A stretch of 64,000 bases of DNA from Sulfuricaulis limicola (lineage in GTDB: Bacteria > Pseudomonadota > Gammaproteobacteria > Acidiferrobacterales > Sulfurifustaceae), in NCBI RefSeq assembly GCF_002355735.1, contig NZ_AP014879.1, positions 1 to 64,000 on the forward strand. The letters run 5' to 3'. The notes under the pieces were generated by a model that was not told the origin of the DNA, made no database searches, and saw only the letters and a program-made list of their open reading frames with translations. Both the position numbers and the translations under genes were made by a program. This document shows, piece by piece, positions 1 to 64,000 of the stretch; the first letter of the stretch is position 1, and each line of letters begins with the position of its first letter.

Positions 1-46
1 ACATTATTCTGCTAACTGCCTGTAATTACTCATGACGTATATCGCC

Positions 47-55
47 TGTGGATAA
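47..55 (-). promoter_or_regulatory. DnaA box upstream of dnaA
   Basis: The nine bases read TGTGGATAA on the top strand, the exact complement of the consensus DnaA box TTATCCACA. It lies about 57 bases before the chosen dnaA start. It probably serves dnaA autoregulation, origin function, or both. Only 46 bases of sequence precede it, so any further boxes to the left are not visible. Confidence 0.7.
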
Positions 56-111
56 CTGCTGCTTTACTGGCTAGACTTCCGCTCCCCTCGTTGTCGCGTG
101 AAACAAAAAAG

Positions 112-1449
112 ATGCAGTCGCCGGTTTGGAAAAAATGCCTGGAAAGGCTGGAAGAAGAATTGTCCGCGCAACAATTCAACACCTGGCTGCGCCCGCTGCA
201 CGCGGTGCAGGACAACCAGATGCTGCGACTGCTGGCGCCCAACCGTTTCGTGGTGGACTGGGTGCGCGAGCGGTTTCTGGAGCGCATCGCGGAGCTTAGC
301 AGCGAGTACAGCGGCGGTGCGCTCAGCGTCCAGGTCGAGGTCGGCAGCCAGTCGCGGCCCCCGGCCGGTGTCGCTAAAACCGCCGCCACACGCGTGGAGG
401 CGGTCGCCCCACCCAAGACGCCGTCCATCATTGGCCGCCTGAACCCGGACTTCACCTTCGAGACCCATGTTGAGGGCAAATCCAACCAGTTGGCGCGCGC
501 TGCCGCCAGGCAAGTGGGTGAAAATCCCGGCGGCGCCTACAATCCGCTGTTCATCTACGGCGGAGTCGGTCTGGGTAAGACCCATCTCATGCACGCGGCG
601 GGCAACCTGATGCTCAAGCACCGGCCGGACGCCAACATTGCCTATGTCCATTCCGAGCGTTTTGTCGCCGATATGGTTAAGGCGTTTCAGCACAACGCCA
701 TCAATGACTTCAAAAAGCTATACCGCAATCTTGACGCGCTATTGATTGACGACATCCAGTTTTTTGTCGGCAAGGAACGCTCACAAGAAGAATTGTTCCA
801 TACATTCAATGCGTTACAAGAGTCCAAGCGCCAGGTTATCATTACCGCCGACCGTTTTCCCAAGGAGCTGACTGGCGTTGAGGAGCGTTTGATCTCGCGC
901 TTCGGTTCCGGGTTGATCGTGTCGATCGAGCCACCGGAGCTTGAAACCCGGGTGGCGATTTTGATCAAGAAGGCCAAACAGGAGGGTGTTGATCTGCCTG
1001 AGGATATGGCTTTTTTTGTGGCCAAACGGGCACGATCGAATGTGCGCGAGCTTGAAGGTGCATTACGCCGGATTTTGGCGAGTGCCTTTTTTACCGGCCG
1101 GGCCATTGACATTTCGCTTGTCAGCGAGAGCCTGAAAGACCTGATCTCTTTTCAGGATCGCTTGGTCACGATCAACAACATTCAGAAAATGGTTGCCGAG
1201 TATTACAAGATCCGGATCTCGGACCTGCACTCCAAAAGCCGCTCGCGCCAGGTTGCGCGGCCGCGCCAGGTTGCCATGGCGCTGGCCAAGGAATTGACAG
1301 AACACAGCCTGCCTGAGATCGGTGAAGCATTTGGCGGCCGCGATCACACTACAGTGCTGCACGCCTGTCGCAAGATTTCCGAGCTGAAATCCAAGGACTC
1401 CAGAATGAACGAAGACTACAGCAATCTGATGCGTATTCTGACAACCTGA
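112..1449 (+). CDS. dnaA: Chromosomal replication initiator protein DnaA
   Basis: This AAA+ ATPase binds DnaA boxes at the origin, melts the DNA and loads the DnaB helicase. The protein is 445 aa. Domain I starts with [17 protein letters not shown], which lines up with the start of E. coli DnaA. That favours ATG 112 over an in-frame TTG at 91. Walker A is GGVGLGKT at residues 150-157 and Walker B is LLIDD at about 210-214. The C-terminal DNA-binding signature [11 protein letters not shown] lies near residue 408. A variable Pro/Ala-rich linker at about residues 80-105 separates domains I and III. dnaN follows after 215 bases, the classic origin-region order. A DnaA box upstream suggests autoregulation. 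Identification is secure; only the start is a choice. Confidence 0.98.
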
Positions 1450-1664
1450 TGCTTGGGATAACTCTGTGAATTTTATTTGTAGAACACGCGTGAGCCGTTA
1501 TCATTCAGCCTTCGTCAGTGATATGCACAAACCTTGGCAAGGTTGCTAACATGCTGTCAGTCCTGCACGGGCCTTGTCTATCGGCGGGAAGCTGACTTAT
1601 CCACAAAATCAGCCCCGCTTAATTACAAGTAATTATCTTTTAAAAAAGGAATTAATTAGAAAGC
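1450..1664. other. Candidate oriC (dnaA-dnaN intergenic region)
   Basis: This gap between dnaA and dnaN contains a perfect DnaA box TTATCCACA at 1597-1605 and a one-mismatch box ATATGCACA at 1521-1529. A markedly AT-rich stretch at 1619-1660 could be the unwinding element next to the clamp gene. No gene is seen. Gene order and boxes support an origin, but perfect boxes are few. The functional origin may also include the region upstream of dnaA, which is cut off by the window edge. Confidence 0.6.
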
Positions 1665-2765
1665 ATGCAGATCACCATAACACGCGAGGATTTGCTGAAA
1701 CCTTTGGGTTATGTCACGGGTGTTGTCGAACGACGCCAAACCCTGCCGGTGCTTTCGTATGTTCTGTTACGGCAACAGGGCGGTGAAATGGCGCTTACTG
1801 GCACCGATCTTGAAATCGAGATAATCGCCAAAGTCAGTAAAGCCGGCGCAGGCAACGTGGAAATGACCCTGCCCGCGCGCAAGCTGTTTGATATCTGCCG
1901 AGCACTTCCCGCTGATGCCGAGATCACCATTAAAAAAGAAGGTGAGAAGGCTATCGTCAAATCAGGCAAAAGCCGGTTTGCCTTGACGACAGTGGCAGTT
2001 GCGGATTTCCCTTCTGTGCAGGCCTCTCAGTGGGAGCAAGCACTCACTCTCAGTCAGAAGGCGTTGCGTAAACTGCTGGAGCAGACCCATTTCTGCATGG
2101 CCCAACAGGATGTGCGCTACTACCTCAACGGATTGCTGCTTGAAGTATCGAACAAGAAAATCCGTGCTGTCGCCACCGATGGACACCGAATGGCGGTCAC
2201 TGAAATGGGTCTCGACAAGGATGTAAAAGGCGACAAGCAGGTTATCGTGCCGCGCAAGGGGGTTCAGGAAATGCTGCGCCTTCTTGGAGATACGGACGAC
2301 CCGGTTGAACTGGAATTTGGTACCAACCATTTGCGGGCACGGACTGGTGAGTTTATTTTTACATCCAAGTTGATTGATGGCCGCTACCCGGATTACAACA
2401 AGGTCATTCCTGCCAAGCAGTCGAAAAAAATCATGCTGAATCGTGACCTGTTCCGCGAGACCTTGGGGCGCGTCGCCATCCTGTCGAGCGAGAAGTATCG
2501 TGGTGTCAGGCTCAGTTTGAGCAGCAAAGCACTGCGGTTTACCGCCCACAACCCGGAACAGGAAGAGGCCCAAGAAGAAATAAGCACAGATTATTCGGGC
2601 GAAGGCATGGAGATTGGCTTTAACGTCAATTACATGATCGAAGCCATTTCAGCGCTGCATACGGACCAAGTCGAATTCGGGCTGAACGACCCCAATAGTA
2701 GTTGTACCTTGGCTTCTCCGGACACGGCTTACCCCCAGTACGTTATAATGCCGATGCGGCTATAA
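1665..2765 (+). CDS. dnaN: DNA polymerase III beta subunit (sliding clamp)
   Basis: This is the ring-shaped processivity clamp that tethers DNA polymerase III to its template and binds many repair proteins. At 366 aa it has the standard length. The N-terminus MQITITREDLLKPL and the repeated clamp domains (for example YYLNGLLLEVSNKKIRAVAT near residues 150-170) are typical. The C-terminus ends in YPQYVIMPMRL, matching the conserved YVIMPMRL tail of beta clamps. The ATG start is preceded by an AAGGAATT purine tract. recF, usual as the next gene, is missing; gyrB follows after 87 bases that contain two parS-like sites. Confidence 0.98.
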   Translation: MQITITREDLLKPLGYVTGVVERRQTLPVLSYVLLRQQGGEMALTGTDLEIEIIAKVSKAGAGNVEMTLPARKLFDICRALPADAEITIKKEGEKAIVKSGKSRFALTTVAVADFPSVQASQWEQALTLSQKALRKLLEQTHFCMAQQDVRYYLNGLLLEVSNKKIRAVATDGHRMAVTEMGLDKDVKGDKQVIVPRKGVQEMLRLLGDTDDPVELEFGTNHLRARTGEFIFTSKLIDGRYPDYNKVIPAKQSKKIMLNRDLFRETLGRVAILSSEKYRGVRLSLSSKALRFTAHNPEQEEAQEEISTDYSGEGMEIGFNVNYMIEAISALHTDQVEFGLNDPNSSCTLASPDTAYPQYVIMPMRL

Positions 2766-2781
2766 CGCAGCCGCGACAGTT

Positions 2782-5279
<2,498 letters not shown>

Positions 5280-5318
5280 TTCGTTCGTATCCCCTGCAGC
5301 GGATTACACCGCAGCGCT

Positions 5319-5702
5319 TCAGTGCAGGGTGCGCGGAATACTCAGCGTGAAAGAGGGTATTTCAGCATCGAACGCGGTGCCATCATCGGCTATCATCTGG
5401 TAACTACCCTGCATCGTGCCAACCGGCGTTTCCAGGATCGTACCGCTCGTGTACTGAAAACTCGTGCCGGGCAGGAGATAAGGTTGCTCCCCCACGACAC
5501 CCTCGCCATGGACCTCGCGTTTCTGCTCGTTGGCGTCGGTAATGATCCAGTGTCGTGTCACCAGGCGCGCCGGTACCGAGCCGGAATTGGTGATGGTGAT
5601 GGTATAAGCGAAAACATAACGGTTCTGGCCCGGCTCGGACTGGCCGGGAAGATAAGAGGTGCGCACGTCGATCTGGATCTGGTGTTTGTCGCTGGCGGTC
5701 AT
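5319..5702 (-). CDS. apaG: ApaG protein (DUF525/ApaG fold)
   Basis: This is a single-domain protein of 127 aa, the usual length of ApaG, a fibronectin type III-like fold linked genetically to Co2+ resistance and Mg2+ efflux in enterics. Recognisable features are RYVFAYTITITNSG near residues 28-41, the RHWIITDANE strand, and the glycine-rich GEGVVGEQPYLLPG. The end of the family signature, GTMQGSYQMIADDG, is also present. It lies in the same leftward block as apaH but is separated from it by a DUF2784 gene, unlike the adjacent pair in E. coli. Its biochemical role is not settled in the family. Confidence 0.95.
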   Translation of the reverse strand: MTASDKHQIQIDVRTSYLPGQSEPGQNRYVFAYTITITNSGSVPARLVTRHWIITDANEQKREVHGEGVVGEQPYLLPGTSFQYTSGTILETPVGTMQGSYQMIADDGTAFDAEIPSFTLSIPRTLH

Positions 5703-5765
5703 GTGGGCGGCACCTGAATCTTGGCGGGGATTATTTTGTCTTAACGTTAGTGCGCTAGGGTATCA

Positions 5766-6149
5766 CTAAAGTTTCCGGCGGGGAGGATAGACAAACCAGA
5801 TCAGCACCACGAGCCCGGCAAAGACCGTATAAACCAGCGTGAATACCCAATCGGGCGCGGTGTAGAAAACCAGCTCGCGCACCCAGTGACGAATGAAACC
5901 GTTTTCATATGTCGCAATATCTGCCGCATCACGAAAAAAGTTTTCCAACGTCGTGAGCGGGCAGATCACACCGAACCAGGCCTGCAGCATTACAAAGCCG
6001 ATGGCAAGCAGATGCAACAAGCGAAACCACCAGTGACGTGTCCAGGCCCAGCCCAACATCCAGCCGGTCGTGATTAAAGCCTGACCGCCGACAACAAACA
6101 GAATAAACGCTGCATGCAAAGCGAGAACCAGATCAGCCAGCCAGGTCAT
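5766..6149 (-). CDS. DUF2784 family membrane protein
   Basis: This 127-aa protein is mostly hydrophobic. Membrane segments are predicted by eye at about residues 5-28, 41-62 and 98-120. The signature WFGVICPLTTLENFFR and the basic tail PPRRKL match the DUF2784 family of small inner-membrane proteins. The function of the family is unknown. It sits between apaG and apaH on the same strand with short gaps, so cotranscription is likely. Confidence 0.85.
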   Translation of the reverse strand: MTWLADLVLALHAAFILFVVGGQALITTGWMLGWAWTRHWWFRLLHLLAIGFVMLQAWFGVICPLTTLENFFRDAADIATYENGFIRHWVRELVFYTAPDWVFTLVYTVFAGLVVLIWFVYPPRRKL

Positions 6150-6203
6150 GAATTATGAACGGACGAACGAAGCGAAGCGTAGGTAGGCAGTCATTAACCC
6201 ATC

Positions 6204-7040
6204 TCAAACGGCATGCGGTGAGCGACGCGGATCGCAGTCGATACTGAAAAATTCCACCGGCTCGATATCCAGGCGCGCGGCGGAAAGTGAGCGGCCCCAG
6301 AGACAACCGCTGTCGAGACCGATGACGCCTTCCCCCCGCCACAGACCCAGCGCGGACCAGTGCCCGAAAACAATTTTGAGCCCGTGGCTGCGCCGCCCGG
6401 GAACCTGGAACCAGGGCAACAGATCCGGCGGCTGACTGCCGGGAGGACCTTTCGGACGCAGATTCATGTTGCCGTCGAGATCGCAGTAGCGCAGCCGCGT
6501 GAACGCGTTGACGATCACACGCAACCGGTCGAAGCCGAGCAGATTTTCATTCCAGTGATCGGGCAGGTCGCCATACATGTGATGAAAAAATTCCCGGTAG
6601 TTGTCGCTGCGCAACGTTGTCTCGGCCTCTCGTGCCAACCGTTGTGCTTGCGCAAGATCCCACGGCGGCAACAGACCGGCGTGAATCAATGTGTAGCCGA
6701 GATCGGTATCGTGGTGCAGCAGGGGACACTCACGCAGCCAGCGCAATAATTCGTCGCGATCGGGCGCGCGCAGAATTTCATCCAGCGTATCGTGCTTTCC
6801 GGATTTGGCTGTGCCGGCCGCGACGGCGAGCAGGTGCAGATCATGGTTGCCGAGCACGCACACAGCATGGTCATGGAGACCCATGACGAAACGCAGCACC
6901 TCGAGGGATTGCGGCCCGCGGTTGACCAGGTCGCCGGTGAACCACAGGTAATCCTGCGCCGGATCGAAACGCAGGCGCACCAGCAATTTTTGCAGCGGCG
7001 TATAGCAGCCCTGCACGTCGCCGATGGCGTAGATCGCCAT
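6204..7040 (-). CDS. apaH: Bis(5'-nucleosyl)-tetraphosphatase, symmetrical
   Basis: ApaH hydrolyses diadenosine tetraphosphate to two ADP and removes Np4-type caps from RNA. The 278-aa protein has the calcineurin-like metallophosphatase motifs in order: GDVQGC near residue 7, GDLVNRGP near 36, GNHD near 65, and FGHWSALG near 224. The reading frame stays open far upstream, but ATG at 7038-7040 gives the canonical start MAIYAIGDVQGCY. That ATG shares one base with the TGA stop of pip (TGATG), so translation of the two is probably coupled. Confidence 0.96.
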   Translation of the reverse strand: MAIYAIGDVQGCYTPLQKLLVRLRFDPAQDYLWFTGDLVNRGPQSLEVLRFVMGLHDHAVCVLGNHDLHLLAVAAGTAKSGKHDTLDEILRAPDRDELLRWLRECPLLHHDTDLGYTLIHAGLLPPWDLAQAQRLAREAETTLRSDNYREFFHHMYGDLPDHWNENLLGFDRLRVIVNAFTRLRYCDLDGNMNLRPKGPPGSQPPDLLPWFQVPGRRSHGLKIVFGHWSALGLWRGEGVIGLDSGCLWGRSLSAARLDIEPVEFFSIDCDPRRSPHAV

Positions 7041-8008
7041 CAGCCGGCCTGCGGCGGCCGTCCCAGTTGCGTGGCCATGTCGATCGTGGCCTTGACCAGG
7101 GCGTTGATAATGCCTGTTTCCATGGCCGAATGACCCGCATTCGGGATGATGTCGAGCCGGGCCTCGGGCCACGCCTGCACCAGTTCCCGGGCATTTTGCA
7201 GCGGGCAGACCATGTCGTAACGGCCGTGCACGATGGTGCCGGGAATGCCGGCCAGCGCCGGGGCGTTGCGTAAAATCTGTTCCGGTCCGAGAAAACTGTC
7301 GTGCACGAAATAATGCGCCTCGATGCGCGCCAGCGACAACGCCGTGCGCGGCGCACCGAAAAATTCCACCACGTGCCTGTTCGGCAACAGCGTCGCGGCG
7401 CGACCTTCCCACAGCGACCAGGCCTTGGCGCTGGCCATGCGCGCCACTTCGTCCGCACCGGTCAGGCGCCGGTGATGCGCGTGCAACAGGTCATGGCGCT
7501 CGGACTCCGGGATCGGCGCGATGAAGTCCTGCCAGTAATCGGGAAATATGCGGTTGGCACCCTCCTGGTAGAACCAGCGGATCTCCCAGGGACGGCACAA
7601 AAAGATGCCGCGCAGGATCAGCCCGAGCACGCGCGCCGGGTGGGTTTCGGCATAGACCAGCGACAGCGTCGAGCCCCACGAGCCGCCGAACAGCACCCAG
7701 CGATCCACGCCGAGGTGCGCGCGGATCTTTTCCATGTCGGCGACCAGGTCCTGCGTGGTGTTGGCATCGAGGCTGGCGTGCGGCGTGGAGCGGCCCGCGC
7801 CGCGCTGGTCGAACAGGATGATGCGATAGACGTTGGGATCAAAAAAACGGCGATGCGCCTCCTCGCAACCGGCGCCGGGCCCGCCGTGCACGAACAGCAC
7901 CGGCAGGCCGTTGACGTTGCCGCACTCCTCGACATGCAGTTCGTGCGTCGCGTCGACGCGCAGCCGGTGCGTGGCGTAGGGTTGGATGGCGGGAAAAAGT
8001 TTGTGCAC
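7040..8008 (-). CDS. pip: Proline iminopeptidase (alpha/beta hydrolase, S33)
   Basis: This enzyme removes N-terminal proline from peptides and acts in the cytoplasm. The 322-aa protein has the oxyanion-hole motif HGGPGAG near residue 41 and FDQRGAGRS near 66. The nucleophile elbow is GGSWGS near 108-113, with Ser as catalytic residue. The acid lies in the GRYDMVCP region and the catalytic His in NAGHSAME near 296. Length and motif order are normal for bacterial proline iminopeptidases. The stop overlaps the apaH start by one base. Confidence 0.95.
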   Translation of the reverse strand: MHKLFPAIQPYATHRLRVDATHELHVEECGNVNGLPVLFVHGGPGAGCEEAHRRFFDPNVYRIILFDQRGAGRSTPHASLDANTTQDLVADMEKIRAHLGVDRWVLFGGSWGSTLSLVYAETHPARVLGLILRGIFLCRPWEIRWFYQEGANRIFPDYWQDFIAPIPESERHDLLHAHHRRLTGADEVARMASAKAWSLWEGRAATLLPNRHVVEFFGAPRTALSLARIEAHYFVHDSFLGPEQILRNAPALAGIPGTIVHGRYDMVCPLQNARELVQAWPEARLDIIPNAGHSAMETGIINALVKATIDMATQLGRPPQAG

Positions 8009-8030
8009 GGCGGTCAGGTCGCCCGGCGCT

Positions 8031-8846
8031 TCAGTGGGCCGGCAGCATGGAGTAGATCGACAGCAGCACGGAAACCACGATCAGGACCACGATATACCAT
8101 TCGACCCGCAGCATGCTGCGGTTCTGCATCAGGTTCACCACGGTCTCGGCGGTCTGGTTGATGAGCGCGAGTTTGCGTTCGAGCACGGTGTTGCGCTCGC
8201 GCAGCTCGTACTCGTTTTCCAGGTGCAGGTACAGGCGCTCGACCTCCGGGTGGTCCCACAGCAGGTCGGGCTTGTCCTGGATCTCGACGCGCCCGATCAT
8301 GCGTTGCTGCACCAGCAGGGAACCGCCGATGTGGCGCAGCAGTTCGCGCAGCCGCCGCCCGCCGCCGCGCGGGTTCTCCAGGCGCCGCGCCAGCGGCTCG
8401 ATCAGGTCGAAGGCGCCGGCCATGGCGTTTTCGTAGTAGGCCAGGGCCACGCTGCGTGCCAGCGCGATGGCCACGATCTGCAGCCGCGCCAGCGCCAGGT
8501 CGGCGATGCCGATGCCTTCGGGTGTGACGCCCTCCGGCTGCTTGCCGACGACGTACAGCTGGGCATCCTCGGTTTCCATGCGGCGCAGCGGGCTCTCCAC
8601 GCGCGGACGCAGTTCCTTGAGAAAAATTTTCTGCTCCGCTTCGGTCAGGTTGAGCAACACCACCGCTCCGTAACGGAACAGTACTGCCATCCCCGCCTCT
8701 CCGGCCGGCAAGGTCAGCGGACCGAGCGTCACCGCGGGCTCGGGCAGTCCGCGCAGGTTCAGGCGTTCGCCCAGAAAACAGGCGCGCACCGGCAATGGCT
8801 TGTTCGCCGGCAGGCGCGCGGTCAGTTCGTTGGTTTTGGGGACCAT
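8031..8846 (-). CDS. RMD1/YagE family (DUF155) membrane-anchored protein
   Basis: This 271-aa protein resembles the RMD1/YagE (DUF155) family. It has an N-terminal soluble alpha/beta part with FRYGAVVLLNL near residue 55 and a long helical region containing ERLYLHLENEYELRERNTVLERKLALI (shown only in part: ERLYLHLENEYELRERN). It ends in a single C-terminal membrane helix, IVVLIVVSVLLSIYSML. In yeast the family acts in mitochondrial membranes and meiosis; the bacterial role is unknown. ATG 8846 (MVPKTNEL) was chosen because longer versions overlap metF. An AAGGAC tract lies very close to this ATG, so the start is not certain. Confidence 0.82.
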   Translation of the reverse strand: MVPKTNELTARLPANKPLPVRACFLGERLNLRGLPEPAVTLGPLTLPAGEAGMAVLFRYGAVVLLNLTEAEQKIFLKELRPRVESPLRRMETEDAQLYVVGKQPEGVTPEGIGIADLALARLQIVAIALARSVALAYYENAMAGAFDLIEPLARRLENPRGGGRRLRELLRHIGGSLLVQQRMIGRVEIQDKPDLLWDHPEVERLYLHLENEYELRERNTVLERKLALINQTAETVVNLMQNRSMLRVEWYIVVLIVVSVLLSIYSMLPAH

Positions 8847-8866
8847 GTCCTTGGTCGGTGGCGAGG

Positions 8867-9715
8867 TCAGAGGCCGAGCCGCTCCCATACGGTGCAGGTC
8901 GGTCCGGCGCGGTTGAGGGTGTAGAAGTGCAGGCCGGGCGCACCGCCCTCGAGCAGTTTGTCGCACAGGACGGTGGTGACGTCCAGCCCGAAGGCGCGGA
9001 TGGAGTCGAGGTCCTCGCCGAAACCTTCCAGCCGCCGGCGGATCCAGCGCGGGATCTCGGCGCCGCAGGCATCGGAAAACCGCGTGAGCTGCTTGTAATT
9101 CGTGATCGGCATGATGCCCGGCACGATCGGCACATTCACCCCCTGCGCAGCCGCTTCCTCGACGAAACGCCAGTAGGCATCCACGTTGTAAAAATACTGG
9201 GTCATGGCCGAATTGGCCCCGGCACGGACTTTGTCGGCAAAGTGACGGATGTCGGACTCGGGGCTGGGTGATTCCGGATGGAACTCCGGATAGGCCGCCA
9301 CCTCCAGATAAAACTCGCCGCCGGTCTCGGCGCGGATGAAGCTGACCAGCTCGTTGGCATAATGAAAATCACCGCCGGTCTTGGGCGCGTCCTTCGGCAG
9401 GTCGCCGCGCAGCGTCACGAGATGACGGATGCCGAGCTTCCGGTAGGAATCGAGCAGCGCCCGGATGTCGGCACGCGTGGTGCCGATGCAGGAAATGTGC
9501 GGCGCGGCCTGCTGGCCCATGGCCTGGATGCTCTTGACGGTTTCGTAGGTGCCCTCGCGCGTGCTGCCGCCGGCGCCGAAGGTGACGGAGAAAAACTTGG
9601 GCTTCAGCTGCGCCAGCTGTTCCACGGTTTCGCGCAGCTTGGCGCGCCCGTCCTCGTTGCGCGGCGGGAAAAACTCGAAGCTGAAATTGCGCGAAGATTT
9701 TTTTTGCGATTCCAT
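8867..9715 (-). CDS. metF: 5,10-methylenetetrahydrofolate reductase
   Basis: MetF is an FAD enzyme that reduces methylene-THF to 5-methyl-THF, the methyl donor for methionine synthesis. The 282-aa protein shows SFEFFPPR at about residues 12-19 and the folate/FAD motifs SVTFGAGGS near 43 and LRGDLP near 101. It also has YFYNVDAYWRF and PIVPGIMPI near 195. It lies downstream of ahcY and metK on the same strand, so three steps of the activated-methyl cycle are clustered. A palindromic repeat separates it from ahcY. Confidence 0.97.
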   Translation of the reverse strand: MESQKKSSRNFSFEFFPPRNEDGRAKLRETVEQLAQLKPKFFSVTFGAGGSTREGTYETVKSIQAMGQQAAPHISCIGTTRADIRALLDSYRKLGIRHLVTLRGDLPKDAPKTGGDFHYANELVSFIRAETGGEFYLEVAAYPEFHPESPSPESDIRHFADKVRAGANSAMTQYFYNVDAYWRFVEEAAAQGVNVPIVPGIMPITNYKQLTRFSDACGAEIPRWIRRRLEGFGEDLDSIRAFGLDVTTVLCDKLLEGGAPGLHFYTLNRAGPTCTVWERLGL

Positions 9716-9723
9716 GGCATCTT

Positions 9724-9821
9724 ATAACGTAGGTTGGGTTGAGGCGCGGTGCGCCGAAACCCAACGATCATTCATTTTGCGTTGACGATGGGTTTCGCTG
9801 CGCTCAACCCATCCTACGTTA
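9724..9821. repeat. Palindromic intergenic repeat between ahcY and metF
   Basis: An outer inverted pair, TAACGTAGGTTGGGTTGAGG (9724-9743) and CTCAACCCATCCTACGTTA (9803-9821), encloses inner hairpins. In one of these GGTTGGGTT (9732-9740) faces AACCCAACG. The unit resembles widespread proteobacterial intergenic palindromes. On the minus strand its first three bases form the TAA stop codon of ahcY. It may act as an mRNA stabiliser or weak terminator between ahcY and metF; that is inference. Confidence 0.75.
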
Positions 9822-11237
9822 ATACCGATAGTGATCCGGCTTGTACGGGCCGTCGACCGGTACGCCGATGTAATCGGCTTGGGTCTTGGACAGCGGTGTG
9901 AGGTGGGCGCCGATTTTCTTCAGATGCAGGCGCGCCACTTTCTCGTCCAGCTGCTTTGGCAGCACGTACACCTTCTTCTCGTATTTGGCGGCATTCTGGA
10001 ACAGCTCCATCTGCGCGATGGTCTGGTTCGAGAACGACGCCGACATCACGAACGAGGGATGGCCGGTGGCGCAGCCGAGGTTCACCAGCCGGCCCTTGGC
10101 CAGCACGATGATTTTCTTGCCGTCGGGGAAGATCACGTGATCCACTTGCGGCTTGATCTCTTCCCACTTGTAATTCTTCTCAAGCGAGGCGATGTCGATC
10201 TCGGAGTCGAAGTGACCGATGTTGCACACGATGGCCTCGTTTTTCATCGCCTTCATGTGGTCATGGTTGATGACATGCACGTTACCGGTGGCGGTGACGA
10301 AGATATCGGCGTGTGCCGCGGCCTCGTCCATGGTGACCACGCGGTAACCTTCCATTGAGGCCTGTAGCGCGCAGATCGGGTCGATCTCGGTGACCCACAC
10401 GGTCGCGCCCATGCCGCGGAAGGCCTGGGCGCAGCCCTTGCCCACGTCGCCGTAGCCGAGCACCAGGCAGATCTTGCCGGCGATCATGACGTCGGTGGCG
10501 CGCTTGATGCCGTCGATCAGCGATTCGCGGCAGCCGTACAGGTTGTCGAACTTGGACTTGGTGACGGAGTCGTTGACGTTGAAGGCCGGGAACGGCAGCC
10601 GTCCCTCCTTCTCCATCTGATACAGGCGGTGCACGCCCGTGGTCGTTTCTTCGGTGACGCCGCGGATGTTCTTGAGAATGTTCGAGTACCAGCCGGGCTT
10701 GGTTTCGAGGCGCTTCCTGATCGAGGCGAACAGCACGCGTTCTTCCTCGCAGGTCGGCTTGGAAATGAGCGAAGCGTCCTTCTCGGCGCGCGATCCGAGC
10801 GTGATCAGCAGCGTGGCGTCGCCGCCGTCATCGAGGATCATGTTGGGCGTGCCGCCGTCGGCCCACTCGAAAATGCGATGGGTGTAGTCCCAGTATTCCT
10901 CGAGGTTCTCGCCCTTGAAGGCAAACACCGGCGTGCCGGAGGCGGCGATCGCGGAGGCGGCATGATCCTGGGTGGAGTAGATGTTGCACGAGGCCCAGCG
11001 GATGTCGGCGCCGAGCGCCTTGAGCGTCTCGATCAGCACCGCGGTCTGGATGGTCATGTGCAGCGAGCCGGCGATGCGCGCGCCCTTGAGCGGCTGCTTG
11101 GCGGCGTACTCTTCGCGCAAGGCCATGAGGCCGGGCATCTCGGTCTCGGCGATCTGGATTTCCTTGCGGCCCCAGCTGGCGAGGTTGATGTCGGCGACTT
11201 TGTAGTCGGAGAACTTCGGATTGACGACAGCGTTCAT
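9819..11237 (-). CDS. ahcY: Adenosylhomocysteinase (S-adenosylhomocysteine hydrolase)
   Basis: AhcY hydrolyses S-adenosylhomocysteine to adenosine and homocysteine, relieving product inhibition of methyltransferases. The 472-aa protein is of the longer bacterial type. Motifs include [11 protein letters not shown] near residue 56, [15 protein letters not shown] near 83, the NAD-binding [12 protein letters not shown] near 260, and GHFDSEID near 342. The tail KPDHYRY is the conserved C-terminus. ATG 11237 is preceded by an AGGAG ribosome site. An SAH riboswitch lies directly upstream, so expression should rise when SAH accumulates. Confidence 0.98.
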
Positions 11238-11261
11238 GATGCTGGCTCCTGTACGGATTGA

Positions 11262-11344
11262 GCGAGCGCCGTTTTTTTGACTGACGTTCCCTCCGAGCCT
11301 GGCCCCAGCGTCGAGCTTGGGGGTTGCAACGCTCCTCGGAGGGC
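11262..11344 (-). promoter_or_regulatory. SAH riboswitch upstream of ahcY
   Basis: Read on the minus strand, the RNA contains CCGAGGAGCGUUGCAAC (11339-11323), then CCAGGCUCGG (11302-11293), then ACGGCGCUC (11272-11264). A long P1 helix pairs CCCUCCGAG (11344-11336) with CUCGGAGGG (11297-11289). The last segment can pair with the GAGCG of the first to form the pseudoknot. These are the conserved elements of the S-adenosylhomocysteine riboswitch, an ON switch for SAH recycling genes. It lies in the metK-ahcY gap, 25 bases before ahcY. Confidence 0.92.
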
Positions 11345-11379
11345 AACGCCTCGCCGCGTGTTGCGGCGACGGTGAAAGA

Positions 11380-12564
<1,185 letters not shown>

Positions 12565-12648
12565 AACAACCTCGTTCTGATTGACTAGCGCGCAAGGCCG
12601 CGCAGTTTACCAATCCCGGGAAAAATTGACAGCCGACCCCCATCCGCT

Positions 12649-13059
12649 TCAGCACTGTTCCCACGGCAGGCCGTGGAAGCGCCAGCCCCCGAGGGCGCTG
12701 CGATGATGCTTGTCATCCAGTTGCCCCTCGAAACCTTCGGCCACGTTGTAGACGTCGCTGATCCCGGCCTCGAGCAGCAGCTTGCCGGCCTCGAGCGAGC
12801 GCACCCCGCTGCGGCAGATCAGCACGACCGGTGCCGCACCGCCCGCACCGCCCAGCATGGCCTGGCGCACCAGGGTGACAAAGTGAGGATTCACTTTCCA
12901 ATCCGGCTCGTCGATCCAGGGAATATGAATGGCCCCCGCGGGATGCCCGACAAACAGGAATTCCATGTGCGAGCGCACGTCCACCAGCAGTGCGTTAGGA
13001 TGATCCTGGAGGAATTTGTGCGCCTCCTTGGGACTCAGGGTTTTGACGGTTTCGCTCAT
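12649..13059 (-). CDS. Rhodanese-like domain protein
   Basis: This single-domain rhodanese of 136 aa is a sulfur-transfer protein or a related phosphate-loop enzyme. The conserved LLVDVRSHMEF lies at residues 24-34 and the active-site loop CRSGVRS begins with Cys82, the residue that would carry persulfide sulfur. It has no signal peptide, so it is probably cytoplasmic. It lies 59 bases from ttcA and is divergent from it. A role in delivering sulfur to tRNA thiolation by the neighbour is possible but is only inferred from position. Confidence 0.9.
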   Translation of the reverse strand: MSETVKTLSPKEAHKFLQDHPNALLVDVRSHMEFLFVGHPAGAIHIPWIDEPDWKVNPHFVTLVRQAMLGGAGGAAPVVLICRSGVRSLEAGKLLLEAGISDVYNVAEGFEGQLDDKHHRSALGGWRFHGLPWEQC

Positions 13060-13118
13060 GCGATCCTCATATATCGGGGTATGCGCACCGGGTCCGGATT
13101 GGGCATACTTGGCAGATT

Positions 13119-13883
13119 ATGCTCCCTGCCAGCGTCTTGCCCAAGCCGGTAACCCGACCCCGCCCGCCAAGGCCCTTGTTGCGGTCGGTCGGTTCGGCCA
13201 TTGCGGACTTTTCCATGATACGCCCGGGCGACCGTGTTCTGCTCGGACTTTCCGGCGGCAAGGACAGCCTGTCGCTCCTGCACGTGTTGCTTGAGTTGCG
13301 CGACAAGGCCCCGGTGCGTTTCGAACTGGGGGCGGCTACGGTCGATCCCTGCATCGAGGGCTTCGATCCTTCTTATCTCAAGGACTACGTCGCGGCCCTG
13401 GGTGTTCCGTACTATTACCGGCGCCAGGACATCGTCGGCCGCGCACTCAAGACCATGCGCGGCGATTCTTTCTGCGCCTATTGCTCGCGCATGCGGCGCG
13501 GCATTCTGTATGCCACCGCCCGGGAACAGGGCTACAACGTGCTGGCGCTGGCACATCATCTGGACGATCTGGCCGAGTCATTTCTGATGAGCGCCTTTTA
13601 CGGCGGCAGCCTGCGCACCATGAAGGCGCATTACGTCAACGACGCCGGCGACTTGCGCATCATTCGCCCGCTGGTGTATGCGCGTGAACGCCAGACCCGG
13701 GATTTTGCTATCCGCTCCGGGCTCCCCGCCACCATGGATAACTGCCCGGCCTGTTTCAGCATGCCAACTCAGCGTATGCATGTGAAGGCCCTGCTTTCAG
13801 AGCAAGAAAAGACACAAAAAGGACTTTTTCAGAATTTATTGACAGCAATTACCCCACTAATGTCAGAAAGATTGCCAAAGTGA
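13119..13883 (+). CDS. ttcA: TtcA-family tRNA thiolation enzyme (PP-loop ATPase)
   Basis: This protein resembles TtcA, which makes 2-thiocytidine at position 32 of some tRNAs using ATP and an iron-sulfur cluster. The 254-aa sequence has the PP-loop SGGKDS at residues 45-50, a CAYC motif (Cys119, Cys122) and a third cluster region with Cys209 and Cys212 in CPAC. It also has the conserved LALAHHLDDLAESF. It is somewhat shorter than E. coli TtcA at the N-terminus, and the exact start is uncertain. The last 40 codons are lower in GC than the rest, just where the accessory patch begins. It is divergent from a rhodanese gene. Confidence 0.88.
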   Translation: MLPASVLPKPVTRPRPPRPLLRSVGSAIADFSMIRPGDRVLLGLSGGKDSLSLLHVLLELRDKAPVRFELGAATVDPCIEGFDPSYLKDYVAALGVPYYYRRQDIVGRALKTMRGDSFCAYCSRMRRGILYATAREQGYNVLALAHHLDDLAESFLMSAFYGGSLRTMKAHYVNDAGDLRIIRPLVYARERQTRDFAIRSGLPATMDNCPACFSMPTQRMHVKALLSEQEKTQKGLFQNLLTAITPLMSERLPK

Positions 13884-13954
13884 AAATATAACTGCGATAT
13901 GTATAAAGTGGTAATTTCTAATTTGATTTAACCGGTTTATAGCGGATGTATCCC

Positions 13955-13983
13955 TTGACAGCAAGTATAAAATCTGATAGAGT
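13955..13983 (+). promoter_or_regulatory. Sigma-70 promoter for the IS1595 transposase
   Basis: TTGACA at 13955-13960 is a perfect -35 hexamer. It is followed by a 17-base spacer and TAGAGT at 13978-13983 as a -10. It lies 38 bases before the transposase start and is one of the few clear promoters in the window. Confidence 0.6.
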
Positions 13984-14021
13984 TTCAGTAAATCAACCAC
14001 TTACAAAAACGGCGATTTATC

Positions 14022-14906
14022 ATGAAATACACCCACAAAAACTTTGTCGAAGATTTCCCAGATGATGCGGCCTGTTTGGCCAGAATCATGGAACTCCGGT
14101 ACGGAAACGAGCCGATTTGTGACAAATGTGGGAAATCTACTCATTTCCACCCAATCACCGGTCGGCGGGCCTTTGCCTGCCAGTGGTGCGGGCATCACGT
14201 CTACCCCTGCGTTGGAACCCCGTTTGAGAAGTCCTCAACGCCCCTGACGCTCTGGTTTCATGCCATGTACCTCATGACGGCCACTCGCAACGGCGTGTCG
14301 GCCAAAGAGCTTCAGCGGCAGCTAGGCGTAACCTACAAGACCGCCTGGCGCATCGGCCATGAGATACGCAAGCTCATGGGCGAAAGAAACGAACTCAACG
14401 GGCCGCTCTCCGGCCACGTCGAAATAGACGAGACCTACATCGGCGGCAAGGCCACCGGCAAGGGTCGTCATGGTGCCTTGTCAGGCGACAACAAGACCAT
14501 CGTCATGGGCATGATTCAGCGCGGCGGCCCATTCAAGGGTCAGATCGTGCCAGACGTGAAACGGCGTACTTTGAAACCGATCATCAGAGAAAACGTCGAG
14601 TACGGCAGCACCATCAGCACCGATGAATTAAGTGCTTACAACGTGCTTCCGGTTTACGGATACCAACATGGCAAAGTTTCTCACAGGCAAAAGCAGTATG
14701 TGAACGGCCTGTTTCATGTGAACAACATAGAGAATTTCTGGAAGCACCTGAAAGGTGGCATCCGTTCCACGCACATGTCCGTGTCGCCGAAATACTTACA
14801 GAACTACATCGAGGAATTTGGTTTCCGATACAACCATCGGAAAGAACCCGGCACTATGTTTTACCGAATGCTTTCACACCTTGCTAAAAAAGAGACTGCT
14901 GTTTGA
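14022..14906 (+). CDS. IS1595 family transposase (ISXO2-like)
   Basis: This DDE-type transposase should move the surrounding insertion sequence. The 294-aa protein has an N-terminal zinc ribbon (Cys33, Cys36, Cys53, Cys56), then a helix-turn-helix region near KELQRQLGVTYKTAWRIG. The ISXO2-like catalytic core follows, with EIDETYIGGK as the first acidic motif, STDELSAYN as the second, and NNIENFWKHLKGG as the third (Asn or Glu type). The frame is intact. Its last 23 bases overlap the end of a gene on the opposite strand. Terminal inverted repeats could not be assigned with confidence. IS1595 elements are known to carry passenger genes. Confidence 0.93.
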   Translation: MKYTHKNFVEDFPDDAACLARIMELRYGNEPICDKCGKSTHFHPITGRRAFACQWCGHHVYPCVGTPFEKSSTPLTLWFHAMYLMTATRNGVSAKELQRQLGVTYKTAWRIGHEIRKLMGERNELNGPLSGHVEIDETYIGGKATGKGRHGALSGDNKTIVMGMIQRGGPFKGQIVPDVKRRTLKPIIRENVEYGSTISTDELSAYNVLPVYGYQHGKVSHRQKQYVNGLFHVNNIENFWKHLKGGIRSTHMSVSPKYLQNYIEEFGFRYNHRKEPGTMFYRMLSHLAKKETAV

Positions 14907-15747
14907 TTGTCCTATGTTCGATTACTTTTTTAACTCGGCGTTCTGTTTTGAACGAGCCTAATGTCTTTGACTGTTTAATTAAGAGATCAACAATCAACAT
15001 ATCACCTTTACCAAATCTCTCTTCTCCAGAATCTACGCGGCTTAAAAAATTCAAATCATCGATCGCAGCGGAAAAGCTGGTTTGGCCGTCATAGAACTTC
15101 CACATATTGCCTTCTTTAAAAACCGCAGATTCAATGATTAAGCCTTGTTTTATGGTGTTTTCAGAAAATAAAGATTCTGTCGGAACCGTCACAAAAGAAG
15201 ATGCTTCGTCCTTTTTTGCTTCGGCTATTTGCTTACTTCCAGAGGTAATTCTTACTTGTTCAATATCGTTCTCTAAATTCTTTTTTACAAAACGTCCTAC
15301 TGCCTCACCGGCTTTTTCATCGGTGACAATCTTCGCTACATCAGCGTGAAAATAGTTGATCGTTCCGTTGTTCGTTTCAACGATTAACCTATCGCCTTCG
15401 ATAGAAAATTTGGTAGGTGTCTCGCCACGCAGTAATTTCCAAATAGAAAAACTCTGTGAGATAAGTTCGCAAAGGTCTTTAGGGCCAGAGATACCAGAAA
15501 AAATTGTCGCGGCAATCCCGGCCGCATGAATTGAAAAATCTATCTCGAAAGAACCTTTTCCAACTCCTTGGATATTTGTTTTGATCTTGGCATTGTCGCC
15601 ATAGGCGGCACGAGCAACGATCCCCAAGAAATCTCCAAAGGCCATAATGCTGGCCCCGGCCTCGTAGGCGTCCATCTCGCCAGATTCCACCGCTGGTCCA
15701 CTGTAAATAAGTGAAAGCTGGTTTGGCTCTGGGAGTTTTATTTTCAT
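14884..15747 (-). CDS. Hypothetical protein in low-GC module next to IS1595
   Basis: I do not recognise this 287-aa protein. It starts MKIKLPEPNQLSLIYSGPAV and has a small hydrophobic patch around AAGIAATIFSGISG near residues 72-85. Charged beta-rich stretches follow, and the Lys/Arg-rich end is RRVKKVIEHRTIKQQSLF. There is no signal peptide. GC content is visibly lower than in the flanking genes, which suggests transfer. It forms a two-gene unit with a 45-aa reading frame upstream, joined by a TAATG overlap. Its 3' end overlaps the transposase gene by 23 bases, tail to tail. It may be a passenger or accessory gene; the function is unknown. Confidence 0.75.
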   Translation of the reverse strand: MKIKLPEPNQLSLIYSGPAVESGEMDAYEAGASIMAFGDFLGIVARAAYGDNAKIKTNIQGVGKGSFEIDFSIHAAGIAATIFSGISGPKDLCELISQSFSIWKLLRGETPTKFSIEGDRLIVETNNGTINYFHADVAKIVTDEKAGEAVGRFVKKNLENDIEQVRITSGSKQIAEAKKDEASSFVTVPTESLFSENTIKQGLIIESAVFKEGNMWKFYDGQTSFSAAIDDLNFLSRVDSGEERFGKGDMLIVDLLIKQSKTLGSFKTERRVKKVIEHRTIKQQSLF

Positions 15748-15884
15748 TATTTTTTTCTGACGCCAAAAACGGCATCAGACAAAAGTTGGTTGAAAGCTTC
15801 TTTATGACGAGGATTTGACCCTTTTTTAGGGACAGGCTTATTCGCCTTATTTTTCGCCACTTTTTTCGCTGGTTTCCTTTCCAT
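15747..15884 (-). CDS. Small basic protein (45 aa) coupled to the hypothetical gene
   Basis: This short frame begins at ATG 15884 and encodes a very basic N-terminal half (MERKPAKKVAKNKANKPVPK) and a more ordered tail, RHKEAFNQLLSDAVFGVRKK. Its TAA stop overlaps the ATG of the next gene (TAATG), the usual sign of translational coupling. The ribosome site is weak. A leftward terminator and a perfect small inverted repeat (GCACAA/TTGTGC, 15926-15940) lie just upstream, as expected for the head of an independent operon. The function is unknown; the coupling is the main evidence that it is real. Confidence 0.55.
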   Translation of the reverse strand: MERKPAKKVAKNKANKPVPKKGSNPRHKEAFNQLLSDAVFGVRKK

Positions 15885-15943
15885 GTAAGTAACACCATTT
15901 CAAGCTTGCTTTTTCACCGCGCCACAGCACAATAGTTGTGCCT

Positions 15944-15973
15944 GAAAAACAAAAGCCCGGCTGTAACCGGGCT
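15944..15973 (-). terminator. Rho-independent terminator (leftward)
   Basis: On the minus strand a perfect 7-bp stem, AGCCCGG and CCGGGCT (15973-15954), is followed by TTTTGTTTTTC. It would stop leftward transcription coming from the parS/protease side before the two-gene module. It sits 20 bases before the rightward tRNA gene. Confidence 0.65.
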
Positions 15974-15993
15974 GAGTTTGAAGGTTTTGGGAA

Positions 15994-16078
15994 GCGCGTG
16001 TGGTGAAAATGGTAAACACAGCTGCCTTCTAAGCAGCCGCCTGGCTAGGGTTTGTGGGTTCGAATCCCATCATGCGCA
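15994..16078 (+). tRNA. Class II tRNA with UCU anticodon (leucine-type body)
   Basis: A complete cloverleaf of 85 nt folds by hand. The acceptor is GCGCGTG with CATGCGC, and a 3-bp D stem GTG/CAC closes an 11-base loop. The anticodon stem is GCTGC/GCAGC with loop CTTCTAA. A 16-base variable arm (16038-16053) contains a CCT/AGG stem. The T arm is GTGGG-TTCGAAT-CCCAT, and the discriminator is A. The anticodon is TCT at 16028-16030, which would read the arginine codon AGA. The long variable arm, 3-bp D stem and D loop are leucine-type, not arginine-type. An automatic caller may label it tRNA-Arg(TCT). The encoded end is CCC, not CCA. Confidence 0.8.
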
Positions 16079-16263
16079 CCCAAATTTTTACAGAGTTCGG
16101 AAAGGGTTAACCTCCAAAACTAACCCAGACCAACTGCCATGTGTCAGCATGGCATTTACCGCAGCACCGGGCCGGCGTCCAAAACCGGCCCATTTTTTTT
16201 CAAACGCCGTCAACCAACCCCTTGACGCAACGTTCAAAAAATGCTTACTGAATCAAAGACTTA

Positions 16264-16279
16264 TGTTCCACGTGGAACA
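16264..16279. promoter_or_regulatory. Perfect parS site
   Basis: TGTTCCACGTGGAACA is a fully symmetric 16-base palindrome matching the bacterial parS consensus bound by ParB. It lies in the 303-base gene-free stretch between the tRNA and the M48 protease gene, about 14.7 kb from the candidate origin. Nothing else convincing was seen in that stretch apart from a weak hairpin near 16342-16361 that could end the protease transcript. Confidence 0.85.
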
Positions 16280-16381
16280 TTTGGTTGCACTATCGTGCAC
16301 ATTAGTTCTTACCCCATTGGGGTGTCAAGTCGTTTACAAATGGCGCTTGTTTTGCAAGCCCTTACTAACCCCTGTTTTTGA

Positions 16382-17266
16382 CTACTTGCCCTGTCGGGAC
16401 ACATCCGGTTTATAGCTGGCTATGTGGGATTTAATTATCGAAGAAAATCGTGATTCTACCCTGGGATTTTCAATAAATTTGTCTAACCGGCCTTCCATGG
16501 CGTTCGATACCAATTCCAGTCGTTTTCCGGAGTCCGGGTGGGTTTTGAACATCAGTGCGACCGCATCATCCTTGGGGTTAATGGAGGCGAGTGTCTGCAA
16601 TACCGAGGGCAAGCCATAAGGGTCATAGCCGGCACGGGTGGCAATTACCACCCCGGCACGGTCGGCGGCATATTCGTCTTCCTTATCCAGGCCACGCGCA
16701 TAGATCTCGGTACTGGCGCTGACGATCTTGGTGAATTCCTCTTTGCCCTTCTTCTCGGCGTAATTACTGAGGGCATCGCCGGCGAGCCCGGCGAGCGTGC
16801 CCTTGCGCATGGTCTTGAGCGCGTGTTTTTCCACCACATGCGATGCCTCATGCGCCAGCACGCCAGCCAGTTCGGCCTCGTCGCGCATGCGCAGCAGCAT
16901 GCCGCGCGTGATGAAGACGTAACCGCCCGGCGTCGCGAAGGCATTCACGCCATCGGTGTCGAGCACGGCGAAGTGCCAGGGCAGATCGGGGCGCTCGGTG
17001 TGCATCGCCACCCATTGGCCGACGCGATTCACGTAGGCCTGCAGCTGCGGGTCATTCACGGGTGGCGCCGCGCCCAGCAGGTTGGCAGCCACGCCCTTGC
17101 CGATTTCGATCTCGTCGGCCTCGGAGGGTTCCTTCAGCGGCTTGAGCTTGCCTTTGACTTCCTTGAGCTTGTCCACGTTGAGGTCGCCAAGCTTGAGCGC
17201 ATGGGCCGCGGGAGTGCACAGCACGGCCGTCAGCAACAAAACCACGGGGATGCGGATTTTCATCAA
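16382..17266 (-). CDS. M48 family metalloprotease, secreted
   Basis: This zinc metalloprotease is probably periplasmic or lipid-free in the envelope. The 294-aa protein starts with a signal peptide, MMKIRIPVVLLLTAVLCTPAAHA, of about 24 residues (shown only in outline: basic start, hydrophobic core, AHA cleavage site). The zinc motif HEASHVVEKH lies near residue 140, with the third ligand expected in DEYAADRAGV near 197. The family (LoiP/YggG-like, BepA relatives) takes part in outer-membrane protein quality control; which branch this is cannot be told here. It is followed on the same strand by no gene until the accessory patch. Confidence 0.9.
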   Translation of the reverse strand: MMKIRIPVVLLLTAVLCTPAAHALKLGDLNVDKLKEVKGKLKPLKEPSEADEIEIGKGVAANLLGAAPPVNDPQLQAYVNRVGQWVAMHTERPDLPWHFAVLDTDGVNAFATPGGYVFITRGMLLRMRDEAELAGVLAHEASHVVEKHALKTMRKGTLAGLAGDALSNYAEKKGKEEFTKIVSASTEIYARGLDKEDEYAADRAGVVIATRAGYDPYGLPSVLQTLASINPKDDAVALMFKTHPDSGKRLELVSNAMEGRLDKFIENPRVESRFSSIIKSHIASYKPDVSRQGK

Positions 17267-17275
17267 TGCCTCCGA

Positions 17276-18004
17276 TTATTCCGGTTTCGGCAGGGCCGGG
17301 ACGCTGGCTTCTTTCAGGCCGGCAGACTTGGCGTATTCGCGCGCCTGGGCGGCGGTGACGCGATAGTGCTCGATTGCCTTCACGGCGGCAGGATCAGGCT
17401 TGGCATTCTTGAGCCCCTCGGCACTCAGACCGCGGATGCCGGTAGTGGCGACGATGCCCGTCGATCCGGAGCGGCCGGTCTCGCCGACATTCTTCAGAAT
17501 CGCCAGACCCTCTCCGGACTTTGTGGCCTCCGGGCCCTCGCCCACGCGCACCTGGTGCAATTTGGCCCAACCGCTCGCGCCCTTGGCAGAGATACGCAGC
17601 CAGCCGCCACGGCGCTCGAGGATATCCACCGTGGTGTTCGCCGCCAGCTGGCCGGCCGGTTTGGCATCGCTGTACGGCGTGGCCATCAGGGTGACCGCCG
17701 CGCGCGTAGCGCCGGTTTCCCGGACCGCGGCGGTGCTTTTGGCCGCTGCCGGTTGTTTGGCGGCTGTGGCGGCATTCGTGGCGACGGTGGCGGTTTCGAT
17801 GGTGCGGCTTTCGGTCGCGGTAGTGCCGGCGGTTTTCCCGCCGCCGCTCTCCTGGCCGCAGGCCGCGCCCAGCGAGGCGAGTCCGAGCAGCGATATCAGC
17901 GTGATCAAGTGTTTCGTAACGGCGGCCCTGTTCGCTTCGCAACGATGTTTTGGGACCCTAAAGACGGCGTTCGCTCGTATGTCCTGATTCACGATAACTC
18001 CCAT
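17276..18004 (-). CDS. SH3-domain lipoprotein
   Basis: This 242-aa protein has a hydrophobic stretch LITLISLLGLASLG followed by AAC, a probable lipobox. An Ala/Thr-rich low-complexity linker follows, then a bacterial SH3-like domain (about residues 105-160: ATPYSDAKPAGQL, GGWLRISAKGASGWAKLHQV). The C-terminal part, with GLSAEGLKNAKPDPAAVKAI, resembles proteins found beside M48 proteases. The start is doubtful. ATG 18004 leaves about 30 residues before the signal sequence, and a TTG nearer the hydrophobic stretch is possible. The upstream bases overlap a cyclase remnant. It lies 9 bases from the M48 gene, so the two are likely cotranscribed. Confidence 0.72.
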   Translation of the reverse strand: MGVIVNQDIRANAVFRVPKHRCEANRAAVTKHLITLISLLGLASLGAACGQESGGGKTAGTTATESRTIETATVATNAATAAKQPAAAKSTAAVRETGATRAAVTLMATPYSDAKPAGQLAANTTVDILERRGGWLRISAKGASGWAKLHQVRVGEGPEATKSGEGLAILKNVGETGRSGSTGIVATTGIRGLSAEGLKNAKPDPAAVKAIEHYRVTAAQAREYAKSAGLKEASVPALPKPE

Positions 18005-18089
18005 GCGATTTCGTAACGATGCATCTTGTCTTCCTTGCCCTTGAGCGCGACCGGCAGTATGCCATGATGGCATCACCGATATATTTGTC
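17989..18089 (-). pseudogene. Remnant of a class III adenylate/guanylate cyclase
   Basis: Two pieces on the minus strand look like a decayed class III nucleotide cyclase. Bases 18089-18060 encode DKYIGDAIMA, the core metal-binding signature of the family. Directly after it, in another frame, 18057-17989 encode LPVALKGKEDKMHRYEIAW and then ELS and a stop, which resembles the C-terminal end of such cyclases. The catalytic middle is missing, so an internal deletion with a frame change is the simplest reading. The fragment is short and the call rests on motif resemblance. Confidence 0.45.
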
Positions 18090-18224
18090 CAGCGTTATGC
18101 GGCGATGCGGTTCGGGTCGCTTCGTTGCTTCGTCTTGCCTTAAGATATGTCTTGTCAGGAACAATCCAGCAGGGAGCGCAGCCCAAGCCGCCGCGCCGGC
18201 GATACGGCGGCATGCATCCATTTC

Positions 18225-19196
18225 ATGAGCCCATCACGTTCGACGAAAACCAGGACCGACGGCCGGGATCAATCACCTTCCTATCTGACACTCAAGCTGC
18301 CGAAAAGCGCGTATGCGCCGCGCTGGTGGCCGAGCTGGCTGTGGCTGTTGTTTCTGCGTTGCACCGCGCTGTTGCCACTCGCCTGGTCGCGCGCGCTCGG
18401 CGCCGGCTTGGGGCTGCTCATGATGGTCACGAATGAAAAGCGCGCAAGCATCGCGCGTGTCAATCTCGAAATGTGTTTTCCGAAACTCAGCCTGCGCGAG
18501 CGCGAGCATCTGCTGCGGCGGCATTTCATCGTGAACGGCCAGAGCTATTTCGATCTCGCCTGGCTCGCGTGGACCTCGGAACGCCGTCTGCTGCGCAAGA
18601 CGCACTTCCGCGGGCTGGAGCAGTATCACGAGCTGCGCGGACGCAACATCATCCTGCTCGCGCCGCACTGCGTCGGCCTGAATTTCGGCGGCACCATGGC
18701 CAGCCGCGCGCGCGCGACGTTCTCGATGGTCAAGCTGCAGCGCGACCCGGTGGTCAACTGGCTGCTCAACCGCGGGCGCATGCGCTTCGGCAGTTTCCTG
18801 CTGTCGCGCACGCAGGGCTTGCGCCCGGTGATCCGCGGGCTGAAACAGGGGCTCGCCTTCTATTATTTGCCGGACGAGGATTTCGGCCAGCGCCAGTCGG
18901 TGTTCGTGCCGTTCTTCGGCGTGCCGACGGCGACGCTGACCACGCTCGGCCGGCTCGCGCACATGACCAACGCGCTGGTGGTGCCGTGCTTCACGCGCCT
19001 GCTGCCGGGCGGGCGCGGCTACGAAGTGATCCTGAAGCCGCCGCTCGAGGATTTTCCCAACGGCGATCGCGTGCGCGATGCCGCGCGCATGAACGAAGCG
19101 ATCGAGGAAGGCCTGCGCCCCATGCCGGAACAGTACCTGTGGACTTTCAAGCTGTTCAAGACCCGTCCGGGCAACGCGCCGTCGCCTTATGGCTGA
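18225..19196 (+). CDS. LpxL/HtrB-family acyltransferase paralogue with altered active site
   Basis: This 323-aa protein belongs to the lysophospholipid/lipid A acyltransferase family (LpxL, LpxM), inner-membrane enzymes that add secondary acyl chains to lipid A. It has an N-terminal hydrophobic segment near LWLLFLRCTALLPLAW, and the family blocks GQSYFDLAWLAW, YYLPDEDFG and FVPFFGVPTATL. The catalytic motif HX4D/E reads HCVGLN, with His148 but Asn153 in place of the acid. Activity may therefore be changed or lost. The stop overlaps the start of the second paralogue by 8 bases. An alternative start lies at 18147. Confidence 0.88.
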   Translation: MSPSRSTKTRTDGRDQSPSYLTLKLPKSAYAPRWWPSWLWLLFLRCTALLPLAWSRALGAGLGLLMMVTNEKRASIARVNLEMCFPKLSLREREHLLRRHFIVNGQSYFDLAWLAWTSERRLLRKTHFRGLEQYHELRGRNIILLAPHCVGLNFGGTMASRARATFSMVKLQRDPVVNWLLNRGRMRFGSFLLSRTQGLRPVIRGLKQGLAFYYLPDEDFGQRQSVFVPFFGVPTATLTTLGRLAHMTNALVVPCFTRLLPGGRGYEVILKPPLEDFPNGDRVRDAARMNEAIEEGLRPMPEQYLWTFKLFKTRPGNAPSPYG

Positions 19197-20103
19197 GACC
19201 GGCCTGCGTCGCTTCCGGCATCCGCGCTACTGGCCAACGTGGGTCGGTCTCGGGTTCATGCGTGCGGTGAGCTGGCTGCCGTTGCCGGTGATTGCCTTGT
19301 TCGGGCGGGCGCTGGGCATGTTGTTGTATGCCCTGCATGCCCCGCGTCGGCGTGTGGTACACGTCAACATCCGGTTGTGTTTCCCGGAGCTGTCACCGGG
19401 GGCGCAGGCGCGCATCGTGCGCCGGCATTTCCGCGCCTTCGGCCAGACCTTGCTCGACATCGGCGTCGGCTGGTGGGCCTCCGAATCCCGCTTGCGCCGG
19501 GTGACCCGTTTTCGCGGGCGCGAGCATTACGACCAGGCGCTGCGCGAGAACAAAAACATCATCCTGCTGGCGCCGCACTTTCTCGGGCTCGACATCGGCG
19601 GCATACGCACCTCGGCCGAACGGCCGGTGGTATCGGTGTTCCGCCATCCGGACAACGAACTGATCGCGCATGTCATGCATCGCGCCCGCTCGCGCTTTGG
19701 GGCGCATCTGGTGGAGCACAACAAACCATTCACGGCGCTGGTGCGGCAGACGAAAAAAGGCATGCCGCTGTATTACCTGCCGGACCAGGACGCCGGCCGG
19801 CGCAACTCGGTGTTCGCGCCGTTTTTCGGCATCCCCGCCGCGACCTTCGCGGTGTTGCCGCGCCTGGCGCAGATGACCGACGCGGTGGTGATTCCCTGCG
19901 TCACGCGCCAGTTGTCCTGGGGGCGCGGCTACGAGATTGAATTCCGCCCGCCGCTGAAGGATTTTCCCTCCGGCGACGCGCTCGCCGACACCACGCAGAT
20001 GAACCGGGAAATCGAAGCCGCGGTGCGGGAAATGCCGGAGCAGTATTTCTGGCTGCACAAGCGCTTCAAGACCCGCCCCCCGGGCGAGCCCAGGTTGTAT
20101 TAG
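19189..20103 (+). CDS. LpxL/HtrB-family lipid A biosynthesis acyltransferase
   Basis: This second paralogue, 304 aa, has an intact HX4D motif (HFLGLD, His130 and Asp135) and the same family blocks: FGQTLLDIGVGWWAS, YYLPDQDAGRRNSVF, and FAPFFGIPAATF. It should transfer an acyl chain from acyl-ACP to a lipid A precursor at the inner membrane. The membrane-embedded start is near FMRAVSWLPLPVIALFGRAL. The ATGGCTGA overlap with the first paralogue implies coupled translation, perhaps as a pair with different acyl positions. Which Lpx position it serves cannot be told from sequence alone. Confidence 0.92.
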   Translation: MAETGLRRFRHPRYWPTWVGLGFMRAVSWLPLPVIALFGRALGMLLYALHAPRRRVVHVNIRLCFPELSPGAQARIVRRHFRAFGQTLLDIGVGWWASESRLRRVTRFRGREHYDQALRENKNIILLAPHFLGLDIGGIRTSAERPVVSVFRHPDNELIAHVMHRARSRFGAHLVEHNKPFTALVRQTKKGMPLYYLPDQDAGRRNSVFAPFFGIPAATFAVLPRLAQMTDAVVIPCVTRQLSWGRGYEIEFRPPLKDFPSGDALADTTQMNREIEAAVREMPEQYFWLHKRFKTRPPGEPRLY

Positions 20104-20167
20104 CCGTTTTTCTGGCCGGATTTGTCGTCTATCCTGTCAGGTAAGCCACCACTCATCAGGCAGGACC

Positions 20168-20533
20168 ATGATCCGCTTCATCAACTGCGTGCGCCGGCGC
20201 GCCGACATCAGCTCCGAAGAGTTCCGCCAGTTCTGGAACGACCCGAAATTCGACGCCCTCATCGGCCGGGTGATGACGTACACGGGCGCGACGGGCCACG
20301 TGAAAGACCTGACGCTGATGGTGGAGGCCAACGTGCTGATGCGGGAGTGGCGCGGCGGCGCCGCGCTGCCCTTCGACGGAGTGCTGGAATATTCGTGGAA
20401 AAATGCCTCGCAGCTGCACAGCGTGCTCAACTCGGAACAATGCGGCGTGTTGATGCAGGCGATGCTGGAGTATCAGAAACAGTTCGTTGACCTCGAACAC
20501 TCCTGCGCGTTTTTTACAGAAGCCAAAGAGTAG
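20168..20533 (+). CDS. EthD-like ferredoxin-fold protein
   Basis: This small protein of 121 aa begins MIRFINCVRRRADISSEEFR, with the paired pattern of a dimeric alpha/beta barrel seen in EthD-domain proteins. FRQFWNDPKFDALI near residues 19-32 fits the EthD helix. There is no signal peptide. An AGGA ribosome site precedes ATG 20168. Members of the family have varied or unknown roles, so no reaction is assigned. It may be cotranscribed with the acyltransferases, 64 bases upstream. Confidence 0.65.
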   Translation: MIRFINCVRRRADISSEEFRQFWNDPKFDALIGRVMTYTGATGHVKDLTLMVEANVLMREWRGGAALPFDGVLEYSWKNASQLHSVLNSEQCGVLMQAMLEYQKQFVDLEHSCAFFTEAKE

Positions 20534-20557
20534 GTTGAACAACCGAAGTCCGCGCGA

Positions 20558-20869
20558 CTATTTATGTAATCGTTTAAGAAAAACCGCCATCTCCTTCGCC
20601 GCCTGTTTGTCGCCTTTTTCTTCCGCGACTTTGATCCCATCCTCGTAGGCTTTAATCGCTTCGTCGTTGTGCCCGGCCTCGGCCAATGCCTTGCCGAGCA
20701 GTTTCCAGGCGGCGGAATATTTCGGGTCTTTTGCCACGGCCTGGCGCAGGTGTTCGGCGGCCTTGCCGGGTTGGTTGAGTTTCAGATATTCGCCGCCGAG
20801 GCTGTAGCGCAACAGCGAACTGTCCTGGCCGCGCGCGAGCATGGCTTCCAGGTTGTCGACGATCGCCAT
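20558..20869 (-). CDS. Small tetratricopeptide-repeat protein
   Basis: This 103-aa protein consists of about two and a half TPR units. LRYSLGGEYLKLNQPGKAAE (residues 20-39) and AAWKLLGKALAEAGHNDEAI (53-72) show the TPR spacing of small and large residues. TPRs are protein-binding scaffolds. It starts 2 bases after the NtrX-like stop and is the last gene of the leftward fmt-to-NtrX operon. A partner cannot be named. Confidence 0.85.
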   Translation of the reverse strand: MAIVDNLEAMLARGQDSSLLRYSLGGEYLKLNQPGKAAEHLRQAVAKDPKYSAAWKLLGKALAEAGHNDEAIKAYEDGIKVAEEKGDKQAAKEMAVFLKRLHK

Positions 20870-20871
20870 GC

Positions 20872-22235
<1,364 letters not shown>

Positions 22236-22239
<4 letters not shown>

Positions 22240-24614
22240 GCCTGCGTTTCTCCCCGCGCCGTTTGGGAAACCGGCGGCGATTCGGCCGCCGCCGTGCCGG
22301 CCGGAAGCCGGATGATGACACAGGCGCCGCCTTCCTTCAGGTTATAGGCGCGGATGGTGCCGCCGTGTTCCTCGACGATGCGCTTGACGATGGCCAGGCC
22401 GAGCCCGGTGCCCTTTTCCTTGTGCGTGACATACGGCTCGTATAGGCGCGCCAGCAGCGCGTCCGGGAATCCCGGGCCGTTGTCCTGCACCGTGAGCTCG
22501 ACGAAACGGTGATTATTTTCCCCCGCCACGCGCGTGCCGAGCCGGATCACCGGCCTGGGGGTGTTGGTCAGCGCGTCGCGCGCGTTGAGCAGCAGATTAT
22601 GCAGCACCTGGCGCAGCCGCCCGGGGTCGGCCAGGATGCGTGGAAGCTGGTCGCCGAGATCGAGTTTCGTGGTGACGGCGCGGCTGGTTTTGCCCTTGCC
22701 GGTTCTGGTTCCGCGGTGCAGCGGCACCACGCCCGCGCCGCCGCGCGTGTTTTTGTAGAGCTCGACCACGTCGCGGATGAGATCGTTCAGATCCACCGGG
22801 CGCGATTGCATCTGGGCCGAGCGCGCGTACTCGGAGAAATCGTTGACCATGGTTTTCAGCGAGTCAACTTGTTCAATAATCGTGCGCGTGGCTCGTTCGA
22901 GCGTGTCGCGTTCCTCCTCCGGCACCTGGCGCAGGTACTTGTGGCGGATGCGCTCGGCCGAGAGCTGGATCGGCGTCAGCGGGTTCTTGATCTCGTGCGC
23001 CATGCGCCGCGCCACCTCGCCCCAGGCGGCCTCGCGCTGGGCCTGAATCAGCGTGGTGATGTCGTCGAACACGACGACATAGGCGCCGCGTTTTTCGCGC
23101 CAGGAAGGCAGCGATGTGCCGCGCAACATCAGGGTGCGGCGGTGATTGTTGACCGACAACTCGATCTGCACCTGCCATTCATCCTGCCCCGCGTTCGCGG
23201 CCTGTTCCACGGCTTCGATCAGCGGCTGCAGCGCCGGGTAGTTTTCCGCCAGCCAGGCGAGCGGCTTGCGCTCGCCGGCTCGCAGGTCGGCTCCGAGAAT
23301 CTGGGCCGCCGCCGGATTGTGCGTGCGCAGCAGCAGGTGCTGGTTGAAGGTGAGCACGCCCGAGGACAGGTGGCCGAGCACGGTTTCGAGGTAGGCGCGC
23401 TGGATCTCGGCTTCCTGCTGGCTGCGCTTGGACTGCAGCTGCGCGCGATGGATGCGGCGCGTCATGTCGTTGAAGGATTCGACCAGGATGCCGAGCTCGT
23501 CGTGGCTGGTGACCGGGATCTGCTTCTGGTAGTCGCCCTGCGCCACCGCGTGCGTGGCCTCGGCCAGCTCGCGGATTGGCGTCGCCAGCCGCCGTGCGAA
23601 GAAGATCGCCGCCCACACCGCGATCAGCAGCGTCAGCAGCGCGATCAGCGACAGCGTCAGCGTGAAGCCGAACTTGAGCGGCCCGCGCAGGTACACCAGT
23701 TTTTCGTATTCGGCGAAGGCCGATTGCACCGACTCGCCGAGCTTGGCGTAGCGCGGAGGCAGCGCCTGCAGCACCTGCAGTATGCGCAGCGGCGCGCCCA
23801 CGTCGCGTGCGTGCACCGGCACCACCACGCGTAGCCGCAGGCCGGCCTTGCCGATGGCGTCGAGATTGGACCAGGTCAGGCCCTGGCGCACCTGGGCCAT
23901 GACGGAGTCACTCGGCCGGTCCGGCACCAGCGTGCCGGCCTCGAGATTGGCCTCGCTGCTGGACGCGAGAATCTGGCGGTCCTGCGTAAACAGCGTGAGT
24001 TCGGTAATGTTGTATTGTTCGCGCAGGGCGTTGAGCAACGAAAGCTCCGAAGGGTCGGCGCTGATTTTCTGCCGCAGCGGCAGGGTTTCCAGTTCCACCG
24101 CGATCTCCTGGGCGGTTTTCACCAGGTCCTGGCGTTGCGCGTCGAGCGCGGTGCGCCCGAGCAGCAGCGCGTCATCGAGCGCGCGCTCGATGCGCACGTC
24201 GAACCAGTTGTCGATGCCGCGGTTGAGCGCCTGGATGGAGAAATAGAACACCACCGACACCGGCACCACCGCCAGCACCACGAACATCACCAGCAGCCGC
24301 AGGGTCAGGCGCGTGCCGACCACGCGCGCGCGGTATTGCTCCGCGAAATGAAACAGGTTGAGCAGGATCAGCGCGATCAGCAGCACCGCGCCAAGGATGT
24401 TGACCAGCAGCAGCACCGAATACAGCCGCCCGAACAGCGCCGAGTTCTGCGCCGCCGCGTTCATCATGATGAAGGCGGCGATCAGCAGCAGCGACAGTAC
24501 CGCCAGCGGCGTGAAACCGGTGACGTAACGGGTGACGGTGCGGTTCCGTCCCTCGGTCCGCAGGCGGGCAGTCCCGGTTTCGCTTTTCAGGGGGCGACTT
24601 TCCACGTGCTCCAT
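22236..24614 (-). CDS. ntrY: NtrY-like membrane sensor histidine kinase
   Basis: This 792-aa sensor kinase resembles NtrY, linked in other bacteria to nitrogen and redox signals. Membrane segments lie near LAVLSLLLIAAFIMM (about 36-50), ILGAVLLIALILLNLF and LLVMFVVLAVVPVSVVFYF, and another follows a periplasmic region at LTLSLIALLTLLIAVWAAIF. Then come a HAMP linker (RELAEATHAVAQGDYQKQIP), a PAS domain, and HisKA with phospho-His in VARRMAHEIKNPLTPIQLSA. The HATPase has the N, G1 and G2 boxes (NLLLNARDAL, VQDNGPGFP, GTGLGLAIVKRI). It is in an operon between DUF4390 and NtrX. Confidence 0.93.
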
Positions 24615-25171
24615 CCGCTGTTGAGATGCCAGGTAAACGAGGTGTAGGCCACCGGCCGCAGGGGCGTGGGCAGGGCCTCGATGTCGAGACTGACGCGCAG
24701 GTCCACGGAATAGGCGGCGTCCGGCGCCGCCGGCGCTTCCAGTTTCAGTGCGACGCCGTTAAGCGCGCCCAGCTGCTTCAGCGCTTCCTGCAGTGTCAGC
24801 AGGCTGTCGCCCGATTCGGGCTCGGGCTCCATGGTGTTCACCAGATACTGGCCGGTCAGGGCGTGATACTGGATGCGGCGGTGCAGCGTCCAGTCGGCGA
24901 TTTTGCGGTCCCACAGGAAGCGGCGCTCGCGGTACAGGTTGACCTCGATGACGACCTCGAGCGGAATGCCCTTGGCCAGCGCCTCTTCCACCTTGGCGTT
25001 CAGCCCCAGTTCGAGATTGCCGTTGAGGACGAGCGACCGCTCCACGAAGCGCGGCTGCATCTCGGTCACCTTGAAGTCGGCCAGCGCATTGCCCAGGCCG
25101 GCCAGCGCCAGCACGGCCGCGGTCCAGCGGTACCACTTAATTTTTGCGCAGTCTCGCATAATAGAATCCAT
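24587..25171 (-). CDS. DUF4390 family exported protein
   Basis: This 194-aa protein starts with a signal peptide whose core is WTAAVLALAGLGNALA, so it is probably periplasmic. The body has LERRFLWDRKIADW-like blocks (here YRERRFLWDRKIADW) and the end FTWHLNSGW, typical of DUF4390. The family sits between rsmB and NtrY in many beta- and gammaproteobacteria, and its function is unknown. The start overlaps the end of rsmB by 35 bases and its end overlaps the kinase gene by 28 bases. A GAGG ribosome site precedes ATG 25171. Confidence 0.88.
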   Translation of the reverse strand: MDSIMRDCAKIKWYRWTAAVLALAGLGNALADFKVTEMQPRFVERSLVLNGNLELGLNAKVEEALAKGIPLEVVIEVNLYRERRFLWDRKIADWTLHRRIQYHALTGQYLVNTMEPEPESGDSLLTLQEALKQLGALNGVALKLEAPAAPDAAYSVDLRVSLDIEALPTPLRPVAYTSFTWHLNSGWSTWKVAP

Positions 25172-26483
25172 CCATGCCGGCCTCGCCCGGAAGAATCTGC
25201 CGTCCCACGGCCCGTGCCCGGCCCGCCTCCGTCGTCAGGACGTCCTCGGTGGCGTCGGGATGACGCCGCAGGAAGGCCGTCATCTGATTTTCGTTTTCAG
25301 CCGGAAGGATCGAGCAGGTCGCGTATAGAAGCTTACCTCCGGGTTTGAGCAAGGGCCACAGGCCGTCGAGAATCTGTTCCTGCGTGGCGACCAGCCGCGA
25401 CAGGTCCTCGGGACGGCGGCGGACCTTGATATCCGGATGACGGCGGATGACGCCGGTGGCGGAACAGGGGACGTCGGCGAGTACCCGGTCGAATCCTTGT
25501 CCGTCCCACCAGCTGGCCGGGTTCGCGGCATCGCCGATGACCGTTTTCGCGTGCAGCTTCAGCCGCGCGAGATTTTCCTCGATCAGCTTCAGCCGCGCCG
25601 GTTCGCGGTCGAGCGCCACCAGCTCCGCCAGCGCGGCCTGTTCCAGCAGGTGTCCGGTCTTGCCGCCCGGCGCGGCGCAGGCGTCGAGCACACGTTCCCC
25701 GGCTCGGGCGTCGAGCAGCGGCGCGGCCAGTTGCGCCGCCGCGTCCTGCACCGAGACATCGCCCGCGGCGAAACCGGGCAGTTCAGTCACGGCCATCGGT
25801 GATGCCAGCACCACAGCAGTTTCGCTGAGCGGGTGTGCGCTGGCGGCGATGCCGGCCAGGGCCAGGCGCGCCAGATACTGGTCGCGCGATTGGCGTAACC
25901 GGTTCACGCGCAGCACCATGGGCGGACGCTCGTTGTTGGCCACCAGGATCGCGGCCCAGTTGTCGGGCCAGTGATGTTTTATTTCCTTGAGCAGCCAGGC
26001 CGGGTGACTGAAGGCGGCTTCCGGGCGCGCGGCGATCGCCGCCTGCACGCGCGCCTCCTCGCGCAGCGCGGCGCGCAGGCAGGCATTGAGCAGATTCCTG
26101 GCCCAGGGTTTTTTGAGCGCGTTCGCGGCCTCCACCGTTTCCTGCACCGCCGCGTGCCGGGCCACGCGCATGAACAGCAGCTGGTACAGCCCGACCAGCA
26201 GCAGCGCGTAAACATCCTGGTCCTTCGGCTTGAGCGGCTTGTCCAGAAACAGCGTGGAAACGGCCGCAAGCTGGTCGAACCAGCGCAGGGTGCCGTAGCT
26301 CATTTCCTGCACCAGCGCGGCGTCGCGCGCCTGGGAGCGCGGCAGGGCGTCGAGGGTTTCGGTCAGCGCCGCGTCGAGATAGCGAGCCTGGACCGCGACC
26401 GCTTCCACCACCCGCGCCGCAAGTGCGCGCGGATTGGCCCGTGTGCCCGCGCGCTTAGCGGTTGGGGCTGCTTTGCGCTGCAT
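25137..26483 (-). CDS. rsmB: 16S rRNA (cytosine-967-C5)-methyltransferase
   Basis: RsmB (Sun/Fmu) methylates C967 of 16S rRNA using S-adenosylmethionine. The 448-aa protein has an N-terminal NusB-like helical domain (ALPRSQARDAALVQEMSYGT) and a Rossmann methyltransferase domain. The SAM motif is VLDACAAPGGKTGHLLE near residue 265. The catalytic motifs are VLADVPCSATGVIRRHPD, with one Cys, and LLYATCSILPAENE, with the second Cys. Its start overlaps fmt by 29 bases. The fmt-rsmB pair is conserved in many proteobacteria. Confidence 0.96.
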   Translation of the reverse strand: MQRKAAPTAKRAGTRANPRALAARVVEAVAVQARYLDAALTETLDALPRSQARDAALVQEMSYGTLRWFDQLAAVSTLFLDKPLKPKDQDVYALLLVGLYQLLFMRVARHAAVQETVEAANALKKPWARNLLNACLRAALREEARVQAAIAARPEAAFSHPAWLLKEIKHHWPDNWAAILVANNERPPMVLRVNRLRQSRDQYLARLALAGIAASAHPLSETAVVLASPMAVTELPGFAAGDVSVQDAAAQLAAPLLDARAGERVLDACAAPGGKTGHLLEQAALAELVALDREPARLKLIEENLARLKLHAKTVIGDAANPASWWDGQGFDRVLADVPCSATGVIRRHPDIKVRRRPEDLSRLVATQEQILDGLWPLLKPGGKLLYATCSILPAENENQMTAFLRRHPDATEDVLTTEAGRARAVGRQILPGEAGMDGFYYARLRKN

Positions 26484-27408
26484 CGCCCAGCCGGTCGCCG
26501 ATGGCGGGTTTGTGACCGTTCAGGAAATCAGCGGCCGCCAGGATTTTGCCGCCCTCGGCCTGCAAGCGCGTGATAGTCAGCATCCCGTTGCCAGCCTGTA
26601 CGCGGATCCCGGCGGCATCGGCCTGCACGATCGTGCCGGGCGCGCCCGCGCCGCCGCGCGTATCCAGGGGCGCCACCTCCCACAGCCGCAGGGTTTTTCC
26701 GCGCCAGTGGGTGCTGGCCACCGGCCAGGGATTCAGCGCGCGTAGTTTGCGATGCAGCACCGCGGCGGGCTGGGTCCAGTCGAGGTGCGATTCTTCCTTG
26801 CTTAATTTTTTGGCATAGCAGGCGCCGGCGTTGTCCTGTGGCTGCGGTGTGACGCCGCCGCGCGCCAGCTGGTCGAGCGTGGATATCAGCGTTTCAGCAC
26901 CAAGTTGCGCCAGGCGGTCGTGCAACGTTTGCGCCGTGTCGGTGGCATGGATGGGTATCCGCGCCTCCGCCAGCACCGGCCCGGTATCGAGCCCGGCTTC
27001 CATCTGCATGATGCTGACGCCGGTTTCGGTATCGCCGGCCTCGATCGCACGCGGGATCGGCGCGGCCCCGCGCCAGCGTGGCAGCAGCGAGGCGTGCACG
27101 TTGATACAACCGTGGCGCGGAATGGCGAGGATGGATGGTGGCAGCAACAGACCGTAGGCGATGACGATCATCGCGTCCGGCGCGTCGGCGTGGAGAATTT
27201 TTTCCTCGCCGGAAATTTTTTCCGGCTGGCGGATTTCAATGCCGTGGGTTTGCGCGCACTGCTTCACGGGACTGGCGGCGAGCTTGCGCCCGCGTCCAGC
27301 CGGACGGTCCGGCTGGGTGTACACGGCGCGTATGTGATGGCCGGCGCGCAGCAGCGCCTCGAGCGCGGGAACGGCAAAGATGGGCGTGCCTGCGAAGATG
27401 AGATTCAT
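26455..27408 (-). CDS. fmt: Methionyl-tRNA formyltransferase
   Basis: Fmt adds a formyl group from 10-formyl-THF to initiator Met-tRNA. The 317-aa protein has the N-terminal FAGTPIFAVPALEALL and the catalytic INVHASLLPRWRGAAPI near residue 106 (Asn, His). It also has GVSIMQMEAGLDTGPV with the catalytic Asp, and the C-terminal OB domain with LRALNPWP. It is in the leftward operon def-fmt-rsmB. A short-unit palindromic repeat separates it from def. Confidence 0.97.
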   Translation of the reverse strand: MNLIFAGTPIFAVPALEALLRAGHHIRAVYTQPDRPAGRGRKLAASPVKQCAQTHGIEIRQPEKISGEEKILHADAPDAMIVIAYGLLLPPSILAIPRHGCINVHASLLPRWRGAAPIPRAIEAGDTETGVSIMQMEAGLDTGPVLAEARIPIHATDTAQTLHDRLAQLGAETLISTLDQLARGGVTPQPQDNAGACYAKKLSKEESHLDWTQPAAVLHRKLRALNPWPVASTHWRGKTLRLWEVAPLDTRGGAGAPGTIVQADAAGIRVQAGNGMLTITRLQAEGGKILAAADFLNGHKPAIGDRLGDAAQSSPNR

Positions 27409-27419
27409 GAAAGAAAATA

Positions 27420-27480
27420 GACAGGATTAACAGGATTTACAGGATTAAAACCGGAATTTTGAAATCCTGTTAATCCTGTC
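27420..27480. repeat. Iterated ACAGGATTA hairpin between def and fmt
   Basis: Three direct copies of a 9-base unit, ACAGGATTA / ACAGGATTT / ACAGGATTA (27421-27447), face two inverted copies, AATCCTGT and TAATCCTGT (27463-27479). Together they form an imperfect hairpin. A longer relative of the same family lies at 49507-49632. Confidence 0.85.
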
Positions 27481-27507
27481 CATTCTTGTTTTTTCGCTGG
27501 CGAGAAG

Positions 27508-28011
27508 TTACATCGCCAACCGCTGCTGCTTTTCCAGTTTCTTGCGAACACGCGACTGTTTCAGGCGCGAGAGGTAATCGACGAAGACCTTGCCGTCGAG
27601 GTGGTCGATTTCGTGCTGGATGCAGGTGGCGAGCAGGCCTTCGGCCTCGATCTCGAACGCCTGGCCGTCGCGGTTCAGGGCGCGCACCCGGATGTTGTGG
27701 GCGCGCGTCACCGGCTCGTAGATGCCGGGCACGGACAGGCAGCCTTCCTCGAACTCCTGCTCGCCTTCCCGGGAAAGGATCTCCGGGTTGATGAACACCT
27801 GCAGCTGGTCGCGGGTCTGCGAGATGTCGATGACGATGACGCGCCACGGCTCGTTGATCTGGATCGCCGCCAGTCCGATTCCGGGAGCGTCGTACATGGT
27901 CGCGGCCATGTCGTCCACCAGCCGGCGGATGTCGTCGGTGACTGCCGGAACCGGGCTGGCCTGGCGCCGCAGACGGGGGTCGGGATAGTGCAGGATGGTG
28001 CGTAGGGTCAT
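27508..28011 (-). CDS. def: Peptide deformylase
   Basis: Def removes the formyl group from the N-terminus of nascent proteins and needs Fe2+ or a similar metal. The 167-aa protein has all three motifs: GIGLAAIQI (residues 44-52), EGCLSVPG near 88 with the Cys ligand, and QHEIDHLDG near 131 with two His ligands and the catalytic Glu. It is the first gene of a leftward operon with fmt and is divergent from the LysM protein gene. The 165 bases between them hold no other gene and presumably the promoters of both. Confidence 0.97.
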
Positions 28012-28176
28012 GCTATTTCAGTCGAATTCGGTTGTCTTGAGGTACTGCCAAACAGGTTCATCATCGGCCCAGAGGCCACTGAATAACAACAAAATTTGGC
28101 CTTTCCGGAGCCTTGGCGTTGCACCCAAGCATGGACTACACTCAAAACGTCATCAGATTACACGGAACGTGGACGA

Positions 28177-29292
28177 ATGTCGCCTAAGCCTCTACTGGGA
28201 ACCCGCTTTTTCCATCTTATTATTATTGCGTTGCTCCTGAGCGTTTCCGCCCATGTGCGGGCGGACGTGGTGCAACTCAAGCCCGATCACCCCGAGCGCT
28301 ATACCGTGGTCAAGGGCGATACCTTGTGGGACATCTCGACCCGCTTTCTCAAGAGCCCCTGGCACTGGCCGCGGATCTGGAAAATCAACGAGCAGATCCG
28401 GAACCCGCACCTGATCTATCCCGGCGACGTGATCGTGCTGACCTGGGTGGACGGGCAGCCGGTGCTGAGCGTGGAACGCAAGGGTTCGGAGCTGCCGTCG
28501 TTGCCCGAATCCGCGAAGGCGCCCGAAGCGGTGGTGGAACGACGTGTCGACGATCGCACGGTCAGGCTCTCCCCGCAGACGCGCAGTGAACCGCTCGAAG
28601 CCGCCATCCCTACCATTTCGCCGAATGCCATCACACCGTTTCTGACGAAACCGTTGGCGGTGGACCAGGATGTGCTCGAGCAGGCCGGTTACATTACCGC
28701 CGGGCTTGATGACCGCATCGCGCTCGGTGACACCAGCCAGTTTTACGCCCGCGGTTTGAAGGAAGGGGCCGAAGAGCATTACCAGATTTTCCGGCCGGGC
28801 AATCCAATCCGTCATCCCGATACCGGCGAGCTGCTGGCCTACGAGGCCATGTACCTTGGTGACGCGAAACTGCTTGAGCCGGGCGATCCGAGCAAGCTGG
28901 TGGTGACCTCGGTCAAGCAGGAGATTATCCCGACCGATCGCCTGCTGGCGGCCCCGAAAAAGGCTTCGTTGCCCTATTACTACCCGCATCCGCCCAAGAC
29001 CAGGGTGGAAGGAAAAATCGTTTCGGCCCTGAACGCCGTGGGCGAAATCGGTCCGCAGAGCGTGGTCGGCATCTCGCTTGGCACGCGCGAAGGCGTCGAG
29101 GAAGGCAGCGTGCTGCGCGTCATGCGTCATGTCGGCACGCACAAGGACCCGCTGACACACGAACGCTACCAGCTGCCGGACGAGGAGTCGGGGCTGGTGA
29201 TGATTTTCCGCACCTACGAAAAAATCAGCTACGGCCTCATCATGACGGCCACCCGCCCGGTGCGCCTGATGGACACGGTCATCACCCCCTGA
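28177..29292 (+). CDS. LysM peptidoglycan-binding protein
   Basis: This exported protein of 371 aa has a hydrophobic start, FFHLIIIALLLSVSAHVRA (residues 11-29), consistent with a signal peptide. One LysM domain follows (YTVVKGDTLWDIS to NPHLIYPGDVIVL, about 44-92). Unlike many LysM repeats, it has an inserted WHWPRIWKINEQ. The rest is a beta-rich tail of unknown fold with a repeated GDAKLLEPGDPSKLVV-like unit. Relatives are commonly encoded beside dprA and opposite def. It probably binds cell wall; no enzyme motif was seen. ATG 28177 is chosen because it places the signal peptide at the N-terminus. Confidence 0.88.
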   Translation: MSPKPLLGTRFFHLIIIALLLSVSAHVRADVVQLKPDHPERYTVVKGDTLWDISTRFLKSPWHWPRIWKINEQIRNPHLIYPGDVIVLTWVDGQPVLSVERKGSELPSLPESAKAPEAVVERRVDDRTVRLSPQTRSEPLEAAIPTISPNAITPFLTKPLAVDQDVLEQAGYITAGLDDRIALGDTSQFYARGLKEGAEEHYQIFRPGNPIRHPDTGELLAYEAMYLGDAKLLEPGDPSKLVVTSVKQEIIPTDRLLAAPKKASLPYYYPHPPKTRVEGKIVSALNAVGEIGPQSVVGISLGTREGVEEGSVLRVMRHVGTHKDPLTHERYQLPDEESGLVMIFRTYEKISYGLIMTATRPVRLMDTVITP

Positions 29293-29327
29293 CGTAAATT
29301 ATTCCACCCTGGGTTAGACTGCGCACC

Positions 29328-30485
29328 ATGACCGGCGCGCCGTCCAACTCTTATGCCCGGGCGAACGAAGCCGGGCGACCTTTATCCCGCGATACCCTGG
29401 CGCTGTGGCTCACGCTGCGGCGCCTGCCCGGCGCGGGCACACGCACGCAGCACGAACTGCTCGAACACTTCGGTTCGATCGAAAATATTTTTTCCGCCAG
29501 CCGCGGTCAGCTCGATAAACTGCTGGCGGGAAAGCACGAAGCGATAAGCGCCATTCTCGATGGTCCCGGCGCGCAAACTTTCCAGTCCGAATTCGACTGG
29601 CTGGAGCAGCCCGGCCACCACCTGCTGGTCTGGACCGACACCGACTATCCCGCGCTGCTGCGCGAAATCGCCGATCCGCCGGTGATGCTTTATGTCATCG
29701 GCCGGCGCGAAGCGTTGTCGAATCCGCAGCTCGCCATCGTCGGTAGCCGCAATCCGAGTCCCATGGGGCGGGAAAACGCCCAGGCCTTCGCCAAAAGCCT
29801 GGCCGGCGCGGGACTGACCATCACCAGTGGACTGGCGCTGGGCGTGGACGGCGCCGCCCACCGCGGCGCGCTCGCGGCCGGTGGCAGCACCGTCGCGGTG
29901 ACCGGCACCGGCCTGGATCGCGTGTACCCGGCGCGGCATCGCGAACTGGCGCACGAGATCGCCGCGCGCGGCGCGCTGGTGTCCGAATTCGCGCTCGGCA
30001 CGCCGCCGCTGCCGGAGAATTTTCCGATCCGCAACCGTCTCATCAGCGGTCTTTCACTGGGTACGCTGGTGGTGGAGGCGGCGCTGCAAAGCGGTTCCCT
30101 GATCACGGCGCGCCTCGCGACCGAGCAGGGACGTGAGGTGTTCGCCGTTCCCGGCTCGATCCACGCGCCGCAGGCGCGCGGTTGTCACGCGCTCATCCGC
30201 CAGGGCGCGAAGCTGGTGGAGACGGCGCAGGACATCCTTGAGGAACTCGGTCCACTCGCCAGCGTGGCACGCGCGTCAGCGCCGGAAAACGCCGCGCCGG
30301 TGCCGACACTCGATGCGCCGATGGCGGCGCTGTTGCAACAAATCGGTCACGATCCGGTCAGTGTGGATGTATTGATCGAACGCAGCGGATTGACGGCGGA
30401 TGCCGTTTCCTCCATGCTGTTGCAAATGGAGCTGAACGGACTGGTGTCGAGCAGTCCGGGTGGCAAGGTTCAAAGGATTTCCTGA
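29328..30485 (+). CDS. dprA: DNA-processing protein DprA (Smf)
   Basis: DprA loads RecA onto incoming single-stranded DNA during natural transformation. The 385-aa protein has an N-terminal helical SAM-like part (LRRLPGAGTRTQHELLEHFG). A Rossmann-like core with AIVGSRNPSPMGRENA near residue 138 and SGLALGVDGAAHRGAL near 165 follows, then FPIRNRLISGLS. A C-terminal winged-helix DML1-like domain ends the protein. It lies between the LysM gene and smg, as in many gammaproteobacteria. Together with comM at 47974 and the pilMNO genes it fits transformation ability, but that is an inference. Confidence 0.96.
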   Translation: MTGAPSNSYARANEAGRPLSRDTLALWLTLRRLPGAGTRTQHELLEHFGSIENIFSASRGQLDKLLAGKHEAISAILDGPGAQTFQSEFDWLEQPGHHLLVWTDTDYPALLREIADPPVMLYVIGRREALSNPQLAIVGSRNPSPMGRENAQAFAKSLAGAGLTITSGLALGVDGAAHRGALAAGGSTVAVTGTGLDRVYPARHRELAHEIAARGALVSEFALGTPPLPENFPIRNRLISGLSLGTLVVEAALQSGSLITARLATEQGREVFAVPGSIHAPQARGCHALIRQGAKLVETAQDILEELGPLASVARASAPENAAPVPTLDAPMAALLQQIGHDPVSVDVLIERSGLTADAVSSMLLQMELNGLVSSSPGGKVQRIS

Positions 30486-30513
30486 CGCGACGAGAGCCGG
30501 ACGCAAACGACTG

Positions 30514-30996
30514 ATGAAAGAAAATGTTTTCGATGTGCTGATGTACTTGTTCGAAAACTACATGGATGAAGGCACCGAATTCCAACCCGATCAGGAAGCG
30601 CTCACCCACGAACTGACCCAGGCCGGTTTCCACCGCGGCGAAATCCGCAAGGCGTTTTCCTGGCTGGACGGGCTGTCGTCGCTGCGCGAGCACGGCACGG
30701 ACCGGTCGCCGGCGGCCAGGTCCGCCGCCATACGCCATTACACGCCCAAGGAACAGGAACGTCTCGACGAGGAATGCCGCGGCTATCTGCATTTCATGGA
30801 GACCAGCGGCGTGATCGACCCGGCCACGCGCGAGGTCATCATCGACCGGCTGATGGCGCTGGAAGCCGACGAGATCGCACTGGACCAGATCAAGTGGGTC
30901 ATGCTGCTCGTGCTGTTCAACCAGCCCGGACAGGAGTACGCCTATCACATGCTCGAGGACCTGGTGTTCGACGAAATGCAGGGCCATCTGCATTGA
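30514..30996 (+). CDS. smg: Smg family protein (DUF494)
   Basis: This 160-aa protein is recognised by MKENVFDVLMYLFENYMD at its start, ending in a DLVFDEMQGHLH-like tail. The conserved middle is IDRLMALEADEIALDQIKWV. It is a soluble helical protein of unknown function, almost always between dprA and topA. It starts 28 bases after dprA and is probably cotranscribed. A 179-base gap with no visible gene follows before topA. Confidence 0.95.
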   Translation: MKENVFDVLMYLFENYMDEGTEFQPDQEALTHELTQAGFHRGEIRKAFSWLDGLSSLREHGTDRSPAARSAAIRHYTPKEQERLDEECRGYLHFMETSGVIDPATREVIIDRLMALEADEIALDQIKWVMLLVLFNQPGQEYAYHMLEDLVFDEMQGHLH

Positions 30997-31175
30997 TTTC
31001 CAACATCATTCGTTCTTCGTTTCCGTCGTTTCCGATCCGCTGTTGCTGTCTTGCGACTTGACAAGCCCTGCCGGTTATCGTCAACAATTCGGGTCTGACA
31101 CGATCCGGGCGCGCATGAATTCGCCGCAAGGTGCGCAGCGCGGAATTTTTTCACTGTGGTGATTGAGTCAAACGA

Positions 31176-33509
31176 ATGCCAAAACATCTGATTGTGGTGG
31201 AATCGCCGGCCAAGGCCAAAACCATGTCCAAGTATCTGGGCAAGGATTTCACCTGCCTGGCATCCTATGGCCATGTGCGCGACCTGATCCCGAAACAGGG
31301 CGCGGTGGAAACCGAGAACGATTTCGGCATGAAGTACCAGCTGATCGAGAAGAACAAGAAACACGTCGACGCCATTGTGAAGGCCATGAAAAAGGCCGAT
31401 TCGCTGTATCTCGCGACCGACCCGGACCGCGAGGGCGAGGCGATTTCCTGGCACCTGCATGAAATCCTGAAGCAGGAGGACGTGCTGGACGACAAGCCGG
31501 TACACCGCGTGGAATTCCACGAAATCACCAAGACCGCCATCCAGCACGCGATCGAATCGCCACGCCAGCTGTCCGGGAACCTCATCAACGCGCAGCAGGC
31601 GCGCCGCGCACTCGATTACCTGGTGGGTTTCAACCTCTCGCCGCTGCTGTGGAAAAAGGTGCGCCGCGGCCTGTCGGCCGGGCGCGTGCAGAGCCCGGCG
31701 CTGCGCCTGATCGTCGAGCGCGAGGAGGAAATCGAGAAATTCATCGCGCGCGAATACTGGACCATCGAGTCCGATCTCAACACCAAGGGCAAGGACTTCG
31801 TCGCCCGGCTGACCCATTTCAACGGCGAGAAAATCGAGCAATTCACGGTCGACAATGGCGCGCGCGCCGCGGAAATCGACGCCGCCCTGAAGACCGCGGC
31901 CCAGGGCAAGCTGGAAGTGTTGTCAGTCGAGAAGAAGCAGCGCCGGCGCAATCCGGCCCCGCCCTTCACCACCTCCACGCTGCAGCAAGAGGCCTCGCGC
32001 AAGCTCGGCTTTTCCGCCCAGCGCACCATGCGCACGGCGCAGCAGCTGTATGAAGGCATGGATCTCGGTCATGGCGAAGTCGTCGGCCTGATCAGCTATA
32101 TGCGTACCGACGCGGTGAACCTGGCGAACGAAGCGGTGGCGGAAATCCGCGAAGTGATCAAGGACCGTTTTGGCGCCGACAACCTGCCGGACGAACCGAT
32201 CGTGTACAAGAACAAGTCGAAGAACGCCCAGGAGGCGCACGAAGCCATCCGCCCGACGTCGGCGGCGCGCACCCCGGACGCGGTCAAGGATCACCTGAAG
32301 CCGGATCAGCTGCGACTCTACGAGCTCATCTGGAAGCGCACCATGGCCTGCCAGATGGTGCCGGCGGTGCTCGACACTGTCACCGTGGACATGGCCGCCG
32401 GGGAGGGCAACGTGTTCCGCGCCAACGGCTCGACCGTGGTCAAGCCCGGCTTCATGGCGGTGTACCAGGAAGACATCGACGACAAGCCGGCGGATGCCCC
32501 GGAGGCCGCCGCCGAGGACGAGAAACTGCTGCCGCCAATGGAAAAAGGCGAGACGGTGGAACTCAAGGCGATTCGCCCGGAGCAGCACTTCACCGAACCG
32601 CCGCCGCGTTTCTCGGAAGCCAGCCTGGTCAAGGCGCTTGAGTCCTACGGCATCGGCCGGCCCTCGACCTATGCCTCCATCATTTATACCCTCGAGAGCC
32701 GCGAATACGTGACGCTCGACAACCGCCGTTTCAAGCCGACCGACGTCGGGCGCGTGGTCAACAAGTTCCTGTCGGAACATTTCTTCCACTACGTGGATTA
32801 CGATTTCACCGCGCGCATGGAAGACGACCTCGACGCCATCTCGCGCGGCGAGAAGGAATGGAAACCGGTGCTGCAGGAATTCTGGGTGGATTTCAAGAAC
32901 CAGGTGAAGGAGAAGGAATCGGTGGACCGGCCCGGCGTCGAAATGATGGAAGAGGCCTGCCCCAAGTGCGGCAAGAAACTGGCCAAGCGTCTCGGACGCA
33001 ACGGCTACTTCATCGGTTGCACCGGCTATCCCGACTGCAACTACACGCGCAACGTGGACGACGCCGTCGGCGCCTCGAACGAGCCCGAGATCGTGCCCGA
33101 CCGCAAGTGCCCGAAGTGCGAGTCGAACCTGGTGATCAAGCGCGGGCGCTACGGCCGCTTCATCGGTTGCAGCAACTATCCCAACTGCAAGCACATGGAG
33201 CCGCTGGAAAAACCCGCCGACACCGGCGTGGAGTGCCCGGAGTGCAAGCAGGCGACCATGCTCAAGCGCAAGTCGCGCTACGGCAAGGTGTTCTATTCCT
33301 GCGCGCGTTATCCCGACTGCAAGTACGCGGTGTGGAACCCGCCGCTCAAGGAACCGTGCCCGCAATGCGGCTGGCCGATCCTGAGCATCAAGACCACCAA
33401 GCGTCGCGGCGTGGAAAAGGTCTGCCCGGTCAAGGAATGCGGTTTCGCCGAGCCGTATGAGGGCGAGGTGCCGTTCGCGGAACCACCCAAAGTCGCGGCT
33501 GGAGTTTGA
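31176..33509 (+). CDS. topA: DNA topoisomerase I
   Basis: This type IA topoisomerase relaxes negative supercoils. The 777-aa protein has an N-terminal TOPRIM domain (LIVVESPAKAKTMSKYLG, then DPDREGEAISWHL). The catalytic Tyr308 lies in SYMRTDAVNL. Zinc ribbons follow at the C-terminus (CPKCGKKLAKR, CPKCESNLVIKRG, CPECKQATMLKRK, CPQCGWPI). The number of ribbons, four, is a little above the three of E. coli. It is convergent with the TSUP permease gene, 6 bases apart, with no terminator visible between them. Confidence 0.98.
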   Translation: MPKHLIVVESPAKAKTMSKYLGKDFTCLASYGHVRDLIPKQGAVETENDFGMKYQLIEKNKKHVDAIVKAMKKADSLYLATDPDREGEAISWHLHEILKQEDVLDDKPVHRVEFHEITKTAIQHAIESPRQLSGNLINAQQARRALDYLVGFNLSPLLWKKVRRGLSAGRVQSPALRLIVEREEEIEKFIAREYWTIESDLNTKGKDFVARLTHFNGEKIEQFTVDNGARAAEIDAALKTAAQGKLEVLSVEKKQRRRNPAPPFTTSTLQQEASRKLGFSAQRTMRTAQQLYEGMDLGHGEVVGLISYMRTDAVNLANEAVAEIREVIKDRFGADNLPDEPIVYKNKSKNAQEAHEAIRPTSAARTPDAVKDHLKPDQLRLYELIWKRTMACQMVPAVLDTVTVDMAAGEGNVFRANGSTVVKPGFMAVYQEDIDDKPADAPEAAAEDEKLLPPMEKGETVELKAIRPEQHFTEPPPRFSEASLVKALESYGIGRPSTYASIIYTLESREYVTLDNRRFKPTDVGRVVNKFLSEHFFHYVDYDFTARMEDDLDAISRGEKEWKPVLQEFWVDFKNQVKEKESVDRPGVEMMEEACPKCGKKLAKRLGRNGYFIGCTGYPDCNYTRNVDDAVGASNEPEIVPDRKCPKCESNLVIKRGRYGRFIGCSNYPNCKHMEPLEKPADTGVECPECKQATMLKRKSRYGKVFYSCARYPDCKYAVWNPPLKEPCPQCGWPILSIKTTKRRGVEKVCPVKECGFAEPYEGEVPFAEPPKVAAGV

Positions 33510-33515
33510 AACGGT

Positions 33516-34262
33516 TCAGGCGGTGATCGCCATTTTTACGGCAGCGATCACCAGCACGACGCCGAGCAGCTGACGCAACCGCACCGGCGCGAGCCGTCGC
33601 ACCGCGAGTTCCGATCCCACGAGCGCGCCCCCAACCGCCGCCAGCATCATCCATGGCAGGCCACGCGGCAAGTTTGCGCCGGTCGTGATGAGACCGGCCA
33701 GGCCGGCAATGGAATTGATCAGGATGAAGGCCGCCGAAACGGCCGCCGTGGTTCGCATGTTGGCCCAGCGCAGGAACAGCAGCAACGGGCTCAGGAAAAT
33801 TCCGCCGCCCACGCCGGTCAGTCCGGAAACGAACCCGAGACCGGCGCCCACCGGCAGCGCCACTCCCGGATGCGGTGCCTCGCGTGTCGGCGGTTCGTGG
33901 CTGGCCAGGAGCAGGCGCCACGCGGCTACGAGCAGCGCGACGGCAACGAGGTACTGATAGGCGCGCTCATGCAGTTGTATCGCACCGCCGAGAAACGCAA
34001 GCGGGATCGAGCCGAGCGCGAACGGCCAGAACAGCCGCGCATTGAAAAAGCCGGCGCGCCACAGGCGCGTGAACACCAGCCCCGCCACCACGATGTTCAT
34101 GGCGAGCGCGGCCGGTTTCATGAGTGAGGCCGACACGCCGAACAGCGCCATGGCGGCGAGATAGCCGGAGGCGCCGCCGTGGCCAACGGATGAATAGAGC
34201 ATGGCGGCCACGGCGATAAAAACCAGCAGCCACGGGAACAAGGATGGGTCGAGCGATTCCAA
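33516..34262 (-). CDS. TSUP family permease (TauE/SafE)
   Basis: This inner-membrane transporter of 248 aa has about seven to eight hydrophobic segments, including LVFIAVAAMLYSSVGHGGAS near the start and LGFVSGLTGVGGGIFLSPLL near residue 140. The second is the repeated TauE/SafE signature with its glycine-rich end. The family moves sulfite, sulfoacetate and other small anions; the substrate here is not known. It is divergent from mltA with 71-83 bases between the starts. Confidence 0.92.
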   Translation of the reverse strand: MESLDPSLFPWLLVFIAVAAMLYSSVGHGGASGYLAAMALFGVSASLMKPAALAMNIVVAGLVFTRLWRAGFFNARLFWPFALGSIPLAFLGGAIQLHERAYQYLVAVALLVAAWRLLLASHEPPTREAPHPGVALPVGAGLGFVSGLTGVGGGIFLSPLLLFLRWANMRTTAAVSAAFILINSIAGLAGLITTGANLPRGLPWMMLAAVGGALVGSELAVRRLAPVRLRQLLGVVLVIAAVKMAITA

Positions 34263-34345
34263 GTTGGTGCTTAGTGGCGCGAAGGGATATGACGTGCTAG
34301 AAATCAGACGATGTTTGAAGCATCCATCTTATCTTGAGTTCTCGT

Positions 34346-35482
34346 GTGAAAAAAACGGTCGATAAACTGGTTGTCGCCGGTGCGCTTTGCCTGCTGGCTT
34401 CCTGCATCAGCGCGCCGCCGCGCGCGCCTGGCATCGGTCAGCCGGTTCCGTGGACGCAGCTCCCGGGCTGGCAGGACGAGCGCCTGGCGCAGGCGTGGCC
34501 GGCGTTGCAGAGCAGCTGCCAGAAAATGCCCGCGCGCGATGCGCGCTGGGGCGAGCTGTGCGCCGACGCTGCACTGTTTCCCGCCCCGGATGATGACACG
34601 GCGCGTGCCTTTTTCGAGACGCGCTTTGTCGCGCATGAGGTGTCCGGCAGCAACGACACTGCCGAGGGGCTGATCACCGGTTATTACGAGCCGTTGCTGC
34701 ACGGGAGCCGGGGCAAGACCAGGCGCTTCCGCTACCCGGTGTACGGACGGCCGGACGATCTGGTCGTGGTGGACCTCGGCGCGCTCTATCCGGAATTGCA
34801 GGGCAAGCGTTACCGCGGTCGGCTGAACAACAATCGCGTGGTGCCCTACTACTCGCGCGCCGATATCAGTAACGGCAAGCGCCCGCCCGACGACGCCGTG
34901 ATCGCCTGGGTCGATGATCCGGTGGCGCTGTTTTTCCTTGAAATCCAGGGCTCCGGCCGCATCCGCCTGCCGGACGGGAAGATGCTGCACGTCGGTTACG
35001 CCGACCAGAACGGCCATCCCTATGTCGCGATCGGGCGCACGCTGGTCGACGCCGGGCTCATGAAGCTGGAGGAGGCGACCATGCCGGCGATCCGCGCCTG
35101 GCTCAAGGCCAACCCGGAGAAGGCGCAGGCGGTGCTGAACAGCAACCCCAGTTATGTTTTTTTCACCCTGCGTGAGCCGGACAGCCTGGGTCCGATCGGT
35201 GCGCTCAACGTGCCGCTGCAGCCGGAGCGCTCCGTCGCCGTGGATCCGAATTTCATCCCGCTGGGCAGCCCGGTGTGGCTCGATACTTCGCTGCCGGGCA
35301 ATCGCGATGCGCGCCCGTACCGGCGGCTGGTGTTCGCGCAGGACACCGGCGGCGCCATCCGCGGTCCGGTGCGTGCCGATCTTTTTCTCGGTTTTGGCGA
35401 AAATGCGGAGCGTACCGCGGGCGCAATGCGCCAGCGCGGAAAACTCTTTGTGTTGCTGCCGGCTGATCGAAAAATAAACTGA
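34346..35482 (+). CDS. mltA: Membrane-bound lytic murein transglycosylase A
   Basis: MltA cleaves glycan strands of peptidoglycan to form 1,6-anhydro ends and is anchored to the outer membrane. The protein has a lipoprotein signal with LVVAGALCLLASC as lipobox. The MltA barrel domain shows GLITGYYEPLLHG and FFLEIQGSGRIRLPDG. The C-terminal 3D domain has LVFAQDTGGAIRGPVRADLF, with the catalytic Asp near the end. GTG 34346 gives a compact signal peptide; a TTG at 34334 is an alternative start. The length of 378 aa is normal. Confidence 0.93.
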   Translation: MKKTVDKLVVAGALCLLASCISAPPRAPGIGQPVPWTQLPGWQDERLAQAWPALQSSCQKMPARDARWGELCADAALFPAPDDDTARAFFETRFVAHEVSGSNDTAEGLITGYYEPLLHGSRGKTRRFRYPVYGRPDDLVVVDLGALYPELQGKRYRGRLNNNRVVPYYSRADISNGKRPPDDAVIAWVDDPVALFFLEIQGSGRIRLPDGKMLHVGYADQNGHPYVAIGRTLVDAGLMKLEEATMPAIRAWLKANPEKAQAVLNSNPSYVFFTLREPDSLGPIGALNVPLQPERSVAVDPNFIPLGSPVWLDTSLPGNRDARPYRRLVFAQDTGGAIRGPVRADLFLGFGENAERTAGAMRQRGKLFVLLPADRKIN

Positions 35483-35488
35483 ATAATT

Positions 35489-36352
35489 TCAGCGGGCGCG
35501 TGCCGCATCGCCGCAGCCGCCAGCGCGGGTCACCGGATAAAGTTTGAGCTCCCCATTCATCAGCGTCGTCTGATCCACCACCAGTTGACCCACGGCGTTC
35601 ACGTTCTCGCGCACCGGCGGGGACCGGATATCGGCCGGTGCGGATTTGAGCCACAGCGCATGTGCGAGTCCCGCGCCATTAGCGGCCGCCTCGGGACGGG
35701 CTGCCAGCAGCGACGTCAGCCAGGCGCGACCCAGACGTGAGGTGGTGGATTTGGCGGCGGCGATGCCGACGACATAGGTCCACGCCTCCGGCGCCGACTC
35801 CATCGGGCGCGTGTAATAGTAAGCCGCGTTTTTGAGCACCGCGCGCCCGTCGATGGCGGGCCGCGCGATGGCGATCAGGCGCAGCGGCGCCACACGCACG
35901 TACCCGCTGAACATCACGCCTTCCGGATATTGTCTGGCCAGCGACTCCCAAAGCTGCGCCAGTGTCGCCGGTTGCTGCAGCCGAAAACTCGCCATCGGCT
36001 CGCGATCGGGTGAAACATAGGCAAAACCGCTGGACTGAAAATAACGGTTGCTGACCGTGGCGAAATATTTCGGCGAATCGGTGCGCGTGGTGCGCACCCA
36101 GGCCAGACCGCCCACGGCCACGGCGTCGCCCAGGCCCTCCCAGCCGCCGATGGCGGCCGAACCCAGGCCGAACCGCATGGCTTCGGCGTCCAGATAGATT
36201 TCCTTCAGTGAATCGGGCACCCGCGCCTGGGCGCGCGCCGTCAGATCGCCGGCCACGCAGGGAACGGCCGGGCGCCACCATAGCGGCCCGAAAATGATCG
36301 CGGCCGCGACGCCCACTCCGAGCAGAATGCCAAGCTCTTTTTTCAGCGACAT
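35489..36352 (-). CDS. Hypothetical membrane-anchored protein
   Basis: I do not recognise this 287-aa protein. It has an N-terminal hydrophobic segment LGILLGVGVAAAIIFGPLWW (residues 7-26) that should anchor or export it. The rest is soluble, with a Cys33 after the segment (VPCVAG) and a C-terminal Cys (GGCGDAARAR). Such a pair could form a disulfide in the periplasm. No enzyme motif was seen. It is convergent with mltA, 6 bases apart, and lies downstream of rnd, 19 bases from its stop, so it may share rnd transcription. Confidence 0.7.
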   Translation of the reverse strand: MSLKKELGILLGVGVAAAIIFGPLWWRPAVPCVAGDLTARAQARVPDSLKEIYLDAEAMRFGLGSAAIGGWEGLGDAVAVGGLAWVRTTRTDSPKYFATVSNRYFQSSGFAYVSPDREPMASFRLQQPATLAQLWESLARQYPEGVMFSGYVRVAPLRLIAIARPAIDGRAVLKNAAYYYTRPMESAPEAWTYVVGIAAAKSTTSRLGRAWLTSLLAARPEAAANGAGLAHALWLKSAPADIRSPPVRENVNAVGQLVVDQTTLMNGELKLYPVTRAGGCGDAARAR

Positions 36353-36371
36353 CGGTTCAGGATTGTCCGTT

Positions 36372-37487
36372 TCAGGTGGCTGTCGCCGCTGCCGGATTGC
36401 CGCAGAGCTGCATCAGTTCTTCGCCGATCAGCGCGCGCCGCCAGCCGCGCGCCAGGCTGCCGCTGCTGTCGCCGGCGATGAGTTTAAGCAATTCGCGGCG
36501 CGGTGCTATCAATGTCGCGCTGATTTTTATTTCCGCGGCGACGGCACGCACGCGTGTCTGCAGTTGTTCGTACAACGCCTGCTGCCGGCGATCGGGACGC
36601 TGTGGTTCTTCCCACAGGCGTTCGGGCTTCAGCTCCAAGCCGTGCTGTATGACTTGCAGAATTTCCTCGCCCCATTTGCGTGCCGGCGGCCCGCCGATGC
36701 CGGCGATGCGGCCGAGCGCCTCCGGGGCGGTCGGGGCGACCAGGGCGGCTTCCACCAACGCGGTGTCGGCGACGACCCAGCCGCGCGGAAGATTATGCTG
36801 CTGCGCCGTGAGTTCGCGCCACATCGCCAGTTCGCGTAACAGCGTCTGCGCCGCCGGCGGCAACGACTGGCCCTGCTTCAGGCGGCGCCACGCCTCGCGC
36901 GGATCGTTGCGGTACAGTCCGGGATCGGTGAGCGCGGCGCATTCCTCGCGCAGCCAGTCGGTGCGCCCGAGGGCTTCGAGTTTTTGCGCCAGGAACCGGT
37001 ACACGTCGCGCAGGTAGCGCACATCGTCTTCGGCATAGTGCAATTGATCTGCTGGAAGCGGGCGGGTCTCCCAGTCGGCGCGCGTGTGCAGCTTGGGCAG
37101 CTTGTGGCCGGTGATGGATTCCACCAGCGCGCCGTAGCCGATCTGATCGTCGTAACCGCACAGCGAGGCGGCGATCTGGGTGTCGAACACCGGCGCCGGC
37201 GGCGCGCCGCGGATGTCGGCGAACACCTCGAGGTCCTGGCGCGCGGCGTGGACGACCTTGAGCGTATGCGGCGCGTAAATCATCTCCAGCAGCGGCTCGA
37301 TGGTCGGCAAGGTAATGGTATCGACGCAGGCGATCTGCTCCGGGGTTGCCACCTGCACCAGGCACAGGCGCGCGTAATAGGTGCGCGTGCGCATGAATTC
37401 CGTGTCCAGCGCCATCCACGCCTGCGCGCGCAATGCCTCGCACGACCGTGCCAGCGCCGCCGGATCCTGAACCAGTGATTCCGTCAT
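36372..37487 (-). CDS. rnd: Ribonuclease D
   Basis: RNase D is a 3'-5' exonuclease that trims tRNA precursors and other RNAs. The 371-aa protein has the DEDD exonuclease motifs: WMALDTEFMRTRTYY (DTE, about residues 26-40), HAARQDLEVF near 84 and YAEDDVRYLRDVY near 157. A first HRDC domain follows around RELAMWRELTAQQHNLPRGW. The length is close to E. coli RNase D. The start ATG 37487 gives MTESLVQDPAALAR. Confidence 0.95.
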   Translation of the reverse strand: MTESLVQDPAALARSCEALRAQAWMALDTEFMRTRTYYARLCLVQVATPEQIACVDTITLPTIEPLLEMIYAPHTLKVVHAARQDLEVFADIRGAPPAPVFDTQIAASLCGYDDQIGYGALVESITGHKLPKLHTRADWETRPLPADQLHYAEDDVRYLRDVYRFLAQKLEALGRTDWLREECAALTDPGLYRNDPREAWRRLKQGQSLPPAAQTLLRELAMWRELTAQQHNLPRGWVVADTALVEAALVAPTAPEALGRIAGIGGPPARKWGEEILQVIQHGLELKPERLWEEPQRPDRRQQALYEQLQTRVRAVAAEIKISATLIAPRRELLKLIAGDSSGSLARGWRRALIGEELMQLCGNPAAATAT

Positions 37488-37591
37488 GATGGGTTCACTG
37501 CTTTTTGCCTGCCATGATTATCGAAGTGTATGCATTTCCTGCGCCCGGCCCAACTGCGGGTCTGGGGCGCCGGTTTTTGGTTTATGCTTGG

Positions 37592-38050
37592 ATGATGAAC
37601 CGGTGCGATTGCCAGATAAACAAACCGGGGGCTGCCTGGATCGCCGGTTTATGGCTGGTCCTGGGGCTGGCCGCCTGCAATCCGTTCTGGAGCGCGCCGG
37701 AGTCGCGGGCGCGGGATTTCATCGAGGCCCTGGTGACATCCCCGGCGGAGATCCAGCCGCTGCGTGACATCGCCAATCTCCCGCCGGAGCAAAATCCCGA
37801 CGCACTGATCAGTGACCTCTCCGCCCGTGTCGGCCTGGATTTTCTGCGCGCCCGCCAGGCCCAGGGTGTGTCGCTGAAGTTCGTGGCGGGTGAAGCCCGG
37901 CCGGTGGATGACGCGCACCGTGCGGTCGTGATCCATGTCGCCTACCTGCAACCCGGAACGCCCGTGGCCGGCGAAGTCCGGTTTCTGGTTCGACTCGAGA
38001 AAGACGCCCAGGCCCGCTGGCGCATCGCCCGTGTCACGGGTGATAACTAG
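37592..38050 (+). CDS. Hypothetical lipoprotein
   Basis: This 152-aa protein has a signal segment, WIAGLWLVLGLAAC, ending in a lipobox Cys. The mature part is small and soluble (SRARDFIEALVTSPAEIQPL), and its second half, EVRFLVRLEKDAQARWRI, resembles NTF2-like or DUF4878-type folds. That resemblance is weak. The frame is open further upstream, but ATG 37592 or the adjacent ATG 37595 best fits the signal peptide. It is divergent from rnd. The function is unknown. Confidence 0.65.
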   Translation: MMNRCDCQINKPGAAWIAGLWLVLGLAACNPFWSAPESRARDFIEALVTSPAEIQPLRDIANLPPEQNPDALISDLSARVGLDFLRARQAQGVSLKFVAGEARPVDDAHRAVVIHVAYLQPGTPVAGEVRFLVRLEKDAQARWRIARVTGDN

Positions 38051-38075
38051 AAATTGTCTCAAATAAATTTTTTGA

Positions 38076-38151
38076 AACCACAGATAAACACGGATGAACG
38101 CAGATTAAGATAAGCAAAATTATCCGTGTGAATCCGTGTTCATCTGTGGTT
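38076..38151. repeat. Iterated CACGGATGAACGCAGATT hairpin
   Basis: AACCACAGATAAACACGGAT (38076-38095) and the following GAACGCAGATT are mirrored by AATCCGTGTTCATCTGTGGTT (38131-38151, 21 bases in all; the first 20 suffice to show the pairing). The result is a near-perfect hairpin between the lipoprotein and membrane-protein genes. It is a known style of dispersed intergenic repeat. Confidence 0.8.
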
Positions 38152-38201
38152 ACGAATTCTTTGCTGATTTTCAGACGACTTCAAACATTACGTACCGGGC
38201 A

Positions 38202-38699
38202 ATGCCATTGAAGACATTGATCGATATCTGCCTGTTGCGCGCCGCGCCCCAGGATCTGCCGGTATCCCGCGCCGGGATGATCGGGGCGCTCGCTGCCTAT
38301 GCGGCGGCGGGGGTGGTGGGCGTGCTCGACGTGCTGGCGTTCGAAAACGCGATCGTGGCGGCCGTGGTGGACACGCTGCTGCTCGCCGCCGTGACGCACC
38401 TGGTGTTGCAATGGCGGCGCCTGGAAAACCGCCTGACCCAGACGCTCACCGCGCTCGCCGGTTGCGGCGCCGTGCTGTCGCTGCTGGCCTGGGGCGCCGC
38501 CGGTCTTGCCCGCGAAGCATTTCAGCCGGAATGGATATGGGCGGTTTTCCTGCTGTGGTATACGCTGGTATTCGGGCACATATTGCGGCACGCGCTGTCT
38601 ATCACCCTGGCAGCGGGCATCGCGGCGAGCCTTTTGTATCTGATTTTCTCGATAGGCGTGACGGGCGTGTTCATGAATCCGGCGCCGGTGACAAACTGA
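38202..38699 (+). CDS. Hypothetical integral membrane protein
   Basis: I do not recognise this 165-aa protein. Most of it is hydrophobic, with likely membrane helices near IGALAAYAAAGVVGVLDVL (about 26-44), AAVVDTLLLAAVTHLVL, LTALAGCGAVLSLLAWGAAG, IWAVFLLWYTLVFGHIL and ITLAAGIAASLLYLIFSIGV. Start ATG 38202 has no strong ribosome site. It lies 48 bases before mpl and may be cotranscribed with it. The topology resembles small YIP1-like proteins, but no motif confirms that. Confidence 0.7.
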   Translation: MPLKTLIDICLLRAAPQDLPVSRAGMIGALAAYAAAGVVGVLDVLAFENAIVAAVVDTLLLAAVTHLVLQWRRLENRLTQTLTALAGCGAVLSLLAWGAAGLAREAFQPEWIWAVFLLWYTLVFGHILRHALSITLAAGIAASLLYLIFSIGVTGVFMNPAPVTN

Positions 38700-38747
38700 T
38701 AATGACAGAACGAACGAAGCGGAGCGGCGCAGGACTCCATTAATACA

Positions 38748-40115
38748 ATGCGAATTCATATTCTCGGTATTGGCGGGACCTTCATGGGCGGCGTGGCGCT
38801 GCTGGCGCGCGATCTCGGCCATGAGGTGACCGGTTCGGACGCCAAGGTGTATCCGCCCATGAGCACGCAGCTCGAGGCGCAGGGCATCCGGCTGATGGAA
38901 GGCTACGACGCGGCCCATCTCGACGCGGCCCGCCCCGATCTGGTGATCGTCGGCAACGCGCTGTCGCGCGGGAACAGCCAGGTGGAGGCGGTGCTCGACC
39001 GCGGCCTGCGCTACACCTCCGGCGCGCAATGGATCGCGGAAAATATTTTACACGGCCGCTGGGTGCTCGCGGTCGCGGGCACGCATGGCAAGACCACCAC
39101 CTCCGGCATGCTGGCCTGGATCCTGGAGCACGCCGGGCTCAAGCCCGGCTTTCTGATCGGCGGCGTGCCGGAGAACTTCGGCGTTTCGGCGCGCCTGGGC
39201 GAGGCGCCCTTTTTCGTCATCGAGGCCGACGAATACGACACCGCGTTTTTCGACAAGCGCTCGAAGTTCGTGCATTACCGCCCGCGCACCGCCATTCTGA
39301 ACAACCTGGAGTTCGATCACGCGGACATCTTTCACGACCTTGCCGCCGTCTCCCTCCAATTCCATCATTTCGTCCGCACCGTGCCGGGATCGGGCCTGCT
39401 GGTGGTGAACGCCCGGGACGAAAACCTGTCCGACATGCTGGAGCAGGGCTGCTGGACCCCGGTGGAGCCATTCGGATCGGATGACGGATGGCAGGCCATC
39501 CCGCGCAATCCCGAGGCCAGCCGCTTTCAGGTTTTATTCAAGAAGCAGGAACAGGGGGAGGTGGCGTGGGAGCTGCTCGGCGGACACAACATGGCCAATG
39601 CGCTGGCGGCGATCGCGGCCGCGCGTCACGCCGGAGTGCCGGTCACGACCGCCGTGGCGGCGCTGGCGAAGTTCCGCAACGTCAAGCGCCGGCTCGAGGT
39701 GCGCGGCACGGTGCGCGGCATCACGGTGTACGACGACTTCGCGCACCACCCCACCGCGATCGCGGCCACGCTCGAGGCCCTGCGTGCCCGGGTCGGCGAC
39801 GCGCGCATCCTGGCGGCGCTGGAACTGCGTTCCAATACCATGCGCATGGGAGTGCACCGCGACACGCTGGCCGGTTCGCTGGTGCATGCCGACAAGGTGT
39901 GGATACTCAAGCCCGCCGACCTCAACTGGAATCTGGAGCGGGTGACGCATGCCCTGGATGGTCGCGGTCAGGCCTGTCCGACGGTGGAGGAGATCATCGG
40001 GTCGCTGTCCCGCGAGGCGCATCCGGGCGATCATATATTGGTCATGAGCAACGGCGGTTTCGGCAATATCCACGTCCGGCTGCTCGAGCATTTGCAGAAG
40101 GCGGCGGTTGCATAG
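38748..40115 (+). CDS. mpl: UDP-N-acetylmuramate:L-Ala-gamma-D-Glu-meso-DAP ligase
   Basis: Mpl recycles cell wall by attaching the tripeptide L-Ala-gamma-D-Glu-meso-DAP to UDP-MurNAc with ATP. The 455-aa protein belongs to the Mur ligase family. Evidence: the N-terminal Rossmann motif ILGIGGTFMGGVALLARDLG (residues 4-23), the P-loop GTHGKTTTSGML near 109, EADEYDTAFFDKRSKF near 160, and VYDDFAHHPTAI near 329. GTFMGG in place of the MurC form, and AGG-type features, favour Mpl over MurC. Confidence 0.96.
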   Translation: MRIHILGIGGTFMGGVALLARDLGHEVTGSDAKVYPPMSTQLEAQGIRLMEGYDAAHLDAARPDLVIVGNALSRGNSQVEAVLDRGLRYTSGAQWIAENILHGRWVLAVAGTHGKTTTSGMLAWILEHAGLKPGFLIGGVPENFGVSARLGEAPFFVIEADEYDTAFFDKRSKFVHYRPRTAILNNLEFDHADIFHDLAAVSLQFHHFVRTVPGSGLLVVNARDENLSDMLEQGCWTPVEPFGSDDGWQAIPRNPEASRFQVLFKKQEQGEVAWELLGGHNMANALAAIAAARHAGVPVTTAVAALAKFRNVKRRLEVRGTVRGITVYDDFAHHPTAIAATLEALRARVGDARILAALELRSNTMRMGVHRDTLAGSLVHADKVWILKPADLNWNLERVTHALDGRGQACPTVEEIIGSLSREAHPGDHILVMSNGGFGNIHVRLLEHLQKAAVA

Positions 40116-40167
40116 CCAGGCCGGTTTTTTTACCCTCAATTAATAAATATCTTTCGGAGAACCATAA

Positions 40168-40809
40168 ATGAAACGATTTATAGGCAGCTGCTTGATGACG
40201 CTGTTTCTGCTTCCAGGCCTGGCGCATGCCGGTTTCGAGGAAGGAAGGCACTACATGGTGCTGCCGTTTCCGGCACAGGTCGAGACCGGCGACAAGGTCG
40301 AGGTGCGCGAATTTTTCTGGTACGGCTGTCCGCATTGCTACGTACTGGAACCGGCACTGGTGAGCTGGAAGAAGAAAATGCCCGCCAACGCGCAGTTCGT
40401 GCGCACGCCCGGCACCGCCCCGCGCTGGATGATTCACGGCCAGGCCTATTACACCTTCGAGGCTCTGGGCGAACTGGAAAAGCTGCACGGTGCCTTTTTC
40501 AAGGCGGTGCAGGAGCAACCGGGAGCGTTCAATGACGAAAACACCATCGCCGGCTTCGCCGCGAATCACGGCGTGGATCGCAAAAAATTCGGCGAAGCCT
40601 TCAATTCCTTCGGCGTGCGCCTGAAACTGGAGAAGGCCAAGCAGCTCAACCAGGACCTGAACATCAACTCCGTACCTGCCATCGTGGTCGACGGCAGGTA
40701 CCTGACCACCGCCGCCATGGCCGGCGGCGAGGCACCGATGCTGAAGCTGCTGGACGAACTGATCGGCAAGGCCGCCAAGGAACGCAGGAAAAAACCGTCG
40801 AAAAAGTGA
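40168..40809 (+). CDS. dsbA: DsbA-like thiol:disulfide interchange protein
   Basis: This periplasmic oxidoreductase introduces disulfide bonds. The 213-aa protein has a signal peptide ending ALA or AHA (GSCLMTLFLLPGLAHA, cut near residue 22). The active site is CPHC in FFWYGCPHCYVLEP, followed by the inserted helical domain. The conserved cis-proline is in NINSVPAIVVDGRY near residue 173. An alternating Lys-rich tail ends the protein. CPHC is the classic DsbA dipeptide. A GGAG-type ribosome site lies before ATG 40168. Confidence 0.95.
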   Translation: MKRFIGSCLMTLFLLPGLAHAGFEEGRHYMVLPFPAQVETGDKVEVREFFWYGCPHCYVLEPALVSWKKKMPANAQFVRTPGTAPRWMIHGQAYYTFEALGELEKLHGAFFKAVQEQPGAFNDENTIAGFAANHGVDRKKFGEAFNSFGVRLKLEKAKQLNQDLNINSVPAIVVDGRYLTTAAMAGGEAPMLKLLDELIGKAAKERRKKPSKK

Positions 40810-40969
40810 TGACTTTCCCGCTGCCGGGGACCGCCAGGATTCCCGGCAGGTGGCGGATTCAGGCCTGCTGCCGGCCCTGCCCCAAGGCGCGGTCGGGGCG
40901 GCCAAGCTGCTAAGCTAGTTGATAGTGGTGCACCGCCACCCCCCGGCATCCCGGCGATTTGACGCTGTC

Positions 40970-43840
<2,871 letters not shown>

Positions 43841-43841
43841 A

Positions 43842-43916
43842 TTCCTGATTTCTGATTGCAAAATTTGAAATCCGGGATCGGAAATCAGGACTCAGGAGTT
43901 GGAAATCAGAAATTTT
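43842..43916. repeat. Hairpin of GAAATCAGGA-type units between sucA and sucB
   Basis: TTCCTGATTTCTGATT (43842-43857) faces GGAAATCAGGA (43880-43890) and GGAAATCAGAAATTTT (43901-43916). This forms an imperfect hairpin built from repeated AATCAG/CTGATT units, just before the sucB start. Confidence 0.7.
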
Positions 43917-43925
43917 CGAAATGAC

Positions 43926-45161
43926 ATGACCGATATCACCGTCCCGACATTTCCGGAATCCGTGACCGAAGGCACGATCCTCGCCTGGCGCAAGCAACCG
44001 GGCGAGCCGGTGCGGCGCGACGAGACGCTGGCCGAGATCGAAACCGACAAGATTGTTTTCGAGGTCCCGGCGCCCGCCGATGGCGTGCTGGCCGAGATCA
44101 AGGCGCCAGTCGGCGCGACCGTGAAGTCAGGCGAAGTATTGGGCCGGGTGGAGAAGCGCGCCATGGATGGCGCGTCTGCGGACCTAAGGACGGACAAGAC
44201 CGCTTCTGCCGCGATGCCTGCGTCCAAACCGGCGGCGGAGCCCGCGCCCAAGGCGGCCGTCATGCCCGCCGCACAGCGGCTGATGCAGGAATACGGACTC
44301 GATGAGCGCAAGGTGCCGGGCAGCGGCAAGGGCGGGCGCATTCTCAAGGAAGACGTGCAGAAACAGATCGATGCTACGGAAGCGGCGGCGGTGACGCCTG
44401 CACCCAAACCCAAAACGAAGCCGGCGCCTTCCGCGCCCGCGCCATCCCTGCCGGCCGGCGACCGTCCCGAGAAGCGCGTGCCCATGACACGGCTGCGCAA
44501 GCGCATCGCCGAGCGCCTGGTCGAGGCGCAGCACACGGCGGCGATCCTGACGACCTTCAACGAAGTCAACATGCAGCCGGTGATGGAGCTGCGCACGCGT
44601 CACCGCGAACGCTTCGAGAAAGAGCACGGCGTGCGCCTCGGCTTCATGTCGTTCTTCGTGAAGGCCACGGTCGAGGCGCTGCGGCATTTCCCCGAGGTCA
44701 ACGCCTCGATCGACGGCGACGAGGTCGTGTATCACGGTTTCTACGATATCGGCATCGCGGTCAGTTCGCCGCGCGGACTGGTGGTGCCGGTGCTGCGTGA
44801 GCCCGACCGCCTGACCATGGCCGAGATCGAAACGCGTATCCGCGATTTCGGCGAGCGCGCGCAGAACGCGCAGCTCACGCTCGAGGAGATCACCGGCGGG
44901 ACCTTCACCATCACCAACGGCGGCGTGTTCGGCTCGCTCATGTCCACGCCGATCCTGAATCCGCCGCAAAGCGCGATCCTGGGCATGCACAAGATCCAGG
45001 ACCGCCCGATGGCGGAAAACGGCCAGGTCGTGATCCGGCCGATGATGTACCTGGCGCTGTCCTACGACCACCGCCTGGTGGACGGACGCGAGGCGGTGCA
45101 GTTCCTGGTGATGGTCAAGGAACTGCTGGAAGACCCGGCGCGCCTGTTGCTCGAAGTGTGA
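43926..45161 (+). CDS. sucB: Dihydrolipoyllysine succinyltransferase (E2 of OGDH)
   Basis: This E2 enzyme passes the succinyl group through a lipoyl arm to CoA. The 411-aa protein has one N-terminal lipoyl domain with the lipoyl lysine in [12 protein letters not shown] (about residue 43). An Ala/Pro-rich linker follows, then a peripheral subunit-binding domain ([20 protein letters not shown]), a second linker, and the catalytic domain with [15 protein letters not shown] near the end (His and Asp). ATG 43926 gives [16 protein letters not shown]. lpdA starts 2 bases after its stop. Confidence 0.97.
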
Positions 45162-45163
45162 CC

Positions 45164-46597
45164 ATGACCGACCGTTACGATCTGGTCGTCATCGGCGCCG
45201 GTCCGGCGGGCTACACCGCGGCCATCCGCGCGGCCCAGCTCGGCCTCAAGGTGGCCTGCGTGGACGACTGGCGCGGCCCGGCCGGCGAGCCCGCGCTCGG
45301 CGGCACCTGCCTCAACGCCGGCTGCATCCCGTCCAAGGCGCTGCTCGAAACCTCCGAGCTTTTTGTGCAGGCGCGCGACCACGGCCCGGCGTACGGGCTC
45401 AGGTTCAAGGAACTGTCCCTCGATCTCGCCGCCATGCAGGCGCACAAGAACAAGGTGGTGTCGGATCTCACGCGCGGCATCGCCACGCTGTTCAAGGCCC
45501 ACGGCGTGACCTGGATTCCGGGCCGCGGGAAACTGCTGCCGAAGAATCTCGTGGAGGTCTCGGGAAAGTCTGCTCAGCAACTCGAAGCCGAACACGTGAT
45601 CCTCGCCAGCGGCTCGACGCCGGTGAACCTCAAGAGCGCGCCCTTCGACGGGCAACGCATCGTGGATTCGCAGGCGGCGCTCGAATTCCAGGAAGTGCCG
45701 CGGCGTCTCGGGATCATCGGCGCCGGCGTGATCGGGCTCGAGCTCGGGAGCGTGTGGCGCCGCCTCGGCGCGGAGGTGGTGCTGCTCGAGGCGCAGGAGA
45801 CTTTCCTGTCCATGGCCGACGAGCAGGTGGCGCGCGAGGCGCTCAAGCAGTTCACCGCGCAGCGGCTCGATATCCGCCTGGGTTCACGGGTGCTGGGCAG
45901 CAAGATTGAGAAAGACGGCGTCACGGTGCGCTACCAGGACAAGAGCGGCGAACACCAGGAAAGCGTGGACCGGCTGATTGTCGCCGTCGGACGGCGTCCC
46001 AACACCGACGGTCTCGTGAGCGACGGCACCCGGCTGCTGCTGGACGAGTGGGGTTTCGTGCATGTCGATGAGCACTGTCGCACCAATCTTCCCAACGTTC
46101 ATGCCGTGGGTGACCTGGTGCGCGGACCGATGCTGGCGCACAAGGGCATGGAGGAAGGCGTGATGGTGGCCGAGCGCATCGCCGGGCGCGCCACCGCGGT
46201 GAATTATGACGTGGTGCCGTCGGTGATATATACCCAGCCCGAGATCGCCTGGGTCGGCAAGACCGAGCAGGCGCTGAAGGCCGCGGGCACGGCCTGTCGC
46301 GCCGGTGTGTTTCCCTTCGCCGCCAACGGGCGCGCCAAGGCCATGGGCGAGGCCGCCGGTTTCATCAAGATTCTCGCCGATGCCGGTACCGACCGCGTGC
46401 TTGGCGTGCACCTGGTTGGCCCGAACTGTTCCGAGCTGGTGGCGCCGGCGGCGCTTGCGATGTCCTTCGGCGCCTCGAACGAGGACATCATGCTCACCAT
46501 GTTTGCCCACCCGACACTTTCGGAAGCCTTGCACGAGGCGTCGCTGGCCGTCGCCGGCCACGCGATTCATCTGGCGCAGCCGCGGCGTTCGAAATAA
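45164..46597 (+). CDS. lpdA: Dihydrolipoyl dehydrogenase (E3)
   Basis: E3 reoxidises the lipoyl group of E2 with NAD+, through FAD and a redox disulfide. The 477-aa protein has the FAD-binding VVIGAGPAGYTAAIRAAQLG near the start, and the redox pair in GGTCLNAGCIPSKALL. The NAD-binding GIIGAGVIGLELGSVWRRLG lies near residue 185. The active-site His-Glu is in AHPTLSEALHEA near 450. It follows sucB by 2 bases and is the last gene of the operon. Confidence 0.97.
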   Translation: MTDRYDLVVIGAGPAGYTAAIRAAQLGLKVACVDDWRGPAGEPALGGTCLNAGCIPSKALLETSELFVQARDHGPAYGLRFKELSLDLAAMQAHKNKVVSDLTRGIATLFKAHGVTWIPGRGKLLPKNLVEVSGKSAQQLEAEHVILASGSTPVNLKSAPFDGQRIVDSQAALEFQEVPRRLGIIGAGVIGLELGSVWRRLGAEVVLLEAQETFLSMADEQVAREALKQFTAQRLDIRLGSRVLGSKIEKDGVTVRYQDKSGEHQESVDRLIVAVGRRPNTDGLVSDGTRLLLDEWGFVHVDEHCRTNLPNVHAVGDLVRGPMLAHKGMEEGVMVAERIAGRATAVNYDVVPSVIYTQPEIAWVGKTEQALKAAGTACRAGVFPFAANGRAKAMGEAAGFIKILADAGTDRVLGVHLVGPNCSELVAPAALAMSFGASNEDIMLTMFAHPTLSEALHEASLAVAGHAIHLAQPRRSK

Positions 46598-46633
46598 GGC
46601 CGACGCAGTTAGGTTCGAATACCCGGAACATCA

Positions 46634-46671
46634 GTCAAACAAAAAGCCCCAAAAGGGGCCTTTTGTTTGAC
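46634..46671 (+). terminator. Rho-independent terminator of the sucA-sucB-lpdA operon
   Basis: AGTCAAACAAAAAGCCCC, loop AAAA, then GGGGCCTTTTGTTTGACT make a long near-perfect stem ending in a T-rich stretch. It sits 37 bases after lpdA. Because A-tracts lie on both sides it may act in both directions. Confidence 0.85.
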
Positions 46672-46687
46672 TGGCGCGCCCTAGAGG
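46672..46687 (-). repeat. Broken 3' end of tRNA-Arg(CCG)
   Basis: TGGCGCGCCCTAGAGG is identical to bases 46803-46818 of the intact tRNA-Arg gene, covering the CCA end, the acceptor 3' strand and part of the T stem. The rest of the tRNA is absent; a repeat arm follows at once. Confidence 0.85.
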
Positions 46688-46802
46688 GTGAGGCGGAGTA
46701 GTCACGGAAGTCCGGTGGACTTCCGTGCCGCCGAACGCCCGCACAGGGACGTGCGGGCCGGGGTTCAGCGAAACCACAACGCCACGCCAGGGATGGCATG
46801 TA
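46688..46802 (-). repeat. Left arm of long inverted repeat around tRNA-Arg
   Basis: Read on the minus strand, this arm contains CATGCCATCCCTGGCG, then a GTTCGGCGGCACGG block. The perfect palindrome CGGAAGTCC-ACC-GGACTTCCG (46725-46705) follows, then CTACTCCGCCTCACC. The same order of blocks is found on the plus strand at 46960-47150. A third partial copy is at 58601-58650. Confidence 0.75.
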
Positions 46803-46879
46803 TGGCGCGCCCTAGAGGATTCGAACCTCTGACCTTCAGCGTCGGAGGCTGACGCTCTATCCAGCTGAGCTAAGGGCGC
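46803..46879 (-). tRNA. tRNA-Arg(CCG)
   Basis: On the minus strand the 77-nt sequence folds into a standard class I cloverleaf. The acceptor is GCGCCCT/AGGGCGC and the D stem is GCTC/GAGC. The anticodon stem is TCAGC/GCTGA with loop CTCCGAC, so the anticodon is CCG. The T arm is AGAGG-TTCGAAT-CCTCT, the discriminator is G, and the CCA end is encoded. Anticodon CCG reads the arginine codon CGG. The gene is bracketed by inverted repeats and by fragments of the same tRNA. Confidence 0.95.
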
Positions 46880-46959
46880 ATGATCAACAATGGTAACACT
46901 TGAAATCCCGGCCTCTGAAATACTTCGTGCCAGCGGCTGACGTTCGTTGTCGCAACATG

Positions 46960-47150
46960 TGCATGCCGTCCCTGGCGCGACTCCTCAGCCAGTGTTTAAC
47001 ACCGGCCCGGCCTTCGCGCTGCGCTCCTGCTTCGCGCGAAGTCCAGCCCGGCCATCCCTGGCCGGGCGTTCGCCGCGTTCGCGGCTCACCCTTGGCCGGG
47101 CGCTCAGCGGCGCGGAAGTCCACTGGACTTCCGCGACTGCCCCGCTTCGC
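46960..47150 (+). repeat. Right arm of long inverted repeat around tRNA-Arg
   Basis: This arm repeats, in the opposite orientation, the blocks of the left arm: TGCATGCCGTCCCTGGCGCG at 46960-46979, ACACCGGCCCGG near 47000, and GCGCTCAGCGGCGCGG. The palindrome CGGAAGTCC-ACT-GGACTTCCG (47113-47133) and CTGCCCCGCTTCGCC follow. It is about 75 bases longer than the left arm because of extra GGCCGGGCG-type sequence in the middle. No gene is seen in it. Confidence 0.7.
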
Positions 47151-47170
47151 CCAGCTGAGCTAAGGGCGCA
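47151..47170 (-). repeat. Broken 5' end of tRNA-Arg(CCG)
   Basis: CCAGCTGAGCTAAGGGCGCA, 20 bases, is identical to 46861-46880, the acceptor 5' strand and D arm of the intact tRNA-Arg. It directly abuts the end of the right repeat arm. About 220 bases after it, before cytochrome c5, hold no gene that I can support. Confidence 0.85.
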
Positions 47171-47392
47171 TAAGCGGCAATAAATAAACTAATAGGGTTA
47201 TGAATTGATCTGAGTCATTTTCACCGTGGAACGGGGACGCAAGAATACCTGTCATAGCAGGCAGCGTCCATCTGTCGCACCCCAAGGGGCTTTTTCAGGA
47301 GGAATATTAGGTTATACTGATCCGGCAAATTCAGGGCTCCACCATTCCGGTGGGGGAAAAACTTCAACATTGAAATTGTGTAAAGGTAAATC

Positions 47393-47905
47393 ATGACTGA
47401 TCGTGCATTTTGGAAATCTTTTTCGGGTCTGGTTCTCGCGCTGGTGGCGTTGACGATCGTTCTCTTCATCGTGGCGCAGATGGTCGGCGGCAAGCCGGCG
47501 AAGACGGTCGAGACCACGGCGGATGCCAAGGCCATCGCCGAGCGCATCAAGCCGGTGGGTGAAGTGACTGTCGGCGCGGCGCCGGCGGAAAGAGTCGCTT
47601 CCTCCAGTTCGGTGATGGACGCCATCATTCCCGCCGCGAACGCCGCGGGCGCAGACAAGGGCAAGGCCACGTACGATGCCTCTTGCATGGCCTGTCATGC
47701 GGCCGGTGTTGCCGGTGCGCCGAAGTTTGGCGACAAGGCTGCCTGGGCCCCGCGCATCGCCCAGGGCGCCGACACGCTCCACACCCATGCTCTCAAGGGT
47801 TTCCAGGGCAAGGCCGGCATGATGCCGCCCAAGGGTGGCAACATGAGCCTGAAGGACGAAGACGTGATGGCTGCCGTGGATTACATGGTCAACGCAGCGA
47901 AGTAA
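47393..47905 (+). CDS. Cytochrome c5-family c-type cytochrome
   Basis: This 170-aa protein has an N-terminal membrane anchor, FSGLVLALVALTIVLFIVAQM (residues 10-30), and a short linker. A single class I cytochrome c domain follows, with the heme motif CMACH (YDASCMACHAAGVAGAPKFG) near residues 97-101. The Met ligand is in KAGMMPPKGGNMS near 143. It resembles cytochrome c5, an electron carrier facing the periplasm. A strong terminator follows. Confidence 0.93.
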   Translation: MTDRAFWKSFSGLVLALVALTIVLFIVAQMVGGKPAKTVETTADAKAIAERIKPVGEVTVGAAPAERVASSSSVMDAIIPAANAAGADKGKATYDASCMACHAAGVAGAPKFGDKAAWAPRIAQGADTLHTHALKGFQGKAGMMPPKGGNMSLKDEDVMAAVDYMVNAAK

Positions 47906-47921
47906 TCTTCCGGTTGGTATT

Positions 47922-47953
47922 GAAAAAAAGCGGCCGCAAGGCCGCTTTTTTTT
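47922..47953 (+). terminator. Rho-independent terminator after cytochrome c5
   Basis: AAAAAAAGCGGCC, loop GCAA, then GGCCGCTTTTTTTT make a GC-rich stem with a run of eight T. With A-tract on the other side it can also serve the convergent comM gene. Confidence 0.9.
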
Positions 47954-47973
47954 GGATTGGAAAAATTTGCGTT

Positions 47974-49488
47974 TCAGGAAAGCGCGTTGCCGCGATCGAG
48001 ACAGCGATACTGCACCGCCTCGGCCACATGCGCCGGACGAATCATATCCTCCACCGCCAGATCGGCGATGGTGCGCGCCACCTTCAGCACCCGGTGATAG
48101 GCGCGCGCCGACAGCCCCAGCCGGTCGATCGCCTGTTCCAATAACCGTCTTCCTTCTTCTTCCAGCCGGCAGCTTTCTTCAATCTGTTTGTTATTGAGTG
48201 CCGCATTGAGACAGGCATGACGTTGATGCTGCCGTTCACGGGCCCTTTCCGCCCTTGACCGCACTTCGGAGGAATATTCTCCGTCGCGGGTTGTTTGCTC
48301 GAGCAACACTTCCTTGGGCACTCCCGGTACTTCAATGTGCATGTCAATGCGGTCGAGTAACGGGCCGGAGATTCTCGATCGATATTGGCTCACCTTGTCG
48401 GGGGTGCAGCGACAGCGCCCCGAAACGTCGCCGTAATAACCGCAGGGACAGGGATTCATCGCCGCCACCAGCTGGAACCGCGCGGGGAACTCCGCCTGGC
48501 GCGCGGCACGCGAAATCGTGATGGTCCCCGATTCCAGCGGTTCGCGCAGCACCTCGAGCACATGGCGATCGAATTCCGGCAGCTCGTCCAGAAACAACAC
48601 GCCGTGATGCGCCAGCGATATTTCGCCCGGGCGCGGCTGGCTGCTGCCGCCGACCAGAGCCACGGCCGACGCGGTGTGATGCGGCGCGCGGAACGGCCGC
48701 TGTTTCCATTGCCTGAGGGAAAACGGTTTGTGCAGCGACTGGATGGCAGCGGCCTCCAGCGCTTCGTCATCGTTGAGGCGTGGCAGGATACCCGGCAGAC
48801 GCGAGGCCAGCATGGTCTTGCCCGCGCCCGGCGGGCCGATCATGAGCAGGCTGTGGCCGCCGGCCGCGGCTATTTCCAGCGCCCGGCGGGCCCGGTGCTG
48901 GCCCCTGACATCACGCAAATCCGGAACATCGGAAGTCTCCGCTACCGGCATGACCACTTCATGCCGCGGCAGGAATTTTTCGCTGTTGAAATGGGCGGTG
49001 ACTTCGAGCAGATGCCTGGCGGCGCGGACATCGGCCCCGCCCGCCAGCGCCGCTTCCGGGGCGTTGGCCTCGGGCAGGATCAACGCCCGGCCGTTGCCGC
49101 GGGTCTGCAACGCCACCGTGAGCGCACCCAGCACCGGCCGCAGCTCGCCCGTCAGCGCCAACTCGCCGATCAATTCATATTTGTCGAGATCCCGGTTCGA
49201 CACCTGTCCCGAGGCGGCGAGGATGCCGAGGGCGATCGGAAGATCGAAGCGCCCGCCTTCCTTGGGCAGGTCGGCCGGCGCCAGGTTGACGGTGATGCGA
49301 CGCGCCGGAAACTCGAAGCGAGCGTTCTGCAACGCCGCGCGCACGCGGTCCTTGCTCTCCTTTACCGCCGTCTCCGGCAGACCGACGATGGACAGGCTCG
49401 GCAGGCCATTGGCCAGGTGCACCTCTACCGTGACCGGCGGTGCCTCCAGCCCGACCTGGGCGCGGCTGTGAACGACGGCGAGCGACAT
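47974..49488 (-). CDS. comM: ComM/YifB family Mg chelatase-like AAA+ protein
   Basis: ComM is a hexameric helicase that promotes branch migration during natural transformation. The 504-aa protein has an N-terminal Lon-like domain (VEVHLANGLPSLSIVGLPET). The AAA+ domain has Walker A GPPGAGKTMLASRLPGILP near residue 220 and Walker B LFLDELPEF near 300. A C4-type insert, NPCPCGYYGD to CRCTPD, and a C-terminal helical domain ending RPAHVAEAVQYRCLD follow. It is convergent with cytochrome c5. Confidence 0.94.
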   Translation of the reverse strand: MSLAVVHSRAQVGLEAPPVTVEVHLANGLPSLSIVGLPETAVKESKDRVRAALQNARFEFPARRITVNLAPADLPKEGGRFDLPIALGILAASGQVSNRDLDKYELIGELALTGELRPVLGALTVALQTRGNGRALILPEANAPEAALAGGADVRAARHLLEVTAHFNSEKFLPRHEVVMPVAETSDVPDLRDVRGQHRARRALEIAAAGGHSLLMIGPPGAGKTMLASRLPGILPRLNDDEALEAAAIQSLHKPFSLRQWKQRPFRAPHHTASAVALVGGSSQPRPGEISLAHHGVLFLDELPEFDRHVLEVLREPLESGTITISRAARQAEFPARFQLVAAMNPCPCGYYGDVSGRCRCTPDKVSQYRSRISGPLLDRIDMHIEVPGVPKEVLLEQTTRDGEYSSEVRSRAERARERQHQRHACLNAALNNKQIEESCRLEEEGRRLLEQAIDRLGLSARAYHRVLKVARTIADLAVEDMIRPAHVAEAVQYRCLDRGNALS

Positions 49489-49506
49489 ATTGCTCCCTGA
49501 ATGAAT

Positions 49507-49632
49507 GGACAGGACTGGATCAGAAAAAATTTCACAGGATTACAGGATTGAGCAGGATTAACAGGATTAAAGCAGAAACAAGACTACTGAAAAATATCCT
49601 GTGAATCCTGAAAAATCCTGCTAATCCTGTCT
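49507..49632. repeat. Long iterated ACAGGATTA hairpin between ubiK and comM
   Basis: About five direct copies of a 9-10-base unit, such as CACAGGATT, ACAGGATTG, AGCAGGATTA and ACAGGATTA (49533-49569), face at least four inverted copies, including TATCCTGTG, AATCCTGA and TAATCCTGT (49595-49630). It belongs to the same family as 27420-27480. On the minus strand its end overlaps the TAG stop of ubiK. Confidence 0.85.
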
Positions 49633-49870
49633 ATTTCTTTTTTAGGTTTTCTTCCAGCTCGGCGATGCGTTTTTCCAGTTCATGCAGCCGCGCGCGGGTG
49701 CGGCTCAGCACCTGCTCCTGCACCTCGAGTTCCTCGCGGCTGACCAGTTGCATGCGGTCTAACACGCCCTGCATGGCCGCGCGCAGGTTTTTTTCGAAAC
49801 CCTTCGGGCCTTCCGGCAGGGCGCGGGTCACCGCCGCGACAAACTGGTCGATGATTTTGCTGTCGATCAT
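49631..49870 (-). CDS. ubiK: Ubiquinone biosynthesis accessory factor UbiK
   Basis: This 79-aa protein is mainly a coiled coil (VSREELEVQEQVLSRTRARL and HELEKRIAELEENLKKK). It starts with the family block MIDSKIIDQFVAAVTRALPE. UbiK (formerly YqiC/BMFP) works with UbiJ in the soluble ubiquinone biosynthesis complex. Length and layout match the family. Its stop codon lies in an iterated repeat. It is divergent from the nitrogen-regulated porin operon. Confidence 0.92.
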   Translation of the reverse strand: MIDSKIIDQFVAAVTRALPEGPKGFEKNLRAAMQGVLDRMQLVSREELEVQEQVLSRTRARLHELEKRIAELEENLKKK

Positions 49871-49906
49871 GGCGCGGAATTATAAAGCCGTCCGAGCCGG
49901 TTCCGA

Positions 49907-49923
49907 TGCACGCAAATAGTGCA
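49907..49923. promoter_or_regulatory. Probable NtrC binding site
   Basis: TGCAC-GCAAATA-GTGCA matches the NtrC enhancer pattern TGCAC-N7-GTGCA exactly. A further half-site, TTGGTGCA, lies at 49947-49954. Both lie 70-110 bases before a sigma-54 promoter, the usual arrangement for NtrC activation. Confidence 0.7.
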
Positions 49924-50017
49924 TGGCGGAAAAATAGATTTCCATGTTGGTGCATAAACCCCCGTGCCCCTCTCTCAAAAATCAGGTAACCAACTGTTAT
50001 CTATGCGGAAATTACTC

Positions 50018-50034
50018 TGGCACAGAAACTGCTT
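50018..50034 (+). promoter_or_regulatory. Sigma-54 promoter of the porin-glnK-amtB operon
   Basis: TGGCACAGAAACTGCTT has GG at -24 and GC at -12 with the required 10-base spacing, close to the consensus TGGCAC-N5-TTGC. It lies about 95 bases before the porin start. Confidence 0.75.
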
Positions 50035-50128
50035 TTAAGCGCGAGTCCATTGCAGAAGTGTGACAGGAAATTCGCTGATTTTGATCATTAACCAACTTGT
50101 GCGCCGTTATGGCCAGGAGAGGAATTTT

Positions 50129-50866
50129 ATGAAGAACTTGCAGAGAACAGCAATTGCCAGCAGCCTGCTGGTGTTGACCGCAACAGCCGTGGCGGAGGAC
50201 AAGTCGCCGGTGACCGCCAACGTTGCCTTGACCACGAACTACGTCTGGCGCGGCGTATCGCAGACGGCGGAAGAGATGGCCATACAGGGTGGATTTGACT
50301 ACGCCCACGCCAGCGGTTTTTACCTTGGCGCCTGGGGCTCGAACGTCAACTTCGGTAACGACGCCATAACGTCGTCTCTCGGTGACGGTGCATCGATGGA
50401 ACTCGACATTTATGGCGGTTACAAGTTTACCGCCGCGGCCGTCAATTGGGATGTTGGCGTGCTCCGTTACATGTATCCCGGCGCAGACAGCTCGCTCAAG
50501 TATGATTTTACCGAGCTTTATGTTGGCGGCGGTTATGGTCCTTTCAGCCTCAAGTACAGTCGCGCCAGCGATTATCAGGGAAATCTGACCACCAAGAGCG
50601 GCTCTTATCTTGATGCCGCGCTCACCTTCGAGCTGCCGCAGGGATTTGGTCTCGGGCTGCATGTCGGCAAGTCCAGCGGTGAAGGCGTGCAGGACGCATT
50701 CGGCAAAAAGTATACCGACTACAAGGTCAACCTGAGCAAGACAGTCGCTGGCATCGGTCTCGGCCTTGCTTACACCGACACCAACATGAGTGGCGCGCAG
50801 GAAATCAAGAAAGGCGTCAGTGCCAACGACGGTCAGTGGATGCTGACGGTATCGAAGAGCATGTAA
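50129..50866 (+). CDS. TorF family putative porin
   Basis: This 245-aa outer-membrane protein starts with a signal peptide, MKNLQRTAIASSLLVLTATA and VAE (cleavage near residue 23). Beta-barrel-like strands with alternating patterns follow, for example ANVALTTNYVWRGVSQTAEE, the family signature, then GFYLGAWGSNVNF and LTFELPQGFGLGL. It belongs to the TorF/Gcw_chp group of putative porins, which often sits before glnK-amtB. ATG 50129 has a strong AGGAGAGGAA site. An NtrC-like site and a sigma-54 promoter upstream suggest it is switched on under nitrogen limitation. Confidence 0.88.
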   Translation: MKNLQRTAIASSLLVLTATAVAEDKSPVTANVALTTNYVWRGVSQTAEEMAIQGGFDYAHASGFYLGAWGSNVNFGNDAITSSLGDGASMELDIYGGYKFTAAAVNWDVGVLRYMYPGADSSLKYDFTELYVGGGYGPFSLKYSRASDYQGNLTTKSGSYLDAALTFELPQGFGLGLHVGKSSGEGVQDAFGKKYTDYKVNLSKTVAGIGLGLAYTDTNMSGAQEIKKGVSANDGQWMLTVSKSM

Positions 50867-51271
<405 letters not shown>

Positions 51272-51287
51272 TACAGGAGAAAATTCC

Positions 51288-52769
51288 ATGTTTATGTCAT
51301 TCAATCTGAAAAAGCTGTTCGGCGCCCTGGGCGTCGTGCTGCTATTGGGCGCGCCGTTGCTGGCGATCGCCGAAGATACTGCGGCTCCCGCCGCCGCAAC
51401 TGTTGCGGCGGCCCCGGCTGCCGCCGCAGCGGCACCCGCGCCTGCGCCGAACAAGGGCGACACGTCCTGGATGCTGGTGTCCACGGCGCTGGTGCTGATG
51501 ATGAGCGTGCCGGCGCTGGCGCTGTTCTACGGCGGCATGGTGCGCTCAAAGAACGCGCTGTCGGTGCTGATGCAGGTGTTCGTCGTGTTTTCGCTGCTCA
51601 CGGTGCTGTGGTGCATCTACGGCTACAGTCTCGCGTTCACCGAGGGTAACGCCTGGTTCGGAGGGTTCGACCGGCTGTTCCTCAAGGGCACGTTCGACGC
51701 CGCCACCGGCGCGTTCTCCATGGGCGCGACCTTCAGCAAGGCGACGCCGATCACCGAGCTCGTGTTCGTGGCGTTCCAGGCGACGTTCGCGGCCATCACC
51801 GGCGCGCTGATCCTGGGCGCCTTCGTCGAACGCGTGAAGTTTTCCGCGGTGCTCATCTTCATGGTGCTGTGGTTCACCTTCGCTTACCTGCCGATTGCGC
51901 ACATGGTCTGGTTCTGGATGGGTCCGGATGCCTACACCGCGGCCAACGTCGTGGATGCCATGAACGCCAAGGCCGGCATGCTGTGGCAATGGGGCGCGCT
52001 CGACTTCGCCGGCGGTACGGTGGTGCACATCAACGCCGGTGTCGCGGGTCTGGTCGGTGCTTACCTGGTCGGCAAGCGCACCGGGTTCGGCAAGGAGCAC
52101 ATGGCGCCGCACAACCTGACGCTCACCATGATCGGCGCCTCGCTGCTGTGGGTCGGCTGGTTCGGTTTCAACGCCGGTTCCGCGCTCGAAGCCAACAACT
52201 CGGCCGCGCTCGCCTTCATGAATACGTTCCTGGCGACCGCCTGTGCGGTGCTGGCGTGGACGTTCGGCGAGTGGATGTTCAAGAGCAAGCCCTCGATGCT
52301 GGGCGCCGCCTCCGGTGCGGTCGCGGGCCTGGTGGCGATCACGCCGGCGGCCGGCAACGTCGGCATCCCCGGCGCGTTCGTGATCGGTACGGCCGCAGGC
52401 TTCGTGTGCCTCTGGGGCGTGAACCAGCTCAAGCGCTGGCTCAAGGCCGACGACTCACTCGATGTCTTCGGCGTACACGCGGTTGGCGGCATCCTCGGCG
52501 CCTTGCTCACCGGCGTGTTCAACTCACCGTCGCTCGGCGGACCCGGTTTCTACAACAACTGGTTCGAGATGCAGCAGGGCTTCGGCGGCATCGGCGCGCA
52601 AGTGCTGATCCAGGCCAAGGCCGTGGGCGTCACGGTCCTGTGGTCGGCCGTGGTTGCCGCGATCGCCTACAAGATCGCCGACTGGACGGTGGGTCTGCGC
52701 GTCACCCCGGAAGAGGAGCGCGAGGGTCTGGACACGACGTCTCACGGGGAGTCGGCGTATCGCATTTAA
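51288..52769 (+). CDS. amtB: Ammonium transporter AmtB
   Basis: This is a trimeric inner-membrane ammonium channel. The 493-aa protein has an N-terminal signal peptide (FGALGVVLLLGAPLLAIAED) and an Ala/Pro-rich stretch near residues 30-60. About eleven membrane helices follow, starting at WMLVSTALVLMMSVPALALF. The pore residues are within blocks such as LDFAGGTVVHINAGVAGLVG (a conserved His) and DVFGVHAVGGILGALLTGVF (the second His). It is 16 bases after glnK with an AGGAG-type site and is followed by a strong terminator. Confidence 0.95.
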   Translation: MFMSFNLKKLFGALGVVLLLGAPLLAIAEDTAAPAAATVAAAPAAAAAAPAPAPNKGDTSWMLVSTALVLMMSVPALALFYGGMVRSKNALSVLMQVFVVFSLLTVLWCIYGYSLAFTEGNAWFGGFDRLFLKGTFDAATGAFSMGATFSKATPITELVFVAFQATFAAITGALILGAFVERVKFSAVLIFMVLWFTFAYLPIAHMVWFWMGPDAYTAANVVDAMNAKAGMLWQWGALDFAGGTVVHINAGVAGLVGAYLVGKRTGFGKEHMAPHNLTLTMIGASLLWVGWFGFNAGSALEANNSAALAFMNTFLATACAVLAWTFGEWMFKSKPSMLGAASGAVAGLVAITPAAGNVGIPGAFVIGTAAGFVCLWGVNQLKRWLKADDSLDVFGVHAVGGILGALLTGVFNSPSLGGPGFYNNWFEMQQGFGGIGAQVLIQAKAVGVTVLWSAVVAAIAYKIADWTVGLRVTPEEEREGLDTTSHGESAYRI

Positions 52770-52795
52770 ACAAGAATTTCTTCCTGGAAATTATA

Positions 52796-52823
52796 CGGGC
52801 GCCTCGGGCGCCCGTTTTTTTTG
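52796..52823 (+). terminator. Rho-independent terminator after amtB
   Basis: ACGGGCGCC, loop TCG, then GGCGCCCGT with a run of eight T follow amtB by 27 bases. The stem is GC-rich and perfect. Confidence 0.92.
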
Positions 52824-52902
52824 GTGAAGCGCAGGGGATGATACGTGAGGAATCCGGGCACCGCTTCGCGGCAGGCCTCGATGTCGCCGCGGTCCGGCGG
52901 TG

Positions 52903-53136
52903 TCAGAGTTTCTTGTGGGTGCCGTCGCAGAAGGGCTTGGTGAGCGTGCGTTTGCAGCCGCACAGGGCCACCTTCTCCGCCTTGGCCAGTTCGAACTTTA
53001 CCGGTTCGGTGCCGCTGCCCTTGTGCGAGCCGTCGCAGAACGGCTGATTTTTGGATTGGCCGCAGGCACACCACCAGTAGGTGCCGGGCTGGAGGTCGAG
53101 CAGGTACGGGCCTTTCTGGGCGATTTTGGGTTCCAT
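52903..53136 (-). CDS. CDGSH iron-sulfur domain protein (two domains)
   Basis: This small 77-aa protein carries two CDGSH-type motifs, CACGQSKNQPFCDGSH and CGCKRTLTKPFCDGTH. Each has three Cys and one His to hold a [2Fe-2S] cluster. There is no signal or membrane segment, so it is cytoplasmic. The role of bacterial double-CDGSH proteins is not settled; redox or cluster transfer is suspected. Its frame ends 79 bases after the amtB terminator, and the gene runs leftward. Confidence 0.93.
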   Translation of the reverse strand: MEPKIAQKGPYLLDLQPGTYWWCACGQSKNQPFCDGSHKGSGTEPVKFELAKAEKVALCGCKRTLTKPFCDGTHKKL

Positions 53137-53246
53137 GGTGAGTCCTGATGGTGGATGGGGTTTTTATGGAGCAGAGTCGGCCGGGATATATACGCTGAAC
53201 GCCGTCCGGGTTCAATCGCGCCGGCCGATCACGCCAGTCCTCAAGC

Positions 53247-54086
53247 TCAGCGCAGGAATTCCGGACGGGCGAGCGCCGCCGCGTGAATCTCGTGGTTGTA
53301 ATAACGCGTGGCGAATCCTTTCGCGGCGGAGTCTTGGGCGCGGAATTGCGCCACCGATCCCTGTTTGCAGGCCATGGTGGCGCTCCACCAGCCGGAGGGA
53401 TAGGTGCACTGCGGGAAGAACAGCGTGGCGACATCGCGAAAGCCGGCGGCCTTGAAGGATTTTTGCACCGAGCGGATCAGGTCCGCATGAAACAGCGGCG
53501 ACTCGCTCTGCCCGACGACGACACCGTTCGGTCGCAGCGCTTTCAGACAGTTTTTGTAGAAGGTTTCAGAGAACAGCCCGGCCGCCGGTCCCACCGGGTC
53601 GGTGGAATCAACGATGATGACGTCGTAGCTGCCGGGTTTCGCGTCCGCGACCCATTTGATCCCGTCAGCGAAGTGCAGCCGCGCGCGCGAATCATTGTTC
53701 GATTCGCACAGCTCGGGAAAGAATTTTTCCGCCACGCGCGTGACACGCTCGTCGAGCTCGACCTGCTCCGCCAGCTCCACGGATGGGTGCTTCAGGACTT
53801 CATGCAGCGTGCCGCAGTCGCCGCCGCCGATGACCAGCACCCGTTTCGGATCGGGGTGGGTGAACAGCGCCGGGTGCGACATCATTTCGTGGTACATGAA
53901 GTTGTCGCGATCGGTGACCATGACCAGGCCGTCGAGCGTCATGAGCGTGCCGAAGGTCTCGGTCTCGTAGATCTCGATGCGCTGGTAGGGCGACTGCTCG
54001 TCGTGGACCTTGTCCTTGATCTTGAGCGAGATGGCGGAGCCCTGTCCGGCCCATTCTTCGGTGTACCAGGTTTTATCCAGTGACAT
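53247..54086 (-). CDS. speE: Spermidine synthase (polyamine aminopropyltransferase)
   Basis: SpeE transfers an aminopropyl group from decarboxylated SAM to putrescine. The 279-aa protein has the N-terminal beta-hairpin (SLKIKDKVHDEQSPYQRIEI) and the Rossmann core with VLVIGGGDCGTLHEVLKHPS near residue 83. It also has DVIIVDSTDPVGPAAGLF with the catalytic Asp, and FFPQCTYPSGWWSATMA. It is divergent from speA, which makes agmatine for putrescine, so the two form a polyamine unit. A repeat with inverted GTGGCGGGT units fills the space between their starts. Confidence 0.96.
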   Translation of the reverse strand: MSLDKTWYTEEWAGQGSAISLKIKDKVHDEQSPYQRIEIYETETFGTLMTLDGLVMVTDRDNFMYHEMMSHPALFTHPDPKRVLVIGGGDCGTLHEVLKHPSVELAEQVELDERVTRVAEKFFPELCESNNDSRARLHFADGIKWVADAKPGSYDVIIVDSTDPVGPAAGLFSETFYKNCLKALRPNGVVVGQSESPLFHADLIRSVQKSFKAAGFRDVATLFFPQCTYPSGWWSATMACKQGSVAQFRAQDSAAKGFATRYYNHEIHAAALARPEFLR

Positions 54087-54087
54087 G

Positions 54088-54157
54088 GTGGCGGGTTGCT
54101 AGTGGCGGGTGAAAGGCTCTCAAGTATACTAGCCGCTCGCCACCCGCTACTAGCCAC
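54088..54157. repeat. Iterated GCTAGTGGCGGGTG inverted repeat between speE and speA
   Basis: GTGGCGGGTTGCTAGTGGCG (54088-54107) is mirrored by CGCCACCCGCTACTAGCCAC (54138-54157). Each side has two copies of a GTGGCGGG / CTAGTGGC unit. It lies in the divergent control region of two polyamine genes. Confidence 0.7.
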
Positions 54158-54164
54158 GGATTTC

Positions 54165-56057
54165 ATGATCGACTGGTCCATCCAAAAAGCCCGCGACACC
54201 TACAACATCGCCCACTGGAGTGGCGGCTACTTCGACATCAACAGCAAGGGCCACCTCCTGTGCCGGCCCGACGGCCGCGCCGAGCATCCCGGCATCGACA
54301 TGTTCGAGCTGTCCCGCGAGATCAAGGCCGCCGGCCTGTCGCTGCCGGTGCTGGTGCGCTTCTCCGACATCCTGCGCCACCGCGTCGAAACGCTGTGCCG
54401 CGCCTTCGACCGCGCCATGCAGGCCGACGCTTACCGCGGTCAATACACCTCGGTTTACCCGATCAAGGTCAACCAGCAGAAAAGCGTGGTCGAGAAAATC
54501 CTCGCGCGCGACGACGGGCGCGTCGGGCTCGAGGCCGGCTCCAAGCCGGAACTGCTGGCGGTGCTGGCGCAGTCGCGCCAGGACGGCGGCGTGGTGGTGT
54601 GCAACGGTTACAAGGACCGCGAGTACATCCGGCTGGCGCTGATCGGACTGGCGCTGGGCCACCGCGTTTACATCGTCGTGGAAAAACCGACGGAGCTCGA
54701 GCTGGTCATCCAGGAATCCAGAAATCTGGGTATCACCCCGCTGATCGGCTTGCGCATGCGTCTGGCCTCGATCGGCGCTGGCAAATGGCAGAACTCCGGC
54801 GGCGAGAAATCCAAGTTCGGCCTGTCGGCCTCGCAGGTGCTGGACGCCATCGCGCGCCTGCGCGCGGTCAGCCTGCTGCCGTCGCTGCAGATGATGCACT
54901 TTCACATGGGCTCGCAGATTGCCAACATCCAGCACATCCAGCTGGGCATGCGCGAGGCGGCGCGCTACTACGCCGAATTCCGCGCCGCCGGCGCGGATAT
55001 CAAGGTACTGAACGTCGGCGGCGGACTGGGCGTGGACTACGAGGGCACGCGCTCGCGCAGCTTCTGCTCCATGAATTACTCGATCGACGAGTACGCGCAC
55101 AACATCGTGCATGCCATCAGCGAAATCTGCGCCGAGAAGAAGCTGCCGCATCCCGACATCGTCACCGAATCCGGACGCGCCGTGACCGCGCACCACGCGG
55201 TGCTCATCACCAACGTGGTGGACACCGAATCGGCCCCGGGCGCGGACTCGGTGCCGAAGGCAACGGAGAACGAACCGGCCATCATCCGCGACCTGTGGCA
55301 GACGCTCGCCACGCTGTCGGAGCGCTCCGTGGTCGAGGCCTATCACGACGCCGCCTACCGGCTGTCCGAGGCGCAGGGCATGTTCAGCCACGGCGTGCTG
55401 ACGCTGGCGCAACGCGCGCGCGCCGAGCAGATTTATTTCGCCATCTGCTGGAAGGTGCGCGAACTGTTGCAGCCGGCGAGCCGCACGCACCGCGAGATTC
55501 TCGACGAGCTGAACGAAAAGCTGGCGGACAAGTATTTCTGCAATTTCTCGCTGTTCCAGTCCATGCCCGATCACTGGGCCATCGACCAGATCTTCCCGGT
55601 GGTGCCGCTCAATCGCCTGAACGAGCCGCCCACGCGCCGTGGCGTGATGCAGGACATCACATGCGATTCCGACGGCAGCATCGACCTGTACGTGGACGGC
55701 GAGGGCATCGATTCCACGCTGCCGCTGCACCCGTTGCGCGAGAACGAGCCTTATTTGCTGGGGATTTTCCTGGTCGGCGCCTACCAGGAGATTCTCGGCG
55801 ACATGCACAACCTGTTCGGCGACACCGATTCCATCCACGTGGAACTGCTGCCCGACGGCAGCCACCGGCTGCTCGCCGCCGCGCGCGGCGACACCGTGGA
55901 CTCGGTGCTGCGCTACGTGCATTTCAACGCCGACGACCTGCTCGCCTCCTACCGCGCCAAGATCGAGCGCGCCAAATCGCTCAGTGCGGAGAGTCGCGAA
56001 ACCTATCTTGCCGAACTCTCGGAGGGGTTGAAGGGTTATACCTATCTGGAAGACTGA
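54165..56057 (+). CDS. speA: Biosynthetic arginine decarboxylase
   Basis: SpeA is a PLP enzyme that converts arginine to agmatine and CO2. The 630-aa protein has the fold type III layout. The PLP lysine is in YTSVYPIKVNQQKSVVEKIL near residue 105, MMHFHMGSQIANIQHIQLGM is near 250, and LNVGGGLGVDYEGT is near 285. The C-terminal domain includes SLFQSMPDHWAIDQIFPVVP and DITCDSDGSIDLYVDGEG. ATG 54165 (MIDWSIQKARDTYNI) fits the family start. It is divergent from speE. Confidence 0.96.
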   Translation: MIDWSIQKARDTYNIAHWSGGYFDINSKGHLLCRPDGRAEHPGIDMFELSREIKAAGLSLPVLVRFSDILRHRVETLCRAFDRAMQADAYRGQYTSVYPIKVNQQKSVVEKILARDDGRVGLEAGSKPELLAVLAQSRQDGGVVVCNGYKDREYIRLALIGLALGHRVYIVVEKPTELELVIQESRNLGITPLIGLRMRLASIGAGKWQNSGGEKSKFGLSASQVLDAIARLRAVSLLPSLQMMHFHMGSQIANIQHIQLGMREAARYYAEFRAAGADIKVLNVGGGLGVDYEGTRSRSFCSMNYSIDEYAHNIVHAISEICAEKKLPHPDIVTESGRAVTAHHAVLITNVVDTESAPGADSVPKATENEPAIIRDLWQTLATLSERSVVEAYHDAAYRLSEAQGMFSHGVLTLAQRARAEQIYFAICWKVRELLQPASRTHREILDELNEKLADKYFCNFSLFQSMPDHWAIDQIFPVVPLNRLNEPPTRRGVMQDITCDSDGSIDLYVDGEGIDSTLPLHPLRENEPYLLGIFLVGAYQEILGDMHNLFGDTDSIHVELLPDGSHRLLAAARGDTVDSVLRYVHFNADDLLASYRAKIERAKSLSAESRETYLAELSEGLKGYTYLED

Positions 56058-56066
56058 AGCGCGGGG

Positions 56067-56636
56067 CTAGCCGGTTTCGCCCTTTTTGACCTTGAGCCGG
56101 ATCGCCTTGATGCCCATTTTCTGCAGCTGCGCGGCGGTGGCGTCGAGCTGATCGATATTCTCGTAAGGCCCGAGGCGCACGCGGTGATACTCGCCCTTGC
56201 CCTCGATGGTGATTTTCTGGATGTGCGCCACCAGGCCCCCGAGCGCGAGCCGGGCCTTCATGTTGTCGGCCTCTTCGAAGCCCGCGAACGAGCCAGCCTG
56301 CAGGATATAGCTGACGCCCTCTTCCGGTTTGGCCTGGACCGGCTTGGCGCGCGCGCGCCGTTCCGGCAGCACGGTCTCGGTCTCCGGCAGGATGGTGTAG
56401 AAATCGAATTTCGGCTTGGGGGGCTTTGCCGGTTCCGGTTCTTTTTTAACCGGTTTTTCCGCAGGTTTGTTGATGCTGGAAAAAAGATTCCCCAGGCCGC
56501 TGCGGCCGTCGCCACGGTGGGAGTACATCTGCCACAGCATCACGCCCGCCACACCGATGCCGATACCCACCAGCAGGAACAGCCAACCGGGTTTGCGGAA
56601 ACGGCGTACCGAGAAACTTCTGCGCCTGCGAGCCAT
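56067..56636 (-). CDS. SPOR-domain cell-division type protein
   Basis: This 189-aa protein has a basic cytoplasmic start (MARRRRSFSVRRFRKPG) and one membrane helix, WLFLLVGIGIGVAGVMLW. A Pro/Lys-rich linker follows, then a C-terminal SPOR domain (YILQAGSFAGFEEADNMKAR to AIRLKVK, about residues 108-185). SPOR domains bind denuded glycan at the division septum. The layout matches FtsN-like proteins, but the short essential region of FtsN was not identified. It lies next to argS, as ftsN-like genes often do. It is convergent with speA, 10 bases apart. Confidence 0.9.
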   Translation of the reverse strand: MARRRRSFSVRRFRKPGWLFLLVGIGIGVAGVMLWQMYSHRGDGRSGLGNLFSSINKPAEKPVKKEPEPAKPPKPKFDFYTILPETETVLPERRARAKPVQAKPEEGVSYILQAGSFAGFEEADNMKARLALGGLVAHIQKITIEGKGEYHRVRLGPYENIDQLDATAAQLQKMGIKAIRLKVKKGETG

Positions 56637-56638
56637 AG

Positions 56639-56735
56639 TTCAGTACAAAGTTCAGAGTACAGGGTTCAAGGTTCAAGAGTACAGGGTTCGGAGTACAGCA
56701 CTGAACTTTAATCTCTGTGCTTTGAACCCTGTACG
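56639..56735. repeat. Iterated GTTCAGAGTACAGG hairpin between SPOR gene and argS
   Basis: Direct units such as TTCAGTACAAAG, TTCAGAGTACAGGG and TTCAAGAGTACAGGG (56639-56698) face inverted units CTGAACTTTAATC and TTTGAACCCTGTAC (56700-56735). The region holds no gene. Confidence 0.75.
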
Positions 56736-56746
56736 TTAAGGCAACT

Positions 56747-58507
56747 TTACATTGACTCGGGGGCCGACACACCCAGGAGTTTCAGCCCGTTGGCGAGCAC
56801 CTGACGCGTGGCCACGATCAGGTTGAGGCGCGCGTCGCGCAGCGCGGCGTCTTCGACCAGGAAGGTGTGCGCCCCATAATAGGTGTGGAAGTCATAGGCC
56901 AGCTCGCGCAGGTAGTAGGCGAGCTGGTGCGGTTCGCGGTCGCGCGCGGCCGATTCCAGCAACTCCGGGTAGCGTGCCAGCCGCTGGATCAGCGACAGCT
57001 CGTGCAGCTCCGTGAGGCGCGCCAGGTTCCGGTTTCCGTTTTCCGGGTCATGACTGAAGCCCTTTTCCTTCATCTGGCGGAACACGCTGTAGATGCGCGC
57101 GTGCGCGTATTGCACGTAGAACACCGGGTTGTCGTTGGATTGCGACTTGGCCAGGTCGAGATCGAAGTCCATGTGCTGCTCGCACTTGCGCAACACGTAG
57201 AAAAACCGCGCGGCATCGTTGCCGACCTCGTGCCGCAGTTCGCGCAGCGTGACGAACTCGCCGCTGCGGGTGGACATCTGCATGCGCTCGCCGCCTTTAT
57301 AAAGAATGGCAAATTGCACCAGCAGCACGTGCAGCCGTTCCGGGTCGTCGCCGATGGCCGCGAGCGCGGCCTTCACGCGCGGCACGTAGCCGTGATGGTC
57401 CGCGCCCCAGATGTCGATCACCTGGTCATAGCCGCGCTCGAGCTTGTCCATGTGGTAGGCGATGTCGTGGGCGAAATAGGTCTTCTGGCCGTTCTCGCGC
57501 ACCAGCACCCGGTCCTTCTCGTCGCCGTAATCGGTGGAGCGGAACCACAGCGCGCCGTCTTTTTCATAGGCATGTCCTGACTTCTTCAGGCGCTCGACGG
57601 CGCGCTCGGCGGCGCCATCTTCCACCAGTGCGCGCTCGGAGAACCACTGGTCATAGGTGACGCCGAACTCTTCCAGATCCTGGCGGATGTCGTCGAGGAT
57701 GACCTTGAGTCCGAGGTCGAAAACAATGCGATAAACCGCCGGGCCGAGCAGGGATTTGGCACGCTCGATCAGCGCATCGATATGGGTTTCCTTGTCGCCG
57801 CCCTTGGGTTCGTCGGCCGGCAGGTTTTCGAAAATCTTCGTGGATGCGTGGCGGTACTGGTCGCCGTTTTCGCGGTGCAACGTGGCGCCGATGTCGTAGA
57901 CGTAATCGCCCTTGTAGCCGTTCACCGGAAAGTCGAATTTCTCGCCGCACAGTTCGAGGTAACGCAGCCACACGCTGGTGGCGAGGATGTCCATCTGGCG
58001 TCCGGCATCGTTGATGTAGTACTCGCGGTGCACCTGGTAGCCGACGGCATCGAGCAGGTTGGCCAGCGTCGCGCCATAGGCGGCGCCGCGCCCATGACCG
58101 ACGTGCAGCGGGCCGGTGGGATTGGCCGAAACGAATTCCACCTGCACCTTGCGCCCGGCGCCCATGCGGCCGCGGCCGAAGGCCTCGCGTTGTTCCAGGA
58201 TCTCGCGCACCACGCTGTGATAGGCGGAGGCGGCGAGGAAAAAATTGATGAAACCCGGGCCAGCGATTTCGACCTTGACGACCTTTTCGGACGCGGGCAA
58301 GGCCTTGACGATTTTTTCCGCAAGCTCGCGCGGTTTCACGCGCGCCTGCTTGGCCAGCACCAGCGCGATGTTGCAGGCGAAGTCACCGTGCTCCCTGGAC
58401 TTGGCATGGTCGATGGTGATGGCCACGCCATGATCCGGCGGCAACGCGCCGGTGGCCTCGAGGCCCGCGAGCGCCGAGGCGATCAGGTTTTGGATGTGAT
58501 GCTTCAA
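56747..58507 (-). CDS. argS: Arginyl-tRNA synthetase
   Basis: ArgS charges tRNA-Arg. The protein has a class I HIGH-type motif as [18 protein letters not shown], and a KMSKS-type region as [14 protein letters not shown]. It also has the conserved [12 protein letters not shown] and the C-terminal DALRP-like helical domain. TTG 58507 (giving MKHHIQNLI) is preferred, with a GGA tract 7-10 bases upstream; another TTG at 58540 would add 11 residues. About 586 aa is the usual length. It is followed on the same strand by the SPOR gene after an iterated repeat. Confidence 0.94.
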
Positions 58508-58600
58508 GGGAATGTCCGATATTGTTTGTCGTCTCAGCAATGTCTTGCGTTTTGCCCTCTCCCCTTGTTCCCGCCGGGGTGCGGAAAAATCATGCGCACC

Positions 58601-58650
58601 CGTTCGGCGGGAGAAAGGTCCACCGGACCTTTCTCTGTTTCCGCCTCACC
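58601..58650 (+). repeat. Third copy of the tRNA-Arg-flanking repeat family
   Basis: CGTTCGGCGG, then GAGAAAGGTCC-ACC-GGACCTTTCTC (58611-58635), then CCGCCTCACC (58641-58650) match in order the outer part of the inverted repeats around tRNA-Arg at 46688-46745 and 47104-47150. The palindrome sequence differs but stays self-complementary, so the hairpin, not the sequence, is conserved. Confidence 0.7.
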
Positions 58651-58680
58651 TCCCGCAATGCGGGAGAGGGGGAGTCGGTT

Positions 58681-58718
58681 GGCTTCAAGCCGACAACCTT
58701 TAATTTCGGCTTGAAGCC
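58681..58718. repeat. 13-bp perfect hairpin between argS and the hypothetical gene
   Basis: GGCTTCAAGCCGA (58681-58693) pairs fully with TCGGCTTGAAGCC (58706-58718). There is no T-run, so it is not a typical terminator. Confidence 0.7.
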
Positions 58719-58779
58719 AGAGACATTGACCGGGCGCCGATTCTACCGGCCCGGCGGGGGCGCGAGAAGCGGTGACCGC

Positions 58780-59436
58780 TTACGGCCCGGCCGCCTCGCT
58801 CATGAGATTTTCCACTTCCCGCAGATTGGCGCGTTTCATCGGCTTGCCGTCCACCGGACTCAGCGGCGCCTCACGCGCTTCAAGCCGGTCGAAGATGCAC
58901 AATTCAACCGGAACGTCGTCGGCGGTGAAGCGGTAAGCCGGGAACGTCGCCTGGCGGTCGCCACCGAAACGCAGGCGCCGATCTGTCAACTCATAAGGGA
59001 TGCTGTGTTCCTGCAGCCAGAAACCGATTTCCTCCGCGGTGTCGGCGGTGAGGTGTAATTCGATGGCGCTGGCCGGTGTCACAGTGCCGCTCAGGACCGG
59101 CCCCACGAGCCGGGGCTCGAAGCGGGCCAGAAAGCGCATGGCCTCGGCAGCGAGCTCGCGCAGGCGGCGCACGCTCTGAATGAGGCTTCCGCCGTGAAAC
59201 AGCCGCAAATGTTCCTGCAGGGCGGAATCGACCTCGTTATTGCCCGGCAAATGCCGGGTCTCGGGCAGGCCCAGGCGCGCGGCGGCCTTGCGCTTGGCGC
59301 TCTGGAAATCGCGCACGCCCTCTTCCGCCATGATGCGCGCGGCGTCGGTGGCGATCCGCCGGCGCAGTTCATCCGCCGCCGGCGAGTTGGGTTTGGCGCG
59401 CTGCCTGGCCGGGGATGAACGGGACTTGTAGGCCAT
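58780..59436 (-). CDS. Conserved hypothetical protein coupled to PBP1A gene
   Basis: This 218-aa cytoplasmic protein begins with a basic low-complexity stretch, MAYKSRSSPARQRAKPNSPA. A conserved DAARIMAEEGVRDFQSAKRK follows, then ETRHLPGNNEVDSALQEHLR and GPVLSGTVTPASAIELHLTA. The last block vaguely recalls nucleotidyltransferase-fold proteins. Relatives in databases are sometimes named UDP-N-acetylmuramate-alanine ligase, but the Mur ligase P-loop is absent, so that name looks wrong. Its ATG overlaps the PBP1A TGA by one base (TGATG), so translation is coupled. The function is unknown. Confidence 0.75.
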   Translation of the reverse strand: MAYKSRSSPARQRAKPNSPAADELRRRIATDAARIMAEEGVRDFQSAKRKAAARLGLPETRHLPGNNEVDSALQEHLRLFHGGSLIQSVRRLRELAAEAMRFLARFEPRLVGPVLSGTVTPASAIELHLTADTAEEIGFWLQEHSIPYELTDRRLRFGGDRQATFPAYRFTADDVPVELCIFDRLEAREAPLSPVDGKPMKRANLREVENLMSEAAGP

Positions 59437-61979
59437 CAGAACAGGTTCTCGCGGATGTTCTCCGGCGGTCGCGCCGGGGCGGCAGCACCGTCGGTTTCGC
59501 CCTCGGTACCGGGAAGATCCTGCGGTGTTTCCGTGCCCGGGGCGAAATATTCTTCCATCGCCTCGGGGTCGTCGGGCGTGGTGGGTTTGCCGGTTTCGCT
59601 GTTGATGGTGAGGCGCACCATGGTTTCCGGCGGCACCGGGGGCTTTTCCGGTACGCCCGCGAGCGCTTCGCGCATGAAGTCGATCCACACCGGCAGCGCC
59701 GTGCGCCCGCCGGTTTCGGCGCGGCCGAGCGACACCGGCTGGTCGAAGCCGACCCAGGCCGTCGCCGCCACCTCGCTGTTGAAGCCGGAGAACCAGGCAT
59801 CGCGATAGTCATTGGTGGTCCCGGTCTTGCCGGCCAGGTCCTTGCGTCCCAGCACCAGTGCGCCGCGGCCGGTGCCGGCGCGGATGACGTCCTGCATCAT
59901 GCTGGCCATGAGAAAACTGGTCTCGGGGCTCAGTACGCGCGGCGCGTGCACCGGCTGACCCTTGTCCGCCGCCATGCCCGTGGTTGCGGCGGCGGGCGGA
60001 TTTCCCTGCGACTCGGTCGTTCCTGCGCGCCCGGCGTTCGCGATACTTGTGCTTCCCGGTACATCACATTCGCGGCAGACGGTCGCGGGGTTCGCCTGTT
60101 CCAGGACGTTGTGATTGGCATCCTCGACACGCGCGATAAAGTATGGCGTGACACGGTAGCCGCCATTGGCGAACACGGTGAAGGCGTTCACCATCTGCAT
60201 CGGCGTGGCCGAAGCCGTGCCCAGCGCCAGCGACAGGTTGCGCGGCAGCTTGGCCGGATCGAAACCGAAGCGCTCCATGTATTCGACGGTGTAGGCGACG
60301 CCGAGCGCGCGCAGCAGACGCACGGCCACCAGGTTGAGCGACTGCGCCAGCGCCACGCGCAGTCGCGTGGGCCCGAAGAATTTCTTGCTGTAGTCCTCGG
60401 GGCGCCACTCCTCTTCGGGGGACTCGCCGTCCATGACGATCGGCGCGCCGCTGACGGTGCTGGCGGCGGTGAAGCCCTTGTCCAGCGCCGCGCTGAAGAT
60501 GAAGGGCTTGATGCTGGAGCCGGGCTGGCGTTCCGCCTGGGTCACGCGGTTGAAGCTGCTCTGGTAAAAATCGAAACCGCCGGTGAGTGCGAGCACAGCA
60601 CCGTCGACGGGGCGCAGGGCCACCAGCGCGCCGGCCACTTCCGGTATCTGCGCCAGGCGCCAGGGACCGGTTTCCGGCAACTGTTGCGGATCTTCAACGG
60701 CTTCGAGGTAGATGATGTCGCCCGGCTTGACTGCGTCGGCGGCGTTCTTGACAGGGTTGCCCAGGGTGTTTTCATCGATATAACGCCGGGCCCAGGACAG
60801 CCCGCCCCAGCCGAGCTCGACCGTGGCGCCGTCCTGGGTGTATACCTGCGCGCTTTTTTCCCCGACTTCGAGCACGACGCCCGGCAACAGATCACCCACG
60901 ACGCGATAATCCTTGAGCGCATCGTCGAGATAGATGGCGTCGGGTTTTCCGCGGAAGGCCACCTGCCCGGCCGGGCCGCGGTAGCCGTGGCGGCGATCGT
61001 ATTCCAGCAGACCGGCGCGCAAGGCCCTGACGGCGGCCTGCTGGTGCCGGGCCTTGAGTGTGGTGTAGACGTGAAAACCGCCGGCGTAGGTTTTTTCGTC
61101 GTAGGTCTGGATCATGTACTGGCGCACCAGCTCGGCCACGTAGGGCGCCACGGTGTCCGATTTGAGATTGTGCCGGGCGGCAGCCAGTGGCGCATTCACC
61201 GCCTCGGCATAGGCCGCTTCATCGATGAAATTCAGGTTGAGCATCTGTTTCAGGATGGCGTTGCGCCGCTCCGTCGCATTTTCGGGATTGTTCAGCGGGT
61301 TGTCGCGCGACGGCGCCTTCGGCAGTCCGGCGAGCATCGCCATTTCCGGCAAGGTCAGCGCCTGGAGGTTCTTGCCGTAATACGTCTGGGCGGCGGCGGC
61401 GAAGCCATAGGAGCGGTGTCCGAGAAAGATCTTGTTGAAATAGAGTTCCAGGATCTGCTGTTTGCTCAGCTCGCGTTCGATCTTGAAGGCCAGCAGCACC
61501 TCCTTGATCTTGCGCGTGTAGGTTTTTTCAGGGCTGAGGAAAAAATTGCGCGCCACCTGCATGGTGATGGTGCTGGCGCCCTGCGATGTCGACTGGGTGC
61601 GCAGGTTGTGCAGGGCGGCGCGCAGGATGCCGACGAAGTCCACGCCGTGGTGATAGTAGAAGGAGCGGTCCTCGGCAGCCAGCACCGCCTTGATGAGCAG
61701 GTCCGGGACTTCTTCGATTTTCACCGGGATGCGTTTTTCCTCGCCGAATTCGGCGAGCAATTCCCCGTCGGCGGTGTAAACCCGCAGCGGCACTTTCAGC
61801 TGCGCGCCCGAGAGGTCGTCGAGGGCAGGCAGCGTCGGCGTCAGGATGAGCGCGATCAGGGTGAGTATCACCACTGCGCCCGCGAGCAGGCCAAACAGCG
61901 CGATCAGCGCCAGTTGCCAGGGTTTGGCAGGCAAATGCTGGCGGGTCCAGCGGGAGAAAGCGCTCCCAGAATCATTCAT
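59436..61979 (-). CDS. mrcA: Penicillin-binding protein 1A
   Basis: This bifunctional enzyme polymerises glycan strands and cross-links peptides in the cell wall. The 847-aa protein has a membrane anchor (LALIALFGLLAGAVVILTLI). The GT51 domain has AAEDRSFYYHHGVDFVGILR and QGASTITMQVARNFFLS. The transpeptidase domain has the SXXK serine in QPGSSIKPFIF near residue 480 and KTGTTND near 720. It lies divergent from the pilMNO operon, a common order. The 246 bases between hold the pilM promoter. Confidence 0.96.
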   Translation of the reverse strand: MNDSGSAFSRWTRQHLPAKPWQLALIALFGLLAGAVVILTLIALILTPTLPALDDLSGAQLKVPLRVYTADGELLAEFGEEKRIPVKIEEVPDLLIKAVLAAEDRSFYYHHGVDFVGILRAALHNLRTQSTSQGASTITMQVARNFFLSPEKTYTRKIKEVLLAFKIERELSKQQILELYFNKIFLGHRSYGFAAAAQTYYGKNLQALTLPEMAMLAGLPKAPSRDNPLNNPENATERRNAILKQMLNLNFIDEAAYAEAVNAPLAAARHNLKSDTVAPYVAELVRQYMIQTYDEKTYAGGFHVYTTLKARHQQAAVRALRAGLLEYDRRHGYRGPAGQVAFRGKPDAIYLDDALKDYRVVGDLLPGVVLEVGEKSAQVYTQDGATVELGWGGLSWARRYIDENTLGNPVKNAADAVKPGDIIYLEAVEDPQQLPETGPWRLAQIPEVAGALVALRPVDGAVLALTGGFDFYQSSFNRVTQAERQPGSSIKPFIFSAALDKGFTAASTVSGAPIVMDGESPEEEWRPEDYSKKFFGPTRLRVALAQSLNLVAVRLLRALGVAYTVEYMERFGFDPAKLPRNLSLALGTASATPMQMVNAFTVFANGGYRVTPYFIARVEDANHNVLEQANPATVCRECDVPGSTSIANAGRAGTTESQGNPPAAATTGMAADKGQPVHAPRVLSPETSFLMASMMQDVIRAGTGRGALVLGRKDLAGKTGTTNDYRDAWFSGFNSEVAATAWVGFDQPVSLGRAETGGRTALPVWIDFMREALAGVPEKPPVPPETMVRLTINSETGKPTTPDDPEAMEEYFAPGTETPQDLPGTEGETDGAAAPARPPENIRENLF

Positions 61980-62140
61980 ATGGGTGAGGCTGGCGGAAGT
62001 TTGTGTCAGGGAGCGTCCGGAAACCGGCGCGACCGACAGTATAAACCACAGTCCGGCCGCTGCGGTATTTATGAACGCGACGCCTCCCCGTGCCGGAAAA
62101 ATCTGCGGGAAAACCCATAAATACCGGCAAATTCAGCAAT

Positions 62141-62170
62141 TTGTCATTTTCGAATTCTATGGTCTATATT
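62141..62170 (+). promoter_or_regulatory. Probable sigma-70 promoter of pilM operon
   Basis: TTGTCA (62141-62146), an 18-base spacer and TATATT (62165-62170) fit a housekeeping promoter. It lies in an AT-rich stretch about 56 bases before the pilM GTG. Confidence 0.5.
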
Positions 62171-62225
62171 TGATCTACATTTATATGTATCAATCATAAC
62201 TCAAGGATTTAGAGAGGAAAATAAA

Positions 62226-63302
62226 GTGAATGCCCTTTCGGGTTTATTTTCCAAAAAGAAGCCGCCACTGATAGGAATCGACATCAGCTCCTCTGCCGTC
62301 AAGGTGCTCGAGCTGAGCCGGAACGGCGAGCATCTGCGCGTCGAGCGCTATGCGGTGGAACCCCTCCCCCAGAATGCCGTGGTCGAGCACGCCATCACGG
62401 AAGTCGAGCAGGTGGCGCAGGTGGTGGAGCGCGCCATCAAGAAGTCCGGGACCAAGGTCAAGCACGCGGCCGTGGCGGTGCCGGCGGCGCATGTCATCAC
62501 CAAGACCATCAAGATGGCGGCCAACCTGAGCGATCAGGACCGCCAGACGCAGGTGGAAATGGAGGCGGACCATTACATCCCCTATCCGCTGAACGAAATC
62601 AATCTCGATTTCCAGGTTCTCGGCCCTTCGGAGAGCAATCCGGAAGAGGTGGACGTGCTGATGGCCGCCTGCCGCAAGGAAATCGTGGACGACTATCTCG
62701 CCGTCATCCAGGCGCCAGGCCTGACGCCTTTGGTGGTGGATGTCGAAACCTATGCCATGGAGAACGCGTTCTCGCTCATCACCAGCCACATGCCCGGTGG
62801 CGGCATGGAAAAGACCATTGCCGTGCTCGACATCGGCGCCACCGCGACCACCATCAACGTGGTGCACAACAATCGCTCGGTTTATACCCGCGATCATGCC
62901 TTCGGCGGCCGGCAGCTGACGGAAGAGATCCAGCGCCGTTACGGCCTCTCTTATGAAGAGGCGGGGCTGGCCAAGAAACAGGGTGGCCTGCCGGACAATT
63001 ACCAGACCGACGTGCTGCGGCCCTTCATGGAGGCCATGTGCCAGGAAATCATGCGCGCCCTGCAGTTCTTCTACTCCTCGACGCCGTTCAACAGCGTGGA
63101 CCAGTTGCTGCTGGCGGGGGGCTGCGGACAGATCGCGGGCATCGATGAACTGGTGGCGGCTCGTATCGGCGTGCCGGCCATGGTGGCCAACCCCTTCGCC
63201 AGCATGTCGCTGGCCTCGCGCATCAAGCCGCAACATCTTTCCAATGACGCGCCTTCGCTCATGATCAGCTGCGGGCTCGCCATGCGGAGCTTCGACGAAT
63301 GA
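62226..63302 (+). CDS. pilM: Type IV pilus assembly protein PilM
   Basis: PilM is an actin-like cytoplasmic ATPase that links the pilus machinery to PilN. The 358-aa protein starts at GTG with a GAGAGGA site. It has IGIDISSSAVKVLELSRNGE near residue 18, which is the phosphate-1 type motif, and AVLDIGATATTINVVHNN near 200. LLLAGGCGQIAGIDELVAAR lies near 295. It heads the pilMNOPQ-type operon and overlaps pilN by 4 bases. Confidence 0.95.
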   Translation: MNALSGLFSKKKPPLIGIDISSSAVKVLELSRNGEHLRVERYAVEPLPQNAVVEHAITEVEQVAQVVERAIKKSGTKVKHAAVAVPAAHVITKTIKMAANLSDQDRQTQVEMEADHYIPYPLNEINLDFQVLGPSESNPEEVDVLMAACRKEIVDDYLAVIQAPGLTPLVVDVETYAMENAFSLITSHMPGGGMEKTIAVLDIGATATTINVVHNNRSVYTRDHAFGGRQLTEEIQRRYGLSYEEAGLAKKQGGLPDNYQTDVLRPFMEAMCQEIMRALQFFYSSTPFNSVDQLLLAGGCGQIAGIDELVAARIGVPAMVANPFASMSLASRIKPQHLSNDAPSLMISCGLAMRSFDE

Positions 63303-63874
63303 CCACCCGCATTAACCTTCTTCCATGGCGCGAAATGCGCCGCAAGGAACAGGACCGCCAGTTGCTGACGATCGCCGTTGGCGCGTGGATCCTGATGGGC
63401 GTGATCATCTTCTATGCGCATGTGCATGTCAGCGCGCTCATAGAAAACCAGAACAAGCGCAACGAGTTCCTGAATCAGGAAATCGCCAAAGTCGAGCTGG
63501 AAATCAAGGAAATTGCCGAGCTGAAAAAGAAGCGCGCCGACCTGATCGCGCGCATGAACGTGATCTACCAGCTGCAGGGAGACCGCGCCAAGGTGGTGCA
63601 TCTTTTCGACGAGCTGGCGCGCAAGCTGCCGGAAGGCGTCTATCTGGTGTCATTGAATCATACCGGCAGCAGCATCGCGCTCAAGGGTGTGGCCCAATCC
63701 AATGCCCGCGTCTCGGCGCTCATGCGCAACCTGGCCGCGTCCGACTGGTTCGCCGAGCCGGAACTTGAAGTGATCACCGTCAAGGCTCAGGGAAGCGATC
63801 GCGTCAGCGAGTTTTCACTCAAGGTCAAGCCAGTCGCGAAGCAGCAGAGCAAGATCGAGGATACTGGCACATGA
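63299..63874 (+). CDS. pilN: Type IV pilus assembly protein PilN
   Basis: This inner-membrane protein of 191 aa is part of the PilMNO alignment complex. The short cytoplasmic start, INLLPWREMRRKEQ, carries the PilM-binding INLLPWR motif. One membrane helix (LTIAVGAWILMGVIIFYAHV) follows, then a coiled coil (LNQEIAKVELEIKEIAELKK) and a periplasmic ferredoxin-like domain. The ATGA overlaps on both sides show tight coupling with pilM and pilO. Confidence 0.95.
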   Translation: MTTRINLLPWREMRRKEQDRQLLTIAVGAWILMGVIIFYAHVHVSALIENQNKRNEFLNQEIAKVELEIKEIAELKKKRADLIARMNVIYQLQGDRAKVVHLFDELARKLPEGVYLVSLNHTGSSIALKGVAQSNARVSALMRNLAASDWFAEPELEVITVKAQGSDRVSEFSLKVKPVAKQQSKIEDTGT

Positions 63875-64000
63875 CCCTGGACGATCTGAAAAATATCGAT
63901 GTCAACAACCTCAGCTCCTGGCCGGTGCCGATCAAGATCGCCGGCATCCTGTTCGTATGCGGCGTCATACTTTTTGCCGGTTTCTGGTTTCTGATCCAGG
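63871..64000 (+). CDS. pilO: Type IV pilus assembly protein PilO (partial, runs off window)
   Basis: The ATG at 63871 overlaps the pilN stop by 4 bases. The visible 43 residues start MTLDDLKNIDVNNLSSWPVP and lead into a membrane helix (IAGILFVCGVILFAGFWFLI). Position, coupling and this start match PilO, the inner-membrane partner of PilN. The rest lies beyond the window. Confidence 0.85.
   Translation, partial: MTLDDLKNIDVNNLSSWPVPIKIAGILFVCGVILFAGFWFLIQ

What the first reader, a model, noticed from the sequence alone, without database searches (positions are those of the whole stretch)
15994..16078. Leucine-type class II tRNA body carrying a UCU (arginine) anticodon
Seen: all stems pair, the variable arm is 16 bases with its own small stem, the D stem is 3 bp with an 11-base loop, the discriminator is A, and the anticodon loop CTTCTAA gives UCU. 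Known: bacterial tRNA-Arg is class I; long variable arms occur in Leu, Ser, Tyr and Sec tRNAs. E. coli LeuRS does not depend on the anticodon, while ArgRS reads C35 and U36, both present here. Inference: charging identity is ambiguous. It could place leucine at AGA codons, be an ArgRS substrate of unusual shape, or be a regulatory or decayed tRNA on a mobile patch. AGA should be rare in a GC-rich genome, so toleration is conceivable.
Basis: partly seen in the sequence, partly recalled or inferred. Interest (0 to 1): 0.78.

Follow-up and report, generated by a model that had tools for sequence, protein, structure and literature searches.

The report
Leucine-type tRNA misreading arginine codons
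A small jumping gene in this bacterium carries a phage-like transfer RNA that has every known bacterial mark for being loaded with leucine but reads a rare arginine codon, so it could put the wrong amino acid into proteins.

Summary
The tRNA at 15994-16078 is a complete class II tRNA with a UCU anticodon; every stem pairs. All bacterial leucine determinants tested are present (A73, U8-A14, A15-U48, G18G19, A20a, long variable arm). The main E. coli arginine determinant A20 is absent, although all host tRNA-Arg read here have it. Its closest relatives are jumbo-phage tRNA-Leu genes (CBB, phiKZ). The host keeps a normal class I tRNA-Arg(UCU) and five tRNA-Leu, so this gene is extra. It lies inside a 2,463-bp IS1595-family transposon (inverted repeats, 10-bp target duplication, empty site in congeners), beside a candidate defence gene (PDC-S42). 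An exact leucine-body-plus-UCU pattern is rare: two intact genes in 84,980 genomes and two types in 2.9 million viral contigs. Leucine-bodied UCC (Gly) tRNAs also occur in viral contigs. One genomic case sits in a type I cas operon beside a CreA-like guide unit, which hints at a toxin-like role. Most likely reading: a phage-derived, leucine-charged tRNA that inserts Leu at AGA, carried as transposon cargo. Charging, expression and benefit are not shown.

The parts
15994..16078 (+). class II tRNA gene, leucine-type body, UCU anticodon, discriminator A73, no encoded CCA (followed by CCC)
   Evidence: ARAGORN, Rfam RF00005 58.9 bits, hand-set structure with all stems paired
16028..16030 (+). anticodon TCT (UCU) in loop CTTCTAA
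   Evidence: (anticodon at position 35)
16169..16200 (+). likely intrinsic terminator of the tRNA transcript (GGGCCGG-9 nt-CCGGCCC, then A and T8)
13944..16406 (.). IS1595-family transposon, 2463 bp, that carries the tRNA
   Evidence: inverted repeats at the ends, target-site duplication, empty site in four congeners
13944..13967 (+). left inverted repeat GGATGTATCCCTTGACAGCAAGTA
16383..16406 (-). right inverted repeat (reads GGATGTGTCCCGACAGGGCAAGTA on the - strand)
13934..13943 (.). target-site duplication, left copy GGTTTATAGC
   Evidence: single copy in the empty site of G008 (L216)
16407..16416 (.). target-site duplication, right copy GGTTTATAGC
14022..14906 (+). IS1595-family transposase
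   Evidence: PF12762 E 2.4e-37, PF12760 E 8.3e-10; NF033547 E 4e-62
14884..15747 (-). cargo gene, 287 aa, PADLOC defence candidate PDC-S42 / NCBIfam LAPAL family; function untested
   Evidence: PDC-S42 E 3.4e-52, NF053583 E 1.1e-62; AlphaFold model unusable, mean pLDDT 46.7
15747..15884 (-). small basic ORF, 45 aa, overlapping the start of the cargo gene
   Evidence: translation; no family search was run on this frame
16264..16279 (.). perfect parS-like palindrome TGTTCCACGTGGAACA inside the transposon

Best explanation
The gene is a phage-derived tRNA-Leu body whose anticodon has become UCU, carried as cargo of an IS1595-family transposon. Shown: intact class II structure, all known bacterial leucine determinants, no A20 for ArgRS, nearest relatives among jumbo-phage tRNA-Leu, transposon boundaries and empty site, presence of a normal class I tRNA-Arg(UCU) in the host. 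Inferred: host LeuRS, which does not read the anticodon in E. coli, charges it with leucine after 3' trimming and CCA addition; it then pairs with AGA (and perhaps AGG) and puts leucine at a fraction of these rare codons, in competition with the normal tRNA-Arg(UCU). Because AGA is rare in the host the cost is small, which would let the transposon keep it. What the element gains (a toxin-like or stress role, support of the adjacent defence candidate, or nothing) is open.
For: Structure and determinants: with the determinant list of PMC9976931. All five host tRNA-Leu share the same determinant states, and all four host tRNA-Arg read have A20; this tRNA has U20, A20a. Nearest sequences are tRNA-Leu of phage CBB and phiKZ-like phages, 75-76% identity. 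Transposon. No match by DNA in 8 congeners or the other relatives searched. Host has a normal tRNA-Arg(UCU) and five tRNA-Leu and two PolyA_pol-family genes, the family that holds CCA-adding enzyme. AGA 22 of 16,211 codons in the window's long ORFs. Other intact cases with the same body and anticodon: L167, L168, L171; Leu-bodied UCC cases: L384, L390, L392, L393, L395.
Against: No aminoacylation, expression or proteome data. No consensus sigma-70 promoter was found just upstream. CCA is not encoded, unlike all other host tRNAs. Host ArgRS could differ from E. coli ArgRS, and C35 and U36, both arginine determinants, are present. A conserved arginine in the transposon's own cargo is encoded by AGA. 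No relative of the transposon examined carries a tRNA, so the tRNA could be a passive passenger.
Confidence: 0.55

Rival explanations
1. Passive passenger: an intact tRNA captured from a phage by the transposon, weakly or not expressed, with no effect.
For: No promoter consensus upstream; CCA not encoded; only one copy of the element in the genome; relatives of the transposon carry other cargo and no tRNA.
Against: All stems and tertiary-contact bases are intact; a plausible terminator follows; the same body and anticodon recur in three unrelated loci.
Confidence: 0.3
2. An ArgRS substrate of unusual shape that simply adds capacity to read AGA as arginine.
For: C35, U36 and A73 fit arginine determinants; AGA is a larger share of Arg codons in the transposon's two main genes (3 of 19 and 2 of 10) than in the window's other ORFs.
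Against: A20, the strongest E. coli ArgRS determinant, is missing while all four host tRNA-Arg read have it; the host already has a class I tRNA-Arg(UCU); class II body.
Confidence: 0.1
3. Toxin-like RNA: a missense tRNA used by mobile or defence elements to harm or arrest the cell under defined conditions.
For: A same-type tRNA (L168) lies between cas8 and cas7, downstream of a unit with two degenerate CRISPR repeats and a spacer whose nucleotides 1-5 and 7-10 match a site beside a TATTAT box upstream, the layout described for CreTA (PMC8501985). Here the tRNA sits beside a defence candidate, PDC-S42.
Against: No CreA-like unit or other controller was identified at the window locus; host CRISPR content was not tested; the described archaeal CreT toxins are short RNAs that sequester a tRNA, not tRNAs.
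Confidence: 0.15
4. Decoy or spare tRNA that protects UCU decoding against tRNA-targeting toxins, anticodon nucleases or CreT-type sequestration.
For: Phages in the same survey carry very many UCU tRNAs; L171 carries both a class I and a Leu-bodied UCU tRNA.
Against: A leucylated decoy would mistranslate; no nuclease partner identified; PDC-S42 homologues elsewhere have no tRNA beside them.
Confidence: 0.08

Closest known systems
nev-tRNAs of nematodes (class II tRNA-Gly(CCC), tRNA-Ile(UAU))
   Same: long variable arm, non-leucine anticodon; reported as misacylated with leucine in vitro (PMC4300185)
   Different: those are nematode-specific; this is a single bacterial gene on a transposon, of phage ancestry, UCU anticodon, charging untested
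allo-tRNAs (Mukai et al. 2017, reviewed in PMC7609411)
   Same: bacterial class II tRNAs whose anticodon does not match the body; one pseudogene overlaps a transposon-related ORF
   Different: allo-tRNAs have a 12-bp acceptor domain (8/4 or 9/3) and serine-type identity elements; this is a normal 7/5 tRNA with leucine determinants
jumbo-phage tRNA-Leu (Pectobacterium phage CBB, Pseudomonas phage phiKZ)
   Same: nearest sequences; D arm of CBB GTGAAATTGGTAAACAC differs by one base; same type of variable arm
   Different: CBB has anticodon UAA and encodes CCA; this one has UCU and does not
IS1595-family transposons with passenger genes
   Same: transposase domains, inverted repeats, short target duplication, cargo gene on the opposite strand as in L234, L235, L251
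   Different: no other examined member carries a tRNA

Membership tests
tRNA-Leu (bacterial identity) | A73 | tested here: met
   determinant list
tRNA-Leu (bacterial identity) | A15-U48, U8-A14, G18G19, A20a, long variable arm | tested here: met
tRNA-Leu (bacterial identity) | leucine anticodon with A35 | tested here: not met
   anticodon UCU
tRNA-Leu (bacterial identity) | actual leucylation | not testable with these tools
   needs biochemistry
tRNA-Arg(UCU) | class I body with short variable loop | tested here: not met
   16-nt variable region
tRNA-Arg(UCU) | A20 | tested here: not met
   U20; all four host tRNA-Arg read have A20
tRNA-Arg(UCU) | C35 and U36 | tested here: met
allo-tRNA | 12-bp acceptor domain, 8/4 or 9/3 | tested here: not met
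   7-bp acceptor and 5-bp T stem; definition in PMC7609411
nev-tRNA | class II body with non-leucine anticodon | tested here: met
nev-tRNA | nematode gene | tested here: not met
   bacterial genome, single 2.86-Mb contig with a bacterial tRNA set
tRNA pseudogene or fragment | broken stems or missing parts | tested here: not met
   all stems paired; only CCA is not encoded
IS1595-family transposon | DDE_Tnp_IS1595 transposase | tested here: met
IS1595-family transposon | terminal inverted repeats and target duplication | tested here: met
   duplication reads as 10 bp GGTTTATAGC (or 8 bp TTTATAGC)
CreTA module (window locus) | CreA guide with degenerate CRISPR repeats beside the RNA toxin | not tested
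   host CRISPR repeats were not searched; such a unit was seen only at L168

The most novel reading that the evidence does not exclude
Leucine-bodied tRNAs with UCU or UCC anticodons form a scattered class of missense RNAs carried by phages, transposons and CRISPR loci and used as conditional toxins; the L168 copy would be a tRNA-type CreT repressed by Cascade, and the window copy its transposon-borne counterpart.
Probability: 0.13. Interest if true: 0.9.

Novelty: new variant of a known kind. Interest (0 to 1): 0.62.

Why it matters
If it is charged with leucine, this is a naturally occurring bacterial tRNA that breaks the genetic code at arginine codons and moves between genomes on a transposon. 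That would extend the nematode nev-tRNA idea to bacteria and mobile elements and make tolerated or programmed mistranslation testable with one gene. The recurrence beside a CRISPR guide-like unit in another genome suggests a function rather than an accident.

Tried and rejected
Plasmid search with the tRNA: no match. Search of 96 relatives by DNA: only the own genome. Structure of the cargo protein: a two-sequence alignment gave an unusable model, so no fold search was made. Search for tRNAs in relatives of the transposon and of the cargo gene: none. Terminal-repeat pattern TATCCCYTTGACRNCAAGTA: its hits held no transposase relative, and the pattern does not match the window's own repeat because of one extra base, so it says nothing about the family. 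Literature searches on class II tRNAs with foreign anticodons found nev-tRNAs and allo-tRNAs but nothing matching this. A fixed AGA=Leu code for the element was considered and disfavoured. Sequencing error in the anticodon loop cannot be excluded from one assembly, but the same loop recurs in three other loci. The gene found beside the UCC cases L384 and L395 was not found elsewhere. No second Leu-bodied UCU tRNA was found in 395 other genomes of the L168 phylum. In a wrong frame was submitted for the small ORF; the right frame is.

Full report
The observation. ARAGORN calls tRNA-Arg(tct) at 15994-16080 and the Rfam tRNA model scores 15994-16078 at 58.9 bits. Laid out by hand, acceptor, D, anticodon and T stems all pair (7/7, 3/3, 5/5, 5/5), the variable region is 16 nt, and the discriminator is A. 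Shuffled windows never give the pattern. The gene ends ACCC: CCA is not encoded, unlike the other host tRNA genes.

Identity. The reviewed bacterial leucine determinants are A73, the tertiary contacts around A15-U48, G18G19 and A20a, and the large variable region; arginine is set mainly by A20, C35, U/G36 and A/G73 (PMC9976931). The window tRNA has every leucine determinant, in the same states as the host's five tRNA-Leu, and C2-G71, listed there as an antideterminant against SerRS in E. coli tRNA-Leu. It has U20 where all four host tRNA-Arg that were read have A20. The anticodon gives C35 and U36. By sequence the closest genes are tRNA-Leu of the jumbo phages CBB and phiKZ and their relatives, 75-76% identical. 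The most economical history is a phage tRNA-Leu, perhaps UAA, with two anticodon changes; that step is inference.

The host. The genome is a single 2.86-Mb contig with 43 tRNA matches, including a normal class I tRNA-Arg(UCU) at 1937897-1937970 and tRNA-Leu with UAA, UAG, CAA, GAG and CAG. The extra tRNA is therefore not needed for decoding. AGA makes up 22 of 16,211 codons of long ORFs in the window (the ORFs were chosen mechanically). Two PolyA_pol-family genes are present, the family that includes CCA-adding enzyme.

The vehicle. In four congeners the ttcA-like gene and the M48 peptidase gene are adjacent; in this genome 13944-16406 is inserted between them. The insert has 24-nt terminal inverted repeats (GGATGTATCCCTTGACAGCAAGTA and GGATGTGTCCCGACAGGGCAAGTA), is flanked by GGTTTATAGC on both sides, and the empty site in the nearest congener has that sequence once. 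It encodes an IS1595-family transposase, on the opposite strand a 287-aa protein of PADLOC family PDC-S42, a candidate defence protein that NCBIfam calls LAPAL, a 45-aa basic ORF, and the tRNA. Relatives of the transposase in plasmids and viral contigs have the same type of repeats and an opposite-strand cargo gene, in one case a protein that looks like a trypsin-type protease by eye, but no tRNA. The association of the tRNA with this transposon is therefore seen once.

Same-type tRNAs elsewhere. An exact pattern for a leucine-type D arm plus UCU loop hit 4 places in 84,980 genomes and 5 in 2.9 million viral contigs. Intact class II genes are L167, L168 and L171, plus a pair (L140, L172) with a poor anticodon stem; the others are a fragment, chance, or short-variable-loop tRNAs. 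As a control the same body was sought with two other anticodons in viral contigs. UGU gave one imperfect case; UCC (glycine) gave five distinct class II genes, one of them with two mismatched pairs. So leucine bodies with foreign anticodons recur, and UCU is not unique.

A hint of function. In L168 the tRNA lies between cas8 and the next cas gene, with cas6 and cas5 nearby (the middle gene, called cas7 here, had no Pfam match and is named from its position). The contig has a CRISPR array with repeat GTCTTAATCGAACCAGAGTGGAATTGAAAC (35 exact matches to its core). Upstream of the tRNA are two degenerate copies around a spacer-like stretch starting GCAGTCATGG; nucleotides 1-5 and 7-10 recur at 3545 after CCA and next to TATTAT. 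That is the layout described for CreA guides of CreTA modules, whose known archaeal toxins act by sequestering rare tRNAs including tRNA-Arg(UCU) (PMC8501985). Here the downstream RNA is itself a tRNA with a UCU anticodon. Repeat similarity alone is modest (local score 12; 500 shuffles mean 7.3, maximum 13); the combination of repeat ends, spacer seed match and position is what makes it notable. Two UCC cases, L384 and L395, are followed within about 30 bp by homologous small genes (45% identity), another sign that such tRNAs are not random debris.

Verdict. Structure, leucine determinants, phage ancestry and transposon location are well supported. Leucine charging is the best prediction but untested. 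Whether the window gene is expressed, and whether it harms, helps or does nothing, is open. I found no published description of this type in bacteria in the library searched; the nearest known kinds are nev-tRNAs and allo-tRNAs, and it is a member of neither by their definitions.

A separate observation came up during the survey: a family of phage tRNA-Arg genes with an altered order of arms. It is described under things noticed in passing because it does not bear on the window gene.

Noticed in passing
viral contigs, e.g. L054 (pattern 5495-5532), L057, L095, L114, L117, L125, L287, L315: Phage tRNA-like genes with rearranged arms: acceptor, TA, 3-nt strand, anticodon hairpin, 3-nt strand complementary to the first, then a D-loop-like TAA(N)TGGA, then T arm and acceptor. 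The 3-bp stem covaries (24 of 48 fully paired at one register against mean 7.4, maximum 16 in 1000 partner shuffles; CGG/CCG, CTC/GAG, CCC/GGG, CTT/AAG, CAC/GTG). In a scan not restricted by anticodon all 80 complete genes have arginine anticodons (UCU 67, CCU 10, CCG 2, ACG 1) and keep GGA like G18G19A20. ARAGORN misses nearly all; the Rfam tRNA model scores those tried at about 24-33 bits. I know of no description; one literature search found none.
   Followed up: partly
L168 3513-3880 (MNJR01000130.1): CreA-like unit with two degenerate CRISPR repeats and a seed-matching site, upstream of a Leu-bodied UCU tRNA inside a type I cas operon.
   Followed up: partly
window 16264-16279: A perfect parS-like 16-mer TGTTCCACGTGGAACA lies inside the transposon; the host's other parS-like sites at 2782-2797 and 2820-2835 each have a mismatch to the consensus. 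A transposon that carries a ParB-type site, inserted about 13 kb from the native ones, is odd.
   Followed up: partly
L384 600-1195 and L395 989-1488: Leu-bodied tRNAs with UCC anticodon followed about 30 bp downstream by homologous small genes (45% identity, E 1e-25; coiled-coil plus possible winged helix); no relatives found in phages, plasmids or 398 genomes.
   Followed up: partly
L249 2802-3650: A homologue of the PDC-S42/LAPAL cargo protein sits as a reversed single gene between what look like the portal and terminase genes of a phage contig.
   Followed up: no
L251 2664-4740: A related IS1595-type transposon in a viral contig carries a protease-like cargo gene whose C-terminus (NPDHREDFNNLLDAAVKGKQ) resembles the end of the window's 45-aa ORF (NPRHKEAFNQLLSDAVFGVRKK).
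   Followed up: no
window 11257-11343: SAH riboswitch upstream of the ahcY-like gene on the - strand, 63.9 bits; ordinary.
   Followed up: no

Follow-up and report, generated by a model that had tools for sequence, protein, structure and literature searches.

The terminal repeats of the Escherichia coli tyrT and tyrV genes, together with RtT RNA (RF00391), are the closest described counterpart of the locus reported here. Their units lie beside the tRNA gene, consist of linked hairpins, are repeated in tandem and contain the cognate tRNA 3' end; the E. coli units end in AATCCTTCCCCCACCACCA (19 nt). A tandem GA has been reported for the tyrT repeat RNA (PMC8250186), and a similarity between rtT and BIMEs in enterobacteria was noted earlier (PMC2965389). 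RtT matches were obtained in 33 of 185 gammaproteobacterial genomes, and most of the fetched RtT loci (L322-L351) had a cognate 18-19-nt tRNA 3' end at tRNA-Gln, tRNA-Ser or tRNA-Tyr, in many families; the view of RtT as a product of tyrT looks too narrow.

The window (the whole stretch analysed, 64,000 nucleotides of Sulfuricaulis limicola contig NZ_AP014879.1) also has a unit that ends in the cognate tRNA 3' end (16 nt), but this piece starts from C61, whereas RtT units have their junction at 58/59, within the T-loop, and contain a T-arm in inverted orientation. The window elements have theirs at C61 or G19 and, unlike RtT, strike the tRNA 5' end as well. The GA that flanks the basal helix of the element on both sides recalls the tandem GA of the tyrT repeat RNA. 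The RtT covariance model gave no match in 46500-47400 up to E 5, the element's own model (R1) gave no match to RtT loci, and no known Rfam family was obtained for the window arms. In relatives, units joined at the T-loop matched RtT at E 5.9e-5, 0.0011 and 0.032, with scores below the gathering score.

REP sequences and BIMEs are likewise short, non-coding, dispersed between genes and built of several hairpins, and the element shares with them a conserved palindromic hairpin in many copies; it differs in being joined to GG at a fixed point within tRNA and 5S genes, where the target is duplicated. No mobility enzyme was linked to the element, which contains no ORF. When 20 Y1_Tnp loci of relatives were searched with the arms, 19 lacked them and one lay near a weak match, and a link to RAYT (Y1) transposases was rejected; genome G219 has arrays and no Y1_Tnp match. 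Integrative elements and prophages that target tRNAs with a tyrosine integrase also duplicate the tRNA 3' end, keep the tRNA intact and cross over near the T-stem, and in E. coli nt 61 of argW is where the CPS-53 prophage feature begins. In contrast to these, the window elements measure 115-271 nt, have no integrase, use the tRNA 5' end too and leave duplications of variable length. MITEs resemble the element in being small, non-coding and present in many copies with a duplicated target, but its two ends (end I, GTGAGGCGG; end II, GGATGGCATGTA) are unrelated by inspection, so that there are no terminal inverted repeats, and its duplications at tRNAs are not constant in length (12-97 nt). No description of elements joined at the D-loop or at C61 was found in the literature searched, by sequence or by the topic of tRNA fragments, a result that is not proof of absence.

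Anatomy of the tRNA-Arg(CCG) locus

The intact tRNA-Arg(CCG) lies on the minus strand at 46803-46879 (ARAGORN; Rfam RF00005, 70 bits) and is the sole CCG tRNA among 43 tRNAs found in the 2.86-Mb single-contig genome. Read along the minus strand, the locus consists of a promoter-like block, a leader, tRNA nt 1-19, a 271-nt stretch with one element, the intact tRNA, an element of 115 nt, the final 16 nt of the tRNA and a terminator.

On the 3' side, element copy 1 (type A) occupies 46688-46802 on the plus strand (R1 75 bits, E 6.4e-17), with end I at 46688, end II at 46802 and the first hairpin at 46688-46739. Its junctions recur at the Ser-GGA, Thr-TGT, Arg-TCT, Glu-CTC and Pro-GGG tRNAs. Beyond it, at 46672-46687 on the minus strand, stand the displaced last 16 nt of the tRNA, from C61 to CCA, which are identical to 46803-46818 (16/16) and form the outer copy of a 16-nt duplication. 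The native rho-independent terminator, a 19-bp inverted repeat at 46632-46673 on the minus strand, has its homologue directly after the CCA in the empty-site relatives G001 and G005; element A now separates the intact tRNA from it.

On the 5' side, copy 2 (type C) occupies 46880-47150 on the minus strand (R1 69.9 bits, E 1.3e-15). Its end I, GCGAAGCGG, is at 47150 and its first hairpin at 47150-47099; the distal part closes with a conserved tail, ...GTGTTACCATTG, which adjoins the tRNA leader and is also found in G006, G007 and G008. The displaced first 19 nt of the tRNA, up to G19 in the D-loop, follow at 47151-47169 on the minus strand and match 46861-46879 in 19 of 19 positions. They lie inside the outer copy of a 21-nt duplication (47151-47171 versus 46861-46881), which extends 2 bases into the leader. 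A preliminary description had counted 20 bases of tRNA 5' end at 47151-47170; 19 of these belong to the tRNA, and the base at 47170 is leader. Farther upstream, a block on the minus strand at 47239-47271, ATGGACGC...GGTATTCTTGC, recurs, conserved in place and sequence, ahead of the lone tRNA in both G001 and G005. This block, now upstream of the 5' fragment, is probably the native tRNA promoter, judging from its conservation; a consensus scan of either strand found no promoter in 46600-47400.

The left junction reads GG followed by GTGAGGCGG, and the right junction CCGCTTCGC followed by CC, which on the other strand is GG followed by GCGAAGCGG. Both fragments thus abut the same repeat end, as the preliminary description had it, and its cage of inverted arms with copies of the tRNA ends outside is borne out by the identities given above, the arms stopping exactly at the tRNA fragments. 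Its estimate of inverted ends of about 115-190 bases holds for the orientation; the arms are unequal (115 nt on the left, 271 nt on the right), with a common part of about 63-65 nt at 81% identity and short shared hairpins. Its reading that no transposase or integrase lies inside also stands, none being found among the ORFs between 46672 and 47170. When folded, the cage forms a single large hairpin that carries the tRNA at its tip (z -12.2). R1 holds no tRNA sequence, and it was built from copies that include both window elements at the tRNA; because both are in its alignment, their scores are not independent evidence, and those of other sites are.

The first hairpin opens with G[T/C/A]GA and closes with GA. 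Between them, a basal helix of 5 bp leads through a bulge of about 6 nt to a helix of 11 bp, which is capped by a loop that reads AGT/GGT or TTAAC; the returning strands of the two helices precede the final GA. The basal helix occurs as GGCGG/CCGCC, GCCGG/CCGGC, AGCGG/CCGCT and GACGG/CCGTC. Of two gapless alignments, one kept pairing in 99.2% of cells, with 46 two-sided changes, and the other in 99.6%, with 41; the covariation score was reached by no shuffle, and both helices of the hairpin were backed by two-sided changes. One-sided G-U states are nearly absent from the helices, and the palindrome is therefore read as copied at the DNA level. Further hairpins follow the first, many with CANGGAYG loops, and at 46688-47150 and related loci most of the hairpin loops have this sequence. 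This motif resembles the CsrA/RsmA consensus, and the genome encodes CsrA in one csrA gene at 1776114-1776269, adjoining tRNA-Ser(GCT). A role as a CsrA sponge is unlikely as a common RNA function, because the type A motif is on the strand antisense to the tRNA transcript.

Recurrence and junctions in related genomes

The preliminary description had proposed a comparison with sister strains for an empty site. Such a site was found in G001, G004 and G005, where a lone tRNA-Arg(CCG) without arms stands beside the same cytochrome gene; the genomes compared are different species, not strains, and several are draft metagenome assemblies with contigs that end in these repeats. In G001 and G005 the terminator homologous to that of the window directly follows the tRNA. 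In-silico excision of both elements with one copy of each duplication leaves a single tRNA that does not differ from the intact one; its leader and terminator align with the single-tRNA loci of G001 and G005. Since excision restores one perfect tRNA with conserved flanks, which is the sister state, two separate insertions of one hairpin element into one resident tRNA are indicated, and the two fragments are not the halves of a second tRNA, as had been supposed. Other relatives vary at the same tRNA: a T-loop-split copy lies downstream in G002 and G007, a decayed copy upstream and a T-loop-split copy downstream in G006, two 5' units upstream and a T-loop unit downstream in G008, and a C61 unit downstream in G013.

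A search of this genome for the arms at other tRNAs, also proposed in the preliminary description, gave copies at about 30-40 sites, Ser-GGA, Thr-TGT and others among them; of 30 R1 matches, 5 are no more than 150 bp away from a tRNA (P about 8e-7). Three arrangements were met. Type A, in which CCA is followed by TACATGCC...CCGCCTCAC and then by C61...CCA, occurs at Arg-CCG and Ser-GGA, nested at Glu-CTC, and Thr-TGT and Arg-TCT have remnants of it. In type C, seen at Arg-CCG and Thr-TGT, the native leader and nt 1-19 are followed by GYGA... and then by the intact tRNA. Type B, a T-loop split between TTCGA and AATCC, occurs at Ser-CGA and Glu-CTC. One-sided insertions are common (Ser-GGA, Thr-TGT, Lys-CTT, Pro-GGG). 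The element hairpin was found in 19 of 20 genomes of the family, with up to 48 copies each, and surveys of 42, 42 and 31 tRNAs in G006, G011 and G008 gave many more cases, including Phe, Lys, Gln and Pro. At tRNA-Ser(TGA) of G011 (L293), a hairpin stands in the anticodon loop of the upstream copy, and about 50 nt of upstream sequence is duplicated.

R1 matched 19 of the 185 gammaproteobacterial genomes, this one included. In about ten of the 18 others, fetched matches stand at tRNA junctions, for example AGCTCAGTTGG followed by GTGAGGCGG, and the best matches in unrelated families are often at tRNA D-loop junctions (Arg, Thr, Phe, Trp and others). In the distant genome G134, tRNA-Arg(CCG) is again enclosed by an insertion at either end, with duplications of 25 and 97 nt. 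G075 has about seven tandem units of about 145 nt upstream of a tRNA with a CAT anticodon, each starting with the 5' end of that tRNA (L391, 1480-2530), and further units downstream. In G211, two tandem 210-nt units lie at the 3' side of a 5S rRNA gene, which was recognised by eye from its sequence (L404, 1380-1930; CACATGGGG followed by GCGAGCCGG); stable RNA genes besides tRNA are therefore hit as well. Because these loci were fetched as matches, the frequencies for the class are minimum values and do not come from an unbiased sample.

Junctions were counted in 103 non-redundant copies collected by the hairpin pattern alone, with neither a tRNA nor GG required. GG preceded 94 of them. The 12 bases before the element end were repeated 40-500 nt downstream in 44 of the 103, as against 56 of 3000 random points (1.9%). 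This excess, and the recurrence of displaced tRNA ends at many tRNAs, exclude chance as the source of the fragments in the window. Among 27 junctions in annotated intact tRNAs, 10 were at nt 18/19, 14 at the edge of T-loop and T-stem (positions 61/62, or 76 in a long-arm tRNA-Ser), and the other three at nt 30 (2) and nt 58 (1). The duplication has a fixed end, at the GG before GTGA or GCGA, and its other end gives the variation in length at tRNAs noted above. The remaining 59 copies, most of them away from tRNAs, had no direct duplication, for which reason the duplication is possibly a selected outcome and not a fixed part of insertion. Long duplications in G011 and G013 take in part of the element, so that some of them represent later amplification of units.

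Origin of the repeats

We consider it probable, at roughly two chances in three, that a short non-coding multi-hairpin element was inserted twice, independently, at the two ends of the resident tRNA-Arg(CCG). This reading draws on the anatomy, the empty site, the recurrence, the fixed junctions, the variable duplication length and the conserved hairpin. The fixed end I joins a GG in the target. On the sense strand this is G18-G19 of the D-loop, which the element follows; on the antisense strand it is the GG complementary to C61-C62, with the junction at C61. The sequence from a variable point up to that GG is duplicated on the far side of the element. A complete tRNA is therefore rebuilt, and what stays behind by the native terminator or promoter is a 3' piece of 16 nt or a 5' piece of 19 nt. 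The duplication may arise together with the insertion, and only those insertions that rebuild the single-copy tRNA would survive. Transcription may run through the whole unit, starting at the native promoter and stopping at the native terminator, and ordinary 5' and 3' tRNA processing could remove the element, since the cage folds with the tRNA at its tip between the promoter-like block and the terminator. Tandem arrays would grow when direct repeats recombine with each other. A course of insertion that duplicates the target, then such recombination and selection for an intact tRNA, fits the one fixed junction, the one variable end, the rebuilt gene and the tandem units that share the duplicated piece.

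Part of the preliminary description survives, in that repeats were inserted into a tRNA-Arg gene, but the single composite element that it had put first, with inverted ends and an intact tRNA of its own entering a second tRNA-Arg gene, is barely credible. Inverted arms and outer tRNA pieces that abut the same repeat end would suit it; the fragments (nt 1-19 and 62-77), however, fall short of a tRNA, so that 42 nt would have to be lost, and removal of the insertions leaves exactly one tRNA. A composite transposon has two copies that move the enclosed segment as a unit, and such a structure carrying a tRNA was rejected on the unequal, diverged arms, the separate duplication at each arm (16 nt at the 3' end, 21 nt at the 5' end) and the many one-sided cases. 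The other origin that it had offered was tandem tRNA copies broken by repeats; a history of this kind, in which ancestral copies were broken by elements with no special preference for tRNAs and then decayed, is quite improbable. In its favour are near-complete broken copies in some relatives (Ser-CGA of G000, 71 nt; Ser-GGA and Ser-TGA in G011) and, upstream in G006, a tRNA-like stretch of full length that has decayed. It is not supported at the tRNA-Arg(CCG) locus of the window, because end II directly abuts the CCA and, as in most type A and type C cases, a second tRNA has left no other half behind. Conserved element ends abut the tRNA terminus at several tRNAs (TACATGCC or a close variant right after the CCA), unrelated families share the same fixed junction positions, tRNAs have more copies near them than expected, and single-tRNA relatives suggest that the fixed junctions occur where the tRNA was never duplicated.

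Hairpin-rich spacers might also grow without any mobile element, by replication slippage or template switching at palindromes that copies the neighbouring tRNA end. This is unlikely. The tandem arrays of 145-215-nt units at tRNA and 5S genes agree with it, as do helix changes that are almost always two-sided with very few G-U states, which are expected if one arm of a palindrome templates the other; but end I is precise, and the element is joined to GG by this same end at dozens of non-tRNA sites, so that it does move or spread. If a reverse transcriptase copied the RNA of the element by target priming from a nick after GG, a precise junction with a variable end would be explained, and one reverse transcriptase is encoded in G000 and three in G011. 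This route is nevertheless very unlikely, as the helices look copied at the DNA level, and a requirement for such an enzyme was rejected on the lack of an RVT_1 match in the insertion-bearing genomes G006 (99% complete), G008 and G013.

Recurrence at many tRNAs and one 5S rRNA gene across the Gammaproteobacteria points to a little-described kind of mobile repeat whose targets are essential RNA genes, which it leaves unbroken. Most of the invaded tRNAs are single-copy and presumably essential, and recurrent invasion at two precise positions with the gene rebuilt is therefore an unusual safe-site strategy. That the element belongs to a class-wide family of non-coding mobile hairpins, which join GG at loops of stable RNAs by one fixed junction, leave one variable duplication and rebuild the gene, with RtT as one branch, is conceivable, though we would hold this only tentatively; the loops concerned would be the tRNA D-loop, the T-loop edge and possibly the anticodon arm, besides 5S rRNA. 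The recurrent invasion gives the E. coli tyrT/RtT repeats a general context and would account for partial tRNA copies in many genomes. The natural series of empty, one-sided, caged and tandem-array loci offers material for working out the insertion mechanism.

Copies away from tRNA genes

Among the matches listed from plasmid and phage collections, only the tRNA portion of the query was covered. The window has a third copy of the first hairpin at 58599-58649 on the minus strand, away from tRNAs (R1 53.5 bits, E 2.1e-11), with palindromic sequence of the CTCCCGC/GCGGGAG type beside end I. The draft genome G123 has 19 hairpin copies (L384, L402), many with identical scores and several at contig ends, which suggests recent spread. 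Several copies outside tRNAs (L002, L009, L010, L012-L014, L016, L025 and L026) are flanked, after the GG, by repeats like GACAGGATTAACAGG or CGCCAAGACGCCAAGG, which form inverted pairs at several of these sites.
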